The notes under the pieces: generated by a model
Databases searched by the model: none
The model's input: only the letters and a program-made list of their open reading frames with translations
What the model was told of the DNA's origin: nothing
Position numbers and translations under genes: made by a program
From: Planctomycetales bacterium
GTDB lineage: Bacteria > Planctomycetota > Planctomycetia > Isosphaerales > Isosphaeraceae
NCBI GenBank assembly: GCA_027449865.1
Contig: DAIDKV010000148.1
Span: 1-64,000 of the forward strand
DNA: 64,000 nucleotides
Reading direction: 5' to 3'
Part shown: piece by piece, positions 1 through 64,000 of the stretch
How positions within the stretch are numbered: the stretch's first letter is position 1
Layout of the letters: every line of letters starts with the position of its first letter

Positions 1-20
1 CTAGGAGCCTGTCCGAGAAT
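1..20. repeat. Left terminal inverted repeat of the IS
   Basis: Sequence ctaggagcctgtccgagaat matches the inverted right end at 18 of 20 bases; the mismatches are at positions 8 and 18. It begins exactly at the window edge. Confidence 0.85.
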
Positions 21-107
21 TTGGCCATGTCTCGGCTCGGTGAGTGAGCTCCCGCTGGGCTTTGGCCGTTTCGGCCTCCGGCCCTCCCTCGGCGCGCACT
101 GTCCCCC

Positions 108-1523
108 TCAACTCTCACCGGCGGCACGGCTGCGTCGCCAGATCTTCAGCAGATTATGCGACAGACAGATCAGTTGCCACTCCGCGGAGACCTTCTCCAG
201 ACCTCGGAGGAGGAACTGGCGGATGCCTCGCGCCGACTTCGTCTGGCCGAACACCGGCTCGACGATCTGCTTCCGCGCCGCGTAGAGGACCTTACCGGTC
301 GCTGTCTGCAGTTTGGCTCGCATCTGCTCCTTCACACTCGCCGACGAGGGGACCGGCGACTCTGAGGGGTCCGGCTCTTCATGGTGCTTCTGGCGCTCGA
401 CCGCCAGGTACGGGTCGATCCCGATCTCCACCAGGCCCGCGACCGCTCCCTCGCTGAAATAGCCGGTGTCCGCCGTGTTCGGGATCGGCACGGCGGACCC
501 GTCGGCCCCCCGGGGCCGCTCGATCCCGGCCGCTTCCAGATTCTCCAGGGCCGCTTGCGCCATCGGCACCGCCTGCTGTTTATCATTGGTCGCCTGGGTC
601 ACTTCGGCCGCGACGATGATCTGGTCCTCGCCATCCACTACTGCTTGAGCGTTGTACGAGTAATCGAACCCCTTGTTGCTCTGCTTCATGATCTTCGCTT
701 CGGGGTCGGTGAAGTTCGTCTGGGCCTTCTCCTCGGGGGACCACTCGATGGGAGCCGGCTCCTTGCCCGGCCGCTTGCGGCCCTCCGCTTCACGCCGGGC
801 CTGGGCTTCGTCGCGGCGGCGCTGTTCCGCTTCCGCACGGGCTCGGGCCTCGGCTTCCAGCCGCGCCTTCGCCGCGCGGATCTTGGCCAAGCGGTCCTCG
901 CGTCGCTTCAATTCGTCGGGCAACTCGTCGCCGCGACGGCCCCCCAACGCTGCGTCCTGCTCGGCGTCGGACCGCTCGGCGTCGCGGAGCAATCGCTCGA
1001 CCTCGGCCTCCAGCCGCGCGATCTCCTTGGCCATGTAGCCGTAACTCATGGCCTTGTGCCGCGAGGCGTTGGCCCGCATCTTCGTCCCGTCGGTGGAGAG
1101 GTTCCCCAGCTTGACCATCCCCAACTCGCCGGCCACCCGCAGAACCTCGAGGAACAAGGGCTTCAGCGCTGTGGTGTGGAGCTTGCGGAAATCGCTGATG
1201 GTGCGGAAGTCGGGGACGTCGTCGCCGACGATGGCGCGAAAGGCCAGATTGCGCTCGCAGGCAGCGGCGATCTTGCGGCTGGAGCAGACACCGACGGCGT
1301 AGGCGTAGACCAGGAGCGTGACCATCATCGTGACGTCGAAGGGGGGTTGGCCGCGGAGGTCGCGGGCGTAATACGCGTGGAAGGGGCCCAGGTCGAGTTG
1401 GGGGATCAGATCGATGAGGAAGAAAACCAGGTCGCCTTCGGGGAGGGCCTCGCGCGGCGCGATCGCGTCGTCGCCGTTGTGCTGGGGGTCCCAGGTCCGG
1501 TAGCTCTTGCGTCGCCCCTCCAT
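108..1523 (-). CDS. IS1182-family transposase (DDE type)
   Basis: This 471-residue protein is the only ORF of the element and would catalyse its transposition. The N-terminal third (about residues 25-135) has the helical DUF772-like region of IS1182/IS5-type transposases. A DDE core follows: the first Asp is in NLSTDGTKMRANA (near residue 145), the second in the ADTGYF motif, and the Glu in VEPVFGQTKSARG near the C-terminus. A charged Arg/Glu/Ala-rich coiled-coil insertion lies between the first two (about residues 170-250). The Cys-rich zinc segment found in many IS1182 transposases is absent. The length and reading frame are intact, so it may be active. Family assignment is from recognised motifs, not a search. 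Confidence 0.9.
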   Translation of the reverse strand: MEGRRKSYRTWDPQHNGDDAIAPREALPEGDLVFFLIDLIPQLDLGPFHAYYARDLRGQPPFDVTMMVTLLVYAYAVGVCSSRKIAAACERNLAFRAIVGDDVPDFRTISDFRKLHTTALKPLFLEVLRVAGELGMVKLGNLSTDGTKMRANASRHKAMSYGYMAKEIARLEAEVERLLRDAERSDAEQDAALGGRRGDELPDELKRREDRLAKIRAAKARLEAEARARAEAEQRRRDEAQARREAEGRKRPGKEPAPIEWSPEEKAQTNFTDPEAKIMKQSNKGFDYSYNAQAVVDGEDQIIVAAEVTQATNDKQQAVPMAQAALENLEAAGIERPRGADGSAVPIPNTADTGYFSEGAVAGLVEIGIDPYLAVERQKHHEEPDPSESPVPSSASVKEQMRAKLQTATGKVLYAARKQIVEPVFGQTKSARGIRQFLLRGLEKVSAEWQLICLSHNLLKIWRRSRAAGES

Positions 1524-1633
1524 GACTCGGCTCTCCGACGTGGCCTCAAGTGGGTCGAAAGCTCGGCGATCCGCATTGTGCCCGAGCCGTGTCCGTCTGA
1601 CTACAACCCTCGTCCGCTCTGACGCGGATCGAG

Positions 1634-1653
1634 ATACTCGGACAGCCTCCTAG
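1634..1653. repeat. Right terminal inverted repeat of the IS
   Basis: Sequence atactcggacagcctcctag is the inverted partner of bases 1-20. The open frame of the sigma factor continues from this point into unique chromosomal sequence. Confidence 0.85.
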
Positions 1654-1655
1654 TC

Positions 1656-2300
1656 ACGGAATACCAACCGGCGTTCGAAATCGATGCCGGAAGGACCAGC
1701 CAGACGCTCCTGGATCGCGTACGCGACTGGGGCGATCATCCGGCCTGGACCGAATTTCATGATCGTTACGACCCGATGCTCCGGCGATGGTGCGTGCGGT
1801 ATGCGCTGGGCGACGATGCCTCGGACGAGCTCTGCCAGCGCATCTGGTGCGAGCTGATGGCGCGGATGCGGAAGTTCCGGTACGATCCGACCGGAGGATT
1901 CCGCAAGTGGCTCTGGAGGCTGTTTCGGTCGCGGGCCATCGATTTACTGCGCCAGCGCCGCCATTCCCCGGTCTACCTCTTCGAAGAGTTACCGGACGAG
2001 CTGGTCCTGGGTCTGCACGGTCGGATGGCCGAGGATGACGTTGAGCCGGACCACGCCGCTGACTCGACGGCGCTGGCCCTGCTCGCGGTCGAGGTTCAGG
2101 CAGCCGTCTGCCGTCGCGTCGAGGCCGATACCTGGCGCAGCTACTGGATGATCGCCATCGAGGACCGCCCGATTCGAGAAGCGGCCGACGAGCTGGGCAA
2201 GACCTACACAGCGATCTATACCGGCTACCGCCGCGTCGATCGGATGCTCCGCTCCGAGGGCCAGCGCCGGCTTTCGTCGATGCAAGCCCAACCCCGATGA
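1656..2300 (+). CDS. ECF-like sigma-70 factor, 5' end cut by the IS
   Basis: The frame encodes a sigma-70 family factor. Region 2 spans the WTEFHDRYDPMLRRWC to RAIDLLRQRR stretch, and region 4 the C-terminal part with IREAADELGKTYTAIYTGYRRV. The track starts it at ATG 1776, but the same frame is open upstream to the IS boundary and encodes a credible N-terminus (TEYQPAFEIDAGRTSQTLLD). No ATG, GTG or TTG occurs in frame between the IS and 1776, and starting at 1776 would delete the front of region 2. I infer that the native start was lost or displaced by the insertion. The kinase gene starts 21 bases downstream, the usual planctomycete arrangement in which the kinase is thought to signal to its sigma factor. 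Confidence 0.82.
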   Translation, partial: TEYQPAFEIDAGRTSQTLLDRVRDWGDHPAWTEFHDRYDPMLRRWCVRYALGDDASDELCQRIWCELMARMRKFRYDPTGGFRKWLWRLFRSRAIDLLRQRRHSPVYLFEELPDELVLGLHGRMAEDDVEPDHAADSTALALLAVEVQAAVCRRVEADTWRSYWMIAIEDRPIREAADELGKTYTAIYTGYRRVDRMLRSEGQRRLSSMQAQPR

Positions 2301-2321
2301 CCATCGTGGAAAGGTCGGACC

Positions 2322-4685
2322 ATGCGATCGTGCCCGTCTTCCGCTACCCTGGCTCGACTCGTGCTCGATCCCAGCGGCGGTGAAACGCCCTCGACGCTGG
2401 AAGATCACATCGCGGGCTGTCCTAACTGCCAGTCGGCGCTCGATCGACTGGTGCAGAATGACGCCGCCGATCCCGAGGGCCTGGATATTCCGCCGCAGGA
2501 CAGCTGGCCGAGGCTCCCCGGGTTTGTCATCGAGCGGGAGCTGGGCCGGGGGAGCGCGGGTGTCGTCTATCTGGCGAGTCAGCCGAACCTCGACCGATGG
2601 GTGGCGCTCAAGGTCGTCCGAAGCGGGACAGCGGCCGGCTCTCGCGAGCATGCCCGGTGGCTCCGCGAGGCCCGGTCGTTCTCAAAACTTCGGCATGAAA
2701 ATGTGGTCCGACTCCATGAGATCGGTGAGGCCGAGGGCTGGCTCTACCTCGTCCTGGAATACATCCCAGGCGGGACGCTCTCCGATCGGCTGAAGGTCCC
2801 GTATGCGCCGATCGAGGCGGCCCGACTGATGGCACCGATCGCCGAGGCGGTGGACGCGATTCATCGCGAGGGCCTTTTGCACCGCGACCTCAAGCCGTCG
2901 AACATCCTGATGGATGCGTTCCCGGACGCCCCCCGAGAGCAGGCCACGCCGAAGGTCGGCGACTTCGGCCTGGCCTTCGCCTGGCAGGATGAACCTACTG
3001 TTTCAGGGACGGTCGGTACCGGCGTGCCGGTCGGTTCGCCCGGCTACATGGCGCCCGAGCAGGTCAACAACCGACGCGACCGGCTCAGCCCGGCGACCGA
3101 CGTTCACGGGCTGGGGGCCCTTCTTTACCACGCGATCACCGGCCGCCCACCGTTCGCGGCGCCCTCGGTCGCCGAGTCGCTCGACCAGATCCGCCATCGG
3201 GATCCGGTCCCGCCCCGCCGCCTCAACCCGGGCATCCCCCGCGATCTGGAAACTATCTGCCTGAAGTGCCTCCGAAAGGACCCGACGCGCCGATACGAAA
3301 CCGCGGGGGTCCTCGCCGACGACCTCCGACGATTCGTCAATGGCCTCCCGATCGCGGCCCGGCCCATCTCGCGACTGGAGAAGGCTGCACGTTGTTGCCG
3401 CCGATATCCCACGGTCGCCGCGCTGGCGATGGCGCTGATTGTGGCGATCTGGGGCGGGTTCGTTGGGATGTTCGTGCTCTGGCTTCACGCCGAAGCCCAG
3501 CGTGGCCGGGCCGAGGCCTATCTCGCCCGCGCGGCCGAACTGCTCGGTGAGCTGATCGACCTGAATGCCGGCGGGGCGGGCGGGCAGCCCAGGTACATCG
3601 ACCCAAATCGAAAGATCCTCCTTCTGCGAGGGGCCCGCCGGCACCTCGTCGGACTGGCCGAACAGCTTCCCGATCGCCGATCATATTACACGCAGTTGAT
3701 GGCCGTCGATCAGGGGCTATCCGACGTCCTCGACTACGAGTCGCGTCGAGATGAGCGGCGCGACCTGCTTCTCATCAGTCTCCGCGATGCCGAGGAGGCC
3801 CGCCGTCGATTCCCCCGCGACGGGTTCGCGCGAGACTGGCAGTTCTGGGCCATCTACCAACTCACCGAGGTCGCCGATGGGGACGGGAACGTCGGGGTTG
3901 TCGAATCCCTGATTGGGAGGACTATCGAGCTCGCGAAGGAGGCCTACACCTCCGTGCCCGGCCCCGCACAGCTTACGTGCCTCATCGATGGACGTCTGAG
4001 ACGCGCGGATTACCTCGCCGCGGCCGGGCGGATCGACGAGGTCCGGGGGTTGTTGCAGGATAATCGCCGGACTCTCGCCGAGGTGCCACGGGACCGAGTC
4101 GATCTGACGGTTATCCTGCTCCGGACCGCCTCGCCGATCTACGAGCGCCAGTTCGGGATCCAGCTGCCGCCCTGGCCCGGCCCCACCGGCGGCCTCGGCT
4201 CTACCGAGGCCGACCGCCTACCGCCCGAAGCCTGGGCCGAGGCGGCGGCGCGGTCCCTCGGCCTCGACGCCCCCGATGGACCGACAGCCTCCGCTCCCTC
4301 CATGACTACCCTGAAATTCGCCGAATCGCTCCAGAGGGTCGCGACCATCCAGCGACGACGGAAGCAACTCGCCCGTGCTCGACAGAGCGCCAATCGCCTG
4401 ATGGCGCTGGCCGAGAGGATGCTGAGGAGGCGGCCCCACGATCCCTTCACCTACCTCCTGCTCGCCGCCGCCCACGAGCAGGCGAATAAGAACGCCTGGC
4501 AGGAATACGACGACCCAGCGATCGACCCGGCCCGCAAGCCGGCGGTCTGGGCCAACATCGTGCAGACGATGCGCGATTGCGCGCGGGCCGATCGCACCGC
4601 CATGGAACTGGACCCGGACAACTTTGACGCCCGCAAGCAGTTCCAGCTTCACCAGCGGAAGCTGGAAAAGCTCTTGCATCCATAA
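2322..4685 (+). CDS. Zinc-finger transmembrane Ser/Thr protein kinase
   Basis: A 787-residue membrane kinase. The N-terminus carries an anti-sigma-like zinc motif (HIAGCPNC, near residue 30). The kinase domain spans about residues 70-335, with glycine loop GRGSAGVVY, VALKVV lysine, catalytic HRDLKPSN, DFGLA and MAPEQ, so all key residues are present. A transmembrane helix (AALAMALIVAIWGGFVGMF) follows near residue 370. The roughly 400-residue C-terminal part is helical with TPR-like character. It sits directly behind the sigma factor with a weak Shine-Dalgarno (gaaagg). The zinc motif plus linkage suggest that it senses a signal and releases or modifies that sigma factor; this is inference. 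IS insertion upstream may have altered expression of both genes. Confidence 0.92.
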   Translation: MRSCPSSATLARLVLDPSGGETPSTLEDHIAGCPNCQSALDRLVQNDAADPEGLDIPPQDSWPRLPGFVIERELGRGSAGVVYLASQPNLDRWVALKVVRSGTAAGSREHARWLREARSFSKLRHENVVRLHEIGEAEGWLYLVLEYIPGGTLSDRLKVPYAPIEAARLMAPIAEAVDAIHREGLLHRDLKPSNILMDAFPDAPREQATPKVGDFGLAFAWQDEPTVSGTVGTGVPVGSPGYMAPEQVNNRRDRLSPATDVHGLGALLYHAITGRPPFAAPSVAESLDQIRHRDPVPPRRLNPGIPRDLETICLKCLRKDPTRRYETAGVLADDLRRFVNGLPIAARPISRLEKAARCCRRYPTVAALAMALIVAIWGGFVGMFVLWLHAEAQRGRAEAYLARAAELLGELIDLNAGGAGGQPRYIDPNRKILLLRGARRHLVGLAEQLPDRRSYYTQLMAVDQGLSDVLDYESRRDERRDLLLISLRDAEEARRRFPRDGFARDWQFWAIYQLTEVADGDGNVGVVESLIGRTIELAKEAYTSVPGPAQLTCLIDGRLRRADYLAAAGRIDEVRGLLQDNRRTLAEVPRDRVDLTVILLRTASPIYERQFGIQLPPWPGPTGGLGSTEADRLPPEAWAEAAARSLGLDAPDGPTASAPSMTTLKFAESLQRVATIQRRRKQLARARQSANRLMALAERMLRRRPHDPFTYLLLAAAHEQANKNAWQEYDDPAIDPARKPAVWANIVQTMRDCARADRTAMELDPDNFDARKQFQLHQRKLEKLLHP

Positions 4686-4748
4686 CCGGCCCGCGATCGA
4701 ATCCAAGGGAGACGCCATCCTGCACGGCGGCCCGTGCGGGATCGATCC

Positions 4749-6191
4749 TCACTGGATCGGCGCGGTGGGCAGGCGAACGTTGACGGTCGTCCCCTCGCCG
4801 GAGCGGCTTGCGACTTCAATCCGGCCGCCGTGGGCCTCGACGATACTCCGGCAGATCGCCAGGCCGAGCCCGCTCCCGCCGTGTTCGCGCGAGCGTGCCG
4901 GGTCGGCCCGGTAGAAGCGCTGGTAGAGCATCGGGAGGTCGGATTCGAGGATGCCGACGCCCGTATCGGTGACGATTAGCACCGCTTCACCGTCCTCAAG
5001 GGCGGTCGAGACCGCAACCCGTCCGCCCGGCCGATTGTAGAGGATCGCGTTGGTGAGGAGGTTGACGGCGACCTGTCCCAGCCGGCCTGAATCGCCTTTG
5101 ACGATTGCCTCGTCACCCTCGAGCAAGATCGTCACGCCCCGGCGATCGGCGAGCGTTTGAAGCATCTCGACCGATTCCTCCGCGATGGCCGCCAGGTCGA
5201 CCGGCTCGGCCTTCAGTTCGAGCTGGCCGACATCGGCACGGGCAAGGGTAAGCAGGTCGTCAACCATCGCCTTCATCCGTCCGGCGGCCCGGGCGCAGGT
5301 GGTGAGGGCTTCTCGGTACTCGTCGATCGATCGAGGCCGCGAGAGGGCCAGCTCGATGTGGGCGAGGATCACCGAGAGGGGCGTGCGCAGCTCGTGCGAG
5401 GCGTCGGCCGTGAACCGGGCCTGTTGCTCGAACGAGATCTCCAGCCGGCCGAGCATCTCGTTGAGCATCTCGGCGAGCCCGGCCAGCTCAGAGTCGATCC
5501 CTTCGACGTCGATCCGCTCGGAGAGGCGCCGGGCGTTGATCTGGGCGAGGGCCTCGCTCATGCCCTGGATGGGCCGAACCGCCCGCGACGAAAGCCACCA
5601 TCCGCCCGCCAGCCCTGCGCTAAAGACAGCCAGTCCGGCGATCGCCAGACGCCAGGCGAGGCGGTGCATTTCGCCCAGCTCTCGGACGATCGAGCGTCCG
5701 ACGGTGATCTGGGTCCGTCCCGGGCCCATGAGCGTGACTTCGCGGAACATCCCCCTGCGCCGGGCGTGCCATTCCCGACCCGGTCCAACCTCGTCATCCG
5801 GCGGCGACTCCGGCGGGGTCGGATCGGCGCGTAAAATCTCGCCGTTTGGGCGTCGGATCACGAGGTAAGGCTGGTGTTGGGGATAACGTTCGAGGAGGGA
5901 GTTCGGCAACGCGAGGGCACTGGTTCGGATTCCTTGACGTCCAGGCGGTCCGAACGGCGGCGGACCAAATGGCGGCGGACCGAATGGCGGGATCGGCGGG
6001 CGGCGGCCTGGCGGAATCATCGCCCGGAGAACGCCCTCCATCACCCTCGCCCCGGAGAGCAGCTCGGCGTCGATCTCGTCGAGCCTCGCCCGTGCCGCAA
6101 CCAGGTAGAACGATGTCCCCGATCCCGCCACCACCAGCAGCAGGATCATCGCGTGCCAGGCCTGCAATCGCCATCGGAGCGACCTACGCAT
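4749..6191 (-). CDS. Sensor histidine kinase, two-TM type with HAMP
   Basis: The 480-residue sensor partner of the adjacent response regulator. A first transmembrane helix (MILLLVVAGSGTSFYLVAA) is followed by a periplasmic domain that includes a Pro-rich repeat (PPFGPPPFGPP). A second helix (AIAGLAVFSAGLAGGWWL) leads into a HAMP segment. The H-box FTADASHELRTPLSVI carries the phospho-acceptor His. The ATPase domain has the N-box (NLLTNAILYNRPGG), DTGVGI and GGSGLGLAI. Its ATG overlaps the regulator's stop by 8 nt, which indicates translational coupling. The architecture resembles EnvZ/CusS-like kinases; the ligand is unknown. Confidence 0.94.
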   Translation of the reverse strand: MRRSLRWRLQAWHAMILLLVVAGSGTSFYLVAARARLDEIDAELLSGARVMEGVLRAMIPPGRRPPIPPFGPPPFGPPPFGPPGRQGIRTSALALPNSLLERYPQHQPYLVIRRPNGEILRADPTPPESPPDDEVGPGREWHARRRGMFREVTLMGPGRTQITVGRSIVRELGEMHRLAWRLAIAGLAVFSAGLAGGWWLSSRAVRPIQGMSEALAQINARRLSERIDVEGIDSELAGLAEMLNEMLGRLEISFEQQARFTADASHELRTPLSVILAHIELALSRPRSIDEYREALTTCARAAGRMKAMVDDLLTLARADVGQLELKAEPVDLAAIAEESVEMLQTLADRRGVTILLEGDEAIVKGDSGRLGQVAVNLLTNAILYNRPGGRVAVSTALEDGEAVLIVTDTGVGILESDLPMLYQRFYRADPARSREHGGSGLGLAICRSIVEAHGGRIEVASRSGEGTTVNVRLPTAPIQ

Positions 6192-6837
6192 CGATCATGT
6201 AGCCCTGCCCGCGTCGGGTGACGATCAGATCCTTGCCCAGCTTCTTTCGGATGTGGGAGACGTGCACCTCGACAACGTTCGAGAGCGTGTCGTCGTCGTC
6301 GCCGAAGAGTCGGTCGTAGATCACCGACCTGGTGATGAGCTTGCCGCGATAGTGGGCCAGCAATTCGAGCAGAGCGTATTCACGGGCGGTCATCGCGACC
6401 GGAGCGCCCTCTCGGGTGACGGTCCGCGTGGCGGTTTCGATGGCGACCTCGCCGATCCGGATGATCGTCTCCGCGTGACCGACCGAGCGCCGGATCAGTG
6501 CCCGAAGCCGGGCGAGCAACTCCGAGAGCGCGAACGGTTTGACCAGGTAGTCGTCAGCGCCTGCGTCGAGCCCGGCGACACGATCGCCCACGCCGTCGCG
6601 TGCCGTGAGGATGAGCACGGGCGTCTTCCGCCGAGCGCGGAGCCGTCGCAGGACATCGAGCCCGCTGAGACCGGGGAGTTGCAGGTCGAGGATGACGGCG
6701 TCATACTCGGATTCAGACGCTTTGCGAAGTCCTTCAGGGCCGTCGTCGGCGCGGTCGGCGGCGTATCCCGCTTCACGGAACGCCTGGACCAGCCCCCGGG
6801 CCAGGTCGGGCTCATCCTCGATCACCAGGACCCGCAT
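6184..6837 (-). CDS. OmpR/PhoB-family response regulator
   Basis: A 217-residue two-domain regulator. The receiver domain (residues 1-115) has the acidic pair in VIEDEPD, the phospho-acceptor Asp in VILDLQLPG, the Thr in ILTARD and the Lys in LVKPF. The C-terminal winged-helix DNA-binding domain (about 125-215) ends with HVSHIRKKLG and TRRGQGYMID, typical of OmpR/PhoB members. It precedes and overlaps the histidine kinase gene by 8 nt. Its own start overlaps the end of tsaE by 16 nt, so the three genes are probably co-transcribed. No target site was identified in the window. Confidence 0.95.
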   Translation of the reverse strand: MRVLVIEDEPDLARGLVQAFREAGYAADRADDGPEGLRKASESEYDAVILDLQLPGLSGLDVLRRLRARRKTPVLILTARDGVGDRVAGLDAGADDYLVKPFALSELLARLRALIRRSVGHAETIIRIGEVAIETATRTVTREGAPVAMTAREYALLELLAHYRGKLITRSVIYDRLFGDDDDTLSNVVEVHVSHIRKKLGKDLIVTRRGQGYMIDA

Positions 6838-7328
6838 GAGGGCCCCTTTCCGCCGATCGCCTCGGCCAGTCGGTCGGCCGGGCCAGGCGGTAGCTCAATC
6901 CGAGCGCGTCGGGACGTAGGCCCGGTTGGTTCGAGGGTGATCGTCCATCGATCCGCCGGCAGCCATTCGGAGACCCGGTCGGCCCACTCCACGATCGAGA
7001 CACCCGCGTTCCAGTACTCGGCGACACCCAGCTCCTCAAACGCCGAGGGGGACGTCAGCCGGTAGGTATCAAAATGATGGACCGGTACCCGGCCCTCGTA
7101 TTCCTGGATCAGAACGAAGGTCGGGCTGGATATCGCGCCGGGATCGACGCCCAGCTCCTCGGCCAGGGCTCTTGTGAGCCGGGTCTTGCCAGCGCCGAGA
7201 GGTCCGATCAGGCCAATAACCGTCCCAACCTCAACCACTCCAGCGATCGCCCGGCCCAGGCGCGCGGTCTCTTCCTCCGAATCGAGAGAGACATCGATCA
7301 TCCCGGCATCGGGTCGGGCGACGATCAT
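6822..7328 (-). CDS. tsaE: tRNA t6A biosynthesis ATPase TsaE
   Basis: TsaE is the P-loop ATPase that, with TsaB, TsaC and TsaD, makes threonylcarbamoyl-adenosine at position 37 of ANN-decoding tRNAs. The Walker A motif is GPLGAGKTRL. The downstream SSPTFVLIQEY, HFDTYRL and VEWADR motifs match the family. The track's start at 7433 gives 203 residues, long for TsaE (about 150-160) and overlapping the cytochrome gene; the ATG at 7328 (168 aa) or 7301 (159 aa) fits better, but neither has a strong Shine-Dalgarno. The 3' end overlaps the response regulator by 16 nt. No other t6A gene is in the window. Confidence 0.92.
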   Translation of the reverse strand: MIVARPDAGMIDVSLDSEEETARLGRAIAGVVEVGTVIGLIGPLGAGKTRLTRALAEELGVDPGAISSPTFVLIQEYEGRVPVHHFDTYRLTSPSAFEELGVAEYWNAGVSIVEWADRVSEWLPADRWTITLEPTGPTSRRARIELPPGPADRLAEAIGGKGPSCGSW

Positions 7329-7410
7329 GACGGTTTGGAATCCCCGGATAACGGGCCGCCGCAAGCGCGACGGCCGCATTGATGTTATCCGATCGGTCCG
7401 GGCCTGTGAA

Positions 7411-7827
7411 TCACCGCGCCTCGCGGCGGACATACTTGTGGCAGTTGACGCAGTTCATTGTCAACCGGAGATAGGTCAGCGTGGCACCGTCGATGTTCTT
7501 TTCGCTGGCCTTCTTCGCAAGTTCGTCCGCCAGACGCTGGAATTCGTTGGTGAAGGCAAGGTATTCGCTGGGATCGGGGATGGTATCGACTTCCCACTCG
7601 GCGGCCTGACTCAACTTCTTGAGGGCTTTCGCGCCCTGCACGATCTTCGGGTACTCTTCAAGGGTGAGCCCTTCGAGAACCTGCTTGGAATACTCGAGCT
7701 TCATCCGCATGAACTCAGCACGGGTCCGGCGACTGGGCCCCTGAGCCTGCGCCGCCAGGAACGTCGCGGCGATGGCGAGCCCGGTCGCGACACCCATGAC
7801 CAGCCATCTCCGGTTTGTCGGGATCAT
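7411..7827 (-). CDS. Exported c-type cytochrome
   Basis: A 138-residue exported protein with one haem c attachment motif, CVNCHKY, near its C-terminus. The N-terminus from ATG 7827 has a basic start (MIPTNRRW), a hydrophobic core and an AQA cleavage region, a standard signal peptide. This ATG has a good Shine-Dalgarno (ggagga, 8 nt spacing), better than the track's start 14 codons earlier. The helical body with a C-terminal CxxCH resembles cytochrome c' or related four-helix cytochromes. The 49-residue membrane protein lies 64 nt upstream on the same strand, so the two may form a small redox operon. The partner is unknown. Confidence 0.85.
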   Translation of the reverse strand: MIPTNRRWLVMGVATGLAIAATFLAAQAQGPSRRTRAEFMRMKLEYSKQVLEGLTLEEYPKIVQGAKALKKLSQAAEWEVDTIPDPSEYLAFTNEFQRLADELAKKASEKNIDGATLTYLRLTMNCVNCHKYVRREAR

Positions 7828-7890
7828 CGGCGTCTTCCTCCATCGGCCGGTCGCATCGGACCGGTTCATCTCGATTCAATCCAGGTCAAG

Positions 7891-8040
7891 TCAGGTCAGA
7901 ACCCACCAGATGGCGAATCCCAGGAAAACCAGCCCAGCGATCGCCCAGAGAACCGTCCGGACGACGATCCGATAGCCGGGGTCGAACGGGGGCACGTGAT
8001 GATGGGACGGATGGACAGCGCTCAGGTCATGGGCTCGCAT
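7891..8040 (-). CDS. Small single-TM protein, 49 aa
   Basis: The ATG at 8040 has a strong Shine-Dalgarno (aggaggtgact just upstream), much better than the longer start in the track. The product is MRAHDLSAVHPSHHHVPPFD followed by one transmembrane helix (VVRTVLWAIAGLVFLGFAIWW). The N-terminus is His-rich (HPSHHH). It lies immediately downstream of structured RNA copy A and upstream of the cytochrome c gene. I do not recognise the family. Its size and single helix suggest a small accessory subunit of a membrane complex, perhaps with the adjacent cytochrome; this is speculative. Confidence 0.7.
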   Translation of the reverse strand: MRAHDLSAVHPSHHHVPPFDPGYRIVVRTVLWAIAGLVFLGFAIWWVLT

Positions 8041-8082
8041 AGTCACCTCCTGCCCGCTCGTCGCGGGAGGAACGGCCGGCGC

Positions 8083-8168
8083 AAGAAGAAGCCCCGCTGA
8101 TGCAGAGATTGCACCACGGGGCCACCCTGGCCGGGATCGCAACACGCCCGTCGCGAGCCGTTGTTCAA
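8083..8168 (-). ncRNA. Structured RNA element, copy A of three
   Basis: About 86 nt on the minus strand. The 5' hairpin has outer stem CAAC/GUUG, inner stem GCUC/GGGC and loop GCGAC. An 18-nt linker (CGAUCCCGGCCAGGGUGG) follows. The terminator hairpin is GCCCCG / UGGUGCA / loop / UGCAUCA / CGGGGC and then TTCTTCTT. It shares 17 identical bases (cggccagggtggccccg) with copy B and the same fold with B and C, but different upper-stem sequences that still pair. The element ends 43 nt before the start codon of the 49-aa membrane protein. It could be an independent sRNA or a leader with a terminator. Confidence 0.6.
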
Positions 8169-8305
8169 CTCCTGATGATATCCGCTTCCCAGGATTTCGT
8201 CAATGCCGCGACCCGTAAATCGCCGTGTCCGAGAAGGCCTGAGATCTGGTTGGGAGGAAGGCGAATGACCCGGTCCTGGTCGACCGCCTTGCATTGTTCA
8301 ATCAA
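8165..8305 (-). CDS. Possible 46-aa ORF coupled to sixA
   Basis: A TTG codon at 8305 overlaps the sixA stop as TTGA, the arrangement of a translationally coupled ORF. The 46-residue translation begins MIEQCKAVDQDRVIRLPP and has ordinary composition, unlike the Arg-rich shadow frame upstream of it. Against it, the end of the ORF coincides with the promoter of RNA copy A. I do not recognise the sequence. It could be a real small protein, a decayed extension of sixA or chance. Confidence 0.25.
   Translation of the reverse strand: MIEQCKAVDQDRVIRLPPNQISGLLGHGDLRVAALTKSWEADIIRS
8175..8203 (-). promoter_or_regulatory. Promoter of RNA copy A (TTGACG-17-TATCAT)
   Basis: On the minus strand TTGACG (8203-8198) and TATCAT (8180-8175) are separated by 17 bp, close to the sigma-70 consensus. 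The predicted start of transcription is near 8168, just ahead of the 5' hairpin of copy A. Confidence 0.6.
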
Positions 8306-8826
8306 CGCCGCGGACGTGGATTCACGGCCGAGAGTCGTCGAATCAGCCGGGGCGTCGCAACCCAGTCCAGCTCGAATCGATCTGGGCCGCCGGAGAGCGG
8401 ACGAAGTGCGGCGATCCCGCCCTTTTTCAGCTCGCAGACCGTCGCAGACGAGCCCTCGCCGGCGACCAAAAGCGCGATCAGGTCGGAGAGGGCTGGGTTG
8501 TGACCAACGATCATCAGCCGGGTCTCGCGTCGACTGCGAAGCCAGTCTCGGATTGCCCGCGGATCGGTGCCCGATTGCAGGACGTCGTCCACTTCCACAA
8601 GGCCGAAAGCCCCCATCGACTCGGCGACGATCTCTGCGGTTTCGCTCGCGCGAGGCAGGGGACTGGTGACGATCCGATCGAGTTCCAGGCCAAGCCGGCT
8701 CAGTCCGCGGCCGATCTCTCGTAGGCGTTTTCGGCCCTTCGGGGTGAGTCGGCGTTCTGCGTCGTCTATGCCGGGGGTCCCCGGGTCCACCGCGATTCCG
8801 TGCCTCAAAATGTAGAGCGTTTCCAT
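8302..8826 (-). CDS. sixA: SixA-like phosphohistidine phosphatase
   Basis: A 174-residue histidine phosphatase superfamily member. The catalytic RHG is at the N-terminus (METLYILRHGIAV), followed by the conserved TPKGRKRLREIG, TSPLPRASETAEI and VGHNPALSDLI motifs that supply the remaining active-site Arg and His. This short form matches SixA, which removes phosphate from phosphohistidine (for example HPt domains or PTS proteins). The track's longer start is rejected because conservation begins at METLYILRHG (ATG 8826). The adjacent plus-strand gene is a phosphoribosyltransferase; there is no evident operon partner. Confidence 0.88.
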   Translation of the reverse strand: METLYILRHGIAVDPGTPGIDDAERRLTPKGRKRLREIGRGLSRLGLELDRIVTSPLPRASETAEIVAESMGAFGLVEVDDVLQSGTDPRAIRDWLRSRRETRLMIVGHNPALSDLIALLVAGEGSSATVCELKKGGIAALRPLSGGPDRFELDWVATPRLIRRLSAVNPRPRR

Positions 8827-9071
8827 CCGCGATGACTCCCATCTGCCCAGGCCGCTGCTTTCTCGCATTCGACGTGGAGCACCCAGCCTTTGGCTTTCCT
8901 GAGATCCTTCGGTCACTCGGCGTCGGCCTGAGATTCTCAACCCACGGGCCTTGTCGAAATAATTCACCCGCCTGGCCTTCATCGAGGGCAGCCGATCATT
9001 GCGATTTTCCATCCCGCGATCGATCTCAGCAAGGTGGTCTTCCGGGTCATTCACTTCCAAAGAAATGCCTC

Positions 9072-9099
9072 TTGCAATACTACCCTGAATCTTTATACT
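9072..9099 (+). promoter_or_regulatory. Promoter of RNA copy B (TTGCAA-16-TATACT)
   Basis: TTGCAA at 9072-9077 and TATACT at 9094-9099 are 16 bp apart. The predicted transcription start is near 9106, 7 nt before the 5' hairpin of copy B. Confidence 0.6.
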
Positions 9100-9105
9100 G
9101 AAGAA

Positions 9106-9187
9106 ATGTCAAGTCGCTCTCGACAGGGCGACGCGATGGCGGCCAGGGTGGCCCCGGCATGTGCTTGCCACATGTTCGGGGTTTTTT
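9106..9187 (+). ncRNA. Structured RNA element, copy B of three
   Basis: About 82 nt. The 5' hairpin has outer stem GUC/GAC, inner stem GCUC/GGGC (9116-9119 with 9126-9129) and loop UCGACA. The linker is 19 nt and includes CGGCCAGGGUGG. The terminator has base CCCCG/CGGGG, upper stem CAUGUG/CACAUG, loop CUUGC and a run of six T. It lies 63 nt upstream of the phosphoribosyltransferase start on the same strand. The rest of the 8827-9249 gap shows no gene. No known RNA family is recognised. Confidence 0.65.
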
Positions 9188-9249
9188 CGTGCGCTCTGAC
9201 TGTTCCGAGCCACCAGGGCACTCGGCTCTGTGAGGGGCGGGAGGAAATC

Positions 9250-9912
9250 ATGTTCCATAACCGTCAGGAAGCCGCCCGGCTACTGGCGCGGCGATTCGAT
9301 GGCCGCGACTTACGCGACCCTTTGGTCCTGGCGATCCCACGTGGTGGCCTGGCGACCGGGGCCGTGCTGGCCCGGGAACTGGATGCCGAACTCGATGTCG
9401 TTCTCTCTCGCAAGCTTCGAGCCCCGTTTCAGCCTGAGTTGGCGATCGGCGCGGTCGGGGAGGACGGCCAGATTTACCTCGATCCGACCGCGGAGAAACG
9501 CCTCGATCTCAGCGACGAGTACCTCTCGGGCGAGGTCGCCCACCAACTTGGTGAAATCGCTCGACTGCGGACGCTGTTCCGCGCGGTCCGGCCCCAGGCA
9601 GACATGGAAGGCCGATCGGTCATTGTCACCGACGACGGAATCGCGACCGGCGCCACCATGATCGCCGCCCTCGAAACGGCCCGAGTGAATCACCCCTTCG
9701 AACTCATCGTAGCCGTTCCCGTCGCCTCTCCAGACCGGATCTGGGAAGTTCGTCGGCGCTGCGACGAACTGATCTGCCTCCTGTCACCTCGATCCTTCTG
9801 GGCCATCGGTCAGGTCTATGAAAATTTCCAGCAAGTTCAGGACGAAAAAGCAGTAAGGTTGCTCCGCGCCGTGAATTCGACACCTCGGAATTCGGCTCCG
9901 TTGTCCTCATAG
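9250..9912 (+). CDS. Phosphoribosyltransferase-domain protein
   Basis: A 220-residue protein of the predicted type I phosphoribosyltransferase group (COG1926-like). The PRPP-binding signature VIVTDDGIATGATM lies near residue 125. The N-terminal FHNRQEAARLLARRF and IPRGGLATGAVLARELDAELD segments are typical of the group. ATG 9250 has a good Shine-Dalgarno (gggaggaaatc); the track's earlier start at 9034 would run through the promoter and terminator of RNA copy B. The substrate of this family is uncertain, so no specific base is assigned. If copy B is a leader, it would control this gene. Confidence 0.88.
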   Translation: MFHNRQEAARLLARRFDGRDLRDPLVLAIPRGGLATGAVLARELDAELDVVLSRKLRAPFQPELAIGAVGEDGQIYLDPTAEKRLDLSDEYLSGEVAHQLGEIARLRTLFRAVRPQADMEGRSVIVTDDGIATGATMIAALETARVNHPFELIVAVPVASPDRIWEVRRRCDELICLLSPRSFWAIGQVYENFQQVQDEKAVRLLRAVNSTPRNSAPLSS

Positions 9913-9972
9913 GCCGGGCGAGATGCCCGCGTCCGCGAGCCCTTATCGGATGGCTGGCTGGACGATGAATCA

Positions 9973-12678
9973 ATGACGCCGAATCACCTGGAAATGGGTC
10001 CGGGACACGATCCGATATTGTTGAGATCCCATCTGATGCGAAGCGCGATCCTCTGGTCTCTCTGGTTTCTCGCCAGGCTCGTGGTGCCACTCCGCTATTC
10101 CGTTCAGGTCCGTGGGTGGGAGAAGGTCCAAGGATTGCGCGGTCCGGTACTTTTGTTGCCGAACCATCCCGGATACATCGACCCTGTCCTTATCCTGACC
10201 TGTTTCCAGGCCCCTCTACGGCCCAGGCCGGTCCTCTACGAGGACAACTTCCGAAGCCCGATCCTCCGGCCTCTGGTGCGGCTCCTACGCGCTGTACCCA
10301 TTCCCGATCTCGACCGCCCAAGCCTTGAGGCCCAGGAGCGTGTCGGTCGGGCCATCGCGGAGGTGATTGAGGGGCTCCGTCGTGGCGAGAACTTCGTCCT
10401 CTGGCCATCCGGGCGAGTGCAGCGAGACGGTGTCGAACGACTAGGAGCGGCTCGGGCGCTGACCGACATCCTGAAGGCCGTTCCCGAGGTCACAGTCATC
10501 CTGGCGAGAACCCGAGGCGTCTGGGGCAGTTGTTTCTCCTACGCCAACGGGCGAACTCCTCTCCTCGACCATTGCTTCCGGGACGGTCTTTTCTGGCTTG
10601 CAGCGAACCTTCTTGTCTTCATGCCGCGACGTCGGGTTGTCATTCATATCGAACGGCTCGATCGCGCCCGCCTCCCGGCGATGGAACGCGATCCGATCAA
10701 TCGATGGTTCGAGGCCTGGTATAATGTGGATGGCCCGGAACGTCCAACCTACGTTCCGTATCACTTTCTCCTTGGTCCGAGGAGTCGTGTCTTCCCAGTC
10801 GCGAGGGAGCCAGCCGAGGGAGTGATCGATACAAATCGAATTCGCCCGGAGACGCGATCGGCCGTCGCCGAGATCCTGACCGAGGAGTTGGGCCGTCCGA
10901 TCACTGTCGACGAACTCCAGCCCGCGACCCTCCTCGAAACCCTCGGCCTGGACAGTCTTCGACGCATGAATCTGGCGATGGCCATCGAACAAAGATTCGG
11001 CTTCTCGGCGGATGGCGCGCCGGTCACGGTGGGTCAGCTCCTGGCCCTGGCTGAAGGTTTGGCCGAGAAGCCGCCACCACCGCCACCGCCACCAATTTGG
11101 TTCCGGCCGCCCTCGGCTGAAAGTCTGCCCGGGATACCGGGAGGAACCATTCCCGAAGCGTTCGTCGCCCGCGTTCTGACCGACCGCCGAGCAGTGGCGG
11201 CCGCTGATGATCTCTCAGGCGTAGTCACCTATGAGCGGCTCCTCACAGGTGCCAAGCTGATGGCCCGCCGATTCGCTCGATTGCCCTCGGCAAACGTTGG
11301 TCTAATGCTTCCCGCATCGGTGGCCTGCGAGACGATGTTCCTCGGCCTCTCCCTCGCTGGAAAGCTTCCCGTTCTTCTCAACTGGACTACGGGACCCGCC
11401 AACCTCTCGCATGCGGCGCGGCTGACGGGCCTGACCCACGTGATCACATCATGGCGGCTTCGCGACCGCCTGGGCCTCGCGATCGAGGGCGTACAGTTTC
11501 TCGACGTTGAGGACCTCCACCAGCAAGTCGGCCGGCTCGAGCAAATCCTTATGATGCTGCGAGTACGCATAAGCCCGAGCCGAATTCGCCGCTGGGTACC
11601 GCTGATCAACCCAGATACGACGGCTGCAATCCTGTTCACATCCGGTTCGGAGAAGGCACCCAAGGCTGTTCCCCTCACGCACCGGAACATCCTCGCCAAC
11701 CAGGAGGGTGCTCTGTCCGCCATTGCGCCAACGCCTCAGGATTCGGTTCTCTCCTTTCTACCGATGTTTCATAGCTTCGGGTTCACCGTGACCGGTATGC
11801 TCCCCATACTCGCCGGTATCCGTGTCGTCCACCATCTCGACCCCACCGATGCCGCCGGTCTGGCCCGAAGAATCGGTGTCTATCGGCCCACTCTCGTCGC
11901 CGGTACACCGACCTTTATCGACCACATTTTCCGGAGTGCTCGTCCAGGAGAACTCGACTCCTTGCGACTGATCTTCGTCGGGGCGGAGAAGTGTCCTCCT
12001 TCCCTGTTTGATCAGGCCCAGCGCCTGGTACCGGGGGCCGACCTGGTCGAGGGCTACGGTGTCACGGAATGCTCGCCGATTATCACGGCAAACCGTCCCG
12101 GGGCCAACCGTCCCGGTAGCATCGGACAGCCATTGCCCGGGGTCGAGATCCGCGTGACCGACCTGGAGACCGGCGAGGTTCTCCCTTCCGGACGGATGGG
12201 CATGCTGCAGGTCAGCGGTGCCTCGGTCTTCCCGGGCTACCTCGGCGACGAGCCCTCACCCTTCCTGGAACAAGAGGGAAAACGATGGTACATCACCGGT
12301 GATCTGGCCGAGTTCGATTCGGAGGGATTTCTTCACTTCCGGGGTCGGCTGAAGCGGTTCCTCAAGGCTGGCGGAGAGATGATTTCGCTCCCGGCGCTCG
12401 AGGAACCTTTCATGATCCTGTATCCAGCCGACGAGAATGGTCCGAAGGTGGCTGTCGAGGGTCTGGAGACCGAAAGTGGCCGCCATGTCGTCCTGTTCAC
12501 AACCGAATCCATCTCTCTCTCCGAGGCCAACGCACGACTGCACGAGGCAGGGTTCCGAGGCGTGATGCGGCTCGACGAGGTCCGCCGCCTGGATACAATT
12601 CCGTTGCTGGGTACCGGAAAGGTTGATTACCGTCGCCTTCGTGAGATGGTCGAGGTACCGGCGCGAGTCTTCGCCTAG
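9973..12678 (+). CDS. Acyltransferase-ACP-acyl ligase fusion (Aas-like)
   Basis: A 901-residue, three-part enzyme. Residues about 20-270 form a PlsC-type acyltransferase with the HX4D motif in NHPGYID. About 290-365 form an acyl-carrier-like domain with phosphopantetheine Ser in LGLDSLRRM, followed by an eight-proline linker. About 385-900 form an AMP-dependent acyl ligase with P-loop LFTSGSEKAPKA, GYGVTECSP and YITGDLAEF. E. coli Aas joins the first and third parts and re-acylates lysophospholipids, but it uses free ACP; here the carrier is built in. The likely role is fatty-acid activation and transfer to a lysophospholipid at the membrane. The start could also be the ATG at 10036. Confidence 0.9.
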   Translation: MTPNHLEMGPGHDPILLRSHLMRSAILWSLWFLARLVVPLRYSVQVRGWEKVQGLRGPVLLLPNHPGYIDPVLILTCFQAPLRPRPVLYEDNFRSPILRPLVRLLRAVPIPDLDRPSLEAQERVGRAIAEVIEGLRRGENFVLWPSGRVQRDGVERLGAARALTDILKAVPEVTVILARTRGVWGSCFSYANGRTPLLDHCFRDGLFWLAANLLVFMPRRRVVIHIERLDRARLPAMERDPINRWFEAWYNVDGPERPTYVPYHFLLGPRSRVFPVAREPAEGVIDTNRIRPETRSAVAEILTEELGRPITVDELQPATLLETLGLDSLRRMNLAMAIEQRFGFSADGAPVTVGQLLALAEGLAEKPPPPPPPPIWFRPPSAESLPGIPGGTIPEAFVARVLTDRRAVAAADDLSGVVTYERLLTGAKLMARRFARLPSANVGLMLPASVACETMFLGLSLAGKLPVLLNWTTGPANLSHAARLTGLTHVITSWRLRDRLGLAIEGVQFLDVEDLHQQVGRLEQILMMLRVRISPSRIRRWVPLINPDTTAAILFTSGSEKAPKAVPLTHRNILANQEGALSAIAPTPQDSVLSFLPMFHSFGFTVTGMLPILAGIRVVHHLDPTDAAGLARRIGVYRPTLVAGTPTFIDHIFRSARPGELDSLRLIFVGAEKCPPSLFDQAQRLVPGADLVEGYGVTECSPIITANRPGANRPGSIGQPLPGVEIRVTDLETGEVLPSGRMGMLQVSGASVFPGYLGDEPSPFLEQEGKRWYITGDLAEFDSEGFLHFRGRLKRFLKAGGEMISLPALEEPFMILYPADENGPKVAVEGLETESGRHVVLFTTESISLSEANARLHEAGFRGVMRLDEVRRLDTIPLLGTGKVDYRRLREMVEVPARVFA

Positions 12679-12791
12679 ATCAGGCAAGCGTCGACGAAAT
12701 CCCAACCTGGCAGATCGGCTTACGATCCTTTATCGATCGGTCCACACCCGGTAATGGCTCGTGGTCCGAGGGAGAGAGAACTTGCGTGTTC

Positions 12792-12820
12792 TTGACGAAA
12801 GGATTCTCCCATCGTAAAAG
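12792..12820 (+). promoter_or_regulatory. Candidate promoter for the nitric oxide reductase gene
   Basis: TTGACG (12792-12797) and TAAAAG (12815-12820) are 17 bp apart on the coding strand in the 316-base gap before norZ. No clear FNR/DNR-type TTGAT-N4-ATCAA site was seen. The rest of the gap shows no convincing gene. Confidence 0.4.
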
Positions 12821-12994
12821 AGGCGACTGGCCATTCGTGGATGAGTCGAAATTCGGGACGCGGCCAGTCAGTGATGATCATGGAGAGATCGATCGCCTTT
12901 CTTTTCGCCCGAGAGACGGTTCCGAGAAGCGCGATGCCGGTCTCCGGCCCCGTGCACTGCTTCAAACAGACACCCTTGTCCGGGAGACGAGGCC

Positions 12995-15292
12995 ATGACC
13001 TTACGCCGCCCCATGACGGTCTCGCCGCTCTGGCTTCAGGGATCGATCCTCACCTTCATCATCGGTTTCACGATTCTGGCCTTCTCGGCCGTACGGATCT
13101 ATCAGGATCCCGCCCCGGTGCCCGAAAAGATCGTCGACGAGACAGGGAAGGTCCTCTTCACGCGACAGGAAATCCTTGACGGTCAGGAGCTATTCCTGAC
13201 GTACGGCCTGATGCAGTTTGGCACGATCTACGGCCACGGCGCCTATCTCGGACCCGACTTTACCGCCGACTACCTGCACCGCGAGGCCGAATCGATGATT
13301 CGGAGGTACGGTGGGACCGAGGGCGCTCGCGGCCGTGTCCGGCGCGAGCTTCAGGAGAACCGCTACGATCCCGCGACCGGAACTCTGATCTGGACCCAAG
13401 GCCAGGCCGAGGCATTCGAGGAGATCCACCGTCATTTTGGCGAGATGGTCTACGGCCGCAAGGTTAGCGGTGAGGGGCTCAAGCCCGCAATGATCGCGGA
13501 CGACGCCGAGACGCGGGCCATCACGGGCTTCATCGCATGGACAGCCTGGACGGCCGTCGCGCGTCGTCCTGGACGTGCCTACTCGTACACCAATAATTGG
13601 CCTCCAGAGGAACTCGTCGGCAACTCGCTGACCGGCGATGCCATCATGTGGAGCGCACTCTCGCTGGTGGCGCTCCTGGGGGGCATCGGCATCGTGCTGG
13701 GCCTCTACGGTCGTTTCTCGGGGGCTGTCGGTTGGCACGAGACGGAGGAGCGACGAGTCCGATTCGTTTCGCCGGCTTCGGTTCCCCTGACACCGGCTCA
13801 GCGGGTGACGGCCTGGTTCTTCCTGGTCGCGGCGGTCCTTTTTCTGCTCCAGAACCTGATCGGTGGAGCAACAGTCCATTACATGGTCGAGGCGGGAGGC
13901 TTTTTCGGAATCGACCTGCCGCGGTGGCTCCCCTACAACCTCACCCGGACCTGGCATCTCCAGATGGCGATCTTCTTCGTGGCGACGGTTTATCTCGCCG
14001 CGGGGATCTTCCTGGCGCCTCTGATTGCCGGGCGCGAACCGAAGGGGCAATGGGTGCTCGCCTCGACACTCCTCGGGGCGCTCGCCGTGGTGGTTTTCGG
14101 GAGTTTGGGGGGCGAATACCTCAGCTATCACGGAATGCTGCCCCGCGGCCAGAGAGCCTTCCTGGGCGCCCAGGGTTGGGAATACCTCGATCTCGGCCGG
14201 CTCTGGATGTACCTGCTGATCGTTGGCATGGTGCTCTGGCTGGCGATCATCTACCGGGGATTGCGGCCCCGCCTGGCGACCGAGAGCCGGGGCAATCTCC
14301 CCTGGCTCTTCATGTACAGCGCGCTTTCCATTCCGGCTTTCTACGCCGTCGGGCTGCTGACACATACTCAGAGCACCTTCGCCATCGGTGACTTCTGGCG
14401 GTTCTGGGTCGTCCACCTCTGGGTCGAGGACTTCCTCGAACTCTTCACCACGATGCTCGTGGCCCTGATCTTCGTTCTCATGGGGATCGTCTCGGAGCGG
14501 TTCGCAACCCGGCTGATCTACTTCGACGTGATGCTCTACTCGGTCGGCGGCGTGGTGGGCACGCTGCACCACTGCTACTTCAGTGGCGGCCCCGCTGTGG
14601 AGATGGCGCTCGGGGCGTTCTTCTCGGCCGCCGAGGTCATCCCGCTGACCTTGCTCACGGTGGAAGCCTGGTCATTCCTCCAGCTCGGCAATCGTCAGCA
14701 GCCCGGAGATGTCGATTCGTTCCCACACCGATGGGCCGTGCTCTTCCTGGCCTCGGTCGGGTTCTGGAACTTCCTGGGCGCCGGGGTCTTCGGTTTCCTG
14801 ATCAACCTGCCGGTCGTCAGCTATTTTGAGATCGGCACACTCCTGACCTCCAATCACGGCCATGCCGCGTTCATGGGCGTATATGGAATGCTCGCCCTGG
14901 CGCTCACAGTTTTTTGTATCCGATACCTGGCACGCCCCGAGGACTGGAGCGAGGGCCTGGTCCGATTCTCCTTCTGGGCGACAAACCTCGGGTTGGTCTT
15001 GATGATTCTCGGGCATCTGTTCCCGCTGGGCGTCCTGCAACTCGGCGACGTGGTGACCAACGGATACTGGCATGCCCGGTCGGAATGGTTCCGAAATTAT
15101 CCCTGGCTTTCGTGGGCTCGGATGCCGGGCGATCTCGTCTTCATGGCCGGGTCGGCACCGATGGCCTGGCTGGCGCTCAAGGTGGCCCTGAGGACCCGAA
15201 GGACCATCGAACCGACGGCTCCCTCGGAATCCAACCTGGCGGCGACACTCTACACCGAGGTCACGCCCACCGGCGCAACCAGCGGGGCGTGA
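12995..15292 (+). CDS. norZ: Quinol-dependent nitric oxide reductase (qNOR)
   Basis: A 765-residue integral membrane protein of the haem-copper oxidase superfamily that reduces two NO to N2O using quinol. The N-terminal extension (about residues 35-230, between the first helix and the oxidase-like core) is the fused NorC-like periplasmic domain and lacks a CxxCH haem c motif, as in quinol enzymes. The core has about 12 helices with metal and haem ligand His residues in VVHLWVEDFLE, GTLHHCYFSGG and SNHGHAAFMGVYG. The Glu in WVEDF fits the non-haem iron site of NORs. It is followed by a small membrane protein 39 nt away. It probably serves NO detoxification, since no nitrite reductase is seen here. 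Confidence 0.94.
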   Translation: MTLRRPMTVSPLWLQGSILTFIIGFTILAFSAVRIYQDPAPVPEKIVDETGKVLFTRQEILDGQELFLTYGLMQFGTIYGHGAYLGPDFTADYLHREAESMIRRYGGTEGARGRVRRELQENRYDPATGTLIWTQGQAEAFEEIHRHFGEMVYGRKVSGEGLKPAMIADDAETRAITGFIAWTAWTAVARRPGRAYSYTNNWPPEELVGNSLTGDAIMWSALSLVALLGGIGIVLGLYGRFSGAVGWHETEERRVRFVSPASVPLTPAQRVTAWFFLVAAVLFLLQNLIGGATVHYMVEAGGFFGIDLPRWLPYNLTRTWHLQMAIFFVATVYLAAGIFLAPLIAGREPKGQWVLASTLLGALAVVVFGSLGGEYLSYHGMLPRGQRAFLGAQGWEYLDLGRLWMYLLIVGMVLWLAIIYRGLRPRLATESRGNLPWLFMYSALSIPAFYAVGLLTHTQSTFAIGDFWRFWVVHLWVEDFLELFTTMLVALIFVLMGIVSERFATRLIYFDVMLYSVGGVVGTLHHCYFSGGPAVEMALGAFFSAAEVIPLTLLTVEAWSFLQLGNRQQPGDVDSFPHRWAVLFLASVGFWNFLGAGVFGFLINLPVVSYFEIGTLLTSNHGHAAFMGVYGMLALALTVFCIRYLARPEDWSEGLVRFSFWATNLGLVLMILGHLFPLGVLQLGDVVTNGYWHARSEWFRNYPWLSWARMPGDLVFMAGSAPMAWLALKVALRTRRTIEPTAPSESNLAATLYTEVTPTGATSGA

Positions 15293-15331
15293 CGCGGAGG
15301 CCCACCATCCTTCCCCTTGGAGGTCGCTCCG

Positions 15332-15940
15332 ATGCCTGCGATATTGACCCCCTGGGGAGGGACAGTCGACCTGATTCAGGTACTACTCCTGGCGTACCTC
15401 GTGTGTCTCTGGGTGGGCGGATGGATTCTGGAGGCACTGGCCCGGGCTCATTTTCACCGCGCTCGGCGCTTCGCCCATGGCGGCTTCACCTACGACGAGG
15501 GACTTGACCGATACGAATGTCCCCAGGGCGAACTTCTGACCCTCGACACTTACGATGACCGGAACAAACTGGCGATCTACCAGGCGCCGGCGGCCTCGTG
15601 TAACGCCTGCGTGCTGAAAACGTTCTGCACCCCGCACGATGAGGGCCGACGCGTTTATCACTCGCTGGCGGAGTTCCACGAGACCGACCTGGGCCGGTTC
15701 CATCGAGGGCTCTCGCTGACCATCCTCGTCATCGCGGTGGGCTTCTCAGCCGGTGGCCTCATTGCCTGGTGGAACCGCCCGGGTGAGTGGCTCTTCCTGA
15801 TCGCCTCGGGCATGAGCCTGATGATGCTCTGGCTCGACCTGCGCGACTCACCGGCCAGGGCCGACTCGGCCCTTTCAACGGCTCACGAGAGGCAAAGCTG
15901 GTGGATGTCGGAGGACAGGGGGACGACAGGGCGGCGTTAA
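15332..15940 (+). CDS. Membrane protein with transposase-like Cys motif
   Basis: A 202-residue protein of unknown function behind norZ. ATG 15332 has a Shine-Dalgarno (ggagg). The first transmembrane helix is near residues 12-35 and two more lie near 130-170 (LTILVIAVGFSAGGLIAWW, WLFLIASGMSLMMLWL). Between them is a soluble segment, YECPQGELL then SCNACVLKTFCTPHDEGRR, whose spacing matches the zinc-binding Cys region of IS1182-type transposases. I infer a metal-binding domain of transposase ancestry in a membrane protein. Its stop overlaps the convergent hypB stop. A redox or accessory role with the reductase is possible from context only. Confidence 0.75.
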   Translation: MPAILTPWGGTVDLIQVLLLAYLVCLWVGGWILEALARAHFHRARRFAHGGFTYDEGLDRYECPQGELLTLDTYDDRNKLAIYQAPAASCNACVLKTFCTPHDEGRRVYHSLAEFHETDLGRFHRGLSLTILVIAVGFSAGGLIAWWNRPGEWLFLIASGMSLMMLWLDLRDSPARADSALSTAHERQSWWMSEDRGTTGRR

Positions 15941-16626
15941 TCCTGAGGCGTCAGGGATGACGCCACCATCGCCTCGCGGCTTGTCCTGAGAAACAGAAGC
16001 CATTCCTCCAACCCCGCGCTGGTCCTGGCCGACGTCTCGAAAATGGTCATGCCGGGCCGCACGGAGAGAAGATTTCGACGAGCTTCCTCCCGGTCGAACT
16101 CACAGGCGTCCGCCAGGTCCATCTTCGTGATCACGGCGAGATCGGCCGTGTGGAAAAGCTTCGGATACTTCAGCGGCTTATCCTCACCCTCGGTGGTTGA
16201 AAGGAGGACGACACGGATGGACTCGCCGAGATCGTAACTCGCGGTGCAGACCAGATTGCCCACGTTCTCGATAAAGAGGATGTCAGATCGACCGGGCGAC
16301 CATTCCTCCAGATGGCGGGAGACCATGGTAGCGTCCAGATGGCAAAGGCCGTCGGTGTTGATCTGTCGAACCGGAACCCCGCTTGCGGCCAATCGCCTGG
16401 CGTCGTGATCGGTGGCCAGGTCGCCCACCAGGGCGGCCACGGCAAGCCCCTGAAGTCGCAACTCCAAAAGGGTCCGCTGGAGGAGAGTCGTCTTACCCGC
16501 GCCGGGGCTGGAGACGAGGTTGATAGTCAACGTCCCCTCGGCCTGGAACCGGGCCCGCAGGACGCGGGCCTGCTCATCGTTCCGGTGCAGGATATTCTTG
16601 CGAACTTCAAGGATGCGAGGTTCCAG
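15937..16626 (-). CDS. hypB: Hydrogenase nickel-insertion GTPase HypB
   Basis: HypB is the SIMIBI GTPase that, with HypA, loads nickel into [NiFe]-hydrogenase. The P-loop is SSPGAGKTTLL; ENVGNLVC, TEGEDKPLKYP and ITKMDLAD are family motifs. The track starts at TTG 16530, which removes the conserved N-terminus. The frame upstream encodes EPRILEVRKNILHRNDEQAR, which matches HypB, but contains no ATG, GTG or TTG. A CTG at 16626 has GGAGG exactly 7 nt upstream (16634-16638), so I place the start there (229 residues). The start overlaps hypA by 20 nt. No His-rich nickel store is visible at the N-terminus. Confidence 0.9.
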   Translation of the reverse strand: MEPRILEVRKNILHRNDEQARVLRARFQAEGTLTINLVSSPGAGKTTLLQRTLLELRLQGLAVAALVGDLATDHDARRLAASGVPVRQINTDGLCHLDATMVSRHLEEWSPGRSDILFIENVGNLVCTASYDLGESIRVVLLSTTEGEDKPLKYPKLFHTADLAVITKMDLADACEFDREEARRNLLSVRPGMTIFETSARTSAGLEEWLLFLRTSREAMVASSLTPQD

Positions 16627-17032
16627 GTGCGGGCCTCCGCTCGTCCGTTGTGGCCGTTGGGTGGTCGCTGAGGTGTATCGAGGTCAGCTCCAGTTCTTGC
16701 CCCTGCCGAATATCCAGGCTCGGCCGACCGCATCGTGGACAGCAGAGCGCTCGGAAGTCCGGCAAGACGGCCTCGGACCGACACGATTCACAAAAGACGA
16801 CGACCGGCAATTCCTCTATCACGAGCCGAGAGCCAGCCAAAAGCGTCTCGGATGTCACGACATCGTAACAGAAGAGGAGAGATTCCTTATCAACTCCCGC
16901 GAGTAGCCCCAATCGCAGGTGAACCTCGGTCACGTCTCGCTGAGCGATCTCTTCCGGAGCTTCCCTTGCTCGATCCTGGATCGACTCGATAGCCGTGGTC
17001 AACAGACTCTCGGCAATGGAGAGCTCGTGCAA
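16607..17032 (-). CDS. hypA: Hydrogenase nickel-insertion protein HypA
   Basis: HypA delivers nickel with HypB. The protein begins MHELSIAESLL, where the His and Glu after Met1 bind nickel, and has the zinc site CESC...CCPRCG near residues 85-110. The length (141 aa) is slightly above the usual 115 because of a Pro/Thr-rich tail that overlaps hypB. The start codon is TTG (17030-17032); the invariant MHE N-terminus fixes it. hypA and hypB form a translationally overlapping pair. No hypCDEF or hydrogenase gene lies in the window, so the client enzyme is elsewhere or differs. Confidence 0.93.
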   Translation of the reverse strand: MHELSIAESLLTTAIESIQDRAREAPEEIAQRDVTEVHLRLGLLAGVDKESLLFCYDVVTSETLLAGSRLVIEELPVVVFCESCRSEAVLPDFRALCCPRCGRPSLDIRQGQELELTSIHLSDHPTATTDERRPAPGTSHP

Positions 17033-17160
17033 CGCGGTCGTATCTCACGTCGAGACCGTGAAGACTACCGATAGGGCGGCACACCGGAAAAAAAGATGGG
17101 TCGCTAGGGAACCAACAGCGGAACTTCTCGAATCTCGGAATCCATCAAGAACTCAGGGAG

Positions 17161-17248
17161 CGGAGGAGGTGGGATTCGAACCCACGGTACCGCGAAGCGG
17201 TACACCGGTTTTCGAGACCGGCCCTATCAACCACTCAGGCACCCCTCC
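17161..17248 (-). tRNA. tRNA-Ser(CGA)
   Basis: The minus strand gives an 88-nt class II tRNA. The acceptor stem GGAGGGG pairs with CUCCUCC (one G-U), and the discriminator base is G. The D arm is CCUGAGUGGUUGAUAGGGC. The anticodon arm is CCGGUCUCGAAAACCGG with anticodon CGA (17212-17214). A long variable arm (GUACCGCUUCGCGGUAC) is typical of serine tRNAs, and the T arm is GUGGGUUCGAAUCCCAC. CCA is not encoded. The first 22 nt overlap the end of tadA on the same strand. Confidence 0.97.
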
Positions 17249-17853
17249 CTTTCGAGGTCATCGAACCCGGCTCGACCGGGCAGCGAATTTGACCCCACTG
17301 ATTTCGGCAGTGGTCGTGAGATGAGTTTACGATAACTTCGCCGTTCCTGGAAGAATCCCCTGAGAATTTCGCCGCAATTCTCGGCCAGGACTCCGGATGT
17401 GATCACCGGGCGATGATTCAGCCGTGGGTCCGAGGTCAGCCGATAGAGACTCTCACAGGCTCCCGCCTTGGGGTCAGTGGCTCCATAAACCACACGAGCA
17501 ACGCGACTTAGAACAATCGCTCCCGCACACATCGCACACGGTTCGAGCGTCACATAAAGAATACAGCCTTCCAGCCTCCACGATCCCACCGCTCGGCCGG
17601 CCCACGTCAAAGCGAGACGTTCGGCGTGTGCGGTGGGGTCGCGAAGCGTCTCACGGAGGTTATAGGCCTGGGCCAGGATCCTCCCATTCCGGACCACGAC
17701 CGCTCCGACCGGCACCTCGCCCGCGTCCCTCGCCTCGACGGCCAGTTCCAGCGCCCTTGTCATCATGGCACGGTCGAACGCCGAAGCTTCCTCGAGCATC
17801 GGCTCGGGCGGCTCGCCAGGAGCATCCTTGAAGTGGATCGATCGCGAATCCAA
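17227..17853 (-). CDS. tadA: tRNA adenosine deaminase TadA
   Basis: TadA converts A34 to inosine in tRNA-Arg(ACG). Zinc and catalytic motifs are HAERLAL (His plus catalytic Glu) and PCAMCAGAI. The track's 279-residue start runs through the aquaporin gene. A TTG at 17853 with GGAGG 7 nt upstream gives 208 residues; ATG 17799 is the alternative. The C-terminal tail ends REGCLSG-stop inside the tRNA-Ser(CGA) gene: the last eight or so codons and the stop are read from the tRNA acceptor and D arm. It follows the aquaporin gene by 25 nt, so aquaporin, tadA and the tRNA are probably one transcript. Confidence 0.93.
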   Translation of the reverse strand: MDSRSIHFKDAPGEPPEPMLEEASAFDRAMMTRALELAVEARDAGEVPVGAVVVRNGRILAQAYNLRETLRDPTAHAERLALTWAGRAVGSWRLEGCILYVTLEPCAMCAGAIVLSRVARVVYGATDPKAGACESLYRLTSDPRLNHRPVITSGVLAENCGEILRGFFQERRSYRKLISRPLPKSVGSNSLPGRAGFDDLEREGCLSG

Positions 17854-17878
17854 GCTCTTGCCTCCTTCGCTGCCCTGA

Positions 17879-18745
<867 letters not shown>

Positions 18746-18780
18746 TTAAAAAACTTGAAAAGATCTGACAAAGAGCGGCC

Positions 18781-18809
18781 TTGTCGTTCGCCATGACGCT
18801 CTCTATGAT
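18781..18809 (+). promoter_or_regulatory. Promoter TTGTCG-17-TATGAT
   Basis: TTGTCG (18781-18786) and TATGAT (18804-18809) are 17 bp apart on the coding strand. The predicted start is near 18816, about 69 nt before the 18885 start codon. Confidence 0.55.
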
Positions 18810-18824
18810 AGTTCAACAACTGCT

Positions 18825-18840
18825 GACTGACTGGTCAGTC
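18825..18840. promoter_or_regulatory. TetR-type operator-like palindrome
   Basis: GACTGAC-TG-GTCAGTC is a perfect 7-bp inverted repeat with a 2-base centre. This form is common among TetR/AcrR operators. It sits about 10-25 nt downstream of the predicted transcription start, where a bound repressor would block elongation. Confidence 0.5.
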
Positions 18841-18884
18841 CGAGCATATCGACCTTGGACGATTCGCTAGTGGGAGAGGCGGTC

Positions 18885-19622
18885 ATGAAGCGGAGCTGGG
18901 ACCTCAAGCCGGATCTGCTGGATTGTATGCTGGAAGAGCGCATCGTCCCGGCCGGCCCGATGAATAACCTGGGCATCATCATCCAGACCACGAGCGGACT
19001 GATGCTGGTGACGCCGTTTCCGGGAGCGATCAATCTCGCGGCGATGGCGGGTGGCGCGAGCGGAAGCGTGGCGCCGAGCGTCAGTGGAACACCGTTTCCC
19101 ACGGGTATCTACCTCACGGGAACCCGGGGCATCTCAAGCATGATGCCGGGCAACATGACCGGCAATCCGGCGGTGATGGGCGTGGTTGGTGCAAGTGGCG
19201 GGGCGAGCGAGACCATCGAGGTCGGTTCCGGTGCCGACGAGGCGAGCGGTGGCGGTGGCGGCGCTTCCACGACGCCAGCAATGTCGAGGACCAACCCGGC
19301 TTACGGTGGCGCGGCTACGGCGATCATGGCCTACATTGGGACTCCGGGTCAGAATAGCTCGGGGATGACGACGGCCAATAACGGTCAGATCCAGACGACG
19401 GCCCCGGTTCCGGCCCTCCCGCCCATGGGGACGTCCATCCCGGGAACCCCTGGCAGTCAGGGACAGTCGGATCCGGGTCCAGCCCAGAAGCCGATGGGGC
19501 CACAGCTTGGTGCCCCTCGAATGATCAAGGGCCTCGGCACAAGCCTGATCCCTAGCCTCCCCGGCGGACTGGGGATCGGTGGAACGCCCACGATGAACCC
19601 CTCCGGCGCCGGCGGATATTGA
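18885..19622 (+). CDS. Gly/Ser/Met-rich exported-type protein
   Basis: A 245-residue low-complexity protein rich in Gly, Ser, Thr, Pro and Met. The start at 18885 has ggagagg upstream; the track's start is 10 codons earlier. The N-terminus reads MKRSWDLKPDLLDCMLEERIVPAG. The LEERIVPAG part resembles the 'LE.R..PA/LSA' signature at the start of many planctomycete exported proteins. The body has no recognisable domain and contains GGGGGAS and repeated PGTPG-like stretches, as in structural or matrix proteins. A strong hairpin terminator follows. The promoter carries a TetR-like operator. Function unknown. Confidence 0.75.
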   Translation: MKRSWDLKPDLLDCMLEERIVPAGPMNNLGIIIQTTSGLMLVTPFPGAINLAAMAGGASGSVAPSVSGTPFPTGIYLTGTRGISSMMPGNMTGNPAVMGVVGASGGASETIEVGSGADEASGGGGGASTTPAMSRTNPAYGGAATAIMAYIGTPGQNSSGMTTANNGQIQTTAPVPALPPMGTSIPGTPGSQGQSDPGPAQKPMGPQLGAPRMIKGLGTSLIPSLPGGLGIGGTPTMNPSGAGGY

Positions 19623-19649
19623 CCCGAGTGTCGTCCCGAGGTTAGACGA

Positions 19650-19684
19650 GAGGCGAGCGTCCCACGCTCGCCTCTTTGCTTTCG
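19650..19684 (+). terminator. Rho-independent terminator after 19622
   Basis: GAGGCGAGCGT-ccc-ACGCTCGCCTC is an 11-bp perfect stem followed by TTTGCTTT. It lies 28 nt after the stop codon of the Gly-rich protein. Confidence 0.8.
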
Positions 19685-19691
19685 CGAAACG

Positions 19692-22616
19692 TTATCTTAA
19701 CCGCCTGGAAATTCGACGGGGCGTCGGATCGCCCTCTCGGATCTGGTAGTCGAAGTCGGCCGGCAGATTGTGAAACGTCTCGACGCGACCGGAGGGCCAG
19801 CGGACCTCAACCCGGTCGGCTCGATCAGCGACTCCCAGCCCGAAGTGGAGCCGGGGGTCGCTCGACGATTGATAGCTGCCTCCGCCAAATCGGTCGACGA
19901 CCTGTCGATTTCCGCCCGCCTCCAGCGCAACCCGGGCGCCGATGGCATCTCGATTGGAGGCTGTCCCCTGAAGACGGATCGCAATCGAGCGGGCGGCAGG
20001 CCCTTCGTTGTGGAGATAGGCTGCCGGTCCTCGATGATCGACGATCACCGCGTCGATCCGTCCGTCGTTGTCGAGGTCGCCAATGGCGAGCCCTCGGCCA
20101 ACTCTCGGAACCAGGAACGGCGCACCGGCTGCGGCGCTTATGTCGGCCAGTCGGCACCGGGAATCGGTCAGGAGGAGTTGTGCGGGCATCGCGTAGGGCG
20201 TTCCGCCTCCCTCATCGAAGAGGTGGCCGTTGACGGTCAAGAGATCGAGGCGCCCGTCGTCGTCAGCGTCGAGGAAGGCAATGCCGAATCCCAACCGATA
20301 CCGGCTCGGAGACGAGAGTCCAACCGCTGAGGTCTGGTCGGTGAACTGCCCTCCGCCGAGGTTCTGGTAAAAGGTTGATGACTCGCCATAGTAGTTTGTG
20401 ACAGCAAGGTCGGAGTGGCCATCTCCATCGAGGTCGCCGATCGCGACGCCCATCCCCGCCCGATATCCTCCGCCGCCAGCCGCCGCGACGCCTGACTCAT
20501 GACCAGACTCTTCAAACCGCATCCCACCCCGGTTGAGGAAGAGGAAATTGGCTGTCCCATCGTTCGCGACGAAAAGGTCGACCTTTCCGTCGTCGTTGAG
20601 ATCGGCAGCGACCACCCCCAGTCCACGACCGTCGCGATCATCGATCCCGGCCTCGTGGGTGATGTCCACGAAGCGACCACCGTCATTGCGGTAGAGATGA
20701 TCCGGGCAGGCCGCGAATTTCAGGGGTTCGCAGGCAATCACCCGGCCGGTGGACGGGCTCCGGCAGACCATGGGCTCTCCGGTCTCCCAGGCCAGGTAAT
20801 GCGCCACGTAGAGGTCGAGATCGCCATCAGAGTCGAGGTCGGCAAAGGCGGCCGAGGTCGGCCAGTCACGCTCGCCACCCAGGCCCGCGCGATCGGTGAC
20901 GTCCTCGAACGTCCCGTCCCCTCGATTCCGATAGAGGGCCTGACCGCGCCATCGCGTGACAAAAAGGTCGGGAGCGCCGTCGTTGTCGTAGTCGGCGACC
21001 GTGACGCCATGACCGTATCCTCCGGAGACGACGTCGAGCTTCGAGGCGTGGGTGACGTCCTCGAAAGTGCCATCACCCCGGTTTCGGTAGAGTCGGTCGC
21101 CCGATGGTCGAGGTCCGGTGGGCGGGAAGCTTCCTCCCTGCACGAAGTAGACGTCGAGGCGGCCGTCTCCGTCGTAATCGATCAGGCCGACGCCCCCGGA
21201 CATCGTCTCGGGCAGTTGCCCCCGTGGCGTCGCCCCGTTCTCGAAGTGGAAGGAAAGACCAGCCGAACGAGCCGCGTCGTGGAACTGCGGGACCATCCGA
21301 TGCCCGGATCTCGAAGGTTCCGTTCGTGATACCTCGGCGCTGGCCGAACGGGCCTCGATAGATAGCAGATCGGCGAGCGTCGGCCCAGTCGCGGAGGGAG
21401 CACTCCCGCCTTCTCGAGCCGGATACTGGCCGGCCGGATCGGGAATTCCGGCAATGCTTCGAAGGGCACTGGCCTCGGAGTGACGTCCGAGAGTCTCCGC
21501 AAGTCTCGCCATCTCGGCCGCCTCGCGGTCAAGATCACCCGCTCGGAATCGGGCTCGATACTGGTGAAGCGTTTCGTCGAGTGACCCCTTTCGGCGGCGC
21601 AACTGGACGGCGGCCTCGGTGTCTCCATCGCGAGCGGCGAATTCGGCGAGTCGCTCGATCGCGGAGAGAGCACCTGGATTGTCCGCGACCAATCGTTTCA
21701 GTGCCTCTCGCTCGGCTCGGAAGTCGCCCCGACGCCTGGCCAGCCAGGCTCGCAACTCCTCAACCCTCGCCGGCGATTCGCCGGCCGCGGGCAGGTGGGC
21801 CATCGCCTCGCGGGCCAGGTCGTCGCAGTCGGCGCCCATCGCCCATTCCAGGAACGCACGCCAGACGGCTGGGTCATCGGGACGAGCGCGCCGGCAGGCG
21901 TCGAACCACGATTCCGCTTCGGCAAGCCGCCCCGAACGCATCGCCAGATATCCGCGACCGAGCCAGACCCGATCGTCCCTGGGCGCCTGGGCGATCGCTC
22001 GATCGAGCGTCGAGGCGATCTCGGCGACCGGGATCGGATTCAACCCAGGCGTCGTCCGGCAGAGTCCAGCCGCGATTCGCAGCAGGAGCATCGATCGGGC
22101 CTCGTCCCGATCGCCGATTCGGATCGCCACGCTCCAGGTCTCCTCGGCCATCTGACACACGTCATCAAGCCGACCCTCCAGCCAGTAAAGTTCGACGATC
22201 CGTTTACGCGGTTCCAGGGTCGCTCCGATCGGCCTCCGAATGGTTGCCAGGAGAATGCGTTCGGCCTCGGCGAAATTCCCGGCATCCTGGGCCCTCGTCG
22301 CGCGGGCGAGGTCGGCAGTCTCGGCCGGATCACTCGGGTTGGCCGTGGTCGCCTGTTGAATCTGGTCGTCAATCGTTGGAAGATCCCCAACCTCGGAAGG
22401 GCTCACAGCGACGGACTCGGACGGCAGCGGCGGACCGTCATCGGGCTGCGGAAGCCCGTCGAGATTCCCGAGATCTGTCCGGGCGATCGAGGAGGGAACG
22501 CGAAGCCGCTCCTCGACCGAAACGGACGGAGGCGCCGATTTCCCACGCCACCAGAAGCCCACCCAGGTCAGGCCGATCACCGGAACCAGGATCCACCATC
22601 GTCCTACCGGGCGCAT
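19692..22616 (-). CDS. TPR-VCBS/FG-GAP-ASPIC/UnbV protein (CRTAC1-like)
   Basis: A 974-residue exported or membrane-anchored protein. ATG 22616 has a strong Shine-Dalgarno (aaggagg) and is preferred over the track start 8 codons upstream. An N-terminal anchor (WWILVPVIGLTWVGFWW) is followed by about 350 residues of TPR-like helices. The C-terminal half has repeated calcium-binding FG-GAP/VCBS units of the type DYDGDGRLDVY, DYDNDGAPDLF and DLDSDGDLDLY, which form a beta-propeller. The final segment (VEVRWPSGRVETF) is the ASPIC/UnbV domain. Planctomycetes carry many such proteins. The role is unknown, probably surface binding. Confidence 0.9.
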   Translation of the reverse strand: MRPVGRWWILVPVIGLTWVGFWWRGKSAPPSVSVEERLRVPSSIARTDLGNLDGLPQPDDGPPLPSESVAVSPSEVGDLPTIDDQIQQATTANPSDPAETADLARATRAQDAGNFAEAERILLATIRRPIGATLEPRKRIVELYWLEGRLDDVCQMAEETWSVAIRIGDRDEARSMLLLRIAAGLCRTTPGLNPIPVAEIASTLDRAIAQAPRDDRVWLGRGYLAMRSGRLAEAESWFDACRRARPDDPAVWRAFLEWAMGADCDDLAREAMAHLPAAGESPARVEELRAWLARRRGDFRAEREALKRLVADNPGALSAIERLAEFAARDGDTEAAVQLRRRKGSLDETLHQYRARFRAGDLDREAAEMARLAETLGRHSEASALRSIAGIPDPAGQYPAREGGSAPSATGPTLADLLSIEARSASAEVSRTEPSRSGHRMVPQFHDAARSAGLSFHFENGATPRGQLPETMSGGVGLIDYDGDGRLDVYFVQGGSFPPTGPRPSGDRLYRNRGDGTFEDVTHASKLDVVSGGYGHGVTVADYDNDGAPDLFVTRWRGQALYRNRGDGTFEDVTDRAGLGGERDWPTSAAFADLDSDGDLDLYVAHYLAWETGEPMVCRSPSTGRVIACEPLKFAACPDHLYRNDGGRFVDITHEAGIDDRDGRGLGVVAADLNDDGKVDLFVANDGTANFLFLNRGGMRFEESGHESGVAAAGGGGYRAGMGVAIGDLDGDGHSDLAVTNYYGESSTFYQNLGGGQFTDQTSAVGLSSPSRYRLGFGIAFLDADDDGRLDLLTVNGHLFDEGGGTPYAMPAQLLLTDSRCRLADISAAAGAPFLVPRVGRGLAIGDLDNDGRIDAVIVDHRGPAAYLHNEGPAARSIAIRLQGTASNRDAIGARVALEAGGNRQVVDRFGGGSYQSSSDPRLHFGLGVADRADRVEVRWPSGRVETFHNLPADFDYQIREGDPTPRRISRRLR

Positions 22617-22717
22617 GATATCCTCCTTGCGGTTTCGCATCTCGATCGGCGGGAGGCGGGATTATCTCGGCGGCCCTCGCGGATGGCAATCGAAGTTGAT
22701 TGGGGCGGTGGTCCACC

Positions 22718-22746
22718 TTGAATCGTTCCGGGCAACGGTCTATGTT
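22718..22746 (+). promoter_or_regulatory. Promoter TTGAAT-17-TATGTT for msrA
   Basis: TTGAAT (22718-22723) and TATGTT (22741-22746) are 17 bp apart in the 265-base divergent gap between the CRTAC1-like gene and msrA. The predicted start is near 22753. Confidence 0.5.
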
Positions 22747-22881
22747 GAAGGGAGCGTTATCAGAACCTGTGGAGATGGTCTCATTTTTCCTGGCCTCGAA
22801 AACAGAACATCCCCTGGCCGCCGCGATGTCGCGACGGTCCGCAAACCCCAAAGACGGGGAGGGATTCGGGGGGATCGTGCC

Positions 22882-23718
22882 ATGTCCGTACGATTTGGGA
22901 AGGCTGGCCTGGCTCTCGGGATTGTCGCCGGAATGGCGGCCGGGGCGTGGGCCCAGCAGGAGCCGGCGAAGTCCTCGTCCAGCAGCACGGGAGCGACCAC
23001 CCGCGCGTCCGACCCGAGCGATCCGTTCGATCAGCCCAACGACGCGTCGACTCGATCCCGGACCTCGCCCGGCGACTCGACCAGTTCATCGGCCCCTCGG
23101 CTTCAGAAAGCGACCTTCGGCGCGGGTTGCTTCTGGCACGTCGAGGCCGAGTTCGAATGGCTCCCCGGAGTTGTCTCTGCCGTCTCCGGATACGCGGGTG
23201 GACGTGTCTCCAACCCCTCCTATGAGATGGTCCACGAGGGAGACACCGGGCACATTGAGGTCGTTCAGGTGACCTACGATCCGTCGGTCGTCTCGTACGA
23301 GCAGTTGCTCCGAGTCTTCTGGCATGGCCACGACCCGACCCAGTGGAATCGACAGGGGCCCGACGTCGGTACCCAGTACCGATCGGCGATTTTCTATCAC
23401 AATGAAGAGCAGCGAAAGGCGGCGCTCAAGTCGTATCGAGAATTGACCGCCGCGGGCGCCTACCGGGCCCCGATCGTGACTCTCCTCCTGCCGATGAAGG
23501 CGTTCTATCGGGCCGAGGAGTATCACCAGAACTATTATGGCGGGAAGCCCGACCCATCCGTCGTACGCCGCCCACGTACGAAGAGGTCGCGAGGCGTTGC
23601 TAAGCGACCCGCGACGGCTGCCGCGAAGGTCGCGAGCAAGCCGGCCGAGAAGACGGACCCGAAGTCCGTTCGAGGGGCTGCCCCTGCCCCAGTCTCATCG
23701 GACGCCAGGGAGCCCTGA
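22882..23718 (+). CDS. msrA: Exported peptide methionine-S-sulfoxide reductase
   Basis: MsrA reduces the S epimer of methionine sulfoxide. The catalytic GAGCFWHVEAEF motif and the GYAGG, HTE-like GHIEVVQVTYDP and YHNEEQ signatures are present. The ATG at 22882 gives 278 residues, longer than the usual 170-220, because of an N-terminal signal peptide (GLALGIVAGMAAGAWAQQ), a Ser/Thr-rich spacer (about residues 27-75) and a basic Lys/Arg/Ala-rich C-terminal tail (about 235-278). It is therefore probably an envelope repair enzyme. No MsrB domain is fused. The thiolase gene starts 2 nt after its stop, so the two are co-transcribed. Confidence 0.95.
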   Translation: MSVRFGKAGLALGIVAGMAAGAWAQQEPAKSSSSSTGATTRASDPSDPFDQPNDASTRSRTSPGDSTSSSAPRLQKATFGAGCFWHVEAEFEWLPGVVSAVSGYAGGRVSNPSYEMVHEGDTGHIEVVQVTYDPSVVSYEQLLRVFWHGHDPTQWNRQGPDVGTQYRSAIFYHNEEQRKAALKSYRELTAAGAYRAPIVTLLLPMKAFYRAEEYHQNYYGGKPDPSVVRRPRTKRSRGVAKRPATAAAKVASKPAEKTDPKSVRGAAPAPVSSDAREP

Positions 23719-23720
23719 CG

Positions 23721-24899
23721 ATGCCGACCTGGATCGTCGACGGCGTTCGGACTCCCATCGGATCGATGAATGGCCTGCTCGCCAGCGTGCCCGCTCCTCG
23801 ACTGGGTGCGGCCTGCATCGCCGCGTTGCTCCTTCGGACCGGAATCGATCCATCGATCGTGGACGAGGTGATCCTCGGCAACGTCATCGGCGCTGGACTT
23901 GGTCAGAATCCAGCTCGACAGGCCGCGCTCTTTGGCGGACTACCATACTCGGTGGGAGCGACGGCTGTCAGCAAGGTCTGCGGCTCCGGGATCAAGGCGG
24001 TCATGCTCGGAGATCAGGCGATACGGCTGGGCGAAGCCCATGTTGTGATCGCGGGCGGGATGGAGAACATGAGCCGCGCCCCGTATCTGCTAACCCGGGC
24101 CCGTTCCGGATACCGACTCGGTCACGGAGAACTGATCGACGCGATGATCCACGACGGCCTCTGGGACGTTTACCATCAGAAACACATGGGAACCTGCGGC
24201 GACTCCTGCGCCTCGACGTTCGGAATGACACGCCAGGAGCAGGACGATCATGCCGTTCGGAGCTTCCTCCGGGCTCGCGAAGCCATCGCCAGGGGAGCTT
24301 TTCGCGACGAGATCGTCCCGGTCGAGATCGAGGGTCGCGGTCGCCCCGCGGTTGTCGAGGAAGATGAGGGCCCGTCACGATTCGACGAGGCGAGACTCCG
24401 GAGCCTGAAACCTGCGTTTGGCGAAGGGGCCGAGGCGACCATCACCGCCGGAAATGCTTCCAGCATTAGCGACGGCGCCTCGGCCTTACTCCTGATCTCC
24501 GAGGATCTCCGCGCGAGGATCGAGCCTACGCCGCTCGCCCGGATCGTTGGAGCCTTCACTCATAGCCAGGAGCCGGAGTGGTTCACAACCGCTCCGGTCT
24601 TCGCCGTCCGAAAGCTCCTCGATCGCCTTGGATGGAGGATCGACCAGGTGGACCTCTTCGAGATCAACGAGGCGTTCGCCGTCGTCGCGATGGTCGCCGC
24701 CCGGGAACTCTCGATCCCCGCGGATCGGCTCAACGTTCGCGGTGGAGCCGTGGCACTCGGCCATCCCATCGGAGCCAGCGGAGCCCGGATTCTCGTCACA
24801 CTAATGCATGCTCTGCATCAGACTGGTGGTCGTCGCGGGGTGGCTTCGCTTTGCATTGGCGGAGGCGAGGCGGTCGCTCTCGCGATTGAGATGACCTGA
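23721..24899 (+). CDS. Thiolase (acetyl-CoA C-acetyltransferase type)
   Basis: A 392-residue thiolase, the usual full length. The nucleophilic Cys is in SKVCGSGIKAV (near residue 88), the catalytic His in GGAVALGHPIGASGAR and the second Cys in SLCIGGGEAVAL near the end. The NEAFA motif (EINEAFAVVAM) is also present. It condenses two acetyl-CoA or cleaves 3-ketoacyl-CoA; which direction operates cannot be told from sequence. It is translationally close to msrA (2-nt gap), an unusual pairing with no obvious functional link. No other beta-oxidation gene is nearby. Confidence 0.95.
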   Translation: MPTWIVDGVRTPIGSMNGLLASVPAPRLGAACIAALLLRTGIDPSIVDEVILGNVIGAGLGQNPARQAALFGGLPYSVGATAVSKVCGSGIKAVMLGDQAIRLGEAHVVIAGGMENMSRAPYLLTRARSGYRLGHGELIDAMIHDGLWDVYHQKHMGTCGDSCASTFGMTRQEQDDHAVRSFLRAREAIARGAFRDEIVPVEIEGRGRPAVVEEDEGPSRFDEARLRSLKPAFGEGAEATITAGNASSISDGASALLLISEDLRARIEPTPLARIVGAFTHSQEPEWFTTAPVFAVRKLLDRLGWRIDQVDLFEINEAFAVVAMVAARELSIPADRLNVRGGAVALGHPIGASGARILVTLMHALHQTGGRRGVASLCIGGGEAVALAIEMT

Positions 24900-24918
24900 G
24901 AGCTATCGACCGGCACTC

Positions 24919-24946
24919 TTGCAATCGGGCCTTTCGGATGTACAAT
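24919..24946 (+). promoter_or_regulatory. Promoter-like TTGCAA-16-TACAAT
   Basis: TTGCAA (24919-24924) and TACAAT (24941-24946) are 16 bp apart, the same layout as the promoter of RNA copy B. It lies just after the thiolase stop. The 331-base gap to the antitoxin gene shows no other gene and no hairpin of the A/B/C type. Confidence 0.45.
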
Positions 24947-25230
24947 ACTCTCGCCCTTGGCGGCAAGCACGTCCATTCTCGATCGCATCGAAGAGACGGC
25001 TTTCTGCAATGCCGGTCGCCGGGCGGGACTCGACGAGGTCTCCGACAATCGGGTCGGAGCGGTCATCCCGATGCCGGTCACTGCCCGGGGATCATGACAG
25101 GTTCAGGACTCCTGTCCGGTTCTCGTGGTCCGTAGGGACCGCCAGACCGCGCCCAGACGCCGCATCGATTGGCCACGGATAGCGCCGCGCCGGCACGCGT
25201 CGTTTCTCCTGACGGAGATGGATTCCGCGC

Positions 25231-25569
25231 ATGCAACGGCCTTCACGCCGGAGGAAGCCTCGAAACGCCGCTCCCCGAAGTCCCGAATCCCCTGTCCGGA
25301 TCATCGGGAGCCGGGAGCTGCACCAGAATCTTCCTGGGATCCTCAAGGACCTGGAAGATGGAACCGTTCGCTATGTGCTGACCGTCCACGGGAAGCCTCG
25401 TGCTGTCCTGGTGGGTGCAGCACCCTATCTCGACATGATCGCCGAGGGGAAGGGATCGAGCGAGGTCCTGGTTGGATTGCAGCTCTCGGCGCTACTGGGT
25501 GGGCGGCTCGAAGGGGTGCCGCTCGACGACATCGAGAAGGCGATGGAGTCGAACGGCCGGGGCCCCTGA
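25231..25569 (+). CDS. Phd/YefM-like antitoxin, no adjacent toxin
   Basis: A 112-residue protein whose central part resembles Phd/YefM antitoxins: IGSRELHQNLPGILKDLEDG followed by YVLTVHGKPRAVLVGAAPYLDM. This is the N-terminal DNA-binding fold, normally at residue 1 but here preceded by about 24 basic, Pro/Arg-rich residues; the true start may be later. The C-terminal tail (LDDIEKAMES) would be the toxin-binding part. No RelE, ParE, Doc or PIN toxin ORF lies next to it: the next gene is convergent acpS, 5 nt away. It may be an orphan antitoxin or a repressor. Confidence 0.7.
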   Translation: MQRPSRRRKPRNAAPRSPESPVRIIGSRELHQNLPGILKDLEDGTVRYVLTVHGKPRAVLVGAAPYLDMIAEGKGSSEVLVGLQLSALLGGRLEGVPLDDIEKAMESNGRGP

Positions 25570-25573
25570 GGGT

Positions 25574-25984
25574 TCAGGCTTCCGCGGCACCTCCGGTGTC
25601 TCGACGACCGACCGCCAGGGCATAAGCGGTCGCGTACGTCCGGCAATGCGAGATCGAGATCAAGATATCGGCGATCCCGCGATCGCGGGCGAGCTCGCGC
25701 GCCGCGCCCCCGACCAGGACCTGCGGGCGGCCATCGGACCCGTTGCGTACCTCAACATGCGTCCAGGAGATTCCCCGGCTCCGTCTAGTGCCAATCGCCT
25801 TGAGGATGGCTTCCTTGGCGGCCCATCGCCCGGCGAAGTGCTCGATGGCGTGCTTTCTCGCCTGACAGAACCGGATCTCGCGCTCTGTGTAGATCCGGTG
25901 CAGGAAGAGTTCGCCGTGTTGCTCGATCATTTTCCCGATCCGCGGGCACTCCACGATATCGGTGCCAATTCCCAGGATCTCCAT
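25574..25984 (-). CDS. acpS: Holo-[acyl-carrier-protein] synthase
   Basis: AcpS transfers 4'-phosphopantetheine from CoA to the Ser of acyl-carrier proteins. ATG 25984 gives MEILGIGTDIVECPRIG, where the Asp binds magnesium. The second conserved block is FAGRWAAKEAILKAIG, and SISHCRTYATAYALA is the C-terminal block. The 136-residue length is normal. The track start 18 codons earlier is rejected. It could modify the carrier domain embedded in the acyltransferase-ligase fusion at 9973, as well as the general fatty-acid ACP. It is convergent with the antitoxin-like gene, with 4 nt between the stops. Confidence 0.95.
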   Translation of the reverse strand: MEILGIGTDIVECPRIGKMIEQHGELFLHRIYTEREIRFCQARKHAIEHFAGRWAAKEAILKAIGTRRSRGISWTHVEVRNGSDGRPQVLVGGAARELARDRGIADILISISHCRTYATAYALAVGRRDTGGAAEA

Positions 25985-26248
25985 CGCCCGCGCCTTTCCT
26001 CTGGCGATGCGTCGGAAGTCTCCGCGTCGCTCGAACACAAAGCCCCAGGCGCCGCGATCCGTAAGGCTTTACTGTATCCCGGGTCGGCGCGGCGGCCAAG
26101 TGGTATCGAGGCCCCGGACGAGGACAAGTCGGATCGCCCCCGTTCGCAGGCGCGGTTATACTGGTCCGTTGTCCGCGGTCCCGGCTGACTCCGGCGCCGT
26201 GGCCCCCCGGACTCGGGCCGCGCCGATGTCCCAGGATGGAAGCCCCCG

Positions 26249-28513
26249 ATGGACTTGCTCTCCGATCTCACGCCCTCCCAGCGAGAGGCGGTCACTCATA
26301 TCAACGGCCCGATTTTGGTCCTTGCCGGAGCCGGTTCGGGCAAAACCCGGGTGATCACCCGTCGCGTCGCCCACCTGCTCGAGTCCGGAATCCCGGCCGC
26401 CTCCGTTCTCGCCGTCACCTTTACAAACAAGGCCGCTGGCGAAATGCGCGAGCGGATCGAGGCCCTTGTCCCCGAGTCGAAGGTCTGGGTCGGAACCTTC
26501 CACGGCATCTGTGCTCGCCTCCTGAGGAAGTACGCGAAGCTCGTCGGCCTGGACCCCGCCTTTTCGATTTATGATCAAAACGACCGCCGACGCGCCGTGA
26601 AAGACCTGATGGAGGGCGTCGGATGGGATATTGCCGGCTGGACCCCCGAGCGAATCGAATCGCTCATCAGCCGGGCCAAGAACGATCTCGTCCGTCCCGA
26701 GACCTGGCGGAAACGCGCCGCCGACCACAAGGACGCCCTCCTTGCCAGTATTTACGAGGCTTACGAGGAACGCCTTCGCGCCGCTTCGGCCGTCGACTTC
26801 GACGATCTGCTGGTCCACATGGTCTCGATCCTCAAGAACCACAAGGATGTTCGCGCCGACCTCGACCTGCGATTTCGCTACATCCTGGTGGACGAATATC
26901 AGGATACGAACCTGGCCCAGTACGCGATCATCCGGGCGCTCTCGGTCGATCACCCGAACCTCTGCGTGACCGGCGACCCTGACCAGTCGATCTACGGATG
27001 GCGGGGCGCCGACCTGGCGAATATCCTCGAATTCGAGCGCGATTACCCGGGCTGCCGCGTGGTGACACTCCAGGAGAATTACCGGAGCACCAAGAATATC
27101 CTGGCCGTCGCCGACCACCTGATCCAGCACAACCTGCATCGCAAGCCAAAGTCGCTTCTCACGGACAACCCCCGTGGAGCACCCGTCGAGCTGACCATTT
27201 ACCCTCGCGAGAGCGATGAGGCCGAAGGGGTTGCCGGTCGGATCGCCGGGCTGGTTCGCAATGGGGAATTCGGTTATTCCGATATCGCGGTCTTCTGCCG
27301 AATGACCGCACTCACACGGACCTTCGAACAGGCGTTCCGCGTCGCCCGGATTCCCTACCAGATTATCGGCGGTGTGGCCTTCTACGAGCGGCAGGAGGTA
27401 AAGGACGTCCTGGGATATCTGAACCTGATCGTCAATCCTCGGGATGATCTGGCGTTCCTTCGCGCGGTGAACGTACCCCCACGAGGTCTGGGCAAGGCAT
27501 CGGTCGACGCTCTTACCAACGCGGCCCGGGTGCAGGGAGTCCCGCTCCTGACGCTGGCGAGAAAAGCCTGGACCGTCTCCGGTCTGAAGGAAAAGGCCGC
27601 CCGAGCGTTCGACGACTTCGCTCGCCTGATTGACGACCTGGCGACGCTCCGCGATCACTCGGCCGAGGAGGTCATCATCCAGATGATCGCCCGGACGGGA
27701 TACCGGAAGCACCTGGCCGAGGACCCCAAGGGAGGCGAGGACCGGCAGGCGAACCTCGATGAGCTGGTCGCCGCCGCCCGAGAATTCGACCAGGCCCACG
27801 CCGGTAGCTCGATTCAGGATTTTCTCGCCGAGATCACTCTCGCATCACCGATCGACCGATGGGAGCAGGATACGGGCGCGGTCACGCTGATGACGCTCCA
27901 CGCGGCGAAGGGGCTGGAGTTTCCGGCCGTCTTTATCGTGGCGCTTGAGGATAATATCCTGCCCCACTCACGCGGTAATGAGAACCTCAAGGAGCTGGAA
28001 GAAGAGCGCCGACTCCTCTTTGTGGGAATTACCCGGGCTCGCCGCGAGCTCTACCTGAGCCGTTGCTGCCTCCGTTCCTTCCGGGGACAGCAGCAGGCGA
28101 CGCTCGCCTCCCGGTTCCTCGGCGAGCTTCCCGGGGAGATCATGGAGGTCCGCGACCTCTCGGAGATGGGCCAGGAGTACGGACGGCCTCGGCCCGCCTC
28201 GTTTGGCCGGTCAAACCTTCCGCGACGCCCCGAGCCACGTCCCTCGACCCCACCGACCTTCCGTTTGACCACCGCCGCCGCCCTCGGTTCGCCGGCAACA
28301 GCTTCTCCCGGAACCGGGGCGGTCGACCTGGATTCGCTACGTCCCGGAGTCAGCGTGGTCCATCCCGAATACGGCCTCGGCAAGATCGTCGCCGTCGATG
28401 GGGCTGGCCCCAATCGGAAAGGACGAGTTTCGTTCGTCGTGGGGCCTGAACGTACGTTTGTTCTATCGAAGTCCCCGCTCCGAGCGGTCGGTCGGAGCGG
28501 CAAGACCCCCTGA
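26249..28513 (+). CDS. pcrA: UvrD/PcrA-family DNA helicase
   Basis: A 754-residue superfamily 1A 3'-5' helicase. It starts [19 protein letters not shown] (Q motif) with Walker [15 protein letters not shown], motif Ia [10 protein letters not shown], motif II DEYQDTN, motif [17 protein letters not shown], motif IV QENYRST, motif [15 protein letters not shown] and motif [15 protein letters not shown]. The C-terminus has the Tudor-like region [16 protein letters not shown] seen in PcrA/UvrD, which binds RNA polymerase. It would act in repair and clearing of the replication path. A TATACT -10 box at 26157 has no clear -35. pdxJ follows 47 nt downstream. Confidence 0.95.
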
Positions 28514-28560
28514 TTTCATTCAAGGTTTCGATCCCGAGAACCGGCGAGGGAGCAGAGCTG

Positions 28561-29301
28561 ATGCCGCGTCTGGGTGTGAACATCGATCATGTGGCGACCC
28601 TCCGACAGGCCCGGGGCGGACGCGAGCCAGACCCGGTCTGGGCCGCGGCACTGGCTGAGCTTGGCGGAGCCGACGGAATCACCATCCACCTTCGGGAGGA
28701 CCGCCGCCACATCCAGGATCGCGACCTCCGATTGCTCCGCGAGACCGTTCAGGTTCGGCTCAACCTCGAAATGGCCGTCGCGCCCGAGATTGTCGAACAG
28801 GCGATCCAGGCGAAACCCGACCAGGTCACGCTCGTTCCCGAACGTCGCGAGGAGCTCACGACCGAGGGCGGCCTCGATGTCGCCGGTCAGGTCGACCGCG
28901 TGGGCGAGGCGGTCCGTCGTCTGGTGGACTCCGGGATCGAGGTCTCCCTCTTCATCGATCCCGATCCCCGACAGGTCGAAGCGACCATCGCCCTCGGCGT
29001 CGCCGCGGCCGAATTGCATACCGGTCGGTACGCCGAGGCTCCCGAGGGACCGGAACGGCTCCGCGAACTGGAAGCCCTGAGCCGCTCGGGCGAGGCGCTG
29101 GTCGCCGCCCGGATCGGCCTGCATGCGGGCCACGGGCTGAACTATCGAAACGTCATCGATGTGGCCCTCATCCCCCGGATGGCTGAACTCAACATCGGCC
29201 ACAGCATTATCTGCCGGGCCGTCCTGGTCGGCCTGACCCGCGCCGTCCGCGAGATGAAGGACGCCATCGATCGCGCCTCGGCCGCCCCGATCGACTGTTG
29301 A
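28561..29301 (+). CDS. pdxJ: Pyridoxine 5'-phosphate synthase PdxJ
   Basis: PdxJ condenses 3-amino-2-oxopropyl phosphate with deoxyxylulose 5-phosphate to pyridoxine 5'-phosphate in the DXP-dependent vitamin B6 route. The 246-residue TIM barrel begins [17 protein letters not shown], followed by [49 protein letters not shown] and [11 protein letters not shown], all diagnostic. The spacing from the helicase stop is 47 nt, which allows co-transcription. No acpS is adjacent, unlike in E. coli, although acpS is only 3 kb away. No other B6 gene is in the window. Confidence 0.96.
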
Positions 29302-29523
29302 CCGGCGTCCACGCCATGCCGCGCCAGATCAACACCGATCACTCAACTGTTGGAAGCGAACGTGATTGCTTTCTACGCCAATCGGCGGACACTTGGATCG
29401 ATTCTCGGCAAGCCCGGCGCCAATTCGGAAAAAATGGAGTTCTGAAGACTAATTCGACTTCCCTTTCGAGGACGATCTCCTTAAGATTTTTCGACGTTGA
29501 AACCATGGTGTTATGAACTTAGT

Positions 29524-29573
29524 GTCCGGACCAATCTCCGTCGTGCCGGAACTTCTCCGCGAGATGGTCGGAC
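29524..29573 (+). promoter_or_regulatory. Hairpin in the dapA leader
   Basis: GTCCG-g-ACCA-a-TCTC pairs with GAGA-TGGT-CGGAC, giving 13 bp interrupted by two single-base bulges and closing a 22-nt loop. It ends 82 nt before the dapA start. The surrounding 353-base gap (29302-29654) contains an A/T-rich stretch near 29430-29520 but no gene. Confidence 0.35.
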
Positions 29574-29654
29574 GGAAATCGATGGTGTCCGCTCCTGACG
29601 CCTGAGCGGCCGTCGCCCGACGACTCGCTCAGTACCTCGCCCCCCGGATTGCGT

Positions 29655-30545
29655 ATGCCTACCAAAGGTCAGGAATTCGCCGGATGTACAGTCGCCCTCG
29701 TCACCCCTTTTCGGGACGGGGCCGTGGATGAGGATGGGCTGAGACGGCTGGTCGAGTGGCACATCGAGCAGGGGACGCGAATCCTCAGCCCGGTGGGTAC
29801 CACCGGCGAATCGCCGACGCTCTCTCATGAAGAGCATGAACGGGTGATCGCGACCGTGATCGAGGCGGCCTCTGGCCGGGCCAGGGTGATGGCCGGCACG
29901 GGTTCGAACTCGACCGCCGAGGCGATCCGCCTGACCCGGTTCGCGGCTCGCTCAGGAGCCGACGCCGCGCTTTCCGTGGCTCCCTACTACAACCGTCCCA
30001 ATCAGGAGGGCCTGTACCGCCACTTCGCCGCGATTGCCGAGGCGGTGGAAATCCCGATCGTCCTGTACAACATTCCCGCGAGGACCGGGCGGAACGTCGA
30101 GCCTGAGACCATCGAACGACTGGCGAAGCTCGGCCCGATTGTCGCGGTGAAGGAAGCTTCCGGCTCGCTCGATCAGGTCAGCGAACTCGTAACCCGAACC
30201 GACCTGACGATCCTCTCTGGTGACGATTCGCTGACGCTCCCGATGCTCTCAGTCGGTGCCGAAGGCGTCGTCTCCGTGGTGGGAAACCTGGTCCCACGTG
30301 ACGTGATGGCGATGATCGAAGCCTATCGTGCCGGTCGAGTCGATGAGGCTCGGGATCGACACGCACGGCTCTTCCCGATGTCACGCGACCTCCTGGGCCT
30401 TGCCCCCAATCCGATCCCGGTGAAGGCCGCCCTCGCTCTCCTCGGTCGATGCCGGGACGAGGTCCGGCTCCCGCTTTGCCCGCTCGACGAGCGGGGCGTC
30501 GAAATTGTCCGCCGCAACCTCGTCCGTAATGGGCTCTTGACCTAG
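29655..30545 (+). CDS. dapA: 4-Hydroxy-tetrahydrodipicolinate synthase
   Basis: DapA condenses pyruvate and aspartate semialdehyde, the first step of the lysine/diaminopimelate branch. The 296-residue barrel has [20 protein letters not shown], the Tyr in [19 protein letters not shown] and the Schiff-base Lys in IVAVKEASG, then [12 protein letters not shown]. All catalytic residues are present. ATG 29655 is chosen over the TTG two codons upstream. The leader contains a bulged hairpin. Diaminopimelate production fits with a cell wall that contains peptidoglycan, as does the NamZ fusion at 36702. Confidence 0.96.
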
Positions 30546-30557
30546 TCTGCATAATAG

Positions 30558-30602
30558 TTTGATGAGTCAAATTACCGATAGATGACTGCCGAACATCGGT
30601 AA
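30558..30602. promoter_or_regulatory. Two nested dyads downstream of dapA
   Basis: TTTGA-tgag-TCAAA (30558-30571) and TTACCGAT-N15-ATCGGTAA (30572-30579 with 30595-30602) are both perfect. They lie directly after the dapA stop in a 406-base gap that leads to the ArsR-family gene. They could be operators or, for the second, part of a stem-loop. Confidence 0.4.
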
Positions 30603-30791
30603 CCCCGCCCTCCCCCCGAGCGGTGCCGTGTCCCGTCTCGTGAAGGGGGGAGCGGTCATCCCCCAGACAAATGCGAACGACCGTAGCGGGATCCTGGGCT
30701 GGGCATCGCCACCAGCCCCCTCGCTGTTTGATCGTGGCGGGCCTCCGATCGCATCGGCCCGAGGTCGATGGGACCAAAACTGGCCCAGCGA

Positions 30792-30826
30792 CCACGGGCT
30801 CGGCCCGCGGCTTGCCTCTTTTTTTT
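30792..30826 (+). terminator. GC hairpin followed by eight T, upstream of arsR
   Basis: CCaCGGGC-tcg-GCCCGcGG forms a short stem with one mismatch and is followed, after 8 nt, by TTTTTTTT (30819-30826). The spacing is longer than in a classical terminator. It lies 126 nt before the ArsR-family start and may be an attenuator or the end of a small transcript. No ORF explains the 30603-30951 stretch. Confidence 0.35.
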
Positions 30827-30951
30827 GGAAGGCTTATCCCGGACGCCCATTGCCTCATGTCGATCCCTTCCCTCCTCCTGAGCGAAGGGCCCGACTTCGG
30901 GTTCGGCGGTGCGGGTTCCATCTCCCCAGAAAGGTTCGAGGTTCATCACTT

Positions 30952-31368
30952 ATGCCACGCAAGGAAACCAAGCGCGGGTCGGAAACCAATGGGCATGCCG
31001 CGTCGACCACGGGAGCCGAGGTCTCGGATCAATCCGTGCGCGAGCTGGCTCAGGTCTTCAAGCTCCTCAGCGACGAGACCCGACTTCGGATTCTGTTCTA
31101 CCTGGCCCTCTCCCCTCAGGGGGAACTGCACGTCACCGACCTTTGCAACCGCCTCGGACAGAGCCAGCCAGCCGTAAGCCACCACCTCGCTCTGCTCCGT
31201 GTCTCCGGTCTGATCGAGTCTCGCCGCGAGGGGAAACACAATTTTTACACCGTTCGCACCGAGCATTTCGGCGATCTACTTCTCAGCCTGTTCTCGGCCG
31301 CGGGCGAGGTTCCGCGAAACCGGAAGTACCGATTTCACGACTTCATCCTCACCTACTCCGGCGAGTGA
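30952..31368 (+). CDS. ArsR-family winged-helix regulator
   Basis: A 138-residue regulator. A charged N-terminal 35 residues precede the winged helix: VFKLLSDETRLRILFYLALS, then LCNRLGQSQPAVSHHLALLRVSGLIESRREGKHNFYTV. The recognition helix is SQPAVSHHLALL. No Cys metal site (ELCVCDL) is present, so it is not a classical arsenic/metal sensor. The start at 30952 is preferred to the track start, whose first 108 residues look non-coding. It stands alone, with a long upstream region holding dyads and a T-run hairpin, so auto-control there is plausible. The target is unknown. Confidence 0.9.
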   Translation: MPRKETKRGSETNGHAASTTGAEVSDQSVRELAQVFKLLSDETRLRILFYLALSPQGELHVTDLCNRLGQSQPAVSHHLALLRVSGLIESRREGKHNFYTVRTEHFGDLLLSLFSAAGEVPRNRKYRFHDFILTYSGE

Positions 31369-31375
31369 GTGGTCA

Positions 31376-31400
31376 CGCGGGGCCGGACGGCCCCGCGTCC
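31376..31400. terminator. GC stem-loop between arsR and mrp
   Basis: CGCGGGGCC-ggac-GGCCCCGCG is a perfect 9-bp stem between the two convergent genes. It has no T run, so it may act as a weak bidirectional terminator. Confidence 0.45.
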
Positions 31401-31436
31401 TGTCGGGGAGAGGACCGGAACAGCCTCTCCCAGCCC

Positions 31437-32603
31437 TCAGCCGATGACTTCCAGCTTCGGCATCCGGGGCGTCTTGATGTTCTGGATGCTGATCTGCGCG
31501 GCCAGTTGCTCGACAACTCCCAGCAGATACGGACGCGCCGGTGAGCCGGCGGCCAGCGCCTGCTCAATCTTCCCCTCGTCTCCCGACTCCCGCAAAACGA
31601 TATTCAGCGGAACCTCGCCCAGGAACGGAACTCCCAGTTCCTCGGCTTTCCGACGCGCTCCACCCCGTCCAAACAAATACACCCGCTCATCCCCCGGCGC
31701 GTCAAAATATCCCCGCGACGGAATCACCTGTTGCGCGCCCGGCCCACCTCGATCCCGAAGATAGGCCACCACATCGAAAAACGCCATGTTCTCAATCATC
31801 CCCAGCACCGGTACCTTGAGCTGCCGGAACATGGAAATCGCACGCGTGGCGTCAAGCAAGGCGACTTCCTGCGGCGTGCAAACCACCACCGCTCCCGTGA
31901 GCGGGAGGGCCTGTGAGAGCGACAGCGGGACATCGCCCGTCCCTGGCGGGAGGTCGATCACCAGATAATCCAGGGGTCCCCATTCTACCTGATGCAAGAA
32001 TTGCTGAATGATGCCATGAAGCATTGGGCCCCGCATGATCACGGCCTTTTCGGGCTCGAGGAGGAAGCCCATCGACATCAACGAGAGTCCACCGCTCTGG
32101 ATCGGCTCGATGCGCTCGCCGCGAGCCATGGGTCGTCCCGAGGCTCCAACCAGGTGTGGGACTGAGGGGCCGTAGACGTCGGCGTCCATGAGACCGACCC
32201 GTGCCCCGTAGCTCCGGAGCCCATAGGCAATCATGGCGGCCATCGTCGACTTTCCGACGCCTCCCTTGCCCGACCCCACGGCGATCACGTTCTTGATACC
32301 GGGGATGTCGCCTCGCTCGGCGATCGGTTTGCCGCGGACCTCCGCCCCCATCGTGATGAGGATCTCTCGATCGGTCCCGAGCCGCGACTGAAGCGCCGAG
32401 CGAACCTCACGCTCGATCTGGGCCTTGAGCGGGCAAGCCGGTGTGGTGAGGTTCACCGTCAGGGCGATTGCCTGGGCGCCGACCTTGATATCCTTGATCA
32501 TCCCCAGATCGACCAGATCGCGGCCGATCTCCGGGTCCTTCACACCCTTGAGGGCGTCGAGAACATCGCGTTCAGAGGGCGCGGTGTTATTCGTACCGAA
32601 CAT
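31437..32603 (-). CDS. apbC: Mrp/ApbC-type P-loop ATPase
   Basis: A 388-residue Mrp/Nbp35-family protein, normally an Fe-S cluster carrier. The N-terminal DUF59 domain spans about residues 10-95 (LKGVKDPEIGRDLVDLGMI). The deviant Walker A is GSGKGGVGKSTMAA, Walker B-like MDADVYGPS, and VIDLPPGTGDVPLS is diagnostic. ATG 32603 overlaps the upstream gene's stop as TGATG. Odd feature: the C-terminal CxxC that binds the bridging cluster in ApbC is missing; after ENMAFFD comes VVAYLRDRGGPGAQQV, and no Cys lies there. The family call is firm, but cluster-carrier function is in doubt. Confidence 0.93.
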   Translation of the reverse strand: MFGTNNTAPSERDVLDALKGVKDPEIGRDLVDLGMIKDIKVGAQAIALTVNLTTPACPLKAQIEREVRSALQSRLGTDREILITMGAEVRGKPIAERGDIPGIKNVIAVGSGKGGVGKSTMAAMIAYGLRSYGARVGLMDADVYGPSVPHLVGASGRPMARGERIEPIQSGGLSLMSMGFLLEPEKAVIMRGPMLHGIIQQFLHQVEWGPLDYLVIDLPPGTGDVPLSLSQALPLTGAVVVCTPQEVALLDATRAISMFRQLKVPVLGMIENMAFFDVVAYLRDRGGPGAQQVIPSRGYFDAPGDERVYLFGRGGARRKAEELGVPFLGEVPLNIVLRESGDEGKIEQALAAGSPARPYLLGVVEQLAAQISIQNIKTPRMPKLEVIG

Positions 32604-33163
32604 CAGTCGTGATCCCCTGTTGAATGGAAGGTGGCGTTCAGGAGGCTCGGATTCGAGAGGCGGGCCGGTGCCGTTCGTGGAAATCGCGGGGGCTCGCCCG
32701 CCACCGGATCGCCCAGGTGCTCGGCCAGCCAGCTCCAGGGCTCGGTGGAACTCTCGGCAAAGGTTGTGCGGGACCAACCGGCCGTCGGGGTTCGGTCGAG
32801 AGCCTGACCCACCCATCGGGCGACTAACCCAGCGACCTCAGGCGGAGGAGCGAAACCCGACCAGACCCGCGCCGCGCCCAGCTCGCGGGCCAGGCCGCCT
32901 GCATCTGGCAGCGATTCCGGGTTCATGACCAGGATTCGGGCACCCGGGGCCCGATCGAGAGCCAGCTCCAGCGCCGATAGTCCATCGATCGGCCATCGGC
33001 CCAGGTCGATCAGGACAACCGGTGAGGCCAGGCCCTCCAGGATTTCGGCGAGGTCCTCGATCGATCGAGATTCGATCCAGCGCACCGGGAGTCTGGACAG
33101 TCTCGGCCGCAACTGGCGATACCACCCTCCGAGCCGTTCGTGGAGGATCACCGCCACTCGCAT
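32603..33163 (-). CDS. Uncharacterised protein coupled to mrp, receiver-like fold
   Basis: A 186-residue protein starting MRVAVILHERLGGWYRQLRP (ATG 33163). The track start 125 codons upstream lies in non-coding-looking sequence. Alternating beta/alpha segments (SPVVLIDLGRWPIDGLSALE, GARILVMNPESLPDAGGLAR) resemble a receiver-like or P-loop-less Rossmann fold, but the phosphorylation residues of response regulators are not convincing. The C-terminal 60 residues are Pro/Thr/Trp-rich. It overlaps mrp by one base (TGATG), so translation is coupled. I do not recognise the family. Confidence 0.65.
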   Translation of the reverse strand: MRVAVILHERLGGWYRQLRPRLSRLPVRWIESRSIEDLAEILEGLASPVVLIDLGRWPIDGLSALELALDRAPGARILVMNPESLPDAGGLARELGAARVWSGFAPPPEVAGLVARWVGQALDRTPTAGWSRTTFAESSTEPWSWLAEHLGDPVAGEPPRFPRTAPARLSNPSLLNATFHSTGDHD

Positions 33164-33249
33164 CGACAAACCCCTTCCGGCCTCCGATCTTCCCGAGGGC
33201 TTTAATTGTATCGCAGGCCGGTTCCAGGTTCGAGCCAGGACTTGCTGCC

Positions 33250-35010
33250 TCAACTCGGCCGAATGTGAAGCTCGCGGAGTTGCCGGGGATCGACGGTCCC
33301 TGGGGCGCCCGTCATGAGGTCCGTGCCGCGGGCAGTCTTCGGGAATGCGATGCAGTCCCGGATGTTGGTGAGACCCGAGTACAGCATGGCCAGCCGGTCG
33401 AACCCCAACGCGATCCCGCCGTGAGGCGGCGCCCCGTTCCGGAGTGCTCCGAGCAGAAAGCCAAACTTCTCCTGAGCCTGTTCGGCAGTGAGGCCCAGGA
33501 GACCAAAAATCTTCGACTGGATCTCGGGATCGTGGCACCGGATCGTTCCACCACCGGCCTCCTCGCCGTTGATGACCAGATCGTACGCCTGGGCCCGAAC
33601 CTTCGCCGGTTCGGTGTCGAGCAAATGCAGATCCTCGAACAGGGGCATCGTGAACGGATGATGCTCAGCGACGAATCGGTTTTCCTCCGCGTCCCAGGCA
33701 AAAAGCGGGAAGCGGACAATCCACGAGTAATGAAACGTCTTCGGATCGTAAAGCGATAGCTCGGCCGCGAGACGGGCGCGAAGGCTCGACAGGGCCTGGC
33801 TAGTGATGGCCTGCGTGTCGGCGACGATCAGGATCAAATCGCCGGCCGAGGCCCCGAAGCGGTCTCGGAGTTTTTGCTGTGCCTCGGGCGGGAAGAACTT
33901 GGCGGTTGGGCCGGTCAGGGTTGAGTCCTCAACCTTCAGCCAGACGAGCCCCCTGGCCCCCATCCCCCCGATAAACTCCGTGAGCCCGTCGAGGTCTTTC
34001 CGGCTATATTTTGATCCGCCCCCTGGCGCACAGAGACCTCGAATCCGGTGGCCGAACTCCTTCGCCTGCTGGAAGACCTTGAACTCGGTCGCCTCGGCAA
34101 TGTCGGCGATATCCTTCAATTCAAGATCGTAGCGAAGGTCCGGCCGATCGCTGCCGAACCGCTCCATCATGTCGTGGTAGTCGTGTCGGGGGAGCGGGAG
34201 CTTCAATTCCTGGCCGGTGAACTCGCGGGCCATCTCGGCAACCAGGATCTCCATCGTTGAGGTGACATCGTGGTCGTCCACGAACGACATCTCCACGTCG
34301 AGCTGGGTGAACTCCGGCTGTCGGTTGGCGCGGAGATCCTCGTCGCGAAAGCATCGGGCGATCTGAAAGTAGCGATCGAAGCCCGAGACCATCAGAAGCT
34401 GCTTGTAAAGCTGCGGCGACTGCGGCAGTGCGTAGAAATGACCGGAATGCACGCGGCTGGGAACAAGAAAATCGCGGGCGCCTTCAGGCGTGCTCCGCCC
34501 GAGAATCGGCGTCTCGATCTCCAAAAAGCCCATTTCGCTCATCATCCGTCGCATGAGCTGGGCCAGCCTGTGGCGGACGATGAAGATCTGTTGCATCGCC
34601 GGGCGGCGAAGGTCGAGGTATCGGTAGGTGAGTCTCAACTCCTCGTTCGGCTCGGCTCCGTGCATCTCGAACGGTGGGGTGGGTGTCGCGTTGTAGACCA
34701 CCAGTTCGGCGACACGAACCTCGATCTCTCCGGTCGGGAGCCTGGGGTTTTCCTTGCCCGGTAGACGACGAGCAACCGTTCCCTTGATGCCGACGACGTA
34801 CTCGCTCCGAAGATCCCGCGCTCGGGCCTGGAGTTCGGCCCCGGCCTCGGGCTCAAAAACCACCTGCGTGATCCCAAATCGGTCGCGGAGGTCGATGAAG
34901 ACCAGCCCGCCAAAGTCGCGCCAGGCGTCGACCCATCCATTGAGGACGAGAGCCTCTCCGACGTGTTTCGAGTTCAGTTCACCGCAGGTATGCGTTCGTT
35001 TGTAGAGCAT
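33250..35010 (-). CDS. aspS: Aspartyl-tRNA synthetase
   Basis: AspS charges tRNA-Asp, or tRNA-Asp/Asn if non-discriminating. The 586-residue class IIb enzyme has an N-terminal OB-fold anticodon-binding domain (VLNGWVDAWRDFGGLVFIDLRDRFG), motif 1 with FLEIETPIL, motif 2 in FRDEDLRANRQPEFTQLDVE, the bacterial GAD insertion domain and motif 3 GIALGFDRLAML. The length is normal for the bacterial type. It starts at ATG 35010. The neighbours are not obviously related. Whether the enzyme also mischarges tRNA-Asn depends on gatCAB elsewhere, which is not visible here. Confidence 0.97.
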   Translation of the reverse strand: MLYKRTHTCGELNSKHVGEALVLNGWVDAWRDFGGLVFIDLRDRFGITQVVFEPEAGAELQARARDLRSEYVVGIKGTVARRLPGKENPRLPTGEIEVRVAELVVYNATPTPPFEMHGAEPNEELRLTYRYLDLRRPAMQQIFIVRHRLAQLMRRMMSEMGFLEIETPILGRSTPEGARDFLVPSRVHSGHFYALPQSPQLYKQLLMVSGFDRYFQIARCFRDEDLRANRQPEFTQLDVEMSFVDDHDVTSTMEILVAEMAREFTGQELKLPLPRHDYHDMMERFGSDRPDLRYDLELKDIADIAEATEFKVFQQAKEFGHRIRGLCAPGGGSKYSRKDLDGLTEFIGGMGARGLVWLKVEDSTLTGPTAKFFPPEAQQKLRDRFGASAGDLILIVADTQAITSQALSSLRARLAAELSLYDPKTFHYSWIVRFPLFAWDAEENRFVAEHHPFTMPLFEDLHLLDTEPAKVRAQAYDLVINGEEAGGGTIRCHDPEIQSKIFGLLGLTAEQAQEKFGFLLGALRNGAPPHGGIALGFDRLAMLYSGLTNIRDCIAFPKTARGTDLMTGAPGTVDPRQLRELHIRPS

Positions 35011-35128
35011 GATTCGGCGATCGGGCGTCGAGGTAATCCGGGCGTAGGTCTCGGCCGATCACGATACCCCTTCCGGACGGAACCGGTCAAGCCGTCGAGC
35101 ATTCCGACACAGGGCCCAGAGGGGCGGT

Positions 35129-36523
35129 TCATCGATCCGATTTCTTCGACTCGTCCAATGGGCCTGGGGCAGAGGCCGCCGAGGAAGGCCTCGTGCCCGG
35201 CGCGACATAGGCCGGCGGTGGCTCGGCGGGGTTGATCAGCAGCACAAGCCGTCGGCCGACGATCTGCGCCCAGAGCCTGGCGCCGACGGGCGAGAAGTGG
35301 TCGTCGTTGATCTGGTAGTTGAACAGATCGCACCGGGAGATCGGGCGGCCTCGCTTCTCGCCTTCGATCCGGCGCCTGAGGAACTCGTCGGTGAACTCAT
35401 TGAGCGGGTCGCAGTAACGGAGCGAGTTGGTCCGGAAGACCCTGAGGAGAGGCGACGGATAGGCCTCGTCGACCCGGACCCCCTCGATCTGCACGTTCGT
35501 CGGCACCGGGACGACCAGATAGAGCGCGTTCCGCGAGGCGCACCACTGCCGGATCTGGCCGAGCCAGTATCCGGCTTCCTCATACCAATCTCCCTCGCCC
35601 CGAATGACAGCCATCCCATCGCCGAAGTCGTTGGGGCAAACGCTAATGATCACGAACCAGGGTTTCACGCGGTCGCCATATTCGAGGAGCGAGTAATAGT
35701 ACTGCTCGGGCGAATAGCCAATGTGCCCGGTGTTCACCACGGTGACAGGTCGTTTCCAGGCGTCGGACAGGTAGCGCTGGAGGTCAAGCGGTGGGGTATC
35801 GTTATCGCCGTTGAACATTCCCTGCATGAACGAGTCCCCCAGCGCGATCCCTCGGATCGGTGCCGAGAGGTCGGGCTCAGGGCCACGGAGCCCCCATGAG
35901 TTGGTCGTTGTGATCGAGGTCTCGTCAACGATCGCCCCGGCCTTCCCGGCGGCGGCGCGGATCTCGGGTGTATCGCGGACCTGGAACAGGCCGAATGGTC
36001 CGTTCAGCAGGGTAATTTGCCGGAGCCAGACCGATTTCGTGTTCGGCCGCAACCGGTACGATCGCCCTTTCTCGTCGGCTGCGAAGACCTGGGGCGAGAG
36101 CAGGAATCCCTGGTCAGCCCGGCCGTATCGGACCAGGGCATGATCGGGGTCCATCTCCGTGATCCGGAAGAGGGCGCGCATCTCCTCGGTCGTCCCGTTG
36201 TAGAACCGGGTAAGACTCTGGTGCGTGAGATCGAGCCCGCGACGGCGGCGGACCTTCCACTCCGCGTTGACCCGATCGCGCGAAACCGATCCCAGGATCA
36301 TCCGCTCCACCTCGTTCCGCGCTCGCTCGACGCCGGCAAGAACGAGAAATCGGCCGACGGGCGAGATCACGAGAATCGCGGCGATCACGGCGGTCGTGGT
36401 CAGAACGATCAGCAGACGAAAGGTCCGGTGACGGCGGCGAGTCCGCTCGACGCCTGGCGAGATCGAACCAGTCGCCCCTGTATCCGGGCCGGCCGATCGC
36501 AATCGGAAGATGCGTTTCGACAT
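35129..36523 (-). CDS. Membrane-anchored SGNH-hydrolase-like protein
   Basis: A 464-residue protein with one N-terminal transmembrane helix (LLIVLTTTAVIAAILVISPVG, about residues 37-58) and an extracytoplasmic body. SGNH/GDSL signatures appear in order: block I IALGDSFMQG (near residue 228), the Asn-bearing block III-like ISVCPNDFGDG and the DxxH-like block V NDDHFSPVGA near residue 420. This order suggests a carbohydrate or lipid esterase, perhaps a polysaccharide O-acetyl-esterase. Its C-terminus is Pro/Ser-rich. The start (ATG 36523) has gaggg/ggagg upstream. The substrate is unknown. Confidence 0.8.
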   Translation of the reverse strand: MSKRIFRLRSAGPDTGATGSISPGVERTRRRHRTFRLLIVLTTTAVIAAILVISPVGRFLVLAGVERARNEVERMILGSVSRDRVNAEWKVRRRRGLDLTHQSLTRFYNGTTEEMRALFRITEMDPDHALVRYGRADQGFLLSPQVFAADEKGRSYRLRPNTKSVWLRQITLLNGPFGLFQVRDTPEIRAAAGKAGAIVDETSITTTNSWGLRGPEPDLSAPIRGIALGDSFMQGMFNGDNDTPPLDLQRYLSDAWKRPVTVVNTGHIGYSPEQYYYSLLEYGDRVKPWFVIISVCPNDFGDGMAVIRGEGDWYEEAGYWLGQIRQWCASRNALYLVVPVPTNVQIEGVRVDEAYPSPLLRVFRTNSLRYCDPLNEFTDEFLRRRIEGEKRGRPISRCDLFNYQINDDHFSPVGARLWAQIVGRRLVLLINPAEPPPAYVAPGTRPSSAASAPGPLDESKKSDR

Positions 36524-36584
36524 CAGGAGGGAGGGCCGTTTTGATATTGATGGTCAATCATTTCACGTTCGATCAGTAAAACCC

Positions 36585-36622
36585 GCCAGTCGCCCCTCGT
36601 CAAGCGAGCGGAGCCGACTGGC
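36585..36622. promoter_or_regulatory. Hairpin in the divergent 36.6-kb intergenic region
   Basis: GCCAGTCG (36585-36592) pairs with CGACTGGC (36615-36622), and an inner CTCG/CGAG (36596-36599 with 36605-36608) also pairs. The hairpin lies between the divergent SGNH gene and the lactamase-NamZ gene. Nearby, ATTGA-tgg-TCAAT is a second short palindrome close to the SGNH start. Confidence 0.35.
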
Positions 36623-36701
36623 TGATCCTCGCAACAATTCCTGATACGCTGGTCGCCGGACGGAAACCCGTACGCTCCTCGAAACTCAGGAGGTCCCGGA
36701 C

Positions 36702-39092
36702 GTGCGACGCGGTGCGGTTCTCTTGCTGCTTTTCCTTTTCCTGACGACCGATTCTCTCGCGGTCCTTCCGGAGGCGGATCCCGCTTCCGTGGGGATGGAC
36801 GCCGATCGGCTGCGCCGGATCGACGGCGCGATCGACCGGGCCATTGAACGTGGGGAGGTCCCCGGCGCGGTCGTACTGGTTGGAAGGCGAGGCTCGATCG
36901 TCTATTCCCGTGCCTCGGGGCGGAGGTCGCTGGTGCCGATGGCCGAGCCGATGACCCGGGAGACCGCCTTCGACATGGCTTCGCTCACGAAACCAGTGGC
37001 GACCGCGACGTCGATCCTGATCCTGATCGAGGAGGGGAAGCTCCGGCTCGATGACCGCCTTGGCCGGCTGCTCCCCGAGTTCGACAACCATGGGAAAGGT
37101 TTGATCACTGTTGAACAACTCCTTCGCCATCGGGCGGGACTGATCCCCGACGATCCGATGGAAGACTACCGCGAAGGCCCCGAGGCGGCCTGGAATCGGA
37201 TCGCCGAGCTGGACCTTGTGACGACACCGGGCGAGCGGTTCCTCTACTCGGACGTCGGCTTTCTGATCCTGGGCCGGATCGTCGAAAAGCTCGGCGGCCA
37301 GTCGCTCGATGTCTTCGCCCGCGATCGGATTTTTGCTCCGCTCGGCATGGCCGAATCCGGATTCCGACCCGTCGATCGTCGGGGCGACGGCCAGGGCGCT
37401 GTCCCGGTCCATCGGATCGCGCCGACGGAGCCTGAGAAGCCGGGCGGGCGGATGCTCCGCGGGACCGTCCACGACCCGCGATCGCGGGCACTCGGCGGGG
37501 TGGCCGGCCATGCGGGCCTCTTCGCGACCGCCGACAACCTCGCGGTCTTCGCTCAGATGATGCTCAACGGCGGAATCGGTCCTAACGGACGAAGGATTCT
37601 CTCGCCGATGGCGGTCCGGACGATGATCGACGCCGCCTCGACTCCTCCCGGCCAGCGCCGGGGACTCGGTTGGGACGTGCAGACCTCCCAGAGCGCGACA
37701 CGAGGCGCCCTCTTCGGCCCGATCAGCTTTGGCCACACCGGGTTTACTGGGACCAGCCTCTGGATCGACCCCGAGACCCAGACCTTGGTCATTCTCCTGA
37801 CGAGCCGGCTTCATCCCGACGGCAAGGGCGCCTCGCCCTCGTCGCTTCGATCCGAGGTCGCGACGCTCGCCGCTGCCGCAATCCTCGACGCGCCGGCACT
37901 TCCGGTCTCGACCGTCTCGGTGCCTTCATCCGCGGTCGATCCGGATCGGCGGTCTTCAACGCGGGCGGATGTCCGGTGTGGAATCGACGTGCTCGTCGAA
38001 CAGAACTTCCGGCCCATCCGCGGCAAGCGGGTCGCCCTGGTGACGAACCAGACGGGACGAACCCGCGGCGGGGCCTCGACGGTCGACGTCATGTTCCGGT
38101 CGCCCGAGATCCACCTTGTGAAACTTTTTAGCCCCGAGCACGGCATCCGGGGCGTGATGGATAGCAAGGTTCCCGACGGCGTGGACGAGTCCACGGGTCT
38201 ACCCATCGTCAGCCTCTACGGAATGAGCCGCAAGCCCATCGCGAAGGACCTGGAAGGCGTCGACGTCCTGGCAATCGACGTGCAAGATGTCGGCGTCCGC
38301 TTCTACACGTACATCAGCACCCTCGGACTTGTCATGGAAGCGGCGAGCGAGAACGGCAAGGAGGTCGTGGTTCTCGACCGCCCGAATCCCATCGGCGGCC
38401 GGATTGTCTCGGGGCCCTCTCGCGACCCGGAATTCGCCTCCTTCATCGCCTATCATGACCTTCCCGTCCGCCACGGGATGACCCTCGGCGAACTCGCCCA
38501 GCTCTACAACGCCGAACGGAAAATCGGGGCGAAGTTGCGGGTGATCGCCTGCAAGGGGTGGTCTCGCGACGATCTCTTCGACCAGACGGGCCTACTCTGG
38601 ACCAATCCCTCGCCCAACATGCGGAGCCTGACCGAGGCGATGGTCTACCCGGGCATCGGCCTGCTGGAGGCGACCAACCTCGCGACCGGACGAGGCACCG
38701 ACACACCGTTCGAGCGCGTCGGAGCTCCCTGGATCGACCCCCGGGCGTTTGCCTCGGCGATGAATGCCGAGAAGATCCCCGGCGCCCGTTTCCTGCCGAT
38801 CGAGTTCGTGCCGAAGGAACGGCAATACGCCGGGGCCCGGTGCGGAGGCGTCTACATCGTCATCGACGACTGGTCGCGGTTCGACCCGCTCCGACTCGGG
38901 ATCGCGATGGCCTCGCGTCTTCACGCCCTCTATCCCGACTCATGGAAGCCCGAGGGCCTGCTCAAGCTGCTTTGCCATCGGGCCACGTATGAGAAGATCC
39001 TCGCCGGGAAGCCCGTGAGCACGATCATGGTCCAGTGGGAATCCGACCTGGCCCGGTTCCGCCAGATCCGCCAGCGCTATCTCATCTACTGA
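36702..39092 (+). CDS. Beta-lactamase-like / NamZ (DUF1343) fusion
   Basis: A 796-residue exported two-domain protein. The start is GTG 36702 with aggagg 8 nt upstream, then a signal peptide (RRGAVLLLLFLFLTTDSLA). Residues about 25-400 form a class C beta-lactamase/DD-peptidase-like serine hydrolase with SLTK (SxxK) and YSDVG (Y-x-N-like, with Asp) and HTGFTG as the KTG equivalent. Residues about 425-796 form DUF1343, the family of the exo-N-acetylmuramidase NamZ: LVTNQTGRTR, LFSPEHGIRG, DVQDVGVRFYTY, VLDRPNPIGG. A joint role in cutting peptidoglycan or recycling muropeptides is inferred. The 3' end overlaps the convergent phosphatase by 11 nt. Confidence 0.92.
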   Translation: MRRGAVLLLLFLFLTTDSLAVLPEADPASVGMDADRLRRIDGAIDRAIERGEVPGAVVLVGRRGSIVYSRASGRRSLVPMAEPMTRETAFDMASLTKPVATATSILILIEEGKLRLDDRLGRLLPEFDNHGKGLITVEQLLRHRAGLIPDDPMEDYREGPEAAWNRIAELDLVTTPGERFLYSDVGFLILGRIVEKLGGQSLDVFARDRIFAPLGMAESGFRPVDRRGDGQGAVPVHRIAPTEPEKPGGRMLRGTVHDPRSRALGGVAGHAGLFATADNLAVFAQMMLNGGIGPNGRRILSPMAVRTMIDAASTPPGQRRGLGWDVQTSQSATRGALFGPISFGHTGFTGTSLWIDPETQTLVILLTSRLHPDGKGASPSSLRSEVATLAAAAILDAPALPVSTVSVPSSAVDPDRRSSTRADVRCGIDVLVEQNFRPIRGKRVALVTNQTGRTRGGASTVDVMFRSPEIHLVKLFSPEHGIRGVMDSKVPDGVDESTGLPIVSLYGMSRKPIAKDLEGVDVLAIDVQDVGVRFYTYISTLGLVMEAASENGKEVVVLDRPNPIGGRIVSGPSRDPEFASFIAYHDLPVRHGMTLGELAQLYNAERKIGAKLRVIACKGWSRDDLFDQTGLLWTNPSPNMRSLTEAMVYPGIGLLEATNLATGRGTDTPFERVGAPWIDPRAFASAMNAEKIPGARFLPIEFVPKERQYAGARCGGVYIVIDDWSRFDPLRLGIAMASRLHALYPDSWKPEGLLKLLCHRATYEKILAGKPVSTIMVQWESDLARFRQIRQRYLIY

Positions 39093-39864
39093 GGTTTCTC
39101 GAGACTCCCGAGGCTGTCCTGCCCCGATCAGCCCCGCTCGCGTGTCGACGACGCGGGCCGGTGGACAGGATGGGCGGATCCTCGTGAGGATCGTCCGACC
39201 GGTAATCGTCGCGGACCCAGGCTCGGAAGCGATCGGGAGTGTGGGCCAAATGGTGCGTCGAGAGCCAGGCGTCGTACTCCTGGAGCGGCTCATGCAGCCG
39301 CTCCGGGCCGAACAGCGGAACATGCCCATGCTCGAGGGTGAAGGCCTCCTCAGCCCGCCGGGGTGGAACACCCTTCGCAATCATCAGATAGAGAGCCGTG
39401 GCCAGGCCCGTTCGATCCGCACCGCTCTTGCAGTGGATCAATAATGGATACGAGCAAGACCGCAAGGTGTCGATCAGGACGAGCAATTCCCTGCGCCTTG
39501 GTCGATGGGTGGCGCTCATGGGAAAGTCGTAGAAGGCGATCGATCCGGATTGCGTCGCCTTGACCTCGGCGGCGTACCAGGGATCATCGAGGCTGCCCCC
39601 GCGCAGGTTCAGGATCGACTTCAGATGATGATCCTGGATCAGTCGATCGAGATCGGAGGTCGGTTGCGCCGAGCGGAAGACCTTGCCGGGGTCGACCACG
39701 CCCAAGTTGTTCCGGAACCAGGGGCGCCGGAACTCCCAGCAGGCGGAGAGGGCAAGGATGACAAGGGTCGCGAGCGCCGCCGTCGCGATCCGACGCAGTC
39801 GACGACGGCGAGGAGCCCGGTCGGTCGGAGCGCCCTCGTTTTCGTTAAGGGTGCGTGGTCCCAC
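39082..39864 (-). CDS. Membrane-tethered tyrosine/dual-specificity phosphatase-like
   Basis: The CX5R catalytic signature HCKSGADRTGLA lies near residue 150. The upstream GKVFRSAQPTSDLDRLI and LKSILNLRG segments are typical of DSP-like bacterial phosphatases. A hydrophobic helix near residues 25-45 (ATAALATLVILALSACWEF) is either a membrane anchor or a lipoprotein signal with Cys. The track start is GTG 39945; GTG 39864 is preferred because ggaaagga precedes it and a TATGCT -10-like box lies between. The substrate is unknown. It overlaps the lactamase-NamZ gene tail to tail by 11 nt. Confidence 0.85.
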   Translation of the reverse strand: MGPRTLNENEGAPTDRAPRRRRLRRIATAALATLVILALSACWEFRRPWFRNNLGVVDPGKVFRSAQPTSDLDRLIQDHHLKSILNLRGGSLDDPWYAAEVKATQSGSIAFYDFPMSATHRPRRRELLVLIDTLRSCSYPLLIHCKSGADRTGLATALYLMIAKGVPPRRAEEAFTLEHGHVPLFGPERLHEPLQEYDAWLSTHHLAHTPDRFRAWVRDDYRSDDPHEDPPILSTGPRRRHASGADRGRTASGVSRNLSR

Positions 39865-39952
39865 GATCGCTTCCTTTCCATCGGAGTCTCCGATGAGCAA
39901 AGCATAATCGTCGAATTCCGTCCACAGCGATCGATCAGGCGGCACCCCAATG

Positions 39953-39988
39953 AAAACCGGCCGCGCCCCGAGATCGAGGCACGGCCGG
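39953..39988 (-). terminator. Terminator after the polysaccharide export gene
   Basis: On the minus strand CCGGCCG (39988-39982) pairs with CGGCCGG (39963-39957) and is followed by TTTT. It lies 40 nt after the stop codon of the export gene at 40028. Confidence 0.6.
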
Positions 39989-40027
39989 CAATGTCGCGGT
40001 CGGTCAAGAGGCCGAAATCAGGCCCGA

Positions 40028-40996
40028 TCACTTGGCCCCGGGCTGGAGTGGGAGAGTGGGCGGGATACGCGACGCCGATGTGCCGGCTGCGCCTCCGCCT
40101 CCGAAACCACCACCAGCACCAAACGGATGACTGAGGACCCGGAGGAAGTTGGCAAAGAAGGTCGTCTGAAGGCCCGAGCTGACCACCACCTGATAAGGTG
40201 CCACGAGGCGGTCGAGGAAGATGGTAAACCGGACGATCGGGTCGCGATGCACGATAATTCGGTCGCCGGGCATCATCTGATAGTTGGTGGTCGGGTCACC
40301 GCCGTTGGTGATCGCCGAGAGGTTCACCGGCAGCACCTGCTCGCAGCAAGCGCCCGGAGGAGCCGGACGGACGAGACGGATATTCTGGGGCGCGGCGGTC
40401 GGAAGCAAGCCGCCCGCGTTCTGAAGGGCATCAAGGACCGTGTCGTTCCCCGTAATCGGAATTCGGCCCGGCACGGCGACATCTCCGAGGATGTAATACA
40501 CCTTGCTGTTATACGCCGTGACGTCCACGAAAATGCGATCGGTATCCTTGAAGTCCTTGATCAGAACCTGCCGCCCTTCCTTGTCATACTTCGGCTCGTT
40601 GGTCTCCTCGTCGATCTCGACCAGGCCGAGGGTCTCGTCGTTGATGTACTTCCGCAAGTGAAGAACAATCTTCTCCTTCACCTCGGGGATGGTAAGCCCG
40701 GCCACGTAGACCTCGCCGTAGAAGCCGAGCGAGATCTTGCCGTCGGGCCGGACCAGGCGTTCGCCCGAGATCGGCCGACCCGGCAAGGCTTCGAGCACCT
40801 CGACAAGCAGAAGGTCGGGCGGCTCGACCACGTACTCGGGCATGCTCACCTTCTGGAACTCACGAGGGATGTTACTGCTGGCAATCTTTTCTTCGGGCGT
40901 CCGGACCGTCTGGCATCCGCAGGCGGCGGAGATTGCGACAACGAGCAGCCAGCGCGCCCAATGTCGATCCGACCTCGTCTGATTCATCGCGATCAT
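40028..40996 (-). CDS. Polysaccharide export protein (Wza/OPX family)
   Basis: A 322-residue outer-membrane polysaccharide export protein. ATG 40996 has ggagga upstream; the track start adds about 69 residues of non-coding appearance. The N-terminus is a signal peptide ending ISAACGCQT, which could be a lipobox. The poly_export domain begins YVVEPPDLLLVEVLEALPG and continues with LVRPDGKISLGFYGEVYVAGLT. An SLBB-like segment (VYYILGDVAVPGRIPITGNDTVLDALQNAGG) follows. The C-terminus is Gly-rich. It would form the export channel for capsule or exopolysaccharide. No Wzc-like kinase is in the window, but a tyrosine-phosphatase-like gene follows downstream. Confidence 0.9.
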   Translation of the reverse strand: MIAMNQTRSDRHWARWLLVVAISAACGCQTVRTPEEKIASSNIPREFQKVSMPEYVVEPPDLLLVEVLEALPGRPISGERLVRPDGKISLGFYGEVYVAGLTIPEVKEKIVLHLRKYINDETLGLVEIDEETNEPKYDKEGRQVLIKDFKDTDRIFVDVTAYNSKVYYILGDVAVPGRIPITGNDTVLDALQNAGGLLPTAAPQNIRLVRPAPPGACCEQVLPVNLSAITNGGDPTTNYQMMPGDRIIVHRDPIVRFTIFLDRLVAPYQVVVSSGLQTTFFANFLRVLSHPFGAGGGFGGGGAAGTSASRIPPTLPLQPGAK

Positions 40997-41246
40997 CCGC
41001 TCCTCCGACACCACGACATCGGCCGAACAGGCACCCGGCGGGGCGACCGAGACCACCCGCCGGGGACATCGCGGACGGCCCCGCTCCTCGCGGCCCCCGG
41101 CCCGTCCCCCGTCGCTTCGGCTTCGACTACCAGCCCGTCCGGCCGCAATCACCGGATCGGTCTTGACAGGAGATACAATCGGCACAATCGCTTCCCTGCT
41201 CAAATCGATTTCGACCGTTCGCCTCAGCCGACCGGTCTCAACCTGC

Positions 41247-41855
41247 TCAGGGGAAGGCCGTGGGCCGTCGATCGAAGTAATTGCGGGGATATGCCGCCCG
41301 CGTGGCCGATCGCGAAAAATAGCGCGCGGTCAGCCCGCCCGGCCGATTCCTGGTCCGAACGCTGACCCGTGATCGAATCCGATCGTCGGGCACGGCCGGG
41401 GTCACCCCAGAAGATGGACTGGCACTCATCCGAGTCGCCCCCGGTCCAGTGCTTTGCTGGTTCGCCATCATCCACATCATCCCGAGCTGCGCCGTCTGGA
41501 GATTCGTCGCCGCGGCGGTCGTCGCCGCCGTCGACGAACTGCTCGACATCGCCGAAGGAATGCCGAAGGCGCTCGGGTTGCCCAGTATCGTCCCGTACAT
41601 CATCGCCGATCCCATCGGGCTGTTCAGGAAGTTCCCCTGAATCGGCACTCCCGCCGCGGCCGTCGCGAGGTTCGCCCCAGCGCCCGGCTCGCCGAGCTGG
41701 TATTGCGAGAGGTTCTGCATCGGCGCGATCGTCGGGTCGGGCGCCAGGATCGGGATCCCGCCCCCAAAAAGCTGTGCCTGTGCCGATCGCCCCCCGCCCA
41801 GACCCGCCGCGCAGGCGAGGGTCACCCCCAGAATCCGCATCGCAATCGTCCTCAT
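41247..41855 (-). CDS. Secreted low-complexity protein, Ala/Ser/Met-rich
   Basis: The ATG at 41855 has ggagg upstream and gives 202 residues; the track start adds 47 unlikely residues. A signal peptide is clear (MRTIAMRILGVTLACAAGLGGGRSAQAQ). The mature part contains LFGGGIPILAPDPTIAPMQNL, an SSSSS run, a TAATTAAA stretch and a basic C-terminus (ARYFSRSATRAAYPRNYF). No domain is recognised. It resembles in style the Gly-rich protein at 18885. It precedes the polysaccharide export gene on the same strand by 250 nt, a gap with no gene and no clear promoter. Confidence 0.7.
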   Translation of the reverse strand: MRTIAMRILGVTLACAAGLGGGRSAQAQLFGGGIPILAPDPTIAPMQNLSQYQLGEPGAGANLATAAAGVPIQGNFLNSPMGSAMMYGTILGNPSAFGIPSAMSSSSSTAATTAAATNLQTAQLGMMWMMANQQSTGPGATRMSASPSSGVTPAVPDDRIRSRVSVRTRNRPGGLTARYFSRSATRAAYPRNYFDRRPTAFP

Positions 41856-41957
41856 CACCGTTCCTCCCTTCCCTCTTCGATCGATTCGCGCAACGGCCCC
41901 TCGATCGGAGCCACTTCCCCTTCTTCCCTTTCGACTGACCTCTCCGCGAGGAAACAG

Positions 41958-42016
41958 AAAAACCCCCACAATCCCCACAAGCCGGGTATTCGTCATTTGC
42001 GCAAAACCCGGATTGT
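41958..42016 (-). terminator. Attenuator-like hairpin upstream of 41855
   Basis: On the minus strand ACAATCCGGGT (42016-42006) pairs with ACCC (41985-41982 region) and GGATTGT (41974-41968) with a 9-nt bulge, and is followed by GGGGGTTTTT. The loop contains the palindrome TTTGCGCAAA (41996-42005). It lies in the leader of the secreted protein gene, about 100 nt before its start. It may be an attenuator or the end of a short transcript. The remainder of the 41856-42155 gap shows no gene. Confidence 0.4.
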
Positions 42017-42155
42017 TCCCCTGTTCTCCAGATTCACTGGACTCAGACTCCGAGGAGATCCGATCGAACGAGACAGGTTTGATGGGAAGGACGGGAATGC
42101 CTCCGCCCAGGAGTAATCGGAGGCGAACCAGTCACCGCGAGCGGACGAGGCAAGG

Positions 42156-43013
42156 ATGCGAACGAACGCGAGAACGGGGGCCCACGCGCTGATACTGGTT
42201 GTGCTGACGGCCCTCGTCGGCCTTCCCGAGCGTGCGGAGGCCCAGCAGCAGGGGCTTTTCCCACTGGCGCCGATCCGTCGGCAGCGGGTACCGTGCGATC
42301 AGGAAGATCCGACATACAAGATCTACAAGAGCCAGTATTTCGGCTATCACCCCACTTGCTGGAATCCGTTCCCGGCTGGCTGGGGCTGCCCGAGCACTCA
42401 GGCACCGAACCGCGCCCAGTCACTGAAAGAGACGCCTCCAGCCCGGGAAACCGGCGCTACCGATCGAGGCCTCTTTGATGAGGACGGTGGCCGCGGTGAA
42501 CCGGCACCGAGACGGCGAGCCGAACCGCTCCCACTGCCGGGTGATACGAATGAGAATGTTTTCGACCCGAACAGTCCTGCCACGGGTGCGATTCCGGGCG
42601 CCCCAGCGCCGCCGGGCGCCGCGACGCCGCCAGCCACTCGTCCGTTCGATCCCAATCCCCGAGGCGCCATGAGGTTACCGTCTCGGGGGCGGTCGAGAGC
42701 TCGCGTGCGGACCGCCGAGCCTCCGACCGAGGAAACCGCTCCCGAACTGGCCGAGCCCTCGGGCGCGGTCGCCGAGAGATCATCCGGCCTGCGGGGTCGT
42801 GAAACGACCGACGACGACGGAGGACCCCTGCTCGGCCTCGCCGACTCTGACATCGTTCGCTCGGACACCACCTCGGCCGACCGACCCTCGGCCGAGGTCG
42901 CCGAAAACGACTCCACCCCACCCACGCCGGCCCCGGCCTCTCCTGCTCCACCGCGCCGCCGACTCTTCGGCAACCTCTTCAGCGCCCTCAGTGGGGGCTC
43001 GATCCGCCGCTGA
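42156..43013 (+). CDS. Secreted Pro-rich planctomycete protein (QYFGYHPTCW)
   Basis: A 285-residue exported protein with signal peptide (ALILVVLTALVGLPERAEAQ). A conserved block after it, YKIYKSQYFGYHPTCWNPF then PAGWGCPS, is a motif I recall from many planctomycete secreted proteins; its three Cys may form disulfides or bind metal. The remaining about 200 residues are disordered, rich in Pro, Ala, Arg and acidic residues, and end in a basic segment (PRRRLFGNLFSALSGGSIRR). The start codon is ATG 42156, preceded by agg/gcaagg. Function unknown. A 13-bp GC hairpin follows the gene. Confidence 0.8.
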   Translation: MRTNARTGAHALILVVLTALVGLPERAEAQQQGLFPLAPIRRQRVPCDQEDPTYKIYKSQYFGYHPTCWNPFPAGWGCPSTQAPNRAQSLKETPPARETGATDRGLFDEDGGRGEPAPRRRAEPLPLPGDTNENVFDPNSPATGAIPGAPAPPGAATPPATRPFDPNPRGAMRLPSRGRSRARVRTAEPPTEETAPELAEPSGAVAERSSGLRGRETTDDDGGPLLGLADSDIVRSDTTSADRPSAEVAENDSTPPTPAPASPAPPRRRLFGNLFSALSGGSIRR

Positions 43014-43034
43014 TCGATGACGATCCTCGAATCC

Positions 43035-43066
43035 CGCCCCCGCCCGCGATGTTGCGGGCGGGGGCG
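43035..43066. terminator. 13-bp GC hairpin after 43013
   Basis: CGCCCCCGCCCGC-gatgtt-GCGGGCGGGGGCG is a perfect 13-bp stem 21 nt after the stop. There is no T run. Confidence 0.6.
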
Positions 43067-43196
43067 CGCGGCATGCATCCGATGCAAAGATTCGGCGGTC
43101 CTGTCAGAATAACTCTCTGAGGCCGCTACCGCCCCGACCGGTCTGTCGCTGACGGCCGGGCCCCTTGATCCCGCCACCGCGAGCGAGCAACCGGGC

Positions 43197-44771
43197 ATGC
43201 GAAGTCGGACAACTGGAACCTACGTGGTGCTGATGGTGGTCCTGATCGGGGCCGCGGTCGGGCTCTCGGCCTGGCTGGTCAGCTCGCTGAACGAGATGCA
43301 CGAGCGGTTCGCCCGTGAGTCGCCTGGGTTGGGACTGACCTTTCTGGTCGTTCTGATCCTCCTCATGGTCTTCGGCGCGGCCTGGCTCGGGCGGCTGGCC
43401 TGGCGTTCGCGATCGATCGGGGCGGCCGGTCAGCCCGCGAGTGTCCCCGAGGACGTCATCCAGGCGGCTGTGGTCCAGGCCGACCAGGCCGAGGTCGTGA
43501 TCCGGAAGCTCGGCGACGAGGCGGCGAAGCAGGAACTCGGTCGAGAGCTGACCGAGATCCGGGCCGGGCGCGACCGCCGCGAGTTCCGCGTCGTGATCTT
43601 CGGGACCGGCTCGGCCGGCAAGACCTCGCTGATCAATGCCCTGCTCGGCCGCGACGTCGGCAAGATCGAGGCGACCATCGGGACGACCCTCCGCGGCGAG
43701 AGCCACACTCACACGATGCAGGGCGTCGAGGGGACGGTCTACCTGACCGACACACCCGGCCTCTCGGAGATCGGCTCCGGCGGCCTGGCGCGCGAGCAGG
43801 AGGCCCGAGAACTGGCCGCCCGCGCCGATTTGCTCATCTTCGTCGTCGATCACGACCTGGTCCGGACCGAGTTCGACCCCCTTTCGGCGCTGGTCCGGCA
43901 GGGGAAGCGGTCGATCGTCCTGTTCAACAAGTCCGACCGCTTCCCCGACTCCGACCGCGAGGCGATCCTCGCCAAGCTCCGAGAGCGGTTGCGCGGCCTG
44001 GTCGCTCCCGACGACGTGATCGTCGGCGCGGCCGCGCCGAGGCCGATCGCGGTCCGGGTCCGCCGTGACGACGGGACCACGGAGACGGTCCTTGAAGACC
44101 AGCCGCCCGAGCTGGATGCCCTCCGATCCCGGATCGCGAAGGTCCTGAAGGCCGAGGGCGAGTCGCTCCGGGCGGGCAACCTGCTCCTCCGGGCGCACCT
44201 GCTCAGCCGAAAGGCGCAGGACCAGCTCTCGTCCGAGCGAGACCGTCGCGCCGAGGAGGTCATCGAGCGGTTCCAGTGGATCACCGCGGCAACCTCGTTC
44301 ACCAATCCCTTCCCGGCGCTCGAATTGCTCGCGAGCGGTGCCGTCCAGTTCCAGATGATCTCTGAACTGGCGAACGTTTATGGCATCACGCTCTCGACGT
44401 CGAACGTCCGAATCATCGGGACCGAAATGATCCAGATGCTGGTGAAGCTCGGATTGGTCGAGGCCACGACATCGTTGATCGCCGGTGTGTTCAAATCGAC
44501 GATGGTCGGCTACGCGGCAGGCGGTGCGGTGCAGGCGGTCTCGCTGGCGTATCTGACGCACATCTCGGGCGAGACCTTTGCCGAGTATTTCCGCCACGGC
44601 CAGAGCTGGGGCGACGGCGGGATGCAGGCGGCCCTGATCCGGCAGTTCGACCTGACCAGCCGGGCCGAGTTCCTCCAGCAATTCGCGAAGCAGGCGGTGC
44701 AGAAGGTCTCCAGCCGGATCCTCCACGGCGGATCGAAGCCGCAGGAACAACACCCGGCGTCGAGGAACTGA
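43197..44771 (+). CDS. Membrane GTPase with C-terminal DUF697-like region
   Basis: A 524-residue protein with two N-terminal transmembrane helices (VVLMVVLIGAAVGLSAWLV and LTFLVVLILLMVFGAAWL). The GTPase domain has G1 GTGSAGKTSLINAL (near residue 138), G2 Thr in TIGTTL, G3 DTPGL and G4 NKSD. The C-terminal part (about residues 350-524) is hydrophobic and helical, in the style of the YcjF/DUF697 family. The amidase gene starts 19 nt after its stop and a related GTPase follows that, so it is the first gene of a four-gene operon. A role in envelope or membrane remodelling is inferred only. Confidence 0.88.
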   Translation: MRSRTTGTYVVLMVVLIGAAVGLSAWLVSSLNEMHERFARESPGLGLTFLVVLILLMVFGAAWLGRLAWRSRSIGAAGQPASVPEDVIQAAVVQADQAEVVIRKLGDEAAKQELGRELTEIRAGRDRREFRVVIFGTGSAGKTSLINALLGRDVGKIEATIGTTLRGESHTHTMQGVEGTVYLTDTPGLSEIGSGGLAREQEARELAARADLLIFVVDHDLVRTEFDPLSALVRQGKRSIVLFNKSDRFPDSDREAILAKLRERLRGLVAPDDVIVGAAAPRPIAVRVRRDDGTTETVLEDQPPELDALRSRIAKVLKAEGESLRAGNLLLRAHLLSRKAQDQLSSERDRRAEEVIERFQWITAATSFTNPFPALELLASGAVQFQMISELANVYGITLSTSNVRIIGTEMIQMLVKLGLVEATTSLIAGVFKSTMVGYAAGGAVQAVSLAYLTHISGETFAEYFRHGQSWGDGGMQAALIRQFDLTSRAEFLQQFAKQAVQKVSSRILHGGSKPQEQHPASRN

Positions 44772-44790
44772 GCGATCGGGAGGTAGCGCG

Positions 44791-46170
44791 ATGTCCGGTT
44801 TCCTTGGGGATCTTCCGCGACTGTTCCCCCGACCCGAGCAGACGATCGCCGGCATCGGCCGGTTACTTCGCGCGGGCGAGGTGAGTTGCGTCGGCATTCT
44901 GAACGCCTGCCTCGAACAGGTGGACGCGTGGGAATCGAAGGTCCACGCCTGGGTCGTGCTCGACCGCGAAGGAGCGATGGCCCAGGCCCGAGCGCTGGAC
45001 GAGGAAATGAGTTCCGGCAAGGACCGTGGGCCGCTGCATGGGATCCCGATCGGGGTGAAAGACATCTTCGACGTGAAGGGATTCCCGACGGCCTGCGGCG
45101 CGAGGCGGTGGGCGGACCGGGTCGTCTCGACGGACGCCCATCCGGTCGTCTCCCTGAGAAGTGCCGGGGCGGTCATCCTGGGGAAGACGGTCACGACGCC
45201 TTATGCCTGGATCGATCCGCCGTCGACGCGCAATCCCTGGAATCTCGATCGATCGCCTGGCGGTTCGTCGAGCGGGTCGGCCGCGGCGGTGGCCTCCGGG
45301 ATGTGCTTCGCGGCGCTCGGGTCGCAGACCGGCGGCTCGATCACCCGCCCGGCCTCGTTCTGCGGGGTCGCCGGGATGAAGCCCAGCCGGGCGATCGCCT
45401 CGGCCGACCCACACGAGCACGTCTTCCCACTGGCCCCATCCCTCGACCACGTCGGCTTCCTGGCGAGAGGGACGGACGACCTCCGGATTCTCTTCGACGC
45501 GATGCGCGGCCATTACCTCGCGAAGATCGTGGGCCTGGGACCGGAGAGGGGCTTCCGATTCGGGGGAGCCCACGAGGGCCCTCGACGATTCGTTCGCCTC
45601 CGCGGCTTCTTCGATCGCCGCGCCGATCCGGCGGTCCGCGCAGCCCTCGATCGCGTCGTGGTCGCCCTCGAAGCAGCCGGGGCCGAGGTCCGCGATGTCG
45701 AGGATCCCGTGGATTTCGAGCAGATCCTCGTCGATCATCGCCGGGTAATGGCGTCGGAGGCGGCCTTCGTCCACACCGATGACTTCGGGAGCCATCCCGA
45801 CGACTATCCCCCGCGGATCTCGGCCCTGATCGAGGAGGGTCGATCCGTCCGGGCGCCTGATTACATTAAGACCACCAGGGGCCTCGCGCACGATCGCATC
45901 CCGTTCGCCTTCCTCTTCGGGAATGGCGAGGTCGACGCGATCCTCACGCCCGCGACGGTCGGCACCGCGACCGACCCTTCCGTCACCGGCGACCCGGCCT
46001 TCAACTCTCCCTGGAGCTACACCGGCCTGCCCACCGTCTCGTTCCCGATCGGACGAGCCGAGGACGGTCTGCCGCTCGCGATCCAGCTCGTCGGGCGTGA
46101 TTCAAACGACGACGACCTGCTCGACGCAGCCTCGTGGTCCGAGGACGCCCTCCGATCGAGTCAATCCTAG
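44791..46170 (+). CDS. Amidase-signature enzyme
   Basis: A 459-residue member of the amidase signature family. The Ser-cisSer-Lys triad is visible: Lys in GIPIGVKDIFDVKG (near residue 90), the first Ser in PGGSSSGSAAAVASG (near 155-165) and the nucleophilic Ser in TGGSITRPASFCGV (near 180). Homologues hydrolyse amides, and GatA is the tRNA amidotransferase subunit; this one stands apart from gatB/gatC, so it is more likely a small-molecule amidase. It lies between two GTPase genes in one operon (19 and 13 nt gaps), which is an unusual context. Confidence 0.92.
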   Translation: MSGFLGDLPRLFPRPEQTIAGIGRLLRAGEVSCVGILNACLEQVDAWESKVHAWVVLDREGAMAQARALDEEMSSGKDRGPLHGIPIGVKDIFDVKGFPTACGARRWADRVVSTDAHPVVSLRSAGAVILGKTVTTPYAWIDPPSTRNPWNLDRSPGGSSSGSAAAVASGMCFAALGSQTGGSITRPASFCGVAGMKPSRAIASADPHEHVFPLAPSLDHVGFLARGTDDLRILFDAMRGHYLAKIVGLGPERGFRFGGAHEGPRRFVRLRGFFDRRADPAVRAALDRVVVALEAAGAEVRDVEDPVDFEQILVDHRRVMASEAAFVHTDDFGSHPDDYPPRISALIEEGRSVRAPDYIKTTRGLAHDRIPFAFLFGNGEVDAILTPATVGTATDPSVTGDPAFNSPWSYTGLPTVSFPIGRAEDGLPLAIQLVGRDSNDDDLLDAASWSEDALRSSQS

Positions 46171-46183
46171 AGGACCCGGCACC

Positions 46184-47587
46184 ATGACCGGCGACGAGGA
46201 GCTGAACGACTTGCTCGACGAACTGGACCGACAGACCGCCGCCGAGGACCCGGATCGGGCCGTCGAGCAGGCGCGTGAGAGCCTCGAAGAGACCCTCCGC
46301 GGGCTGAAGCTCACGCCCGAGGAAGAGACCGCGATGGCCGACGAGCTCCGCCAACTTCGCGAGCTAGCGCAAAAGCTCGACGAGACGACCATCGAGATCG
46401 CCGCCTTCGGGATGGTCAGCCGGGGGAAGTCGTCGGTCCTGAACGCGCTGGTCGGCCAGGAGGTGTTCCGGGTCGGCGCGACCCACGGGACGACCGTGGC
46501 CCGAGCCGCGCAGAAGTGGGAACAGAGTACCCTCGACCGCCCGGGGCTCGAAGGAGCCCGACTCGTCGTGGTGGACACGCCCGGGATCGACGAGGTCGGC
46601 GGCGAGGGGCGTGAGGTCCTGGCGCGAGACGTCGCCCGGCACGCGGATTTGATCCTCTTCGTCGTCTCGGGCGACATGCAGCGGGTCGAGATCGAAGCAC
46701 TGGCCGCGCTCCGCGAGGCTCAAAAACCGATCATCCTCGTCTTCAACCAGATCGACCGATATCCCGACCTCGACCGCGACCAGATCTACGCGAAAATCAA
46801 GGACGAGCGGGTCCGACACCTGGTCCGACCCGAAGATGTTGTGATGACCGCGGCGCGTCCCGACGCGTTCCGGGTCAAGATCCAGCTTCCCGACGGGACG
46901 ACCGAGGTCCAGTGGGAGCGTCCCGCCCCGTTGATCGAGCCGCTCAAGGCCCGGATTCTTGATGTTCTGGATCGCGAGGGGAAGGCGCTCGTCGCCCTGA
47001 ACACGCTCCTGATCGCCGGTGACTTGCACTCCGAGATCGTCGCGAGGAAGGTTCAAATCCGAGACAACGCCGCGAACAGGCTCATCTGGAACTTCGCACT
47101 GGCGAAGGGCGCCGCGGTCGCGTTGAACCCGGTCCCGGTCGCGGACATGGCGGGCGGATTGGCGGTCGATGTCGGGATGATCACGACACTGAGCAAGCTC
47201 TACGGCATCCCGCTGACACGACGGACCGCCACCAATCTCGTCCGCGACATGATGCTCGCCCTGGGCGCGATGGGACTGGTGAGCGTCGCCAGCCGGCTGC
47301 TCGCGAGCGGCCTGAAATCGTCGCTCGCCGGGCTGACGGTCGCCACCGGCGGCCTGGCCGCGCCTCTGACCTTCCTCGGCTACGGCGCCATCAGCCTCGG
47401 CCAGGCGGCCACGGGCGCGACGACCTCCTACATCATCGGCCAGGGCGCCAAGACCTACCTCCGGCAGGGCTGCCAGTGGGGCCCCCGCGGGATCAAGACA
47501 GTCATCCAGCAGATCGTCGCGGAGGCAAAGGCCGACTCGGTCATCGACCGACTGCGCGACGACCTCAAGGCGAGGCTCAAGACGTGA
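46184..47587 (+). CDS. GTPase with C-terminal DUF697-like region
   Basis: A 467-residue GTPase that lacks the N-terminal helices of the protein at 43197. The track start runs into the amidase gene; ATG 46184 is chosen. An acidic helical N-terminus (residues 1-75) precedes G1 GMVSRGKSSVLNAL (near residue 85), G2 in THGTTVA, G3 DTPGIDEVGG and G4 NQID. The C-terminal 200 residues are hydrophobic and Gly/Ala-rich (ALNPVPVADMAGGLAVDVG), matching DUF697-type membrane association. Together with the 43197 protein it may form a hetero-oligomeric pair. The next ORF overlaps its stop as GTGA. Confidence 0.88.
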   Translation: MTGDEELNDLLDELDRQTAAEDPDRAVEQARESLEETLRGLKLTPEEETAMADELRQLRELAQKLDETTIEIAAFGMVSRGKSSVLNALVGQEVFRVGATHGTTVARAAQKWEQSTLDRPGLEGARLVVVDTPGIDEVGGEGREVLARDVARHADLILFVVSGDMQRVEIEALAALREAQKPIILVFNQIDRYPDLDRDQIYAKIKDERVRHLVRPEDVVMTAARPDAFRVKIQLPDGTTEVQWERPAPLIEPLKARILDVLDREGKALVALNTLLIAGDLHSEIVARKVQIRDNAANRLIWNFALAKGAAVALNPVPVADMAGGLAVDVGMITTLSKLYGIPLTRRTATNLVRDMMLALGAMGLVSVASRLLASGLKSSLAGLTVATGGLAAPLTFLGYGAISLGQAATGATTSYIIGQGAKTYLRQGCQWGPRGIKTVIQQIVAEAKADSVIDRLRDDLKARLKT

Positions 47588-48033
47588 ACGCTCGCCTTCG
47601 ACCCTACCTGATCGCGGGTGGTCTCGCGATCGCGGCGATCGCCGCCCTGGCGATCGAGTTCGTCGCGACGGCTCCGGTCCGGGGTGCCGTACGGACCTGC
47701 TCCGAATTGATGACGATCGCCAATCGCCCCGACCTTTCCGACTCGGATCGGATTGAGGCCGCCCGTGCCCGATGCTCGCGCCGATATCTTTCGACGCACC
47801 GACTCGGAGTCGGACGAGGCGGCGAGGGGCTGGTCGGCTTCCCTCGCAACCTGAGCAAGAACTTCCAGGCCTGGCGCGAGGGCGCCGACGTCTGGATCTG
47901 CCCGACCAACCGTATCGGCCCGATCTATCGGTTCGTCTTCGAGGAGAGGGCCTGGCGGTTCGATGGACCGGTTGGGCTCCTTCGCCCTCACGGCGAGATC
48001 ATCCCAGCCGAGGATTTGCCGAAGGACGAGTGA
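47584..48033 (+). CDS. Uncharacterised single-TM protein, 149 aa
   Basis: The start is GTG 47584, overlapping the GTPase stop by 4 nt (GTGA), so translation is coupled. One N-terminal transmembrane helix (LIAGGLAIAAIAALAIEFVA) is followed by a soluble domain with two Cys (RTCSELM, ARCSRRY) that could form a disulfide and a third in VWICPTN. No family is recognised. Context suggests that it works with the two DUF697-like GTPases and the amidase. Confidence 0.75.
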   Translation: MNARLRPYLIAGGLAIAAIAALAIEFVATAPVRGAVRTCSELMTIANRPDLSDSDRIEAARARCSRRYLSTHRLGVGRGGEGLVGFPRNLSKNFQAWREGADVWICPTNRIGPIYRFVFEERAWRFDGPVGLLRPHGEIIPAEDLPKDE

Positions 48034-48165
48034 TCGCCAGGAGTGGAATCCTCGATCCACAAAGACATTCGGAGCAATCGTCCACCCCAAATCAGACGGC
48101 TTGTCCCAGCGCGGTACATACACACCATCACAACTTGACGGTTCGAATTCGGGAGTTTCCTCGTC

Positions 48166-49287
48166 ATGACGACCGTGGCCGACGTCGCCAAATGGCTGGA
48201 GCGATTCGCCCCGTCGGGGCTCGCGGAGTCCTGGGACAATGTCGGGTTGCTCTGGGGCGATCCCGCATCCTCGGCCGATCGAATCATGACCTGCCTGACC
48301 GTCACTCCGACCACCGTCGGCGAGGCTCTGGAAAGGCGCGCGGAGATGATCGTCAGCCATCATCCGATCCTGTTTCAGGCGACCAGGCAGCTCCGCGCGG
48401 ATCGGCCCGCGACGGGTTTCCTCTGGCAACTGGCGAGGCACGGGATCGCGGTGGCGAGCCCGCACACCGCGTTTGACAACACCCGGGGCGGGATCAACGA
48501 GATCCTGTGCGAGAGGCTGGGAATCGTCGATCCCTCTCCGCTCCGGCCGATCGGCTCCGAGGCAAGGGCGGGGACATTCAAGGTGGTCGTCTTCACGCCC
48601 GAACCCGACCGCGAGGAGGTACTGGCCTCGGCGTTCGCGGCCGGCGCCGGCGCGATCGGCGATTATCGCGAATGCTCCTTCGCAATCCCGGGGCAGGGAA
48701 CCTTCTTTGGGACCGAGTCGACGGATCCCGCGGTCGGGCAGAAGGGACGTCGCGAAACGGTAAACGAGCTTCGCCTGGAATTCGTCTGCCCGGCTGGTCG
48801 GATCGCGGACGTTCTGGAGGCGGTTCGCTCAAGCCACTCGTACGAGGAACCGGCCATCGACGTCTACCCGTTACATCCGGTGAGCAGCGAGGCCGTCGGC
48901 GCGGGTCGAGTCGGGATGCTATCCAATCCCACCTCGCTCGAAGAATTCGCCACGAGCGTGGCCCGGGCGCTCGGAGATCGCGGTACCCGGTTCGTCGGCG
49001 ATCCGGGACGCGAGGTCCGCCGAGTGGCCGTTTGCTGCGGCGCCGGGGACGATTTTTTGAAGGACGCCGCTCGGGTCGGAGCCGACGTCCTGCTGACCGG
49101 CGAGGCGCGGTTCCATCGCGGGCACGAAGCCGAGTTGCTCCAGATCGGCCTGATCGTCGCCGGTCACCACGCCACCGAGCGGATCGGCGTCGAAATCCTC
49201 GGACGTAAAATCGCCTCGGCCTTCCCCGAAGCGGAGGTCTGGGCCAGCCGGACCGAGGTCGACCCGTTCCGGCTCGTCGCCTTTTGA
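48166..49287 (+). CDS. Nif3-like dinuclear metal-centre protein
   Basis: A 373-residue member of the Nif3/YqfO family ('GTP cyclohydrolase 1 type 2'-like). Metal ligands are seen in SHHPILF (near residue 65), SPHTAFDN and the C-terminal HATERIGVE. The central insert of about 100 residues (VFTPEPDREEVLASAFAAGAGAIGDYRECSF) is the PII-like domain of the long YqfO form. The N-terminus LAESWDNVGLLWGD is diagnostic. The biochemical role of the family is unsettled. It has its own leader of 130 nt without a clear promoter. Confidence 0.93.
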   Translation: MTTVADVAKWLERFAPSGLAESWDNVGLLWGDPASSADRIMTCLTVTPTTVGEALERRAEMIVSHHPILFQATRQLRADRPATGFLWQLARHGIAVASPHTAFDNTRGGINEILCERLGIVDPSPLRPIGSEARAGTFKVVVFTPEPDREEVLASAFAAGAGAIGDYRECSFAIPGQGTFFGTESTDPAVGQKGRRETVNELRLEFVCPAGRIADVLEAVRSSHSYEEPAIDVYPLHPVSSEAVGAGRVGMLSNPTSLEEFATSVARALGDRGTRFVGDPGREVRRVAVCCGAGDDFLKDAARVGADVLLTGEARFHRGHEAELLQIGLIVAGHHATERIGVEILGRKIASAFPEAEVWASRTEVDPFRLVAF

Positions 49288-49368
49288 GACTCTCAGGAAA
49301 TGCCGGGACGGTCCTCTCGAAGACCGCGAGCACGTCCAGATGATCTCAGGGCGAATCGGCGGAGGCGC

Positions 49369-49398
49369 AAAAAGGAAACCCCGGGGCAACCCGGGGTT
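49369..49398 (-). terminator. Terminator of the 49427 gene
   Basis: On the minus strand AACCCCGGG-ttgc-CCCGGGGTT is a perfect 9-bp stem followed by TCCTTTTT. It lies 29 nt after the stop codon of the 111-aa gene. Confidence 0.75.
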
Positions 49399-49426
49399 CG
49401 GTTCGTCGAGATCCGGTCACAGCCAC

Positions 49427-49762
49427 TCAGGCCTTCTTCTTGGCCTTCGCGATGGCCGCCTCTTCCTCCTCGGCCTCCAGATCCTCACCCTCCCCGGCCC
49501 CCGGCTTCGCGGGCCGTGCCGTCGGCAGCGGGAGGAATTGCTGGTGCTCCCACTGCCCCGACCAGAACTGCCCGGTCCACTTCTGAAGCGAGATCGTACG
49601 GACCGTCGGCCGGTCCTCGTCACGAATCACTTCACCCCAGGCGCCCGTGTAGGCCGCGCGGACCTGCGAAGAACTCTCGCCCACGCAGAGCAGCCGCTCG
49701 CCGTTGGGTGAAAGGCAGGCCACCGCTCGCCAGTCCTGGGCGCCACTGGTTCCACTACTCAT
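49427..49762 (-). CDS. Uncharacterised small protein, 111 aa
   Basis: The protein begins MSSGTSGAQDWRAVACLSPN and has a Trp-rich central part (LQKWTGQFWSGQWEHQQFLP) and a charged, Ala/Lys/Glu-rich tail ending AKAKKKA. No signal peptide or transmembrane helix is visible. It has a good promoter candidate upstream and a strong terminator downstream, so it is a single-gene unit. I do not recognise the family. The basic C-terminus could bind nucleic acid; this is only a compositional hint. Confidence 0.75.
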   Translation of the reverse strand: MSSGTSGAQDWRAVACLSPNGERLLCVGESSSQVRAAYTGAWGEVIRDEDRPTVRTISLQKWTGQFWSGQWEHQQFLPLPTARPAKPGAGEGEDLEAEEEEAAIAKAKKKA

Positions 49763-49807
49763 GGTTGATAGATCCCCTTTTCCGACTTTTCAAACCTCGA
49801 CCGCCCC

Positions 49808-49835
49808 ACTTTACCAGCACTCACATTTCGCCCAA
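49808..49835 (-). promoter_or_regulatory. Promoter TTGGGC-16-TAAAGT for 49762
   Basis: On the minus strand TTGGGC (49835-49830) and TAAAGT (49813-49808) are 16 bp apart, with the predicted start about 40 nt before the ATG at 49762. The rest of the 49763-50164 gap (402 bases) contains A-rich patches near 50040-50095 but no gene or clear RNA structure. Confidence 0.45.
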
Positions 49836-50164
49836 TTCCCCAGGTCATTTGGCCGCGGCCATCGACCGAGCCACCGGCCGGGCCAGGCTCCGAAGACCGG
49901 GGACAGAAAAGTTTGGACGTAAGCCGGCTGGTTGCAAATCGATGCGGCGGGAGGAGCTCGATTACCGGCAAACGCACGACCGGCGGGTTCCGAGAGGATC
50001 GTCGCCCCACGGCCATCCGATCGGCTCGTTGACTATGAAAATTGTAGCGGCCGGATTGCAGTCGGGCGACTAAAAATTCGGAAAAAAGCGAGAAGAGATC
50101 GGCCCTACCGGGAAGGATCACACACGCATGAAATTCGATCCAGCTTGCCGGGGGAGTGGTTGGG

Positions 50165-51157
50165 TTAGTCGGAGAGGCGGAGGAGTACCTTGCCGTGTCG
50201 GGCGACGGTGTCGGCGTGTCGGGCGGCCTCGGTGATCTCGTCGAGCGGGTAGACGCGGCCGATCTCGGAGGTGAGAACCTTCTTCCGCATCATCGCCGTG
50301 ATTTCACCGAAGAGTCGGAGCGCGGCGGGTATGGAGAGTTGCCTCATGTAGTGGCCGAGCCAGAAGCCCTGGACCCGGCGGTCGCCGGCGATCATCAGGC
50401 GCGACTCGATCTGGAGGGGTTGCTCGGAGAGCGAGCCGAAGACGATCAGCCGGCCCTCGGGGGCCAGCGAGCGGAACAGGGCGGTGCCCGTCTCGCCGCC
50501 AACCGGGTCGATCGCGGATCGAACGCCCTCGGACCCGACGATCTTGCGGACCTGGTCCTCGATCGGACCGTCCTCGGCGCAGATCACGGCGTCGGCGCCG
50601 AGGGCCTTCAACTCGTCAACGGCCTCGCGACGCCGGACGACATTGAGCGTTTTGAAGCCATCGTGGCGGCCGAGGCGGATCATCATCCGGCCGAGGGTCG
50701 AGCCGGCCGCCGACTGGAGCAGCCATTCCCCCTTCCGCACCTTCAAAACGTGCCTCGCCATCGCAAGCACGGTCGCAGGATTGACAAAATAGGCCGCCGC
50801 CTGGTCATCCGGGATGTCGGAAGGAACCGGCCGAGCCTGACGCGCGGGGATCACCGCGTATTCCGCCCAGTTGCCCCCCGTGTTGTTGATCACCGTGACA
50901 CGCTTGCCCAACACCCACCGCCCGAGAATCCCCGGGCCAGCCTCATCGACCACGCCCACGCCCTCGAATCCAGGCGTGGCCGGGAGCGTCGGCAAAACCC
51001 CATACCGACCCCGGACCACCAGCAAATCCGAGGGATTCACCGGACTCAGTATCATCCGAACCCGCACCTGTCCCGGACCCGGACGTGGCTCGGCCACATC
51101 GCGCACGCCCAGCACCTCGGTCGGCTCCCCAAATCTCTCGAAGACGGCAGCTCGCAT
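50165..51157 (-). CDS. MDR-superfamily oxidoreductase (MECR/quinone-reductase-like)
   Basis: A 330-residue medium-chain dehydrogenase/reductase without the catalytic-zinc signature. The N-terminal GroES-like domain contains VNPSDLLVVRGRYG and PGFEGVGVVDEAG. The NADP-binding Rossmann part has LQSAAGSTLGRMMI. This set is typical of quinone reductases and 2-enoyl thioester reductases (MECR/Etr1 type). No zinc-ligand GHE motif is present (GFEGVG replaces it). It has a strong promoter 40 nt upstream. The neighbours do not narrow the substrate. Confidence 0.9.
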   Translation of the reverse strand: MRAAVFERFGEPTEVLGVRDVAEPRPGPGQVRVRMILSPVNPSDLLVVRGRYGVLPTLPATPGFEGVGVVDEAGPGILGRWVLGKRVTVINNTGGNWAEYAVIPARQARPVPSDIPDDQAAAYFVNPATVLAMARHVLKVRKGEWLLQSAAGSTLGRMMIRLGRHDGFKTLNVVRRREAVDELKALGADAVICAEDGPIEDQVRKIVGSEGVRSAIDPVGGETGTALFRSLAPEGRLIVFGSLSEQPLQIESRLMIAGDRRVQGFWLGHYMRQLSIPAALRLFGEITAMMRKKVLTSEIGRVYPLDEITEAARHADTVARHGKVLLRLSD

Positions 51158-51199
51158 TTCCGTTTTCCGTTTCCAGTAGTCGGGAGCCAGTGAGCGGAG

Positions 51200-51228
51200 A
51201 CTATAGTGGAGCGCGGGCCGCGGTTCAA
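51200..51228 (-). promoter_or_regulatory. Promoter TTGAAC-17-TATAGT for 51157
   Basis: On the minus strand TTGAAC (51228-51223) and TATAGT (51205-51200) are separated by 17 bp. The predicted start is near 51193, giving a leader of about 36 nt for the MDR oxidoreductase. Confidence 0.7.
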
Positions 51229-51345
51229 GTACCTGAGACTTTCGGCGACCTTCAGCGATCGGTTATTCTCCTTTTCTCAACCGCTGAACGATCCAGAATC
51301 CGCCGATGACCAGGACAACCGGAAACTCAATACCTGTATTAAAAT

Positions 51346-52203
51346 ATGTTAATTACTACTGGCTGGCTCGAAAAACATCTGAGCGACCCGACCATCCGGG
51401 TTGTGGACATGCGGGGCTATGTCGTGACCCGGCCGATCGCGCCGGGGGTCGAGCAGGCCGATTATCGGGGGGCGCCCGAGGAATACCTCGCCGGCCACAT
51501 CCCCGGAGCGGTCTACATCGACTGGACCCGCGACATTGTCGACCCGGAGGATCCGGTGCCAGCGCAGATCGCTCCGCCGGATCGGTTCGCCGAGGCCATG
51601 GCCTCGCGCGGGATCGGGGACGAGACCCACGTGATCGCCGTCGACCACGCCGGCGGGCAGTTCGCGACCCGGCTCTGGTGGGCTCTCGATTATTACGGAC
51701 ACGCGAAGGTCAGCGTCCTCGACGGCGGATGGAACCGCTGGCGCGACGAGGAACGGCCGGTCGAGGAGGGTGAGGTGCTCGTCGAGCGTGCCACGTTCAC
51801 GCCCCGTCCTCGGCCCGAGCGCCGGATCACCGCCGAGGCCCTTGCCGCCCGACTCGGTGAGGCTGGCACCGCCTTTCAGCTTGTCGATGCCCGCGATCCC
51901 GGCCAGTACACCGGCGCCCGACGTCGAGGCGACCGCGGCGGCCACATCCCCGGCGCGGTGAATGTCCCCCGCGAGGTCTTCTTCGCCGAGGGCGGCGGAT
52001 TCCTCCCGCTCGACGAGATCCGACGCCGGATCGAGCAGCAGGGGATCCGTCCCGATCGACCGACCGTCGCCTATTGCAACGGCGGCGTCGCCGCCACGGT
52101 CGTCCTCTTCAACCTGGCGCGGCTCGGGCACGATCGGCTCACGAACTACGACGGTTCGTGGAACGAGTGGGGCAACCGCGCCGACCTGCCGGTCGAGACC
52201 TGA
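51346..52203 (+). CDS. Two-domain rhodanese-type sulfurtransferase
   Basis: A 285-residue thiosulfate or 3-mercaptopyruvate sulfurtransferase. Two rhodanese domains are seen: the inactive N-terminal one (LITTGWLEKHLSDPTIRVVD and HIPGAVYIDW) and the catalytic C-terminal one with HIPGAVNVP and active Cys in VAYCNGGVAATV (near residue 243). The loop CNGGVAA differs from the CG[S/T]G[V/A]TA of mercaptopyruvate enzymes and is closer to CRxGxR/T-type variants, so the donor is uncertain. The ATG at 51346 has no Shine-Dalgarno and follows an AT-rich stretch (tgtattaaaat). Confidence 0.92.
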   Translation: MLITTGWLEKHLSDPTIRVVDMRGYVVTRPIAPGVEQADYRGAPEEYLAGHIPGAVYIDWTRDIVDPEDPVPAQIAPPDRFAEAMASRGIGDETHVIAVDHAGGQFATRLWWALDYYGHAKVSVLDGGWNRWRDEERPVEEGEVLVERATFTPRPRPERRITAEALAARLGEAGTAFQLVDARDPGQYTGARRRGDRGGHIPGAVNVPREVFFAEGGGFLPLDEIRRRIEQQGIRPDRPTVAYCNGGVAATVVLFNLARLGHDRLTNYDGSWNEWGNRADLPVET

Positions 52204-52360
52204 TCCCGCCATTCCCATTTTCACGCTCTCGAAGGAAAGTCTGAGAGCGACGTCCGAAATATTCACGTTTGCGTATCGAAGATACGGACGAGCAGAGACG
52301 GTCCGTCCCTGGAACGCCCCACACCGAAAGCCCGCGGCCGACGCCGCCCGGAGGCCTCGC

Positions 52361-53140
52361 TTGATCGTCGTCCAGGATTACCACAAGGTCTATCGCGAGA
52401 CCGTCGCCGTTGACGGGCTCAGTTTTGAGGTCGCGCCCGGGTCGATCCTCGGGCTGCTCGGGCCGAACGGGGCGGGGAAAACCACCACGCTCCGGGCCCT
52501 CGCCGGTATTCTCCGTCCGACCCGCGGCCGGTTGTTCGTCGCCGGGCATGATGTCGTCGCCGATCCCGTCGCGGCGAAGCGCGAACTCGCCTACATCCCC
52601 GACGACCCGAAGCTCTTCGACGCGCTGACCGTCTGGGAGCATTTGCAGTTCATCGCCTCGGCCTATCGCGTGGACGACTACCGCGAGAAGGGCGAGGAGC
52701 TGCTCCGTCGTTTCGACCTGACGGAGAAGCGCGAGTCGATGGCTCAGGAGCTTTCCCGAGGGATGCGGCAGAAGGTCGCCATCTGCTGTGCCTATCTGCA
52801 CGAGCCCCGCGCGATCCTGTTCGACGAGCCGCTGACCGGTCTCGATCCCTACGCCATCCGTACGCTCAAGGAGTCGATCATCGAGCGGGCGGCGGCGGGA
52901 GCGGCGGTCGTGGTCAGCTCGCATCTCCTTTCGCTGGTCGAGGATCTTTGCACTCATCTCCTGATCCTCAATCGGGGCCGCTGCCTGTTTCAAGGGACAC
53001 TCGACGACGCCCGGGCCCAGTACGCCGGACTTCAGGGAAGTGCTTCGCTCGAAGAGGTCTTCTTCCGGGCCACGGGTCCGGTTCGGTCGCCCGGACCAGC
53101 CCCGGTTGCGAGCGGGCCTGTCGATCAGCCGGCTCCTTGA
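52361..53140 (+). CDS. ABC transporter ATP-binding protein
   Basis: A 259-residue ABC ATPase. The start is TTG 52361, with GGAGG 6 nt upstream; the track's 392-residue start runs into the rhodanese gene in another frame. Walker A is GPNGAGKTTT, the signature is ELSRGMRQKVAI, Walker B is RAILFDEPLTGLDP, and the switch His is in VVSSHLL. The C-terminus is Pro/Gly-rich. The permease gene follows 12 nt later, so the two encode an exporter of the ABC-2-like class. The substrate is not indicated. The ATPase is most like those of Na+/antibiotic-type exporters. Confidence 0.95.
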   Translation: MIVVQDYHKVYRETVAVDGLSFEVAPGSILGLLGPNGAGKTTTLRALAGILRPTRGRLFVAGHDVVADPVAAKRELAYIPDDPKLFDALTVWEHLQFIASAYRVDDYREKGEELLRRFDLTEKRESMAQELSRGMRQKVAICCAYLHEPRAILFDEPLTGLDPYAIRTLKESIIERAAAGAAVVVSSHLLSLVEDLCTHLLILNRGRCLFQGTLDDARAQYAGLQGSASLEEVFFRATGPVRSPGPAPVASGPVDQPAP

Positions 53141-53152
53141 GGAGATGACCCA

Positions 53153-54811
53153 ATGGACCGCTCGCTCTTCCTGCTGATTCAGTTGAAGTATCGCTCGTTC
53201 GTCCGTCGGACGTACCGCGGCGTTCGGTCCTGGCGCGGGGCGATCTTGCTCCTGTTCACACTTGGATTCTTCGCCGCAACGCTCGGACCGCAGTTATTCC
53301 TCGTCGTCACCATGGGCAATCGGCCCGAATTACAACGGGTCGTCGGCTTCGTGGAGCCAATGGCTCCGATTTATCTGTTCGCCTTCACAATGGTTTTTGT
53401 GTTCACGTCTGCTGGCGATACGACCGTTGCGTTCACCCCCTCGGAGGTCGACTTCCTGTTCGCCGGGCCGTTCACCCGCCGCGAACTGATGCTCTACAAG
53501 CTGAGCAAGACCGGGCTGGGGCTTTTATCGGTCTCGGCCTTTGTCACGGCAATGGCGTTGATCAACCTCCGGTGGTGGCTGGCCGGGTTCATCGGGATCG
53601 CGCTGACGCTCGCCATGGTGCAGCTCGTCGGGATGATCGTCTCACTCGGAGGCCAGATTCTCGGCGAGGTCGCCTTTTCGCGGACCCGGAAGTTGGCGCT
53701 GGCCGTCCTGCTGATACTCGGAGTGCTCGCGGCGTCGCAGGTCGCCGGACGATTGCAGGCGGAAGGTGCCGCGAAGCTGATGGCCGTGATTCGGGAATCG
53801 CCGGCCCTCCGTATTCTGGTAGCACCGTTCGAGGTCTTCACCAAAACGGCGCTCGCCGGTCGGCTCTTTCCCGACCTGATCGGCTGGGGCACGGCGGCGT
53901 TCGTGATCGACGCGGCGCTCGTCGCCATCTTGCTCCGGCTGGACCGCGATTACCTGGAGACCACGGCCGCGATTAGCCAGCGGGTTTACGAGCGAGTCCA
54001 GCGAATGAAGCAAGGGGGCGGGTTCGCGATGCCGGTCGGCAAGTCGGCCGCCCGGGTCCGCGTGGCCGGTTTGCCCTGGTTGGGAGGCTTCGGGCCGATC
54101 GCCTGGCGACAGTTGCTGATCGCCCTGCGCACGTCGCGCGGGGTGCTGATCTCCTCGGTGATCGTCATCGTGATGATTGGCGGGAGCTTCATGTTCTCCA
54201 ATGGACCGGCTCCAGGCGGGCCAAGAGAGTCGGCCATGCCCTGGATCGGCCTCGGGATGGTCTTCTACCTGACGTTCCTGTTCTCGATGCAACTTCCGTG
54301 GGCGTTCCGCGGCGACCTCGACCACATCGAGACACTCAAGACGCTCCCGATCCGCCCGGTTGCGATCGCCGCCGGCCAGCTTGCAGGCGGGGCCTTGATC
54401 CTCTGTGGAATTCAGGTCGCGGCACTGGCCTTGGTGGGGGCCTTCGCGCCCTCGGGCTGGCCGATCCTGGCGACAGCCTCGGCATTCTGCGTGCCCTTCG
54501 ATTTCATGATCCTGGCGCTCAACAATCTGCTCTTCCTGCTCTACCCCGTTCGGATGGCCGCGGGGACGACCTTCGATTTTCAGATGTTTGGCCGGATGAT
54601 GCTCTCGTTCGCACTACTCTTCGTGACGCTCATCCCGGCGCTCGGTATTCCGGCCGGGATCGGGGGCCTCGCGTACCTGGTCTCGGGCTACTCGATCACG
54701 GCCTTCTCCGTGACAACCTGGCTGGTGCTGGCGGTGGAACTCGTCCCGCTGGTGCTGGCCCTGGCCTGGGCGTTCTGGCGGTTTGATGTCAGCACGCAGA
54801 CACCGGCCTGA
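53153..54811 (+). CDS. ABC exporter permease, putative
   Basis: A 552-residue integral membrane protein with about 12 hydrophobic helices, including AILLLFTLGFFAATLGPQLFL, VSAFVTAMALINLRWWL and LAVLLILGVLAASQVAG. It fits the putative ABC-exporter family with paired halves (the second half begins near residue 300 after a soluble loop with Arg/Lys-rich segments). The soluble PSEVDFLFAGPFTRRELMLYKL segment after the second or third helix is typical of these permeases. It directly follows its ATPase gene. The cargo is unknown. Confidence 0.88.
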   Translation: MDRSLFLLIQLKYRSFVRRTYRGVRSWRGAILLLFTLGFFAATLGPQLFLVVTMGNRPELQRVVGFVEPMAPIYLFAFTMVFVFTSAGDTTVAFTPSEVDFLFAGPFTRRELMLYKLSKTGLGLLSVSAFVTAMALINLRWWLAGFIGIALTLAMVQLVGMIVSLGGQILGEVAFSRTRKLALAVLLILGVLAASQVAGRLQAEGAAKLMAVIRESPALRILVAPFEVFTKTALAGRLFPDLIGWGTAAFVIDAALVAILLRLDRDYLETTAAISQRVYERVQRMKQGGGFAMPVGKSAARVRVAGLPWLGGFGPIAWRQLLIALRTSRGVLISSVIVIVMIGGSFMFSNGPAPGGPRESAMPWIGLGMVFYLTFLFSMQLPWAFRGDLDHIETLKTLPIRPVAIAAGQLAGGALILCGIQVAALALVGAFAPSGWPILATASAFCVPFDFMILALNNLLFLLYPVRMAAGTTFDFQMFGRMMLSFALLFVTLIPALGIPAGIGGLAYLVSGYSITAFSVTTWLVLAVELVPLVLALAWAFWRFDVSTQTPA

Positions 54812-54826
54812 TGGAACGCGAGCCAC

Positions 54827-54855
54827 TTGTCTGGGCTCGAAGACGCGCGTACTGT
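54827..54855 (+). promoter_or_regulatory. Promoter TTGTCT-17-TACTGT for the xdh-like operon
   Basis: TTGTCT (54827-54832) and TACTGT (54850-54855) are 17 bp apart. The predicted start is near 54862, about 92 nt before the first gene. Confidence 0.5.
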
Positions 54856-54953
54856 ATTAGGTCGATTCAGGTTCAGTCTGCGCCGGGGACGGCGCGGAAT
54901 CTGGACCACCGCATCTCGCAGGACGGGGCGATCGGTTACCGGAGACTCGCTCG

Positions 54954-55586
54954 ATGACAGAACAAAAACCCAGGGATCCCGGCGGGCTGGGCGGCCAGAG
55001 CCGGCGCGACTTCTTGCGGGGCTCGGGCGTGGCAGCCGCCACGGCCGTGCTGACCGGCCAGGCGGCGGGCGTCCTCGATGAGGCGCAGGCCGCCGAGGAA
55101 TCGACCAAGGTCCTCTCGGGGACCGTTGAAATCACACTGAAGGTCAATGGGCAGGAGCGATCGTGCGAGGTCGAGCCCCGAAGCACGCTGCTCGACACGC
55201 TGCGTAATCGCCTCGACGTCACCGGCCCGAAGCGGGTTTGCGATCGGGGAAGCTGCGGCGCCTGCTCCGCGATCGTCGACGGCGAACTGGTCTACTCATG
55301 CACGACGCTGGCGGTCTCGTGCCAGGGCAAGACGATCGAGACACTGGAAAGCTTCGAGACAGGTGAGGGAAGCGTCCCGCACGCCTTCCACCAGAACGAC
55401 GGACTGATGTGCGGCTACTGCACGCCCGGATTTGTCACCGCCTGCAAGGCGTACCTGGACAAGCACCCGAACGCGACCGAGGAAGAGATCCGCAAGGGGA
55501 TCGACGGCAACATCTGCCGGTGCGGCACCTACGTCGGCGTCCTGGCGGCGGCCAAGGCCGCGGCCCAAGCGAAGAAAGGAGCCTGA
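54954..55586 (+). CDS. Molybdenum hydroxylase [2Fe-2S] subunit with Tat signal
   Basis: A 210-residue small subunit of the xanthine dehydrogenase/CO dehydrogenase family. A Tat signal is clear: SRRDFLRGSGVAAATAVLTG (near residues 17-36). The plant-type [2Fe-2S] cluster Cys are in VCDRGSCGACSAIV and the following YSC. The second cluster is in MCGYCTPGF and ICRCGTY. It carries electrons between the molybdenum site and FAD. The large subunit starts 3 nt later. Since the other two subunits lack signals, the complex is probably exported as a folded unit through this one. Confidence 0.95.
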   Translation: MTEQKPRDPGGLGGQSRRDFLRGSGVAAATAVLTGQAAGVLDEAQAAEESTKVLSGTVEITLKVNGQERSCEVEPRSTLLDTLRNRLDVTGPKRVCDRGSCGACSAIVDGELVYSCTTLAVSCQGKTIETLESFETGEGSVPHAFHQNDGLMCGYCTPGFVTACKAYLDKHPNATEEEIRKGIDGNICRCGTYVGVLAAAKAAAQAKKGA

Positions 55587-55589
55587 GCC

Positions 55590-57740
55590 ATGGCCGAGTG
55601 GCCCGCATCTCCCAGCGTGATCGGTAAACGGATCCCCCGACTCGACGGCCTCTTGAAGGCGTCGGGAAAGGCAAAGTATCCGTCCGACGTCCACCCGAAG
55701 GGTCTCCTCTTCGGCGCGATGCTCTATAGCCCGCACGCTCACGCGAAGGTCAAGTCGATCGACACGAAGACGGCCGAGAAGCTGCCGGGCGTCAAGGCCG
55801 TCCTCGTGATCGCCGGTCCGGGAACCACCCTCCGCTATCACGGCGACGACATCGCCGCGGTTGCCGCCGAGACCGAGGAACAGGCTCGCGACGCCATCCG
55901 GGCGATCAAGATCGAGTACGATGTCCTCCCGCACGTCGTCACCGAGGCCCAGTCGATGGCCGAGGGGGCGCCCGAGGTCTTCAAGGGCGGGAACGTCAAG
56001 AAGGGCCGGGGCCAGACCAAGGGGAAGCCCGAGGACGCCATGGCCAGCGCCGCGGCGACCATCGAGGCGACGTACACCGTCCCGATGATCACCCACGTCT
56101 GCCTCGAAACCCACGGGCTGACCGTCGGCCTCGAGGGCGAGAAGAAGGCGACCGCCTGGGCGAGTACGCAGAACGTCTACGGAATCGCCGGCGACCTCGC
56201 CCAGGCTCTTGAGCTCGACCGGGGTGATGTGACCGTCTACACCGAGTTCATGGGCGGCGGCTTCGGCTCGAAGTTCAATGCCGATGTCTGGGGAACGACC
56301 GCGGCGAAGCTCTCGAAGATGGCCGGCGGCCGGCCGGTGAAGATGTTCCTCGACCGCGAGCAGGAGCACTGCGCGGCCGGGAATCGCCCGAGCGCCACGG
56401 CCCATATCAAAATGGGCGCCGACCGCGAGGGGAAGATTGTCTCGGTGATCGCCGAGGGCCACTCGACCGGCGGCGTCGGCAACGGCACGAACATGATTCT
56501 GCCGTACGTCTACCGGGGTGTTCCGCATTACTCGGTCGGACAGGCCAACGCCCTGACCAACCGAGGTGGATCCCGCGCCATGCGGGCGCCAAACCATCCG
56601 CAAAGCTGCATCCTGACCGAGGCCGCGGTCGACGATCTGGCCGAAAAACTGGGCATGGACCCGCTCGAGTTCCGGTTGAAGAACCTCGACCCCGGCTCGC
56701 CCATGACCCCGATCTACCAGGCCGAGATCCCCATCGGCGCGGAGCTGATCGGATGGAGAGAGAAGCGCAAGCCGCGCGGGAAGACCGGGACCGGCCCAAT
56801 CCGGACTGGCCTGGGAATGGCGCTTCACACCTGGGGCGGCGGCGGCAATCCCGGCAAGCAGGTCTCCTGCACGATTCATCCGGACGGCTCGGTCGACATC
56901 AAGACCGCCACCCAGGATATCGGCACCGGCGCCCGGACCATCCTCGCGATGATCGCCGCGGAGATTCTGGGCCTTCAGCCCACCGAGATCAATAGCCTGA
57001 TCGGCAACTCGTCGTATCCGCCGGGTCAGCCCTCGGGCGGCTCGACCACGACGCCGACGATGGCCCCGCCCTGCTACGACGCCGTCACCAAGGCACGCGA
57101 CGCCCTTTTCAAGAAGGTGGCCTCCGCGTTCAACAACGCCCGTCCCGAGGACCTCTCGCTCAAGCAAGGGCAACTCTGGGCCGGCGGCGAACCGGTCGCC
57201 TCGTGGAAGGAGGCTTGCCGGAAGCTCGGCACCTCGCCGATCTCCGTCACCGGCGAGTTCGTCGATGGGCTCAGCAGCACCGGCGTCGGCGGCTGCCAGT
57301 TCGCCGAGGTCTCGGTCGACCTGGAAACCGGCGAGGTCAAGGTCAAGAAGATCGTCGCCATCCAGGACTCCGGCCTGATCCTCGACCTGCTCACCTGGGA
57401 AAGCCAGGTCTACGGCGGCGTGATCATGGGCCTCAATTACGGCCTCTTCGAGGAGGTCGTGATGGACCCGACCAGCGGCCGGATGCTCAACCCCGACATG
57501 GAGTGGTACAAGCTCGCCGGCGCCTCGGATATCCCCGAGATCGTCGTTCGGGCCTACTCACCCCCAGACGAAAAGGGCCGGCAGGTGATCGGCGTCGGCG
57601 AACCCCCGACGATCTCCACCGCCGCGGCCATCGGCAACGCCGTCTCCAACGCCATCGGCGTCCGCGTGACCGAGTGGCCCATGTCCCCCCGCAACGTGCT
57701 CAACGCCCTCGCGACGGCCTCCAGAGAAGGGAGAGCGTAA
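55590..57740 (+). CDS. Molybdopterin-binding large subunit (xanthine dehydrogenase family)
   Basis: A 716-residue molybdenum-cofactor subunit, typical length for the three-gene form. It starts SVIGKRIPRLDGLLKASGKAKYPSD. Cofactor-binding segments are GGGFGSKFNADVWG (near residue 220), GGSRAMRAPNHPQ, TATQDIGTGARTIL and the catalytic-Glu motif VGEPPTIST near residue 670. This is the xdhA/coxL-like family; the substrate may be a purine, aldehyde or other heterocycle and cannot be read from sequence. The CoxL AYXCSFR loop is absent, so it is not a form I CO dehydrogenase. Confidence 0.95.
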   Translation: MAEWPASPSVIGKRIPRLDGLLKASGKAKYPSDVHPKGLLFGAMLYSPHAHAKVKSIDTKTAEKLPGVKAVLVIAGPGTTLRYHGDDIAAVAAETEEQARDAIRAIKIEYDVLPHVVTEAQSMAEGAPEVFKGGNVKKGRGQTKGKPEDAMASAAATIEATYTVPMITHVCLETHGLTVGLEGEKKATAWASTQNVYGIAGDLAQALELDRGDVTVYTEFMGGGFGSKFNADVWGTTAAKLSKMAGGRPVKMFLDREQEHCAAGNRPSATAHIKMGADREGKIVSVIAEGHSTGGVGNGTNMILPYVYRGVPHYSVGQANALTNRGGSRAMRAPNHPQSCILTEAAVDDLAEKLGMDPLEFRLKNLDPGSPMTPIYQAEIPIGAELIGWREKRKPRGKTGTGPIRTGLGMALHTWGGGGNPGKQVSCTIHPDGSVDIKTATQDIGTGARTILAMIAAEILGLQPTEINSLIGNSSYPPGQPSGGSTTTPTMAPPCYDAVTKARDALFKKVASAFNNARPEDLSLKQGQLWAGGEPVASWKEACRKLGTSPISVTGEFVDGLSSTGVGGCQFAEVSVDLETGEVKVKKIVAIQDSGLILDLLTWESQVYGGVIMGLNYGLFEEVVMDPTSGRMLNPDMEWYKLAGASDIPEIVVRAYSPPDEKGRQVIGVGEPPTISTAAAIGNAVSNAIGVRVTEWPMSPRNVLNALATASREGRA

Positions 57741-57744
57741 CAAG

Positions 57745-58734
57745 ATGAAAGCTTTCGAATACGCCGCTCCGACGACCGTCGACGCGGCCCTGAAGCTCCT
57801 CGGCGGTCCGAACGCCGCGGCGCTCGCGGGCGGGACCGACCTTCTCGGTCGAGCCAAGGACTATGTCACCTCGCCCGACCGTGTGGTCTACGTCAAGGAG
57901 ATCAAGGAACTGGGCGGGATCACCGGCGACGCGAAGTCGGGGATGACCCTCGGCGCCGCGACCCCGCTCTCCGAGATCGTCCACCACTCCGGAATCCGCG
58001 AAGCCTATCCGGCACTCTGGCAGGCGACCTCGGAAATCGGATCGATCCAGATCCGGAACATGAGCACGGTCGGCGGCAACCTCCTCCAGCGCCCGAGATG
58101 CTGGTACTTCCGGGCGGGCTTCGGCCTGCTCGGGATGAAGGACGGCCAGAGCCTCGTCCGGGCCGGCGACAATCGTTATCACGCAATCTTCCAGACCGAT
58201 GGCGACGCTCTCTTCGTCAGCCCCTCGAGTCTGGCGGTCGCCCTGATCGCGCTTGACGCCTCGGCGAAGGTGCGCGGGCCGAAGGGCGAGCGCACCGTCA
58301 AGGTGGAGGAACTCTACCGGGTGCCAAGGCGTGAGGGCGAGAGCGAGCTGACGGTCGAGCCCGGAGAGCTGCTTACGCACGTGATGATCCCGGCCGCCGG
58401 GAAGAACGGTGCGTATGAAGCCCGGCAGAAGCAGGCGCAGGACTGGCCGCTGGTGATGTCGGCCGTGAACCTCACCATGCAGGGCGATACCATCTCGAAG
58501 GCGCGGGTCGTGATCTACGGCGTGGCGCCGATCCCCTGGCGGAGTGAGGCGGCCGAGCGCGTCCTTGTCGGCAAGAAGTTCTCGCCCGAGGTCGCCGCCG
58601 AGGCCGGGACGGCGGCGGTCGAGGCAGCCCGTCCGCTCTCGATGAACGCCTACAAGGTTCCGATGACCCGGACCGTCGTCAAGCGTGCCCTGATCCGGGC
58701 CGTTCAGGGGAAGGGATACTGGGAGGAGGGGTGA
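57745..58734 (+). CDS. FAD-binding subunit, molybdenum hydroxylase
   Basis: A 329-residue FAD-binding medium subunit of the CoxM/YagS family. FAD motifs are ALAGGTDLLGR (near residue 30) and IGSIQIRNMSTVGGNLLQR (near 100). The CO_deh_flav_C domain follows from about residue 220. YagS-type homologues have several Cys in the loop after LLQR that can hold a [4Fe-4S] cluster; here only the first is left (RPRCWYFRAGFGLLGMKDGQ), so the cluster is probably lost. It starts 4 nt after the large subunit. The gene order is small, large, medium. Confidence 0.94.
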   Translation: MKAFEYAAPTTVDAALKLLGGPNAAALAGGTDLLGRAKDYVTSPDRVVYVKEIKELGGITGDAKSGMTLGAATPLSEIVHHSGIREAYPALWQATSEIGSIQIRNMSTVGGNLLQRPRCWYFRAGFGLLGMKDGQSLVRAGDNRYHAIFQTDGDALFVSPSSLAVALIALDASAKVRGPKGERTVKVEELYRVPRREGESELTVEPGELLTHVMIPAAGKNGAYEARQKQAQDWPLVMSAVNLTMQGDTISKARVVIYGVAPIPWRSEAAERVLVGKKFSPEVAAEAGTAAVEAARPLSMNAYKVPMTRTVVKRALIRAVQGKGYWEEG

Positions 58735-58749
58735 TTCACCCCACCGCCA

Positions 58750-58968
58750 ATGCCTGAGGAATCGCAGAAACCCACGCCTCGATGCCGGCACCTGCGCTCC
58801 AACGCCCTGTACCTCTTCGATGCCCTCCCCGAGGACGACGAAGGCTATGAGTATGGGTCGTCGGCGTGCTGGTGCCAGCACACCATGAAATCGATCGGGC
58901 CCGACGACGACCTCGTCGGGCTCCAGGAATGCCGGGTCGCGGATCGGACCTGTTACGAACCCCTCTGA
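58750..58968 (+). CDS. Small Cys-rich protein, 72 aa
   Basis: A 72-residue protein 15 nt after the FAD subunit gene. It has five Cys (PRCRHLRS, ACWCQHTM, ECRVADRTC) among acidic residues (ALPEDDEGYEYG). The spacing C-x-H and C-x-C-x-H suggests metal binding. It has no signal peptide or transmembrane helix. I have no family name; it could be an accessory or a maturation factor of the molybdenum hydroxylase, since it is the last gene of that operon. Confidence 0.75.
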   Translation: MPEESQKPTPRCRHLRSNALYLFDALPEDDEGYEYGSSACWCQHTMKSIGPDDDLVGLQECRVADRTCYEPL

Positions 58969-59077
58969 CTTCCTCCGTCCGATCCTGCCCTGTGCCGGGC
59001 CTGGCCCATCGAGAACTGCGAGCGGATCCGGAATCACCCCGCCTTCCGCTCGCCCATCTCGGTGGGCGAAGTCCACC

Positions 59078-60478
59078 CTATCTGTTCCTCGTCCGCGGAG
59101 GGATCAGGTCCGTTCCCTGAATACAGGGTATCGCGGCGTGGACCCCCGGCGTCAACTCGGGTCGGAATGCCTGGGGCCTTTGATGGACCGGCCGGGTTGC
59201 ATGAATGCGCAATCGATGAGGGAGCGTTCGAACATCGCGCCGGCCGTGATGTCGAGGCGTGTTCGGATAGGTGTTCGGCGCGGTGATGTTTGAGGCCACG
59301 AGGTCGGGAATCAAGCTCGATCCGACGGGCGAGCCGAGTCCCGTTGTGATATTCGCCGAGGAAGTGGCGCCCGCCCTCCTGTGGCCCCGATGACGGACGT
59401 AGGCGTGGCTCGTCGGCTGAGGGCCGAAAAGCGAAAGGCCGCCGCTCAGTGGAAGCAGCGGAGGCGTCGCCTGGATCGTGTGGAAATCGGTCGACGGTAA
59501 GCTATAAAGCGCGGGGAGCATTTGGGTCGGACCGTCGAGCGAGCCCTTGCCTTCCAGCGTGCGACCCTGATCCACGATCGCCACAATCGCCGCCCAGGCC
59601 GGCGTCCCGAGGCTCGTCCCGCCGACGATCATCCACGAGCCCGCGCCCGCGTTCGGACCCGCGCTGGGCGGTGTCTCAAACACGTCCACTCCCGTATTGG
59701 GGTCGCCGAGGAAGGCGACATCGGGGGCGCTTCGGAATCCAGTCGACTGAATGCGGTACTGGAATGACGGCTCGGGTTCGTAGAGGCTGTAGCCGCCTCC
59801 GCTGCCCGACCAGGCCGTCTCACCGAGGTAGCTGCCACCGGGCCCGATCGAAAGTGTCGTTCCGCCGACGGCCAGAACTCCGGGCGATGTGGATGGGTAA
59901 CTCGGTCCGGCGGCCGTCCCATTGTCGCCGCTCGCGGCCACGAAGGTGACCCCCTGGTGGCCGAGCGGAGTCTGGAAGTACGAGTCAAAGGCCGTCTGTC
60001 CGATGGTCTCGGGAAAGCCCCAGCTCATCGAGACGACGGAGACCCCGGGCGCATACCGGGCGACATCCACAGCGTGGATCAGGTCGCCGAGGTTCTGCGA
60101 GGCCGCCTCGACCACCAGCAAATGAGCCCCGGGCGCGATCGCGTGGGCCCATTCGACGTCGAGCATTTCCTCGGAGGCCCAGACGTCGCTCGTCCGGGAG
60201 CCGGCAAGGTCATCCACCGTGACCGCGGCGGCCGGAAGTCCGAAGGTCTGGTCGAACGTTTGCAGGTCGGAAACGAGGTTCGGGTCGTGGTAAGCCTCGA
60301 TCAGAGCGATCGTCTGGCCCGAACCATCGGCAATCACCGGCTGGCCGCTCGGCGAGGAGAACGTGATCCCGCCCAGTCCATACGCTTGAACCACGTCGGC
60401 CGGCGCGTATCCCGAGAGCAGACATCGATCGTCGAGCCGCTCGGCGAGCGGACGGAGGGCTCTCCTGGGCTTGCGCAT
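59078..60478 (-). CDS. Sedolisin-like (S53) serine protease
   Basis: A 466-residue exported protease. ATG 60478 (MRKPRRALRPLAERLDDRCLLSG) is chosen; the track start adds 193 non-coding-looking residues. The N-terminus carries the planctomycete motif (RLDDRCLLSG). The S53 catalytic Glu and Asp are in SEEMLDVEWAHAIAPG (near residue 95), the SMSWG block follows, and the Ser is in GGTSLGTPAWAAI (near 300). TGLGSPVG near the end matches the calcium site of sedolisins. The last 60 residues are Arg/His/Pro-rich and unlike the rest, so the 3' end may be frameshifted. Confidence 0.88.
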   Translation of the reverse strand: MRKPRRALRPLAERLDDRCLLSGYAPADVVQAYGLGGITFSSPSGQPVIADGSGQTIALIEAYHDPNLVSDLQTFDQTFGLPAAAVTVDDLAGSRTSDVWASEEMLDVEWAHAIAPGAHLLVVEAASQNLGDLIHAVDVARYAPGVSVVSMSWGFPETIGQTAFDSYFQTPLGHQGVTFVAASGDNGTAAGPSYPSTSPGVLAVGGTTLSIGPGGSYLGETAWSGSGGGYSLYEPEPSFQYRIQSTGFRSAPDVAFLGDPNTGVDVFETPPSAGPNAGAGSWMIVGGTSLGTPAWAAIVAIVDQGRTLEGKGSLDGPTQMLPALYSLPSTDFHTIQATPPLLPLSGGLSLFGPQPTSHAYVRHRGHRRAGATSSANITTGLGSPVGSSLIPDLVASNITAPNTYPNTPRHHGRRDVRTLPHRLRIHATRPVHQRPQAFRPELTPGVHAAIPCIQGTDLIPPRTRNR

Positions 60479-60830
60479 GAGGGTGCAACTCCGATCGTTG
60501 CGCACTCCCTCGCGGCAAACTCCCTGGTGCCCGATGATCGGCAGCATCCCGACTGCGATCGGAATGCGGGGCCACGCCTTCAGACGAGACGGCCGACTCG
60601 ATCCCGTCCCCACGTTGGACGGACGGGCGCCGTCGGTCGGCCTCCAGCGCAAGCCTCCCACCCAAAGTCTAGCCTTCGAAAGCATCGCGTGCGGACGATC
60701 CCATCCGATGTTCCCAAGGTCGTCGGCCCATCGTTCGCCTTGACGACTCCGCCCCCAGCCCCGACCATGAGAAGCCCCGATCGTCGGTCCACCGAGAAGT
60801 CCGAACGCGGGGAGCGGGCAGGGCGCGAGA
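60479..60830. other. Divergent intergenic region, nothing recognised
   Basis: The 352 bases between the divergent protease and epimerase genes show no ORF with coding character, no strong promoter pair and no hairpin with a T run. A TTCGAA palindrome occurs near 60676. Confidence 0.6.
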
Positions 60831-61856
60831 ATGACGCAGAATCCAGAATCGAGTCGCGGCAATCGGGTACTGGTTACCGGTGCGACCGGCCTCCTCGGCA
60901 GCCACCTCGCCGAACGCCTCTCCGAGCGCGGGGAAATCGTCCGGGCCCTGGTCCGGCCCGGAAGCCAGACCGAGTTCCTCGAATCCATCGGCGTCGAGAT
61001 CGTCCGCGGCGACCTCACCGAGCCCGAGGATTGCCGGGCCGCTGTCGAGGGAACCACCCACGTTTATCACTGCGCAGCGAAGGTCGGCGACTGGGGCACC
61101 TGGCCCGAGTTCCAGCGCGGCTGCATGGACGCCACCCGAACCCTCGCCCAGGCCGCCGGACGAGCCGGCGTCGATCGCTTCCTCCACATCAGCTCCACGA
61201 GCGCCTACGGACATCCCCGCGACCGCGATCGGCCGGTCGACGAGACAGAGCCGCTCGGCCAGAACCTCTGGTCCATGGACTATTACACCCGGAGCAAGGT
61301 CGACTGCGAGCGGATCCTCTGGGACCTCGCCGAATCCGGCCGGCTCCCGCTCACCATCATCCGCCCGAGCTGGCTCTTCGGCGAGCGCGATCGAACCACC
61401 ATCCCGAGGTTCCAGCGCGAGTTTGGCCGGGGCCGGGTTCTGATCGTCGGCAAGGGAGACAACCCTCTGAGTGCCGTCTATGCCGGAACCGTCGCCGAGG
61501 CCGCCATCCTCGCCGCCAACGATCCCAGTTCGAAGGGCGAGGCCTACAACATCACCAACCATGGACCGATCACTCAACGCGCTTTCATGGATCTGATCGC
61601 CGACGCACTGGGAGCCCCCAGAGCCCGTCGGCAGATCCCCTATCGACTCGCCTATTTCGGAGGCTTCCTGCTGGAAATGCAGGGCCGCCGGCGTCGCGAT
61701 CCGGTCCCGCCCCGGGTCACCCGGTACGGCGTCTGGCTCCTCGGCCGATATCTCTCGTACAGCACCGAGAAGGCCCAGTCACGCCTCGGCTGGCGGCCAG
61801 GACTGACCTATCGCCAAAGCATCGAGCGGACCATTCGTTGGTTTCTCAATCGTTAA
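60831..61856 (+). CDS. NAD-dependent epimerase/dehydratase (extended SDR)
   Basis: A 341-residue extended short-chain dehydrogenase. The Rossmann motif GATGLLGSHLAERL is at the N-terminus (near residue 17), the DLTEPE segment follows, and the catalytic Tyr-x3-Lys is YYTRSK (near residue 155) with STSAYG supplying the Ser. The later SVYAGTVAEAAILAA and GEAYNITN parts resemble 3-beta-hydroxysteroid-type or NAD(P)H-sugar epimerases. The C-terminus ends RLGWRPGLTYRQSIERTI. The substrate is unknown. It is a single gene; RNA copy C lies about 100 nt downstream. Confidence 0.9.
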   Translation: MTQNPESSRGNRVLVTGATGLLGSHLAERLSERGEIVRALVRPGSQTEFLESIGVEIVRGDLTEPEDCRAAVEGTTHVYHCAAKVGDWGTWPEFQRGCMDATRTLAQAAGRAGVDRFLHISSTSAYGHPRDRDRPVDETEPLGQNLWSMDYYTRSKVDCERILWDLAESGRLPLTIIRPSWLFGERDRTTIPRFQREFGRGRVLIVGKGDNPLSAVYAGTVAEAAILAANDPSSKGEAYNITNHGPITQRAFMDLIADALGAPRARRQIPYRLAYFGGFLLEMQGRRRRDPVPPRVTRYGVWLLGRYLSYSTEKAQSRLGWRPGLTYRQSIERTIRWFLNR

Positions 61857-61929
61857 TTTCCTATTTGACAATGCCTTGCTCTCTGGAAGCATTCAAATAT
61901 CCCTTGGAGAAGAGAATTCTGGTCTCACC

Positions 61930-61958
61930 TTGACTTCAGGTGCGTCCATGTGTTGAAT
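61930..61958 (+). promoter_or_regulatory. Promoter of RNA copy C (TTGACT-17-TTGAAT)
   Basis: TTGACT (61930-61935) and TTGAAT (61953-61958) are 17 bp apart; the -10 matches the consensus at four of six positions. The predicted start is near 61965, 6 nt before the 5' hairpin. Confidence 0.5.
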
Positions 61959-61964
61959 AAGATA

Positions 61965-62046
61965 GTCTCCGTCGGCTCATGCCGGGCTGACAGAATTGGT
62001 TACGATGGCCCCGCCGTGCGAACCTTCGCATGAGCGGGGTTTTTTC
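61965..62046 (+). ncRNA. Structured RNA element, copy C of three
   Basis: About 82 nt. The 5' hairpin is outer GUC/GAC, inner GCUC/GGGC (61975-61978 with 61984-61987), loop AUGCC. The linker AGAAUUGGUUACGAUGG (17 nt) leads to the terminator: CCCCGC/GCGGGG base, UGCGA/UCGCA upper stem with loop ACCU, then six T. The final 15 bases (cggggttttttcgtg) are identical to copy B. The nearest downstream gene is the trypsin-like protease (62377). The 61857-61929 and 62047-62376 stretches show nothing else convincing. Confidence 0.65.
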
Positions 62047-62376
62047 GTGATTTCCCTTCCATGTTTTGCCGGAGGGGCGAGCATCTGGGATCGTCCCACG
62101 GGGATGAATCTCGATGGCGGCCATGGCAGCCGCGCAAGGTCTCGCGGAAATCCGATGGATTCGATCCTCCCTGGAGATGGCACCATGTTCGCGCCTGGCC
62201 GGATCGTTGAACTTCTGCGCCCGGGATTCACCGCCCCTGCGAGAAGGGCCAGGCAGGCGCTACCGGGGAAATGCTGGCGGATGCGGCTCTCCGCCTGTCG
62301 ATCGGGTCTCCGGAGACTACAGACCTGTTCGTCCGGATCACCCCGAAGGCGATGCAGCCTTGCGAGGGCGACGTCG

Positions 62377-63498
62377 ATGTTCCGCCCCTGCCTCGACAGG
62401 CTGGAGTCGCGGAAGGTTTTTTCCCTGGCTCCGGTACCGGCGAATGCGCCTTTCCCCTTCACGGCGATCGTTCAGCTCGTCGCCACCTTCCCCAATGGCG
62501 AGGTTGACACGGGCTCGGGCGTGCTGGTGGACAGCAACCATGTGCTGACCGCCGGCCACATGGTTTATCAGTATCACGACGGAGGATTCGCGACGAGCCT
62601 CGTGGCGACTCCCGAGATGAGCGGCCCAGGCCAACCCTTTGGCCAGGCTTCCGCGACCATTGTGAGGACGCCCGTGGAGTGGCAGAATTATAGCCGAACC
62701 CACTCCGGTGATCTGGTCGGCTACGACTCCTTCGATTACGGCCTCATCACGCTGAACTGGCCGATCGGCGATGAGACCCACTGGATGTCTTTCGGTTATG
62801 ACAACAACGGCAATACCTTCGCTCCCGGGACTCGCTTCGAAACAGCCGGCTATCCCGGAACGAATGGATATTCCGGCCGGCGCCTGTATGACTCGGCTGG
62901 TCCGATCGACGGACTTTCGCGAAGCGGAAATGCGCTCCTCTATCAGCAGAAGAACATCACGGTCTGGGCAGGGCAGAGCGGAAGCCCGGTCTGGTCCACC
63001 TCGAACGGTGTGATCTACGCAATCCAGTCGGGCGGAGGGCTCGGCTCACCCACCAGCGTGAACGACGCCACCCGGATCACGCAGAGTGTTTTTGAGATGC
63101 TTCAGAGCTGGATCTCGGCCGATCCCCCGTCGCCGATGCCCATCTCTACCCTGACTCCTGCCCCGCCGAAAGTTCTGGTGATCGGCCCCGTTTCGCACGC
63201 CAGGACCGGAATCCGCTCGATCCAGATCCAGTTCAGCGAGCCGCTGAGCCCCCGATGGGCAATCCATCCTCATCTGTACGATGTGCTGGCCATGCGGACG
63301 AGATCGGTCCACCGGCAGAAATACACCAGGGACGCAAGGCTGCCGATCCGAAAAATCGTCGTCAATGGTCAGGCGGACAGGGTGACGATCGAGCTGGCCA
63401 GACCATACCGAGGGGAAGTCGAGATCATCGTCCATCCAGGGATCGTGGCTGCGCGGGGCGGGGTGAGTCGGGTCTCGTATGCGGGTTTACTCCATTGA
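62377..63498 (+). CDS. Exported trypsin-like (S1/V8-type) serine protease
   Basis: A 373-residue protease. The triad is visible: His in VLTAGHMVY (near residue 75), Asp in YDSFDYGLI (near 120) and Ser in GQSGSPVWS (near 195). The start is chosen at ATG 62377, giving MFRPCLDRLESRKVFSLA, the planctomycete exported-protein motif; ATG 62185 with a ggagatgg Shine-Dalgarno is the alternative. After the protease domain a spacer leads to a beta-rich C-terminal domain of about 110 residues (KVLVIGPVSHARTGIRSIQIQFSEPL). It is closest to V8/glutamyl endopeptidases, but P1 specificity is uncertain. Confidence 0.85.
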   Translation: MFRPCLDRLESRKVFSLAPVPANAPFPFTAIVQLVATFPNGEVDTGSGVLVDSNHVLTAGHMVYQYHDGGFATSLVATPEMSGPGQPFGQASATIVRTPVEWQNYSRTHSGDLVGYDSFDYGLITLNWPIGDETHWMSFGYDNNGNTFAPGTRFETAGYPGTNGYSGRRLYDSAGPIDGLSRSGNALLYQQKNITVWAGQSGSPVWSTSNGVIYAIQSGGGLGSPTSVNDATRITQSVFEMLQSWISADPPSPMPISTLTPAPPKVLVIGPVSHARTGIRSIQIQFSEPLSPRWAIHPHLYDVLAMRTRSVHRQKYTRDARLPIRKIVVNGQADRVTIELARPYRGEVEIIVHPGIVAARGGVSRVSYAGLLH

Positions 63499-63613
63499 GA
63501 CCCGTCCGCGGTCCCCGATCAAACATCGTGATGGCTTGAGCGAGGAGCGAGAGGGTTGTGTCGCTGGCGAAATCGTCACGCTCAGCACCAACTTCGCGCG
63601 GGGAACCGCGTCG

Positions 63614-64000
63614 TTAGAACGGGATATCTCCGCCCCCGGTCTGTCCGGCGGGAGGGGTGCCTGGTTGGGGAGAGTTCGGCTTTTCCTCGTGCGGGACGAT
63701 CAGGGCCGAAGCCTCGCTGCCCTCAACCGCGAGCGAGCATCGGAAGCCGATGTAAGGCGCTCGACGGTCGGTATCCATCCCGTGGCGGACAAAGGCCAGC
63801 CACTCCTTCGAGTCGCCCCGAATCACGCGCTGGATGCCCTGACGCTTCGAGGGCGGGCCGGTCGGATCGAGCGTCGAGGAATCGCGGAGCCGGCCGTAAA
63901 GCGAGGGGTCGTACCAGTCTCGAACCCATTCGACCGCGTTGCCCGCGAGGTCGAAAACGCCAAACGGCGAGACGTCCTCGGGTACGCTCATCACTGCGCC
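63614..64000 (-). CDS. Formylglycine-generating-enzyme-like protein, C-terminal part
   Basis: The frame is open to the window edge, so only the C-terminal 129 codons are seen. FGE/SUMF1 motifs are GVFDLAGNAVEWVRDWYDP, RVIRGDSKEWL and the closing RRAPYIGFRCSLA. This domain occurs in sulfatase-activating enzymes and in many planctomycete kinase-linked or regulatory proteins. The Cys residues needed for FGE catalysis cannot be assessed here. After the domain is a Pro/Gly-rich tail ending GGGDIPF. The gene probably continues well upstream of 64000. Confidence 0.85.
   Translation of the reverse strand, partial: GAVMSVPEDVSPFGVFDLAGNAVEWVRDWYDPSLYGRLRDSSTLDPTGPPSKRQGIQRVIRGDSKEWLAFVRHGMDTDRRAPYIGFRCSLAVEGSEASALIVPHEEKPNSPQPGTPPAGQTGGGDIPF

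Follow-up and report, generated by a model that had tools for sequence, protein, structure and literature searches.

ANTAR-directed antitermination follows a characteristic layout, in which one loop motif occurs twice and the second occurrence lies on the terminator (PMC3369931; structure in PMC8934654). The loops of known ANTAR RNAs comprise six bases, the first being A and the fourth G (PMC3369931, PMC8934654, PMC8164766), and Met172 of the protein has been described as indispensable to RNA binding and as a possible determinant of loop size (PMC8934654). The planctomycete elements described here are likely to be 5' leaders of a related kind, namely ANTAR-directed antiterminators that are off by default, with the reservation that protein binding, antitermination, the nature of the signal and the direction in which it acts are all inferred.

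The window, by which we mean the whole 64,000-nucleotide stretch of DNA that was analysed, contains three copies of the element (A, B and C). Each has the same order of parts: a sigma-70-type promoter, hairpin P1, a linker, hairpin P2 (GGYY-N5-RGCC), a terminator and a U-tract. In all three copies the 5' arm of the terminator opens with the final two C residues of P2. The parts and the genes behind them are as follows.

8175-8203, minus strand: copy A promoter, from reading of the sequence, with -35 box TTGACG (8203-8198), a 17-nt spacer and -10 box TATCAT (8180-8175)
8140-8163, minus strand: copy A hairpin P1, with outer stem CAAC/GUUG, inner stem GCUC/GGGC and loop GCGAC (8154-8150)
8120-8132, minus strand: copy A hairpin P2, GGCC-AGGGT-GGCC
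8083-8121, minus strand: copy A intrinsic terminator and U-rich tract, with base CCCCG/CGGGG (8121-8092)
7891-8040, minus strand: gene behind copy A, encoding a membrane protein of about 50 aa without a Pfam match
9072-9099, plus strand: copy B promoter, with -35 box TTGCAA (9072-9077), a 16-nt spacer and -10 box TATACT (9094-9099)
9113-9132, plus strand: copy B hairpin P1, GTCGCTC/GGGCGAC, with six-base loop TCGACA (9120-9125)
9141-9153, plus strand: copy B hairpin P2, GGCC-AGGGT-GGCC
9152-9187, plus strand: copy B intrinsic terminator (9152-9181) and U-tract (9182-9187)
9190-9194, plus strand: copy B TGCGC motif just 3' of the U-tract, role unknown
9250-9912, plus strand: gene behind copy B, encoding a phosphoribosyltransferase-domain protein (Pfam PF00156, E 7e-13)
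61930-61958, plus strand: copy C promoter, with -35 box TTGACT (61930-61935), a 17-nt spacer and a weak -10 box TTGAAT (61953-61958)
61971-61991, plus strand: copy C hairpin P1, with loop ATGCC
61998-62010, plus strand: copy C hairpin P2, GGTT-ACGAT-GGCC, GU pairs included
62009-62045, plus strand: copy C intrinsic terminator and U-tract
62185-63498, plus strand: gene behind copy C, encoding a trypsin-like protease (PF13365, E 3.7e-9 on frame 61996-63498; start codon inferred)

The P1 loop has six bases in copy B compared with five in the copy B orthologues L007 and L008. Copies A and B (8083-9188) form an opposite-orientation pair, as do elements at L010:1494-1977 and L225:3755-4087; pairs of elements are often opposed in this way, some 0.2-1 kb apart.

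Pattern counts within the window gave only a weak excess (3 copies compared with 0.58 or 0.28 expected from shuffles), and the reality of the family is settled not by these counts but by genome-wide and comparative evidence. A search with a pattern based on the terminator added two sites in the window's own genome, of which L002 shows the full architecture, and one or two in each of four sister genomes. At L001 (contig 107 of genome G000) the terminator pattern alone matched, with an E value of 2.2 under the second model below, and this site is not counted. A first covariance model (R1), built from two copies, copy C and one lying outside the window, scored copies A and B at E = 4.6e-5 and 8.6e-6 over the whole 8.48-Mb genome and returned 19 copies at E < 0.01 there. 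A second model (R2), built from 21 hand-anchored sequences (alignment A6) with copies A-C in the seed, returned 20 copies from the same genome at E < 1e-3. Across Isosphaeraceae, R2 matched 29 of 45 genomes and 15 of 21 genera, about 275 elements in total, with a maximum of 43 in genome G013; a class-wide search of 398 genomes added 13 genomes from three other families at 1e-4. The elements form a large leader family, with about 20 members in their own genome and few in other Planctomycetia.

The original prediction, made from the sequence alone, had placed three copies where they are listed above and with the same order of parts, and this held, both in the sequence and in the covariance-model search. 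Its description of a three-copy family requires correction to a genome-wide leader family. Its statement that the family was not recognised was fair, as Rfam holds no match: at the gathering threshold, Rfam 15 matched a tRNA alone in the window and offered no family for the elements, and a permissive search around copies A and B reached at best 22.5 bits of the 46 needed (E 0.32).

Covariation in P1 and the terminator supports a selected structure. Among 21 sequences, 91.2% of cells were paired and compensatory changes occurred in 12 of 22 pairs, and none of 500 shuffles reached either value. Among 102 distinct sequences, the paired fraction was likewise 91.2%, compared with 78.8% in shuffles, no shuffle being equal to it; compensatory changes occurred in 17 of 20 pairs, doubly changed cells numbered 252 compared with 70 expected, and slid-register controls gave 35-60% paired. 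It should be noted that the model was used to fit the 102-sequence alignment, a procedure that favours this result. The P1 stem comprises about 7 bp and is separated from P2 by a linker that is mostly 7-10 nt long and variable in sequence. The original prediction had claimed a selected structure with covarying stems, which held in both alignments, and a fixed GCUC/GGGC inner stem in P1, which held only in part, since this stem is strongly conserved and not invariant over the 102 sequences. Its checks had included a search for homologues and an analysis of covariation, and both came out in its favour.

Two other arrangements were considered for these parts and set aside. An antiterminator formed by the P1 GGGC with the terminator GCCC is disfavoured because the P1 GGGC varies together with its own partner (GGGA in L009; GGGU in L014 and L019) while the terminator is fixed. 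A leader peptide with ribosome-mediated attenuation is disfavoured by inspection, as the reading frames through the copies are inconsistent.

The two hairpins carry similar small loops. Among 99 unique elements, the loop has five bases in 88 for P1 and in 93 for P2, and position 3 of these five-base loops is G in 86 of 88 and 93 of 93, respectively. Position 1 is A in 82 of the 93 P2 loops, yet in only 33 of the 88 P1 loops, which begin with G or A; position 4 of the P1 loop is A in 74 of 88. The P2 stem has 4 bp in 79 of the 93 pentaloop cases, and its 3' arm, GGCC, includes the first two C residues of the terminator base. P2 was paired in 96% of cells in the 21 sequences, and over 99 sequences its register was 93% paired compared with at most 54% when shifted. 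Because the terminator locks its 3' arm, P2 covaries only weakly within the family (0.859 compared with 0.807 for the pair beside the loop; 35 of 2000 shuffles), and a distant copy, L241, keeps the pairing with other bases (GGGUU-GUGAG-AACCC). The 5' arm lies outside both P1 and the terminator, and its conservation therefore needs another reason.

Minimum-free-energy folds paired the terminator base in 93 of the 99 elements, and forcing P2 cost a mean of 7.1 kcal/mol. Termination should therefore be the ground state, and a factor would be needed to hold P2. The original prediction had suggested that GGCC-N5-GGCC could act as an anti-terminator overlapping the terminator; this is supported by the pairing of P2 and by the overlap, antitermination itself remaining an inference. 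The loop motif common to the two hairpins, and the ANTAR regulator that tracks the elements, were absent from it.

The elements satisfy two criteria for ANTAR target RNA: they have two stem-loops whose stems are no shorter than 3 bp and whose linker falls in the 2-25 nt range, and their P2 overlaps an intrinsic terminator, as in the transcription-attenuating type. The hexanucleotide-loop criterion is not met, the 99 elements having five-base loops as counted above, nor is the criterion of A1 and G4 in the loop, as the G stands at position 3. Having failed the hexaloop and G4 criteria, the elements are not filed as canonical ANTAR RNA; a pentaloop variant of the ANTAR leader is probably the best label, with binding and readthrough inferred.

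Enrichment of promoters upstream is likewise an observed feature of the family: a promoter, called where 8 or more of the 12 consensus bases agree, precedes 86% of elements compared with 5.7% of random segments. The -10 box mostly lies 8-14 nt ahead of the modelled P1 stem, which places P1 at or near the 5' end of the transcript. At the other end, TGCGC(C) directly follows the U-tract in 47 of 99 elements, compared with 3.2 for shuffled sequence and a single case in a control window; within the window it occurs at 9190-9194 on the plus strand and at 8079-8084 on the minus strand. Pairing of TGCGC with the upper stem of the terminator was considered and rejected, since these stems vary (CACAUG in copy B) and TGCGC is constant. 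The motif could conceivably be a pause signal for RNA polymerase.

A matching ANTAR protein, a further criterion for ANTAR target RNA, was sought by listing every ANTAR domain encoded in the 45 genomes of the family, from which 79 reading frames were collected. These fall by similarity into two groups, group I (n = 37) and group II (n = 42, mostly NasT-like). Group-I ANTAR and the element were both present in 28 genomes and both absent in 14, with the element only in 1 and the protein only in 2 (Fisher p = 1e-8), so that the criterion is satisfied in 28 of the 29 family genomes that carry elements. Contrasts exist within single genera: in g2, G007 has both and G005 and G006 have neither, and in g17, both occur in G027 and G028, neither in G029 and G030, and the protein alone in G031 and G032, no element having been found there. 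In G017, which is 81% complete and has 12 elements, group-I ANTAR was not found. Outside the family, a group-I-like ANTAR of at least 104 bits was present in 13 of 13 element genomes, and one of at least 100 bits in 4 of 67 element-free genomes; one of these four exceptions has a weak element match near the ANTAR gene (L205, E 0.04).

Physical linkage was also observed. An element lies within about 10 kb of 16 of 37 group-I genes compared with 0 of 42 group-II genes, and in a second collection an element lies within 8 kb at 20 of 38 planctomycete group-I loci compared with 0 of 42 other ANTAR loci. The two collections share genomes, and their counts are not independent; kinship among genomes inflates all co-occurrence and linkage p-values. 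In the cultured Isosphaeraceae member Singulisphaera acidiphila DSM 18658, the ANTAR gene has elements at most 7 kb away. The regulator on contig 46 of G000 scores 85.6 bits for Response_reg and 74 bits for ANTAR (PF03861; cut-off 27.3). Nothing relevant on planctomycete ANTAR, on pentaloops or on a globin kinase together with ANTAR was found in the open-access literature searched.

In EutV numbering, taken from 6WSH, group-I proteins carry Phe164, Gln168, Ser172, Asp/Glu173, Asn175 and Lys177. Position 172 is Ser in 34 of 37 group-I proteins and Asn or Ala in certain distant ones, compared with Met172 in EutV, NasR and Rv1626. Ser at this position might fit a smaller loop, an inference from sequence without binding data. 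As a unique mark of group I, Ser172 is weakened: group-II planctomycete ANTARs have Gln, so that absence of Met is not confined to group I, and three group-I outliers have Arg.

The operon on contig 46 of G000 encodes a Protoglobin-HisKA-HATPase protein, a REC-REC protein, a REC-kinase and the REC-ANTAR protein, and three elements adjoin it. A protoglobin protein is present in 7 of 37 group-I loci compared with 0 of 42 group-II loci, most flanks being short, and input by O2 or NO is possibly not general. In G037 and G020 an element stands upstream of the globin sensor itself. The content of the downstream genes was read from 86 proteins, chosen by a simple start-site rule under which some assignments may be wrong. 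These include BON (8), Hsp20 (8), ECF sigma (5), Usp (4), phosphoribosyltransferase (4), and more rarely pyruvate:ferredoxin oxidoreductase (PFOR, 3) and protoglobin (2), with single cases of phosphoketolase (XFP), FBPase, a pyruvate-phosphate-dikinase-type protein (PPDK), acetate kinase and others; reading of the sequence adds an HdeD-like protein after L009. The set reads as one of stress and anaerobic functions, without a background rate for comparison. The sigma-70 (ECF-type) genes lie downstream at L083, L118, L176, L180 and L183, and the regulon may possibly feed a second layer of control through such factors. A protein of about 86-103 aa carrying the motif HHR(D/N)FPE recurs directly behind several elements (L113:8556-8813 on the minus strand, L007, L008, L010, L178:3097-3405 and the start of L118:10798-11697); the one member tested had no Pfam match.

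In the mechanism that we propose, RNA polymerase would start a few bases ahead of P1, and by default the terminator would form and an RNA of about 80 nt would be released. An active group-I ANTAR response regulator would bind the five-base loop of P1 and then that of P2, and P2, once held, would capture the first two C residues of the terminator base, leaving the terminator malformed and the downstream gene read. The regulator would be the one encoded outside the window, on contig 46 of G000, behind a protoglobin-domain histidine kinase and further receiver and kinase proteins, a position which suggests O2, NO or another haem ligand as the likely input. The output would be a dispersed stress and anaerobic regulon that in some genomes includes the sensor operon itself. 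A bolder reading, to which we incline by a narrow margin, is that a distinct ANTAR subclass reads five-base loops, its Met172 plug replaced by a small residue, and controls 10-40 leaders across the genome by antitermination, as a planctomycete regulon for responses to oxygen, NO and stress, with global stress control at termination and not at promoters.

Other explanations would have to account for the same observations. The elements might be stand-alone genes for trans-acting small RNAs that lie upstream of other genes by chance, and it is true that promoter and terminator bracket an 80-nt unit; however, twenty copies per genome with functionally coherent genes behind them, a P2 that overlaps the terminator and has a loop resembling that of P1, and the tracking of an antiterminator protein make this very unlikely. 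We consider it less probable still that they are riboswitches or leaders that sense a small molecule directly, without a protein. A 5' structure followed by a terminator ahead of genes would suit such a leader, and no Rfam class is needed for it, but apart from two very small hairpins and a variable linker nothing like a conserved aptamer core is present, the downstream genes have no metabolite in common, and the association with ANTAR would be left unexplained.

The elements might also be put-like processive antitermination RNAs, or targets of another RNA-binding protein, with the ANTAR gene a mere member of the regulon. The position of P1 at the 5' end of the transcript, the TGCGC after the U-tract, which hints at contact with elongating polymerase, and the elements that precede sensor operons too all speak for this possibility. 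However, the ANTAR subtype tracks presence and absence of the element across genomes and families, and the twin-loop layout matches ANTAR sites (PMC3369931), so that we regard this explanation, too, as very unlikely.

If ANTAR-directed antitermination is confirmed, planctomycetes, whose regulation is poorly known, would gain a large RNA-level stress and anaerobic regulon with both sensor and effector named. ANTAR recognition would then reach beyond hexaloops, which would account for these RNAs being overlooked by any search based on hexaloops. The natural variants make the proposed role of Met172 in loop size (PMC8934654) directly testable, and a cultured host, Singulisphaera acidiphila DSM 18658, is at hand.

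The elements exhibit considerable similarities to the targets of EutV (Enterococcus faecalis eut), NasR (nasF) and AmiR, but there are also clear differences. Shared features are two small hairpins with a short linker (PMC3369931, PMC8934654), a conserved G in both loops with A first in the P2 loop, a P2 within the 5' side of an intrinsic terminator, and a REC-ANTAR regulator. Unlike those targets, the planctomycete elements have five-base loops with G3 and not six-base loops with A1 and G4, a P1 loop that starts with G or A, a P1 stem of about 7 bp, and 20 (up to 43) dispersed leaders per genome; unlike the EutV, NasR and Rv1626 proteins, the cognate ANTAR has Ser (in some cases Asn or Ala) in place of Met172. 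Actinobacterial ANTAR RNAs likewise have dual stem-loops, a linker of 2-25 nt and many sites per phylum, whereas they were selected by hexanucleotide loops, a criterion that the planctomycete elements would escape (PMC8164766). The mycobacterial DosR hypoxia regulon combines a haem-based sensing kinase with dispersed genes that include Usp and alpha-crystallin (Hsp20). By functional analogy alone, with no homology claimed, the planctomycete system resembles it in its haem-based kinase and its dispersed Usp and Hsp20 regulon; DosR, however, binds promoter DNA, whereas the control proposed for planctomycetes is exerted at transcription termination.
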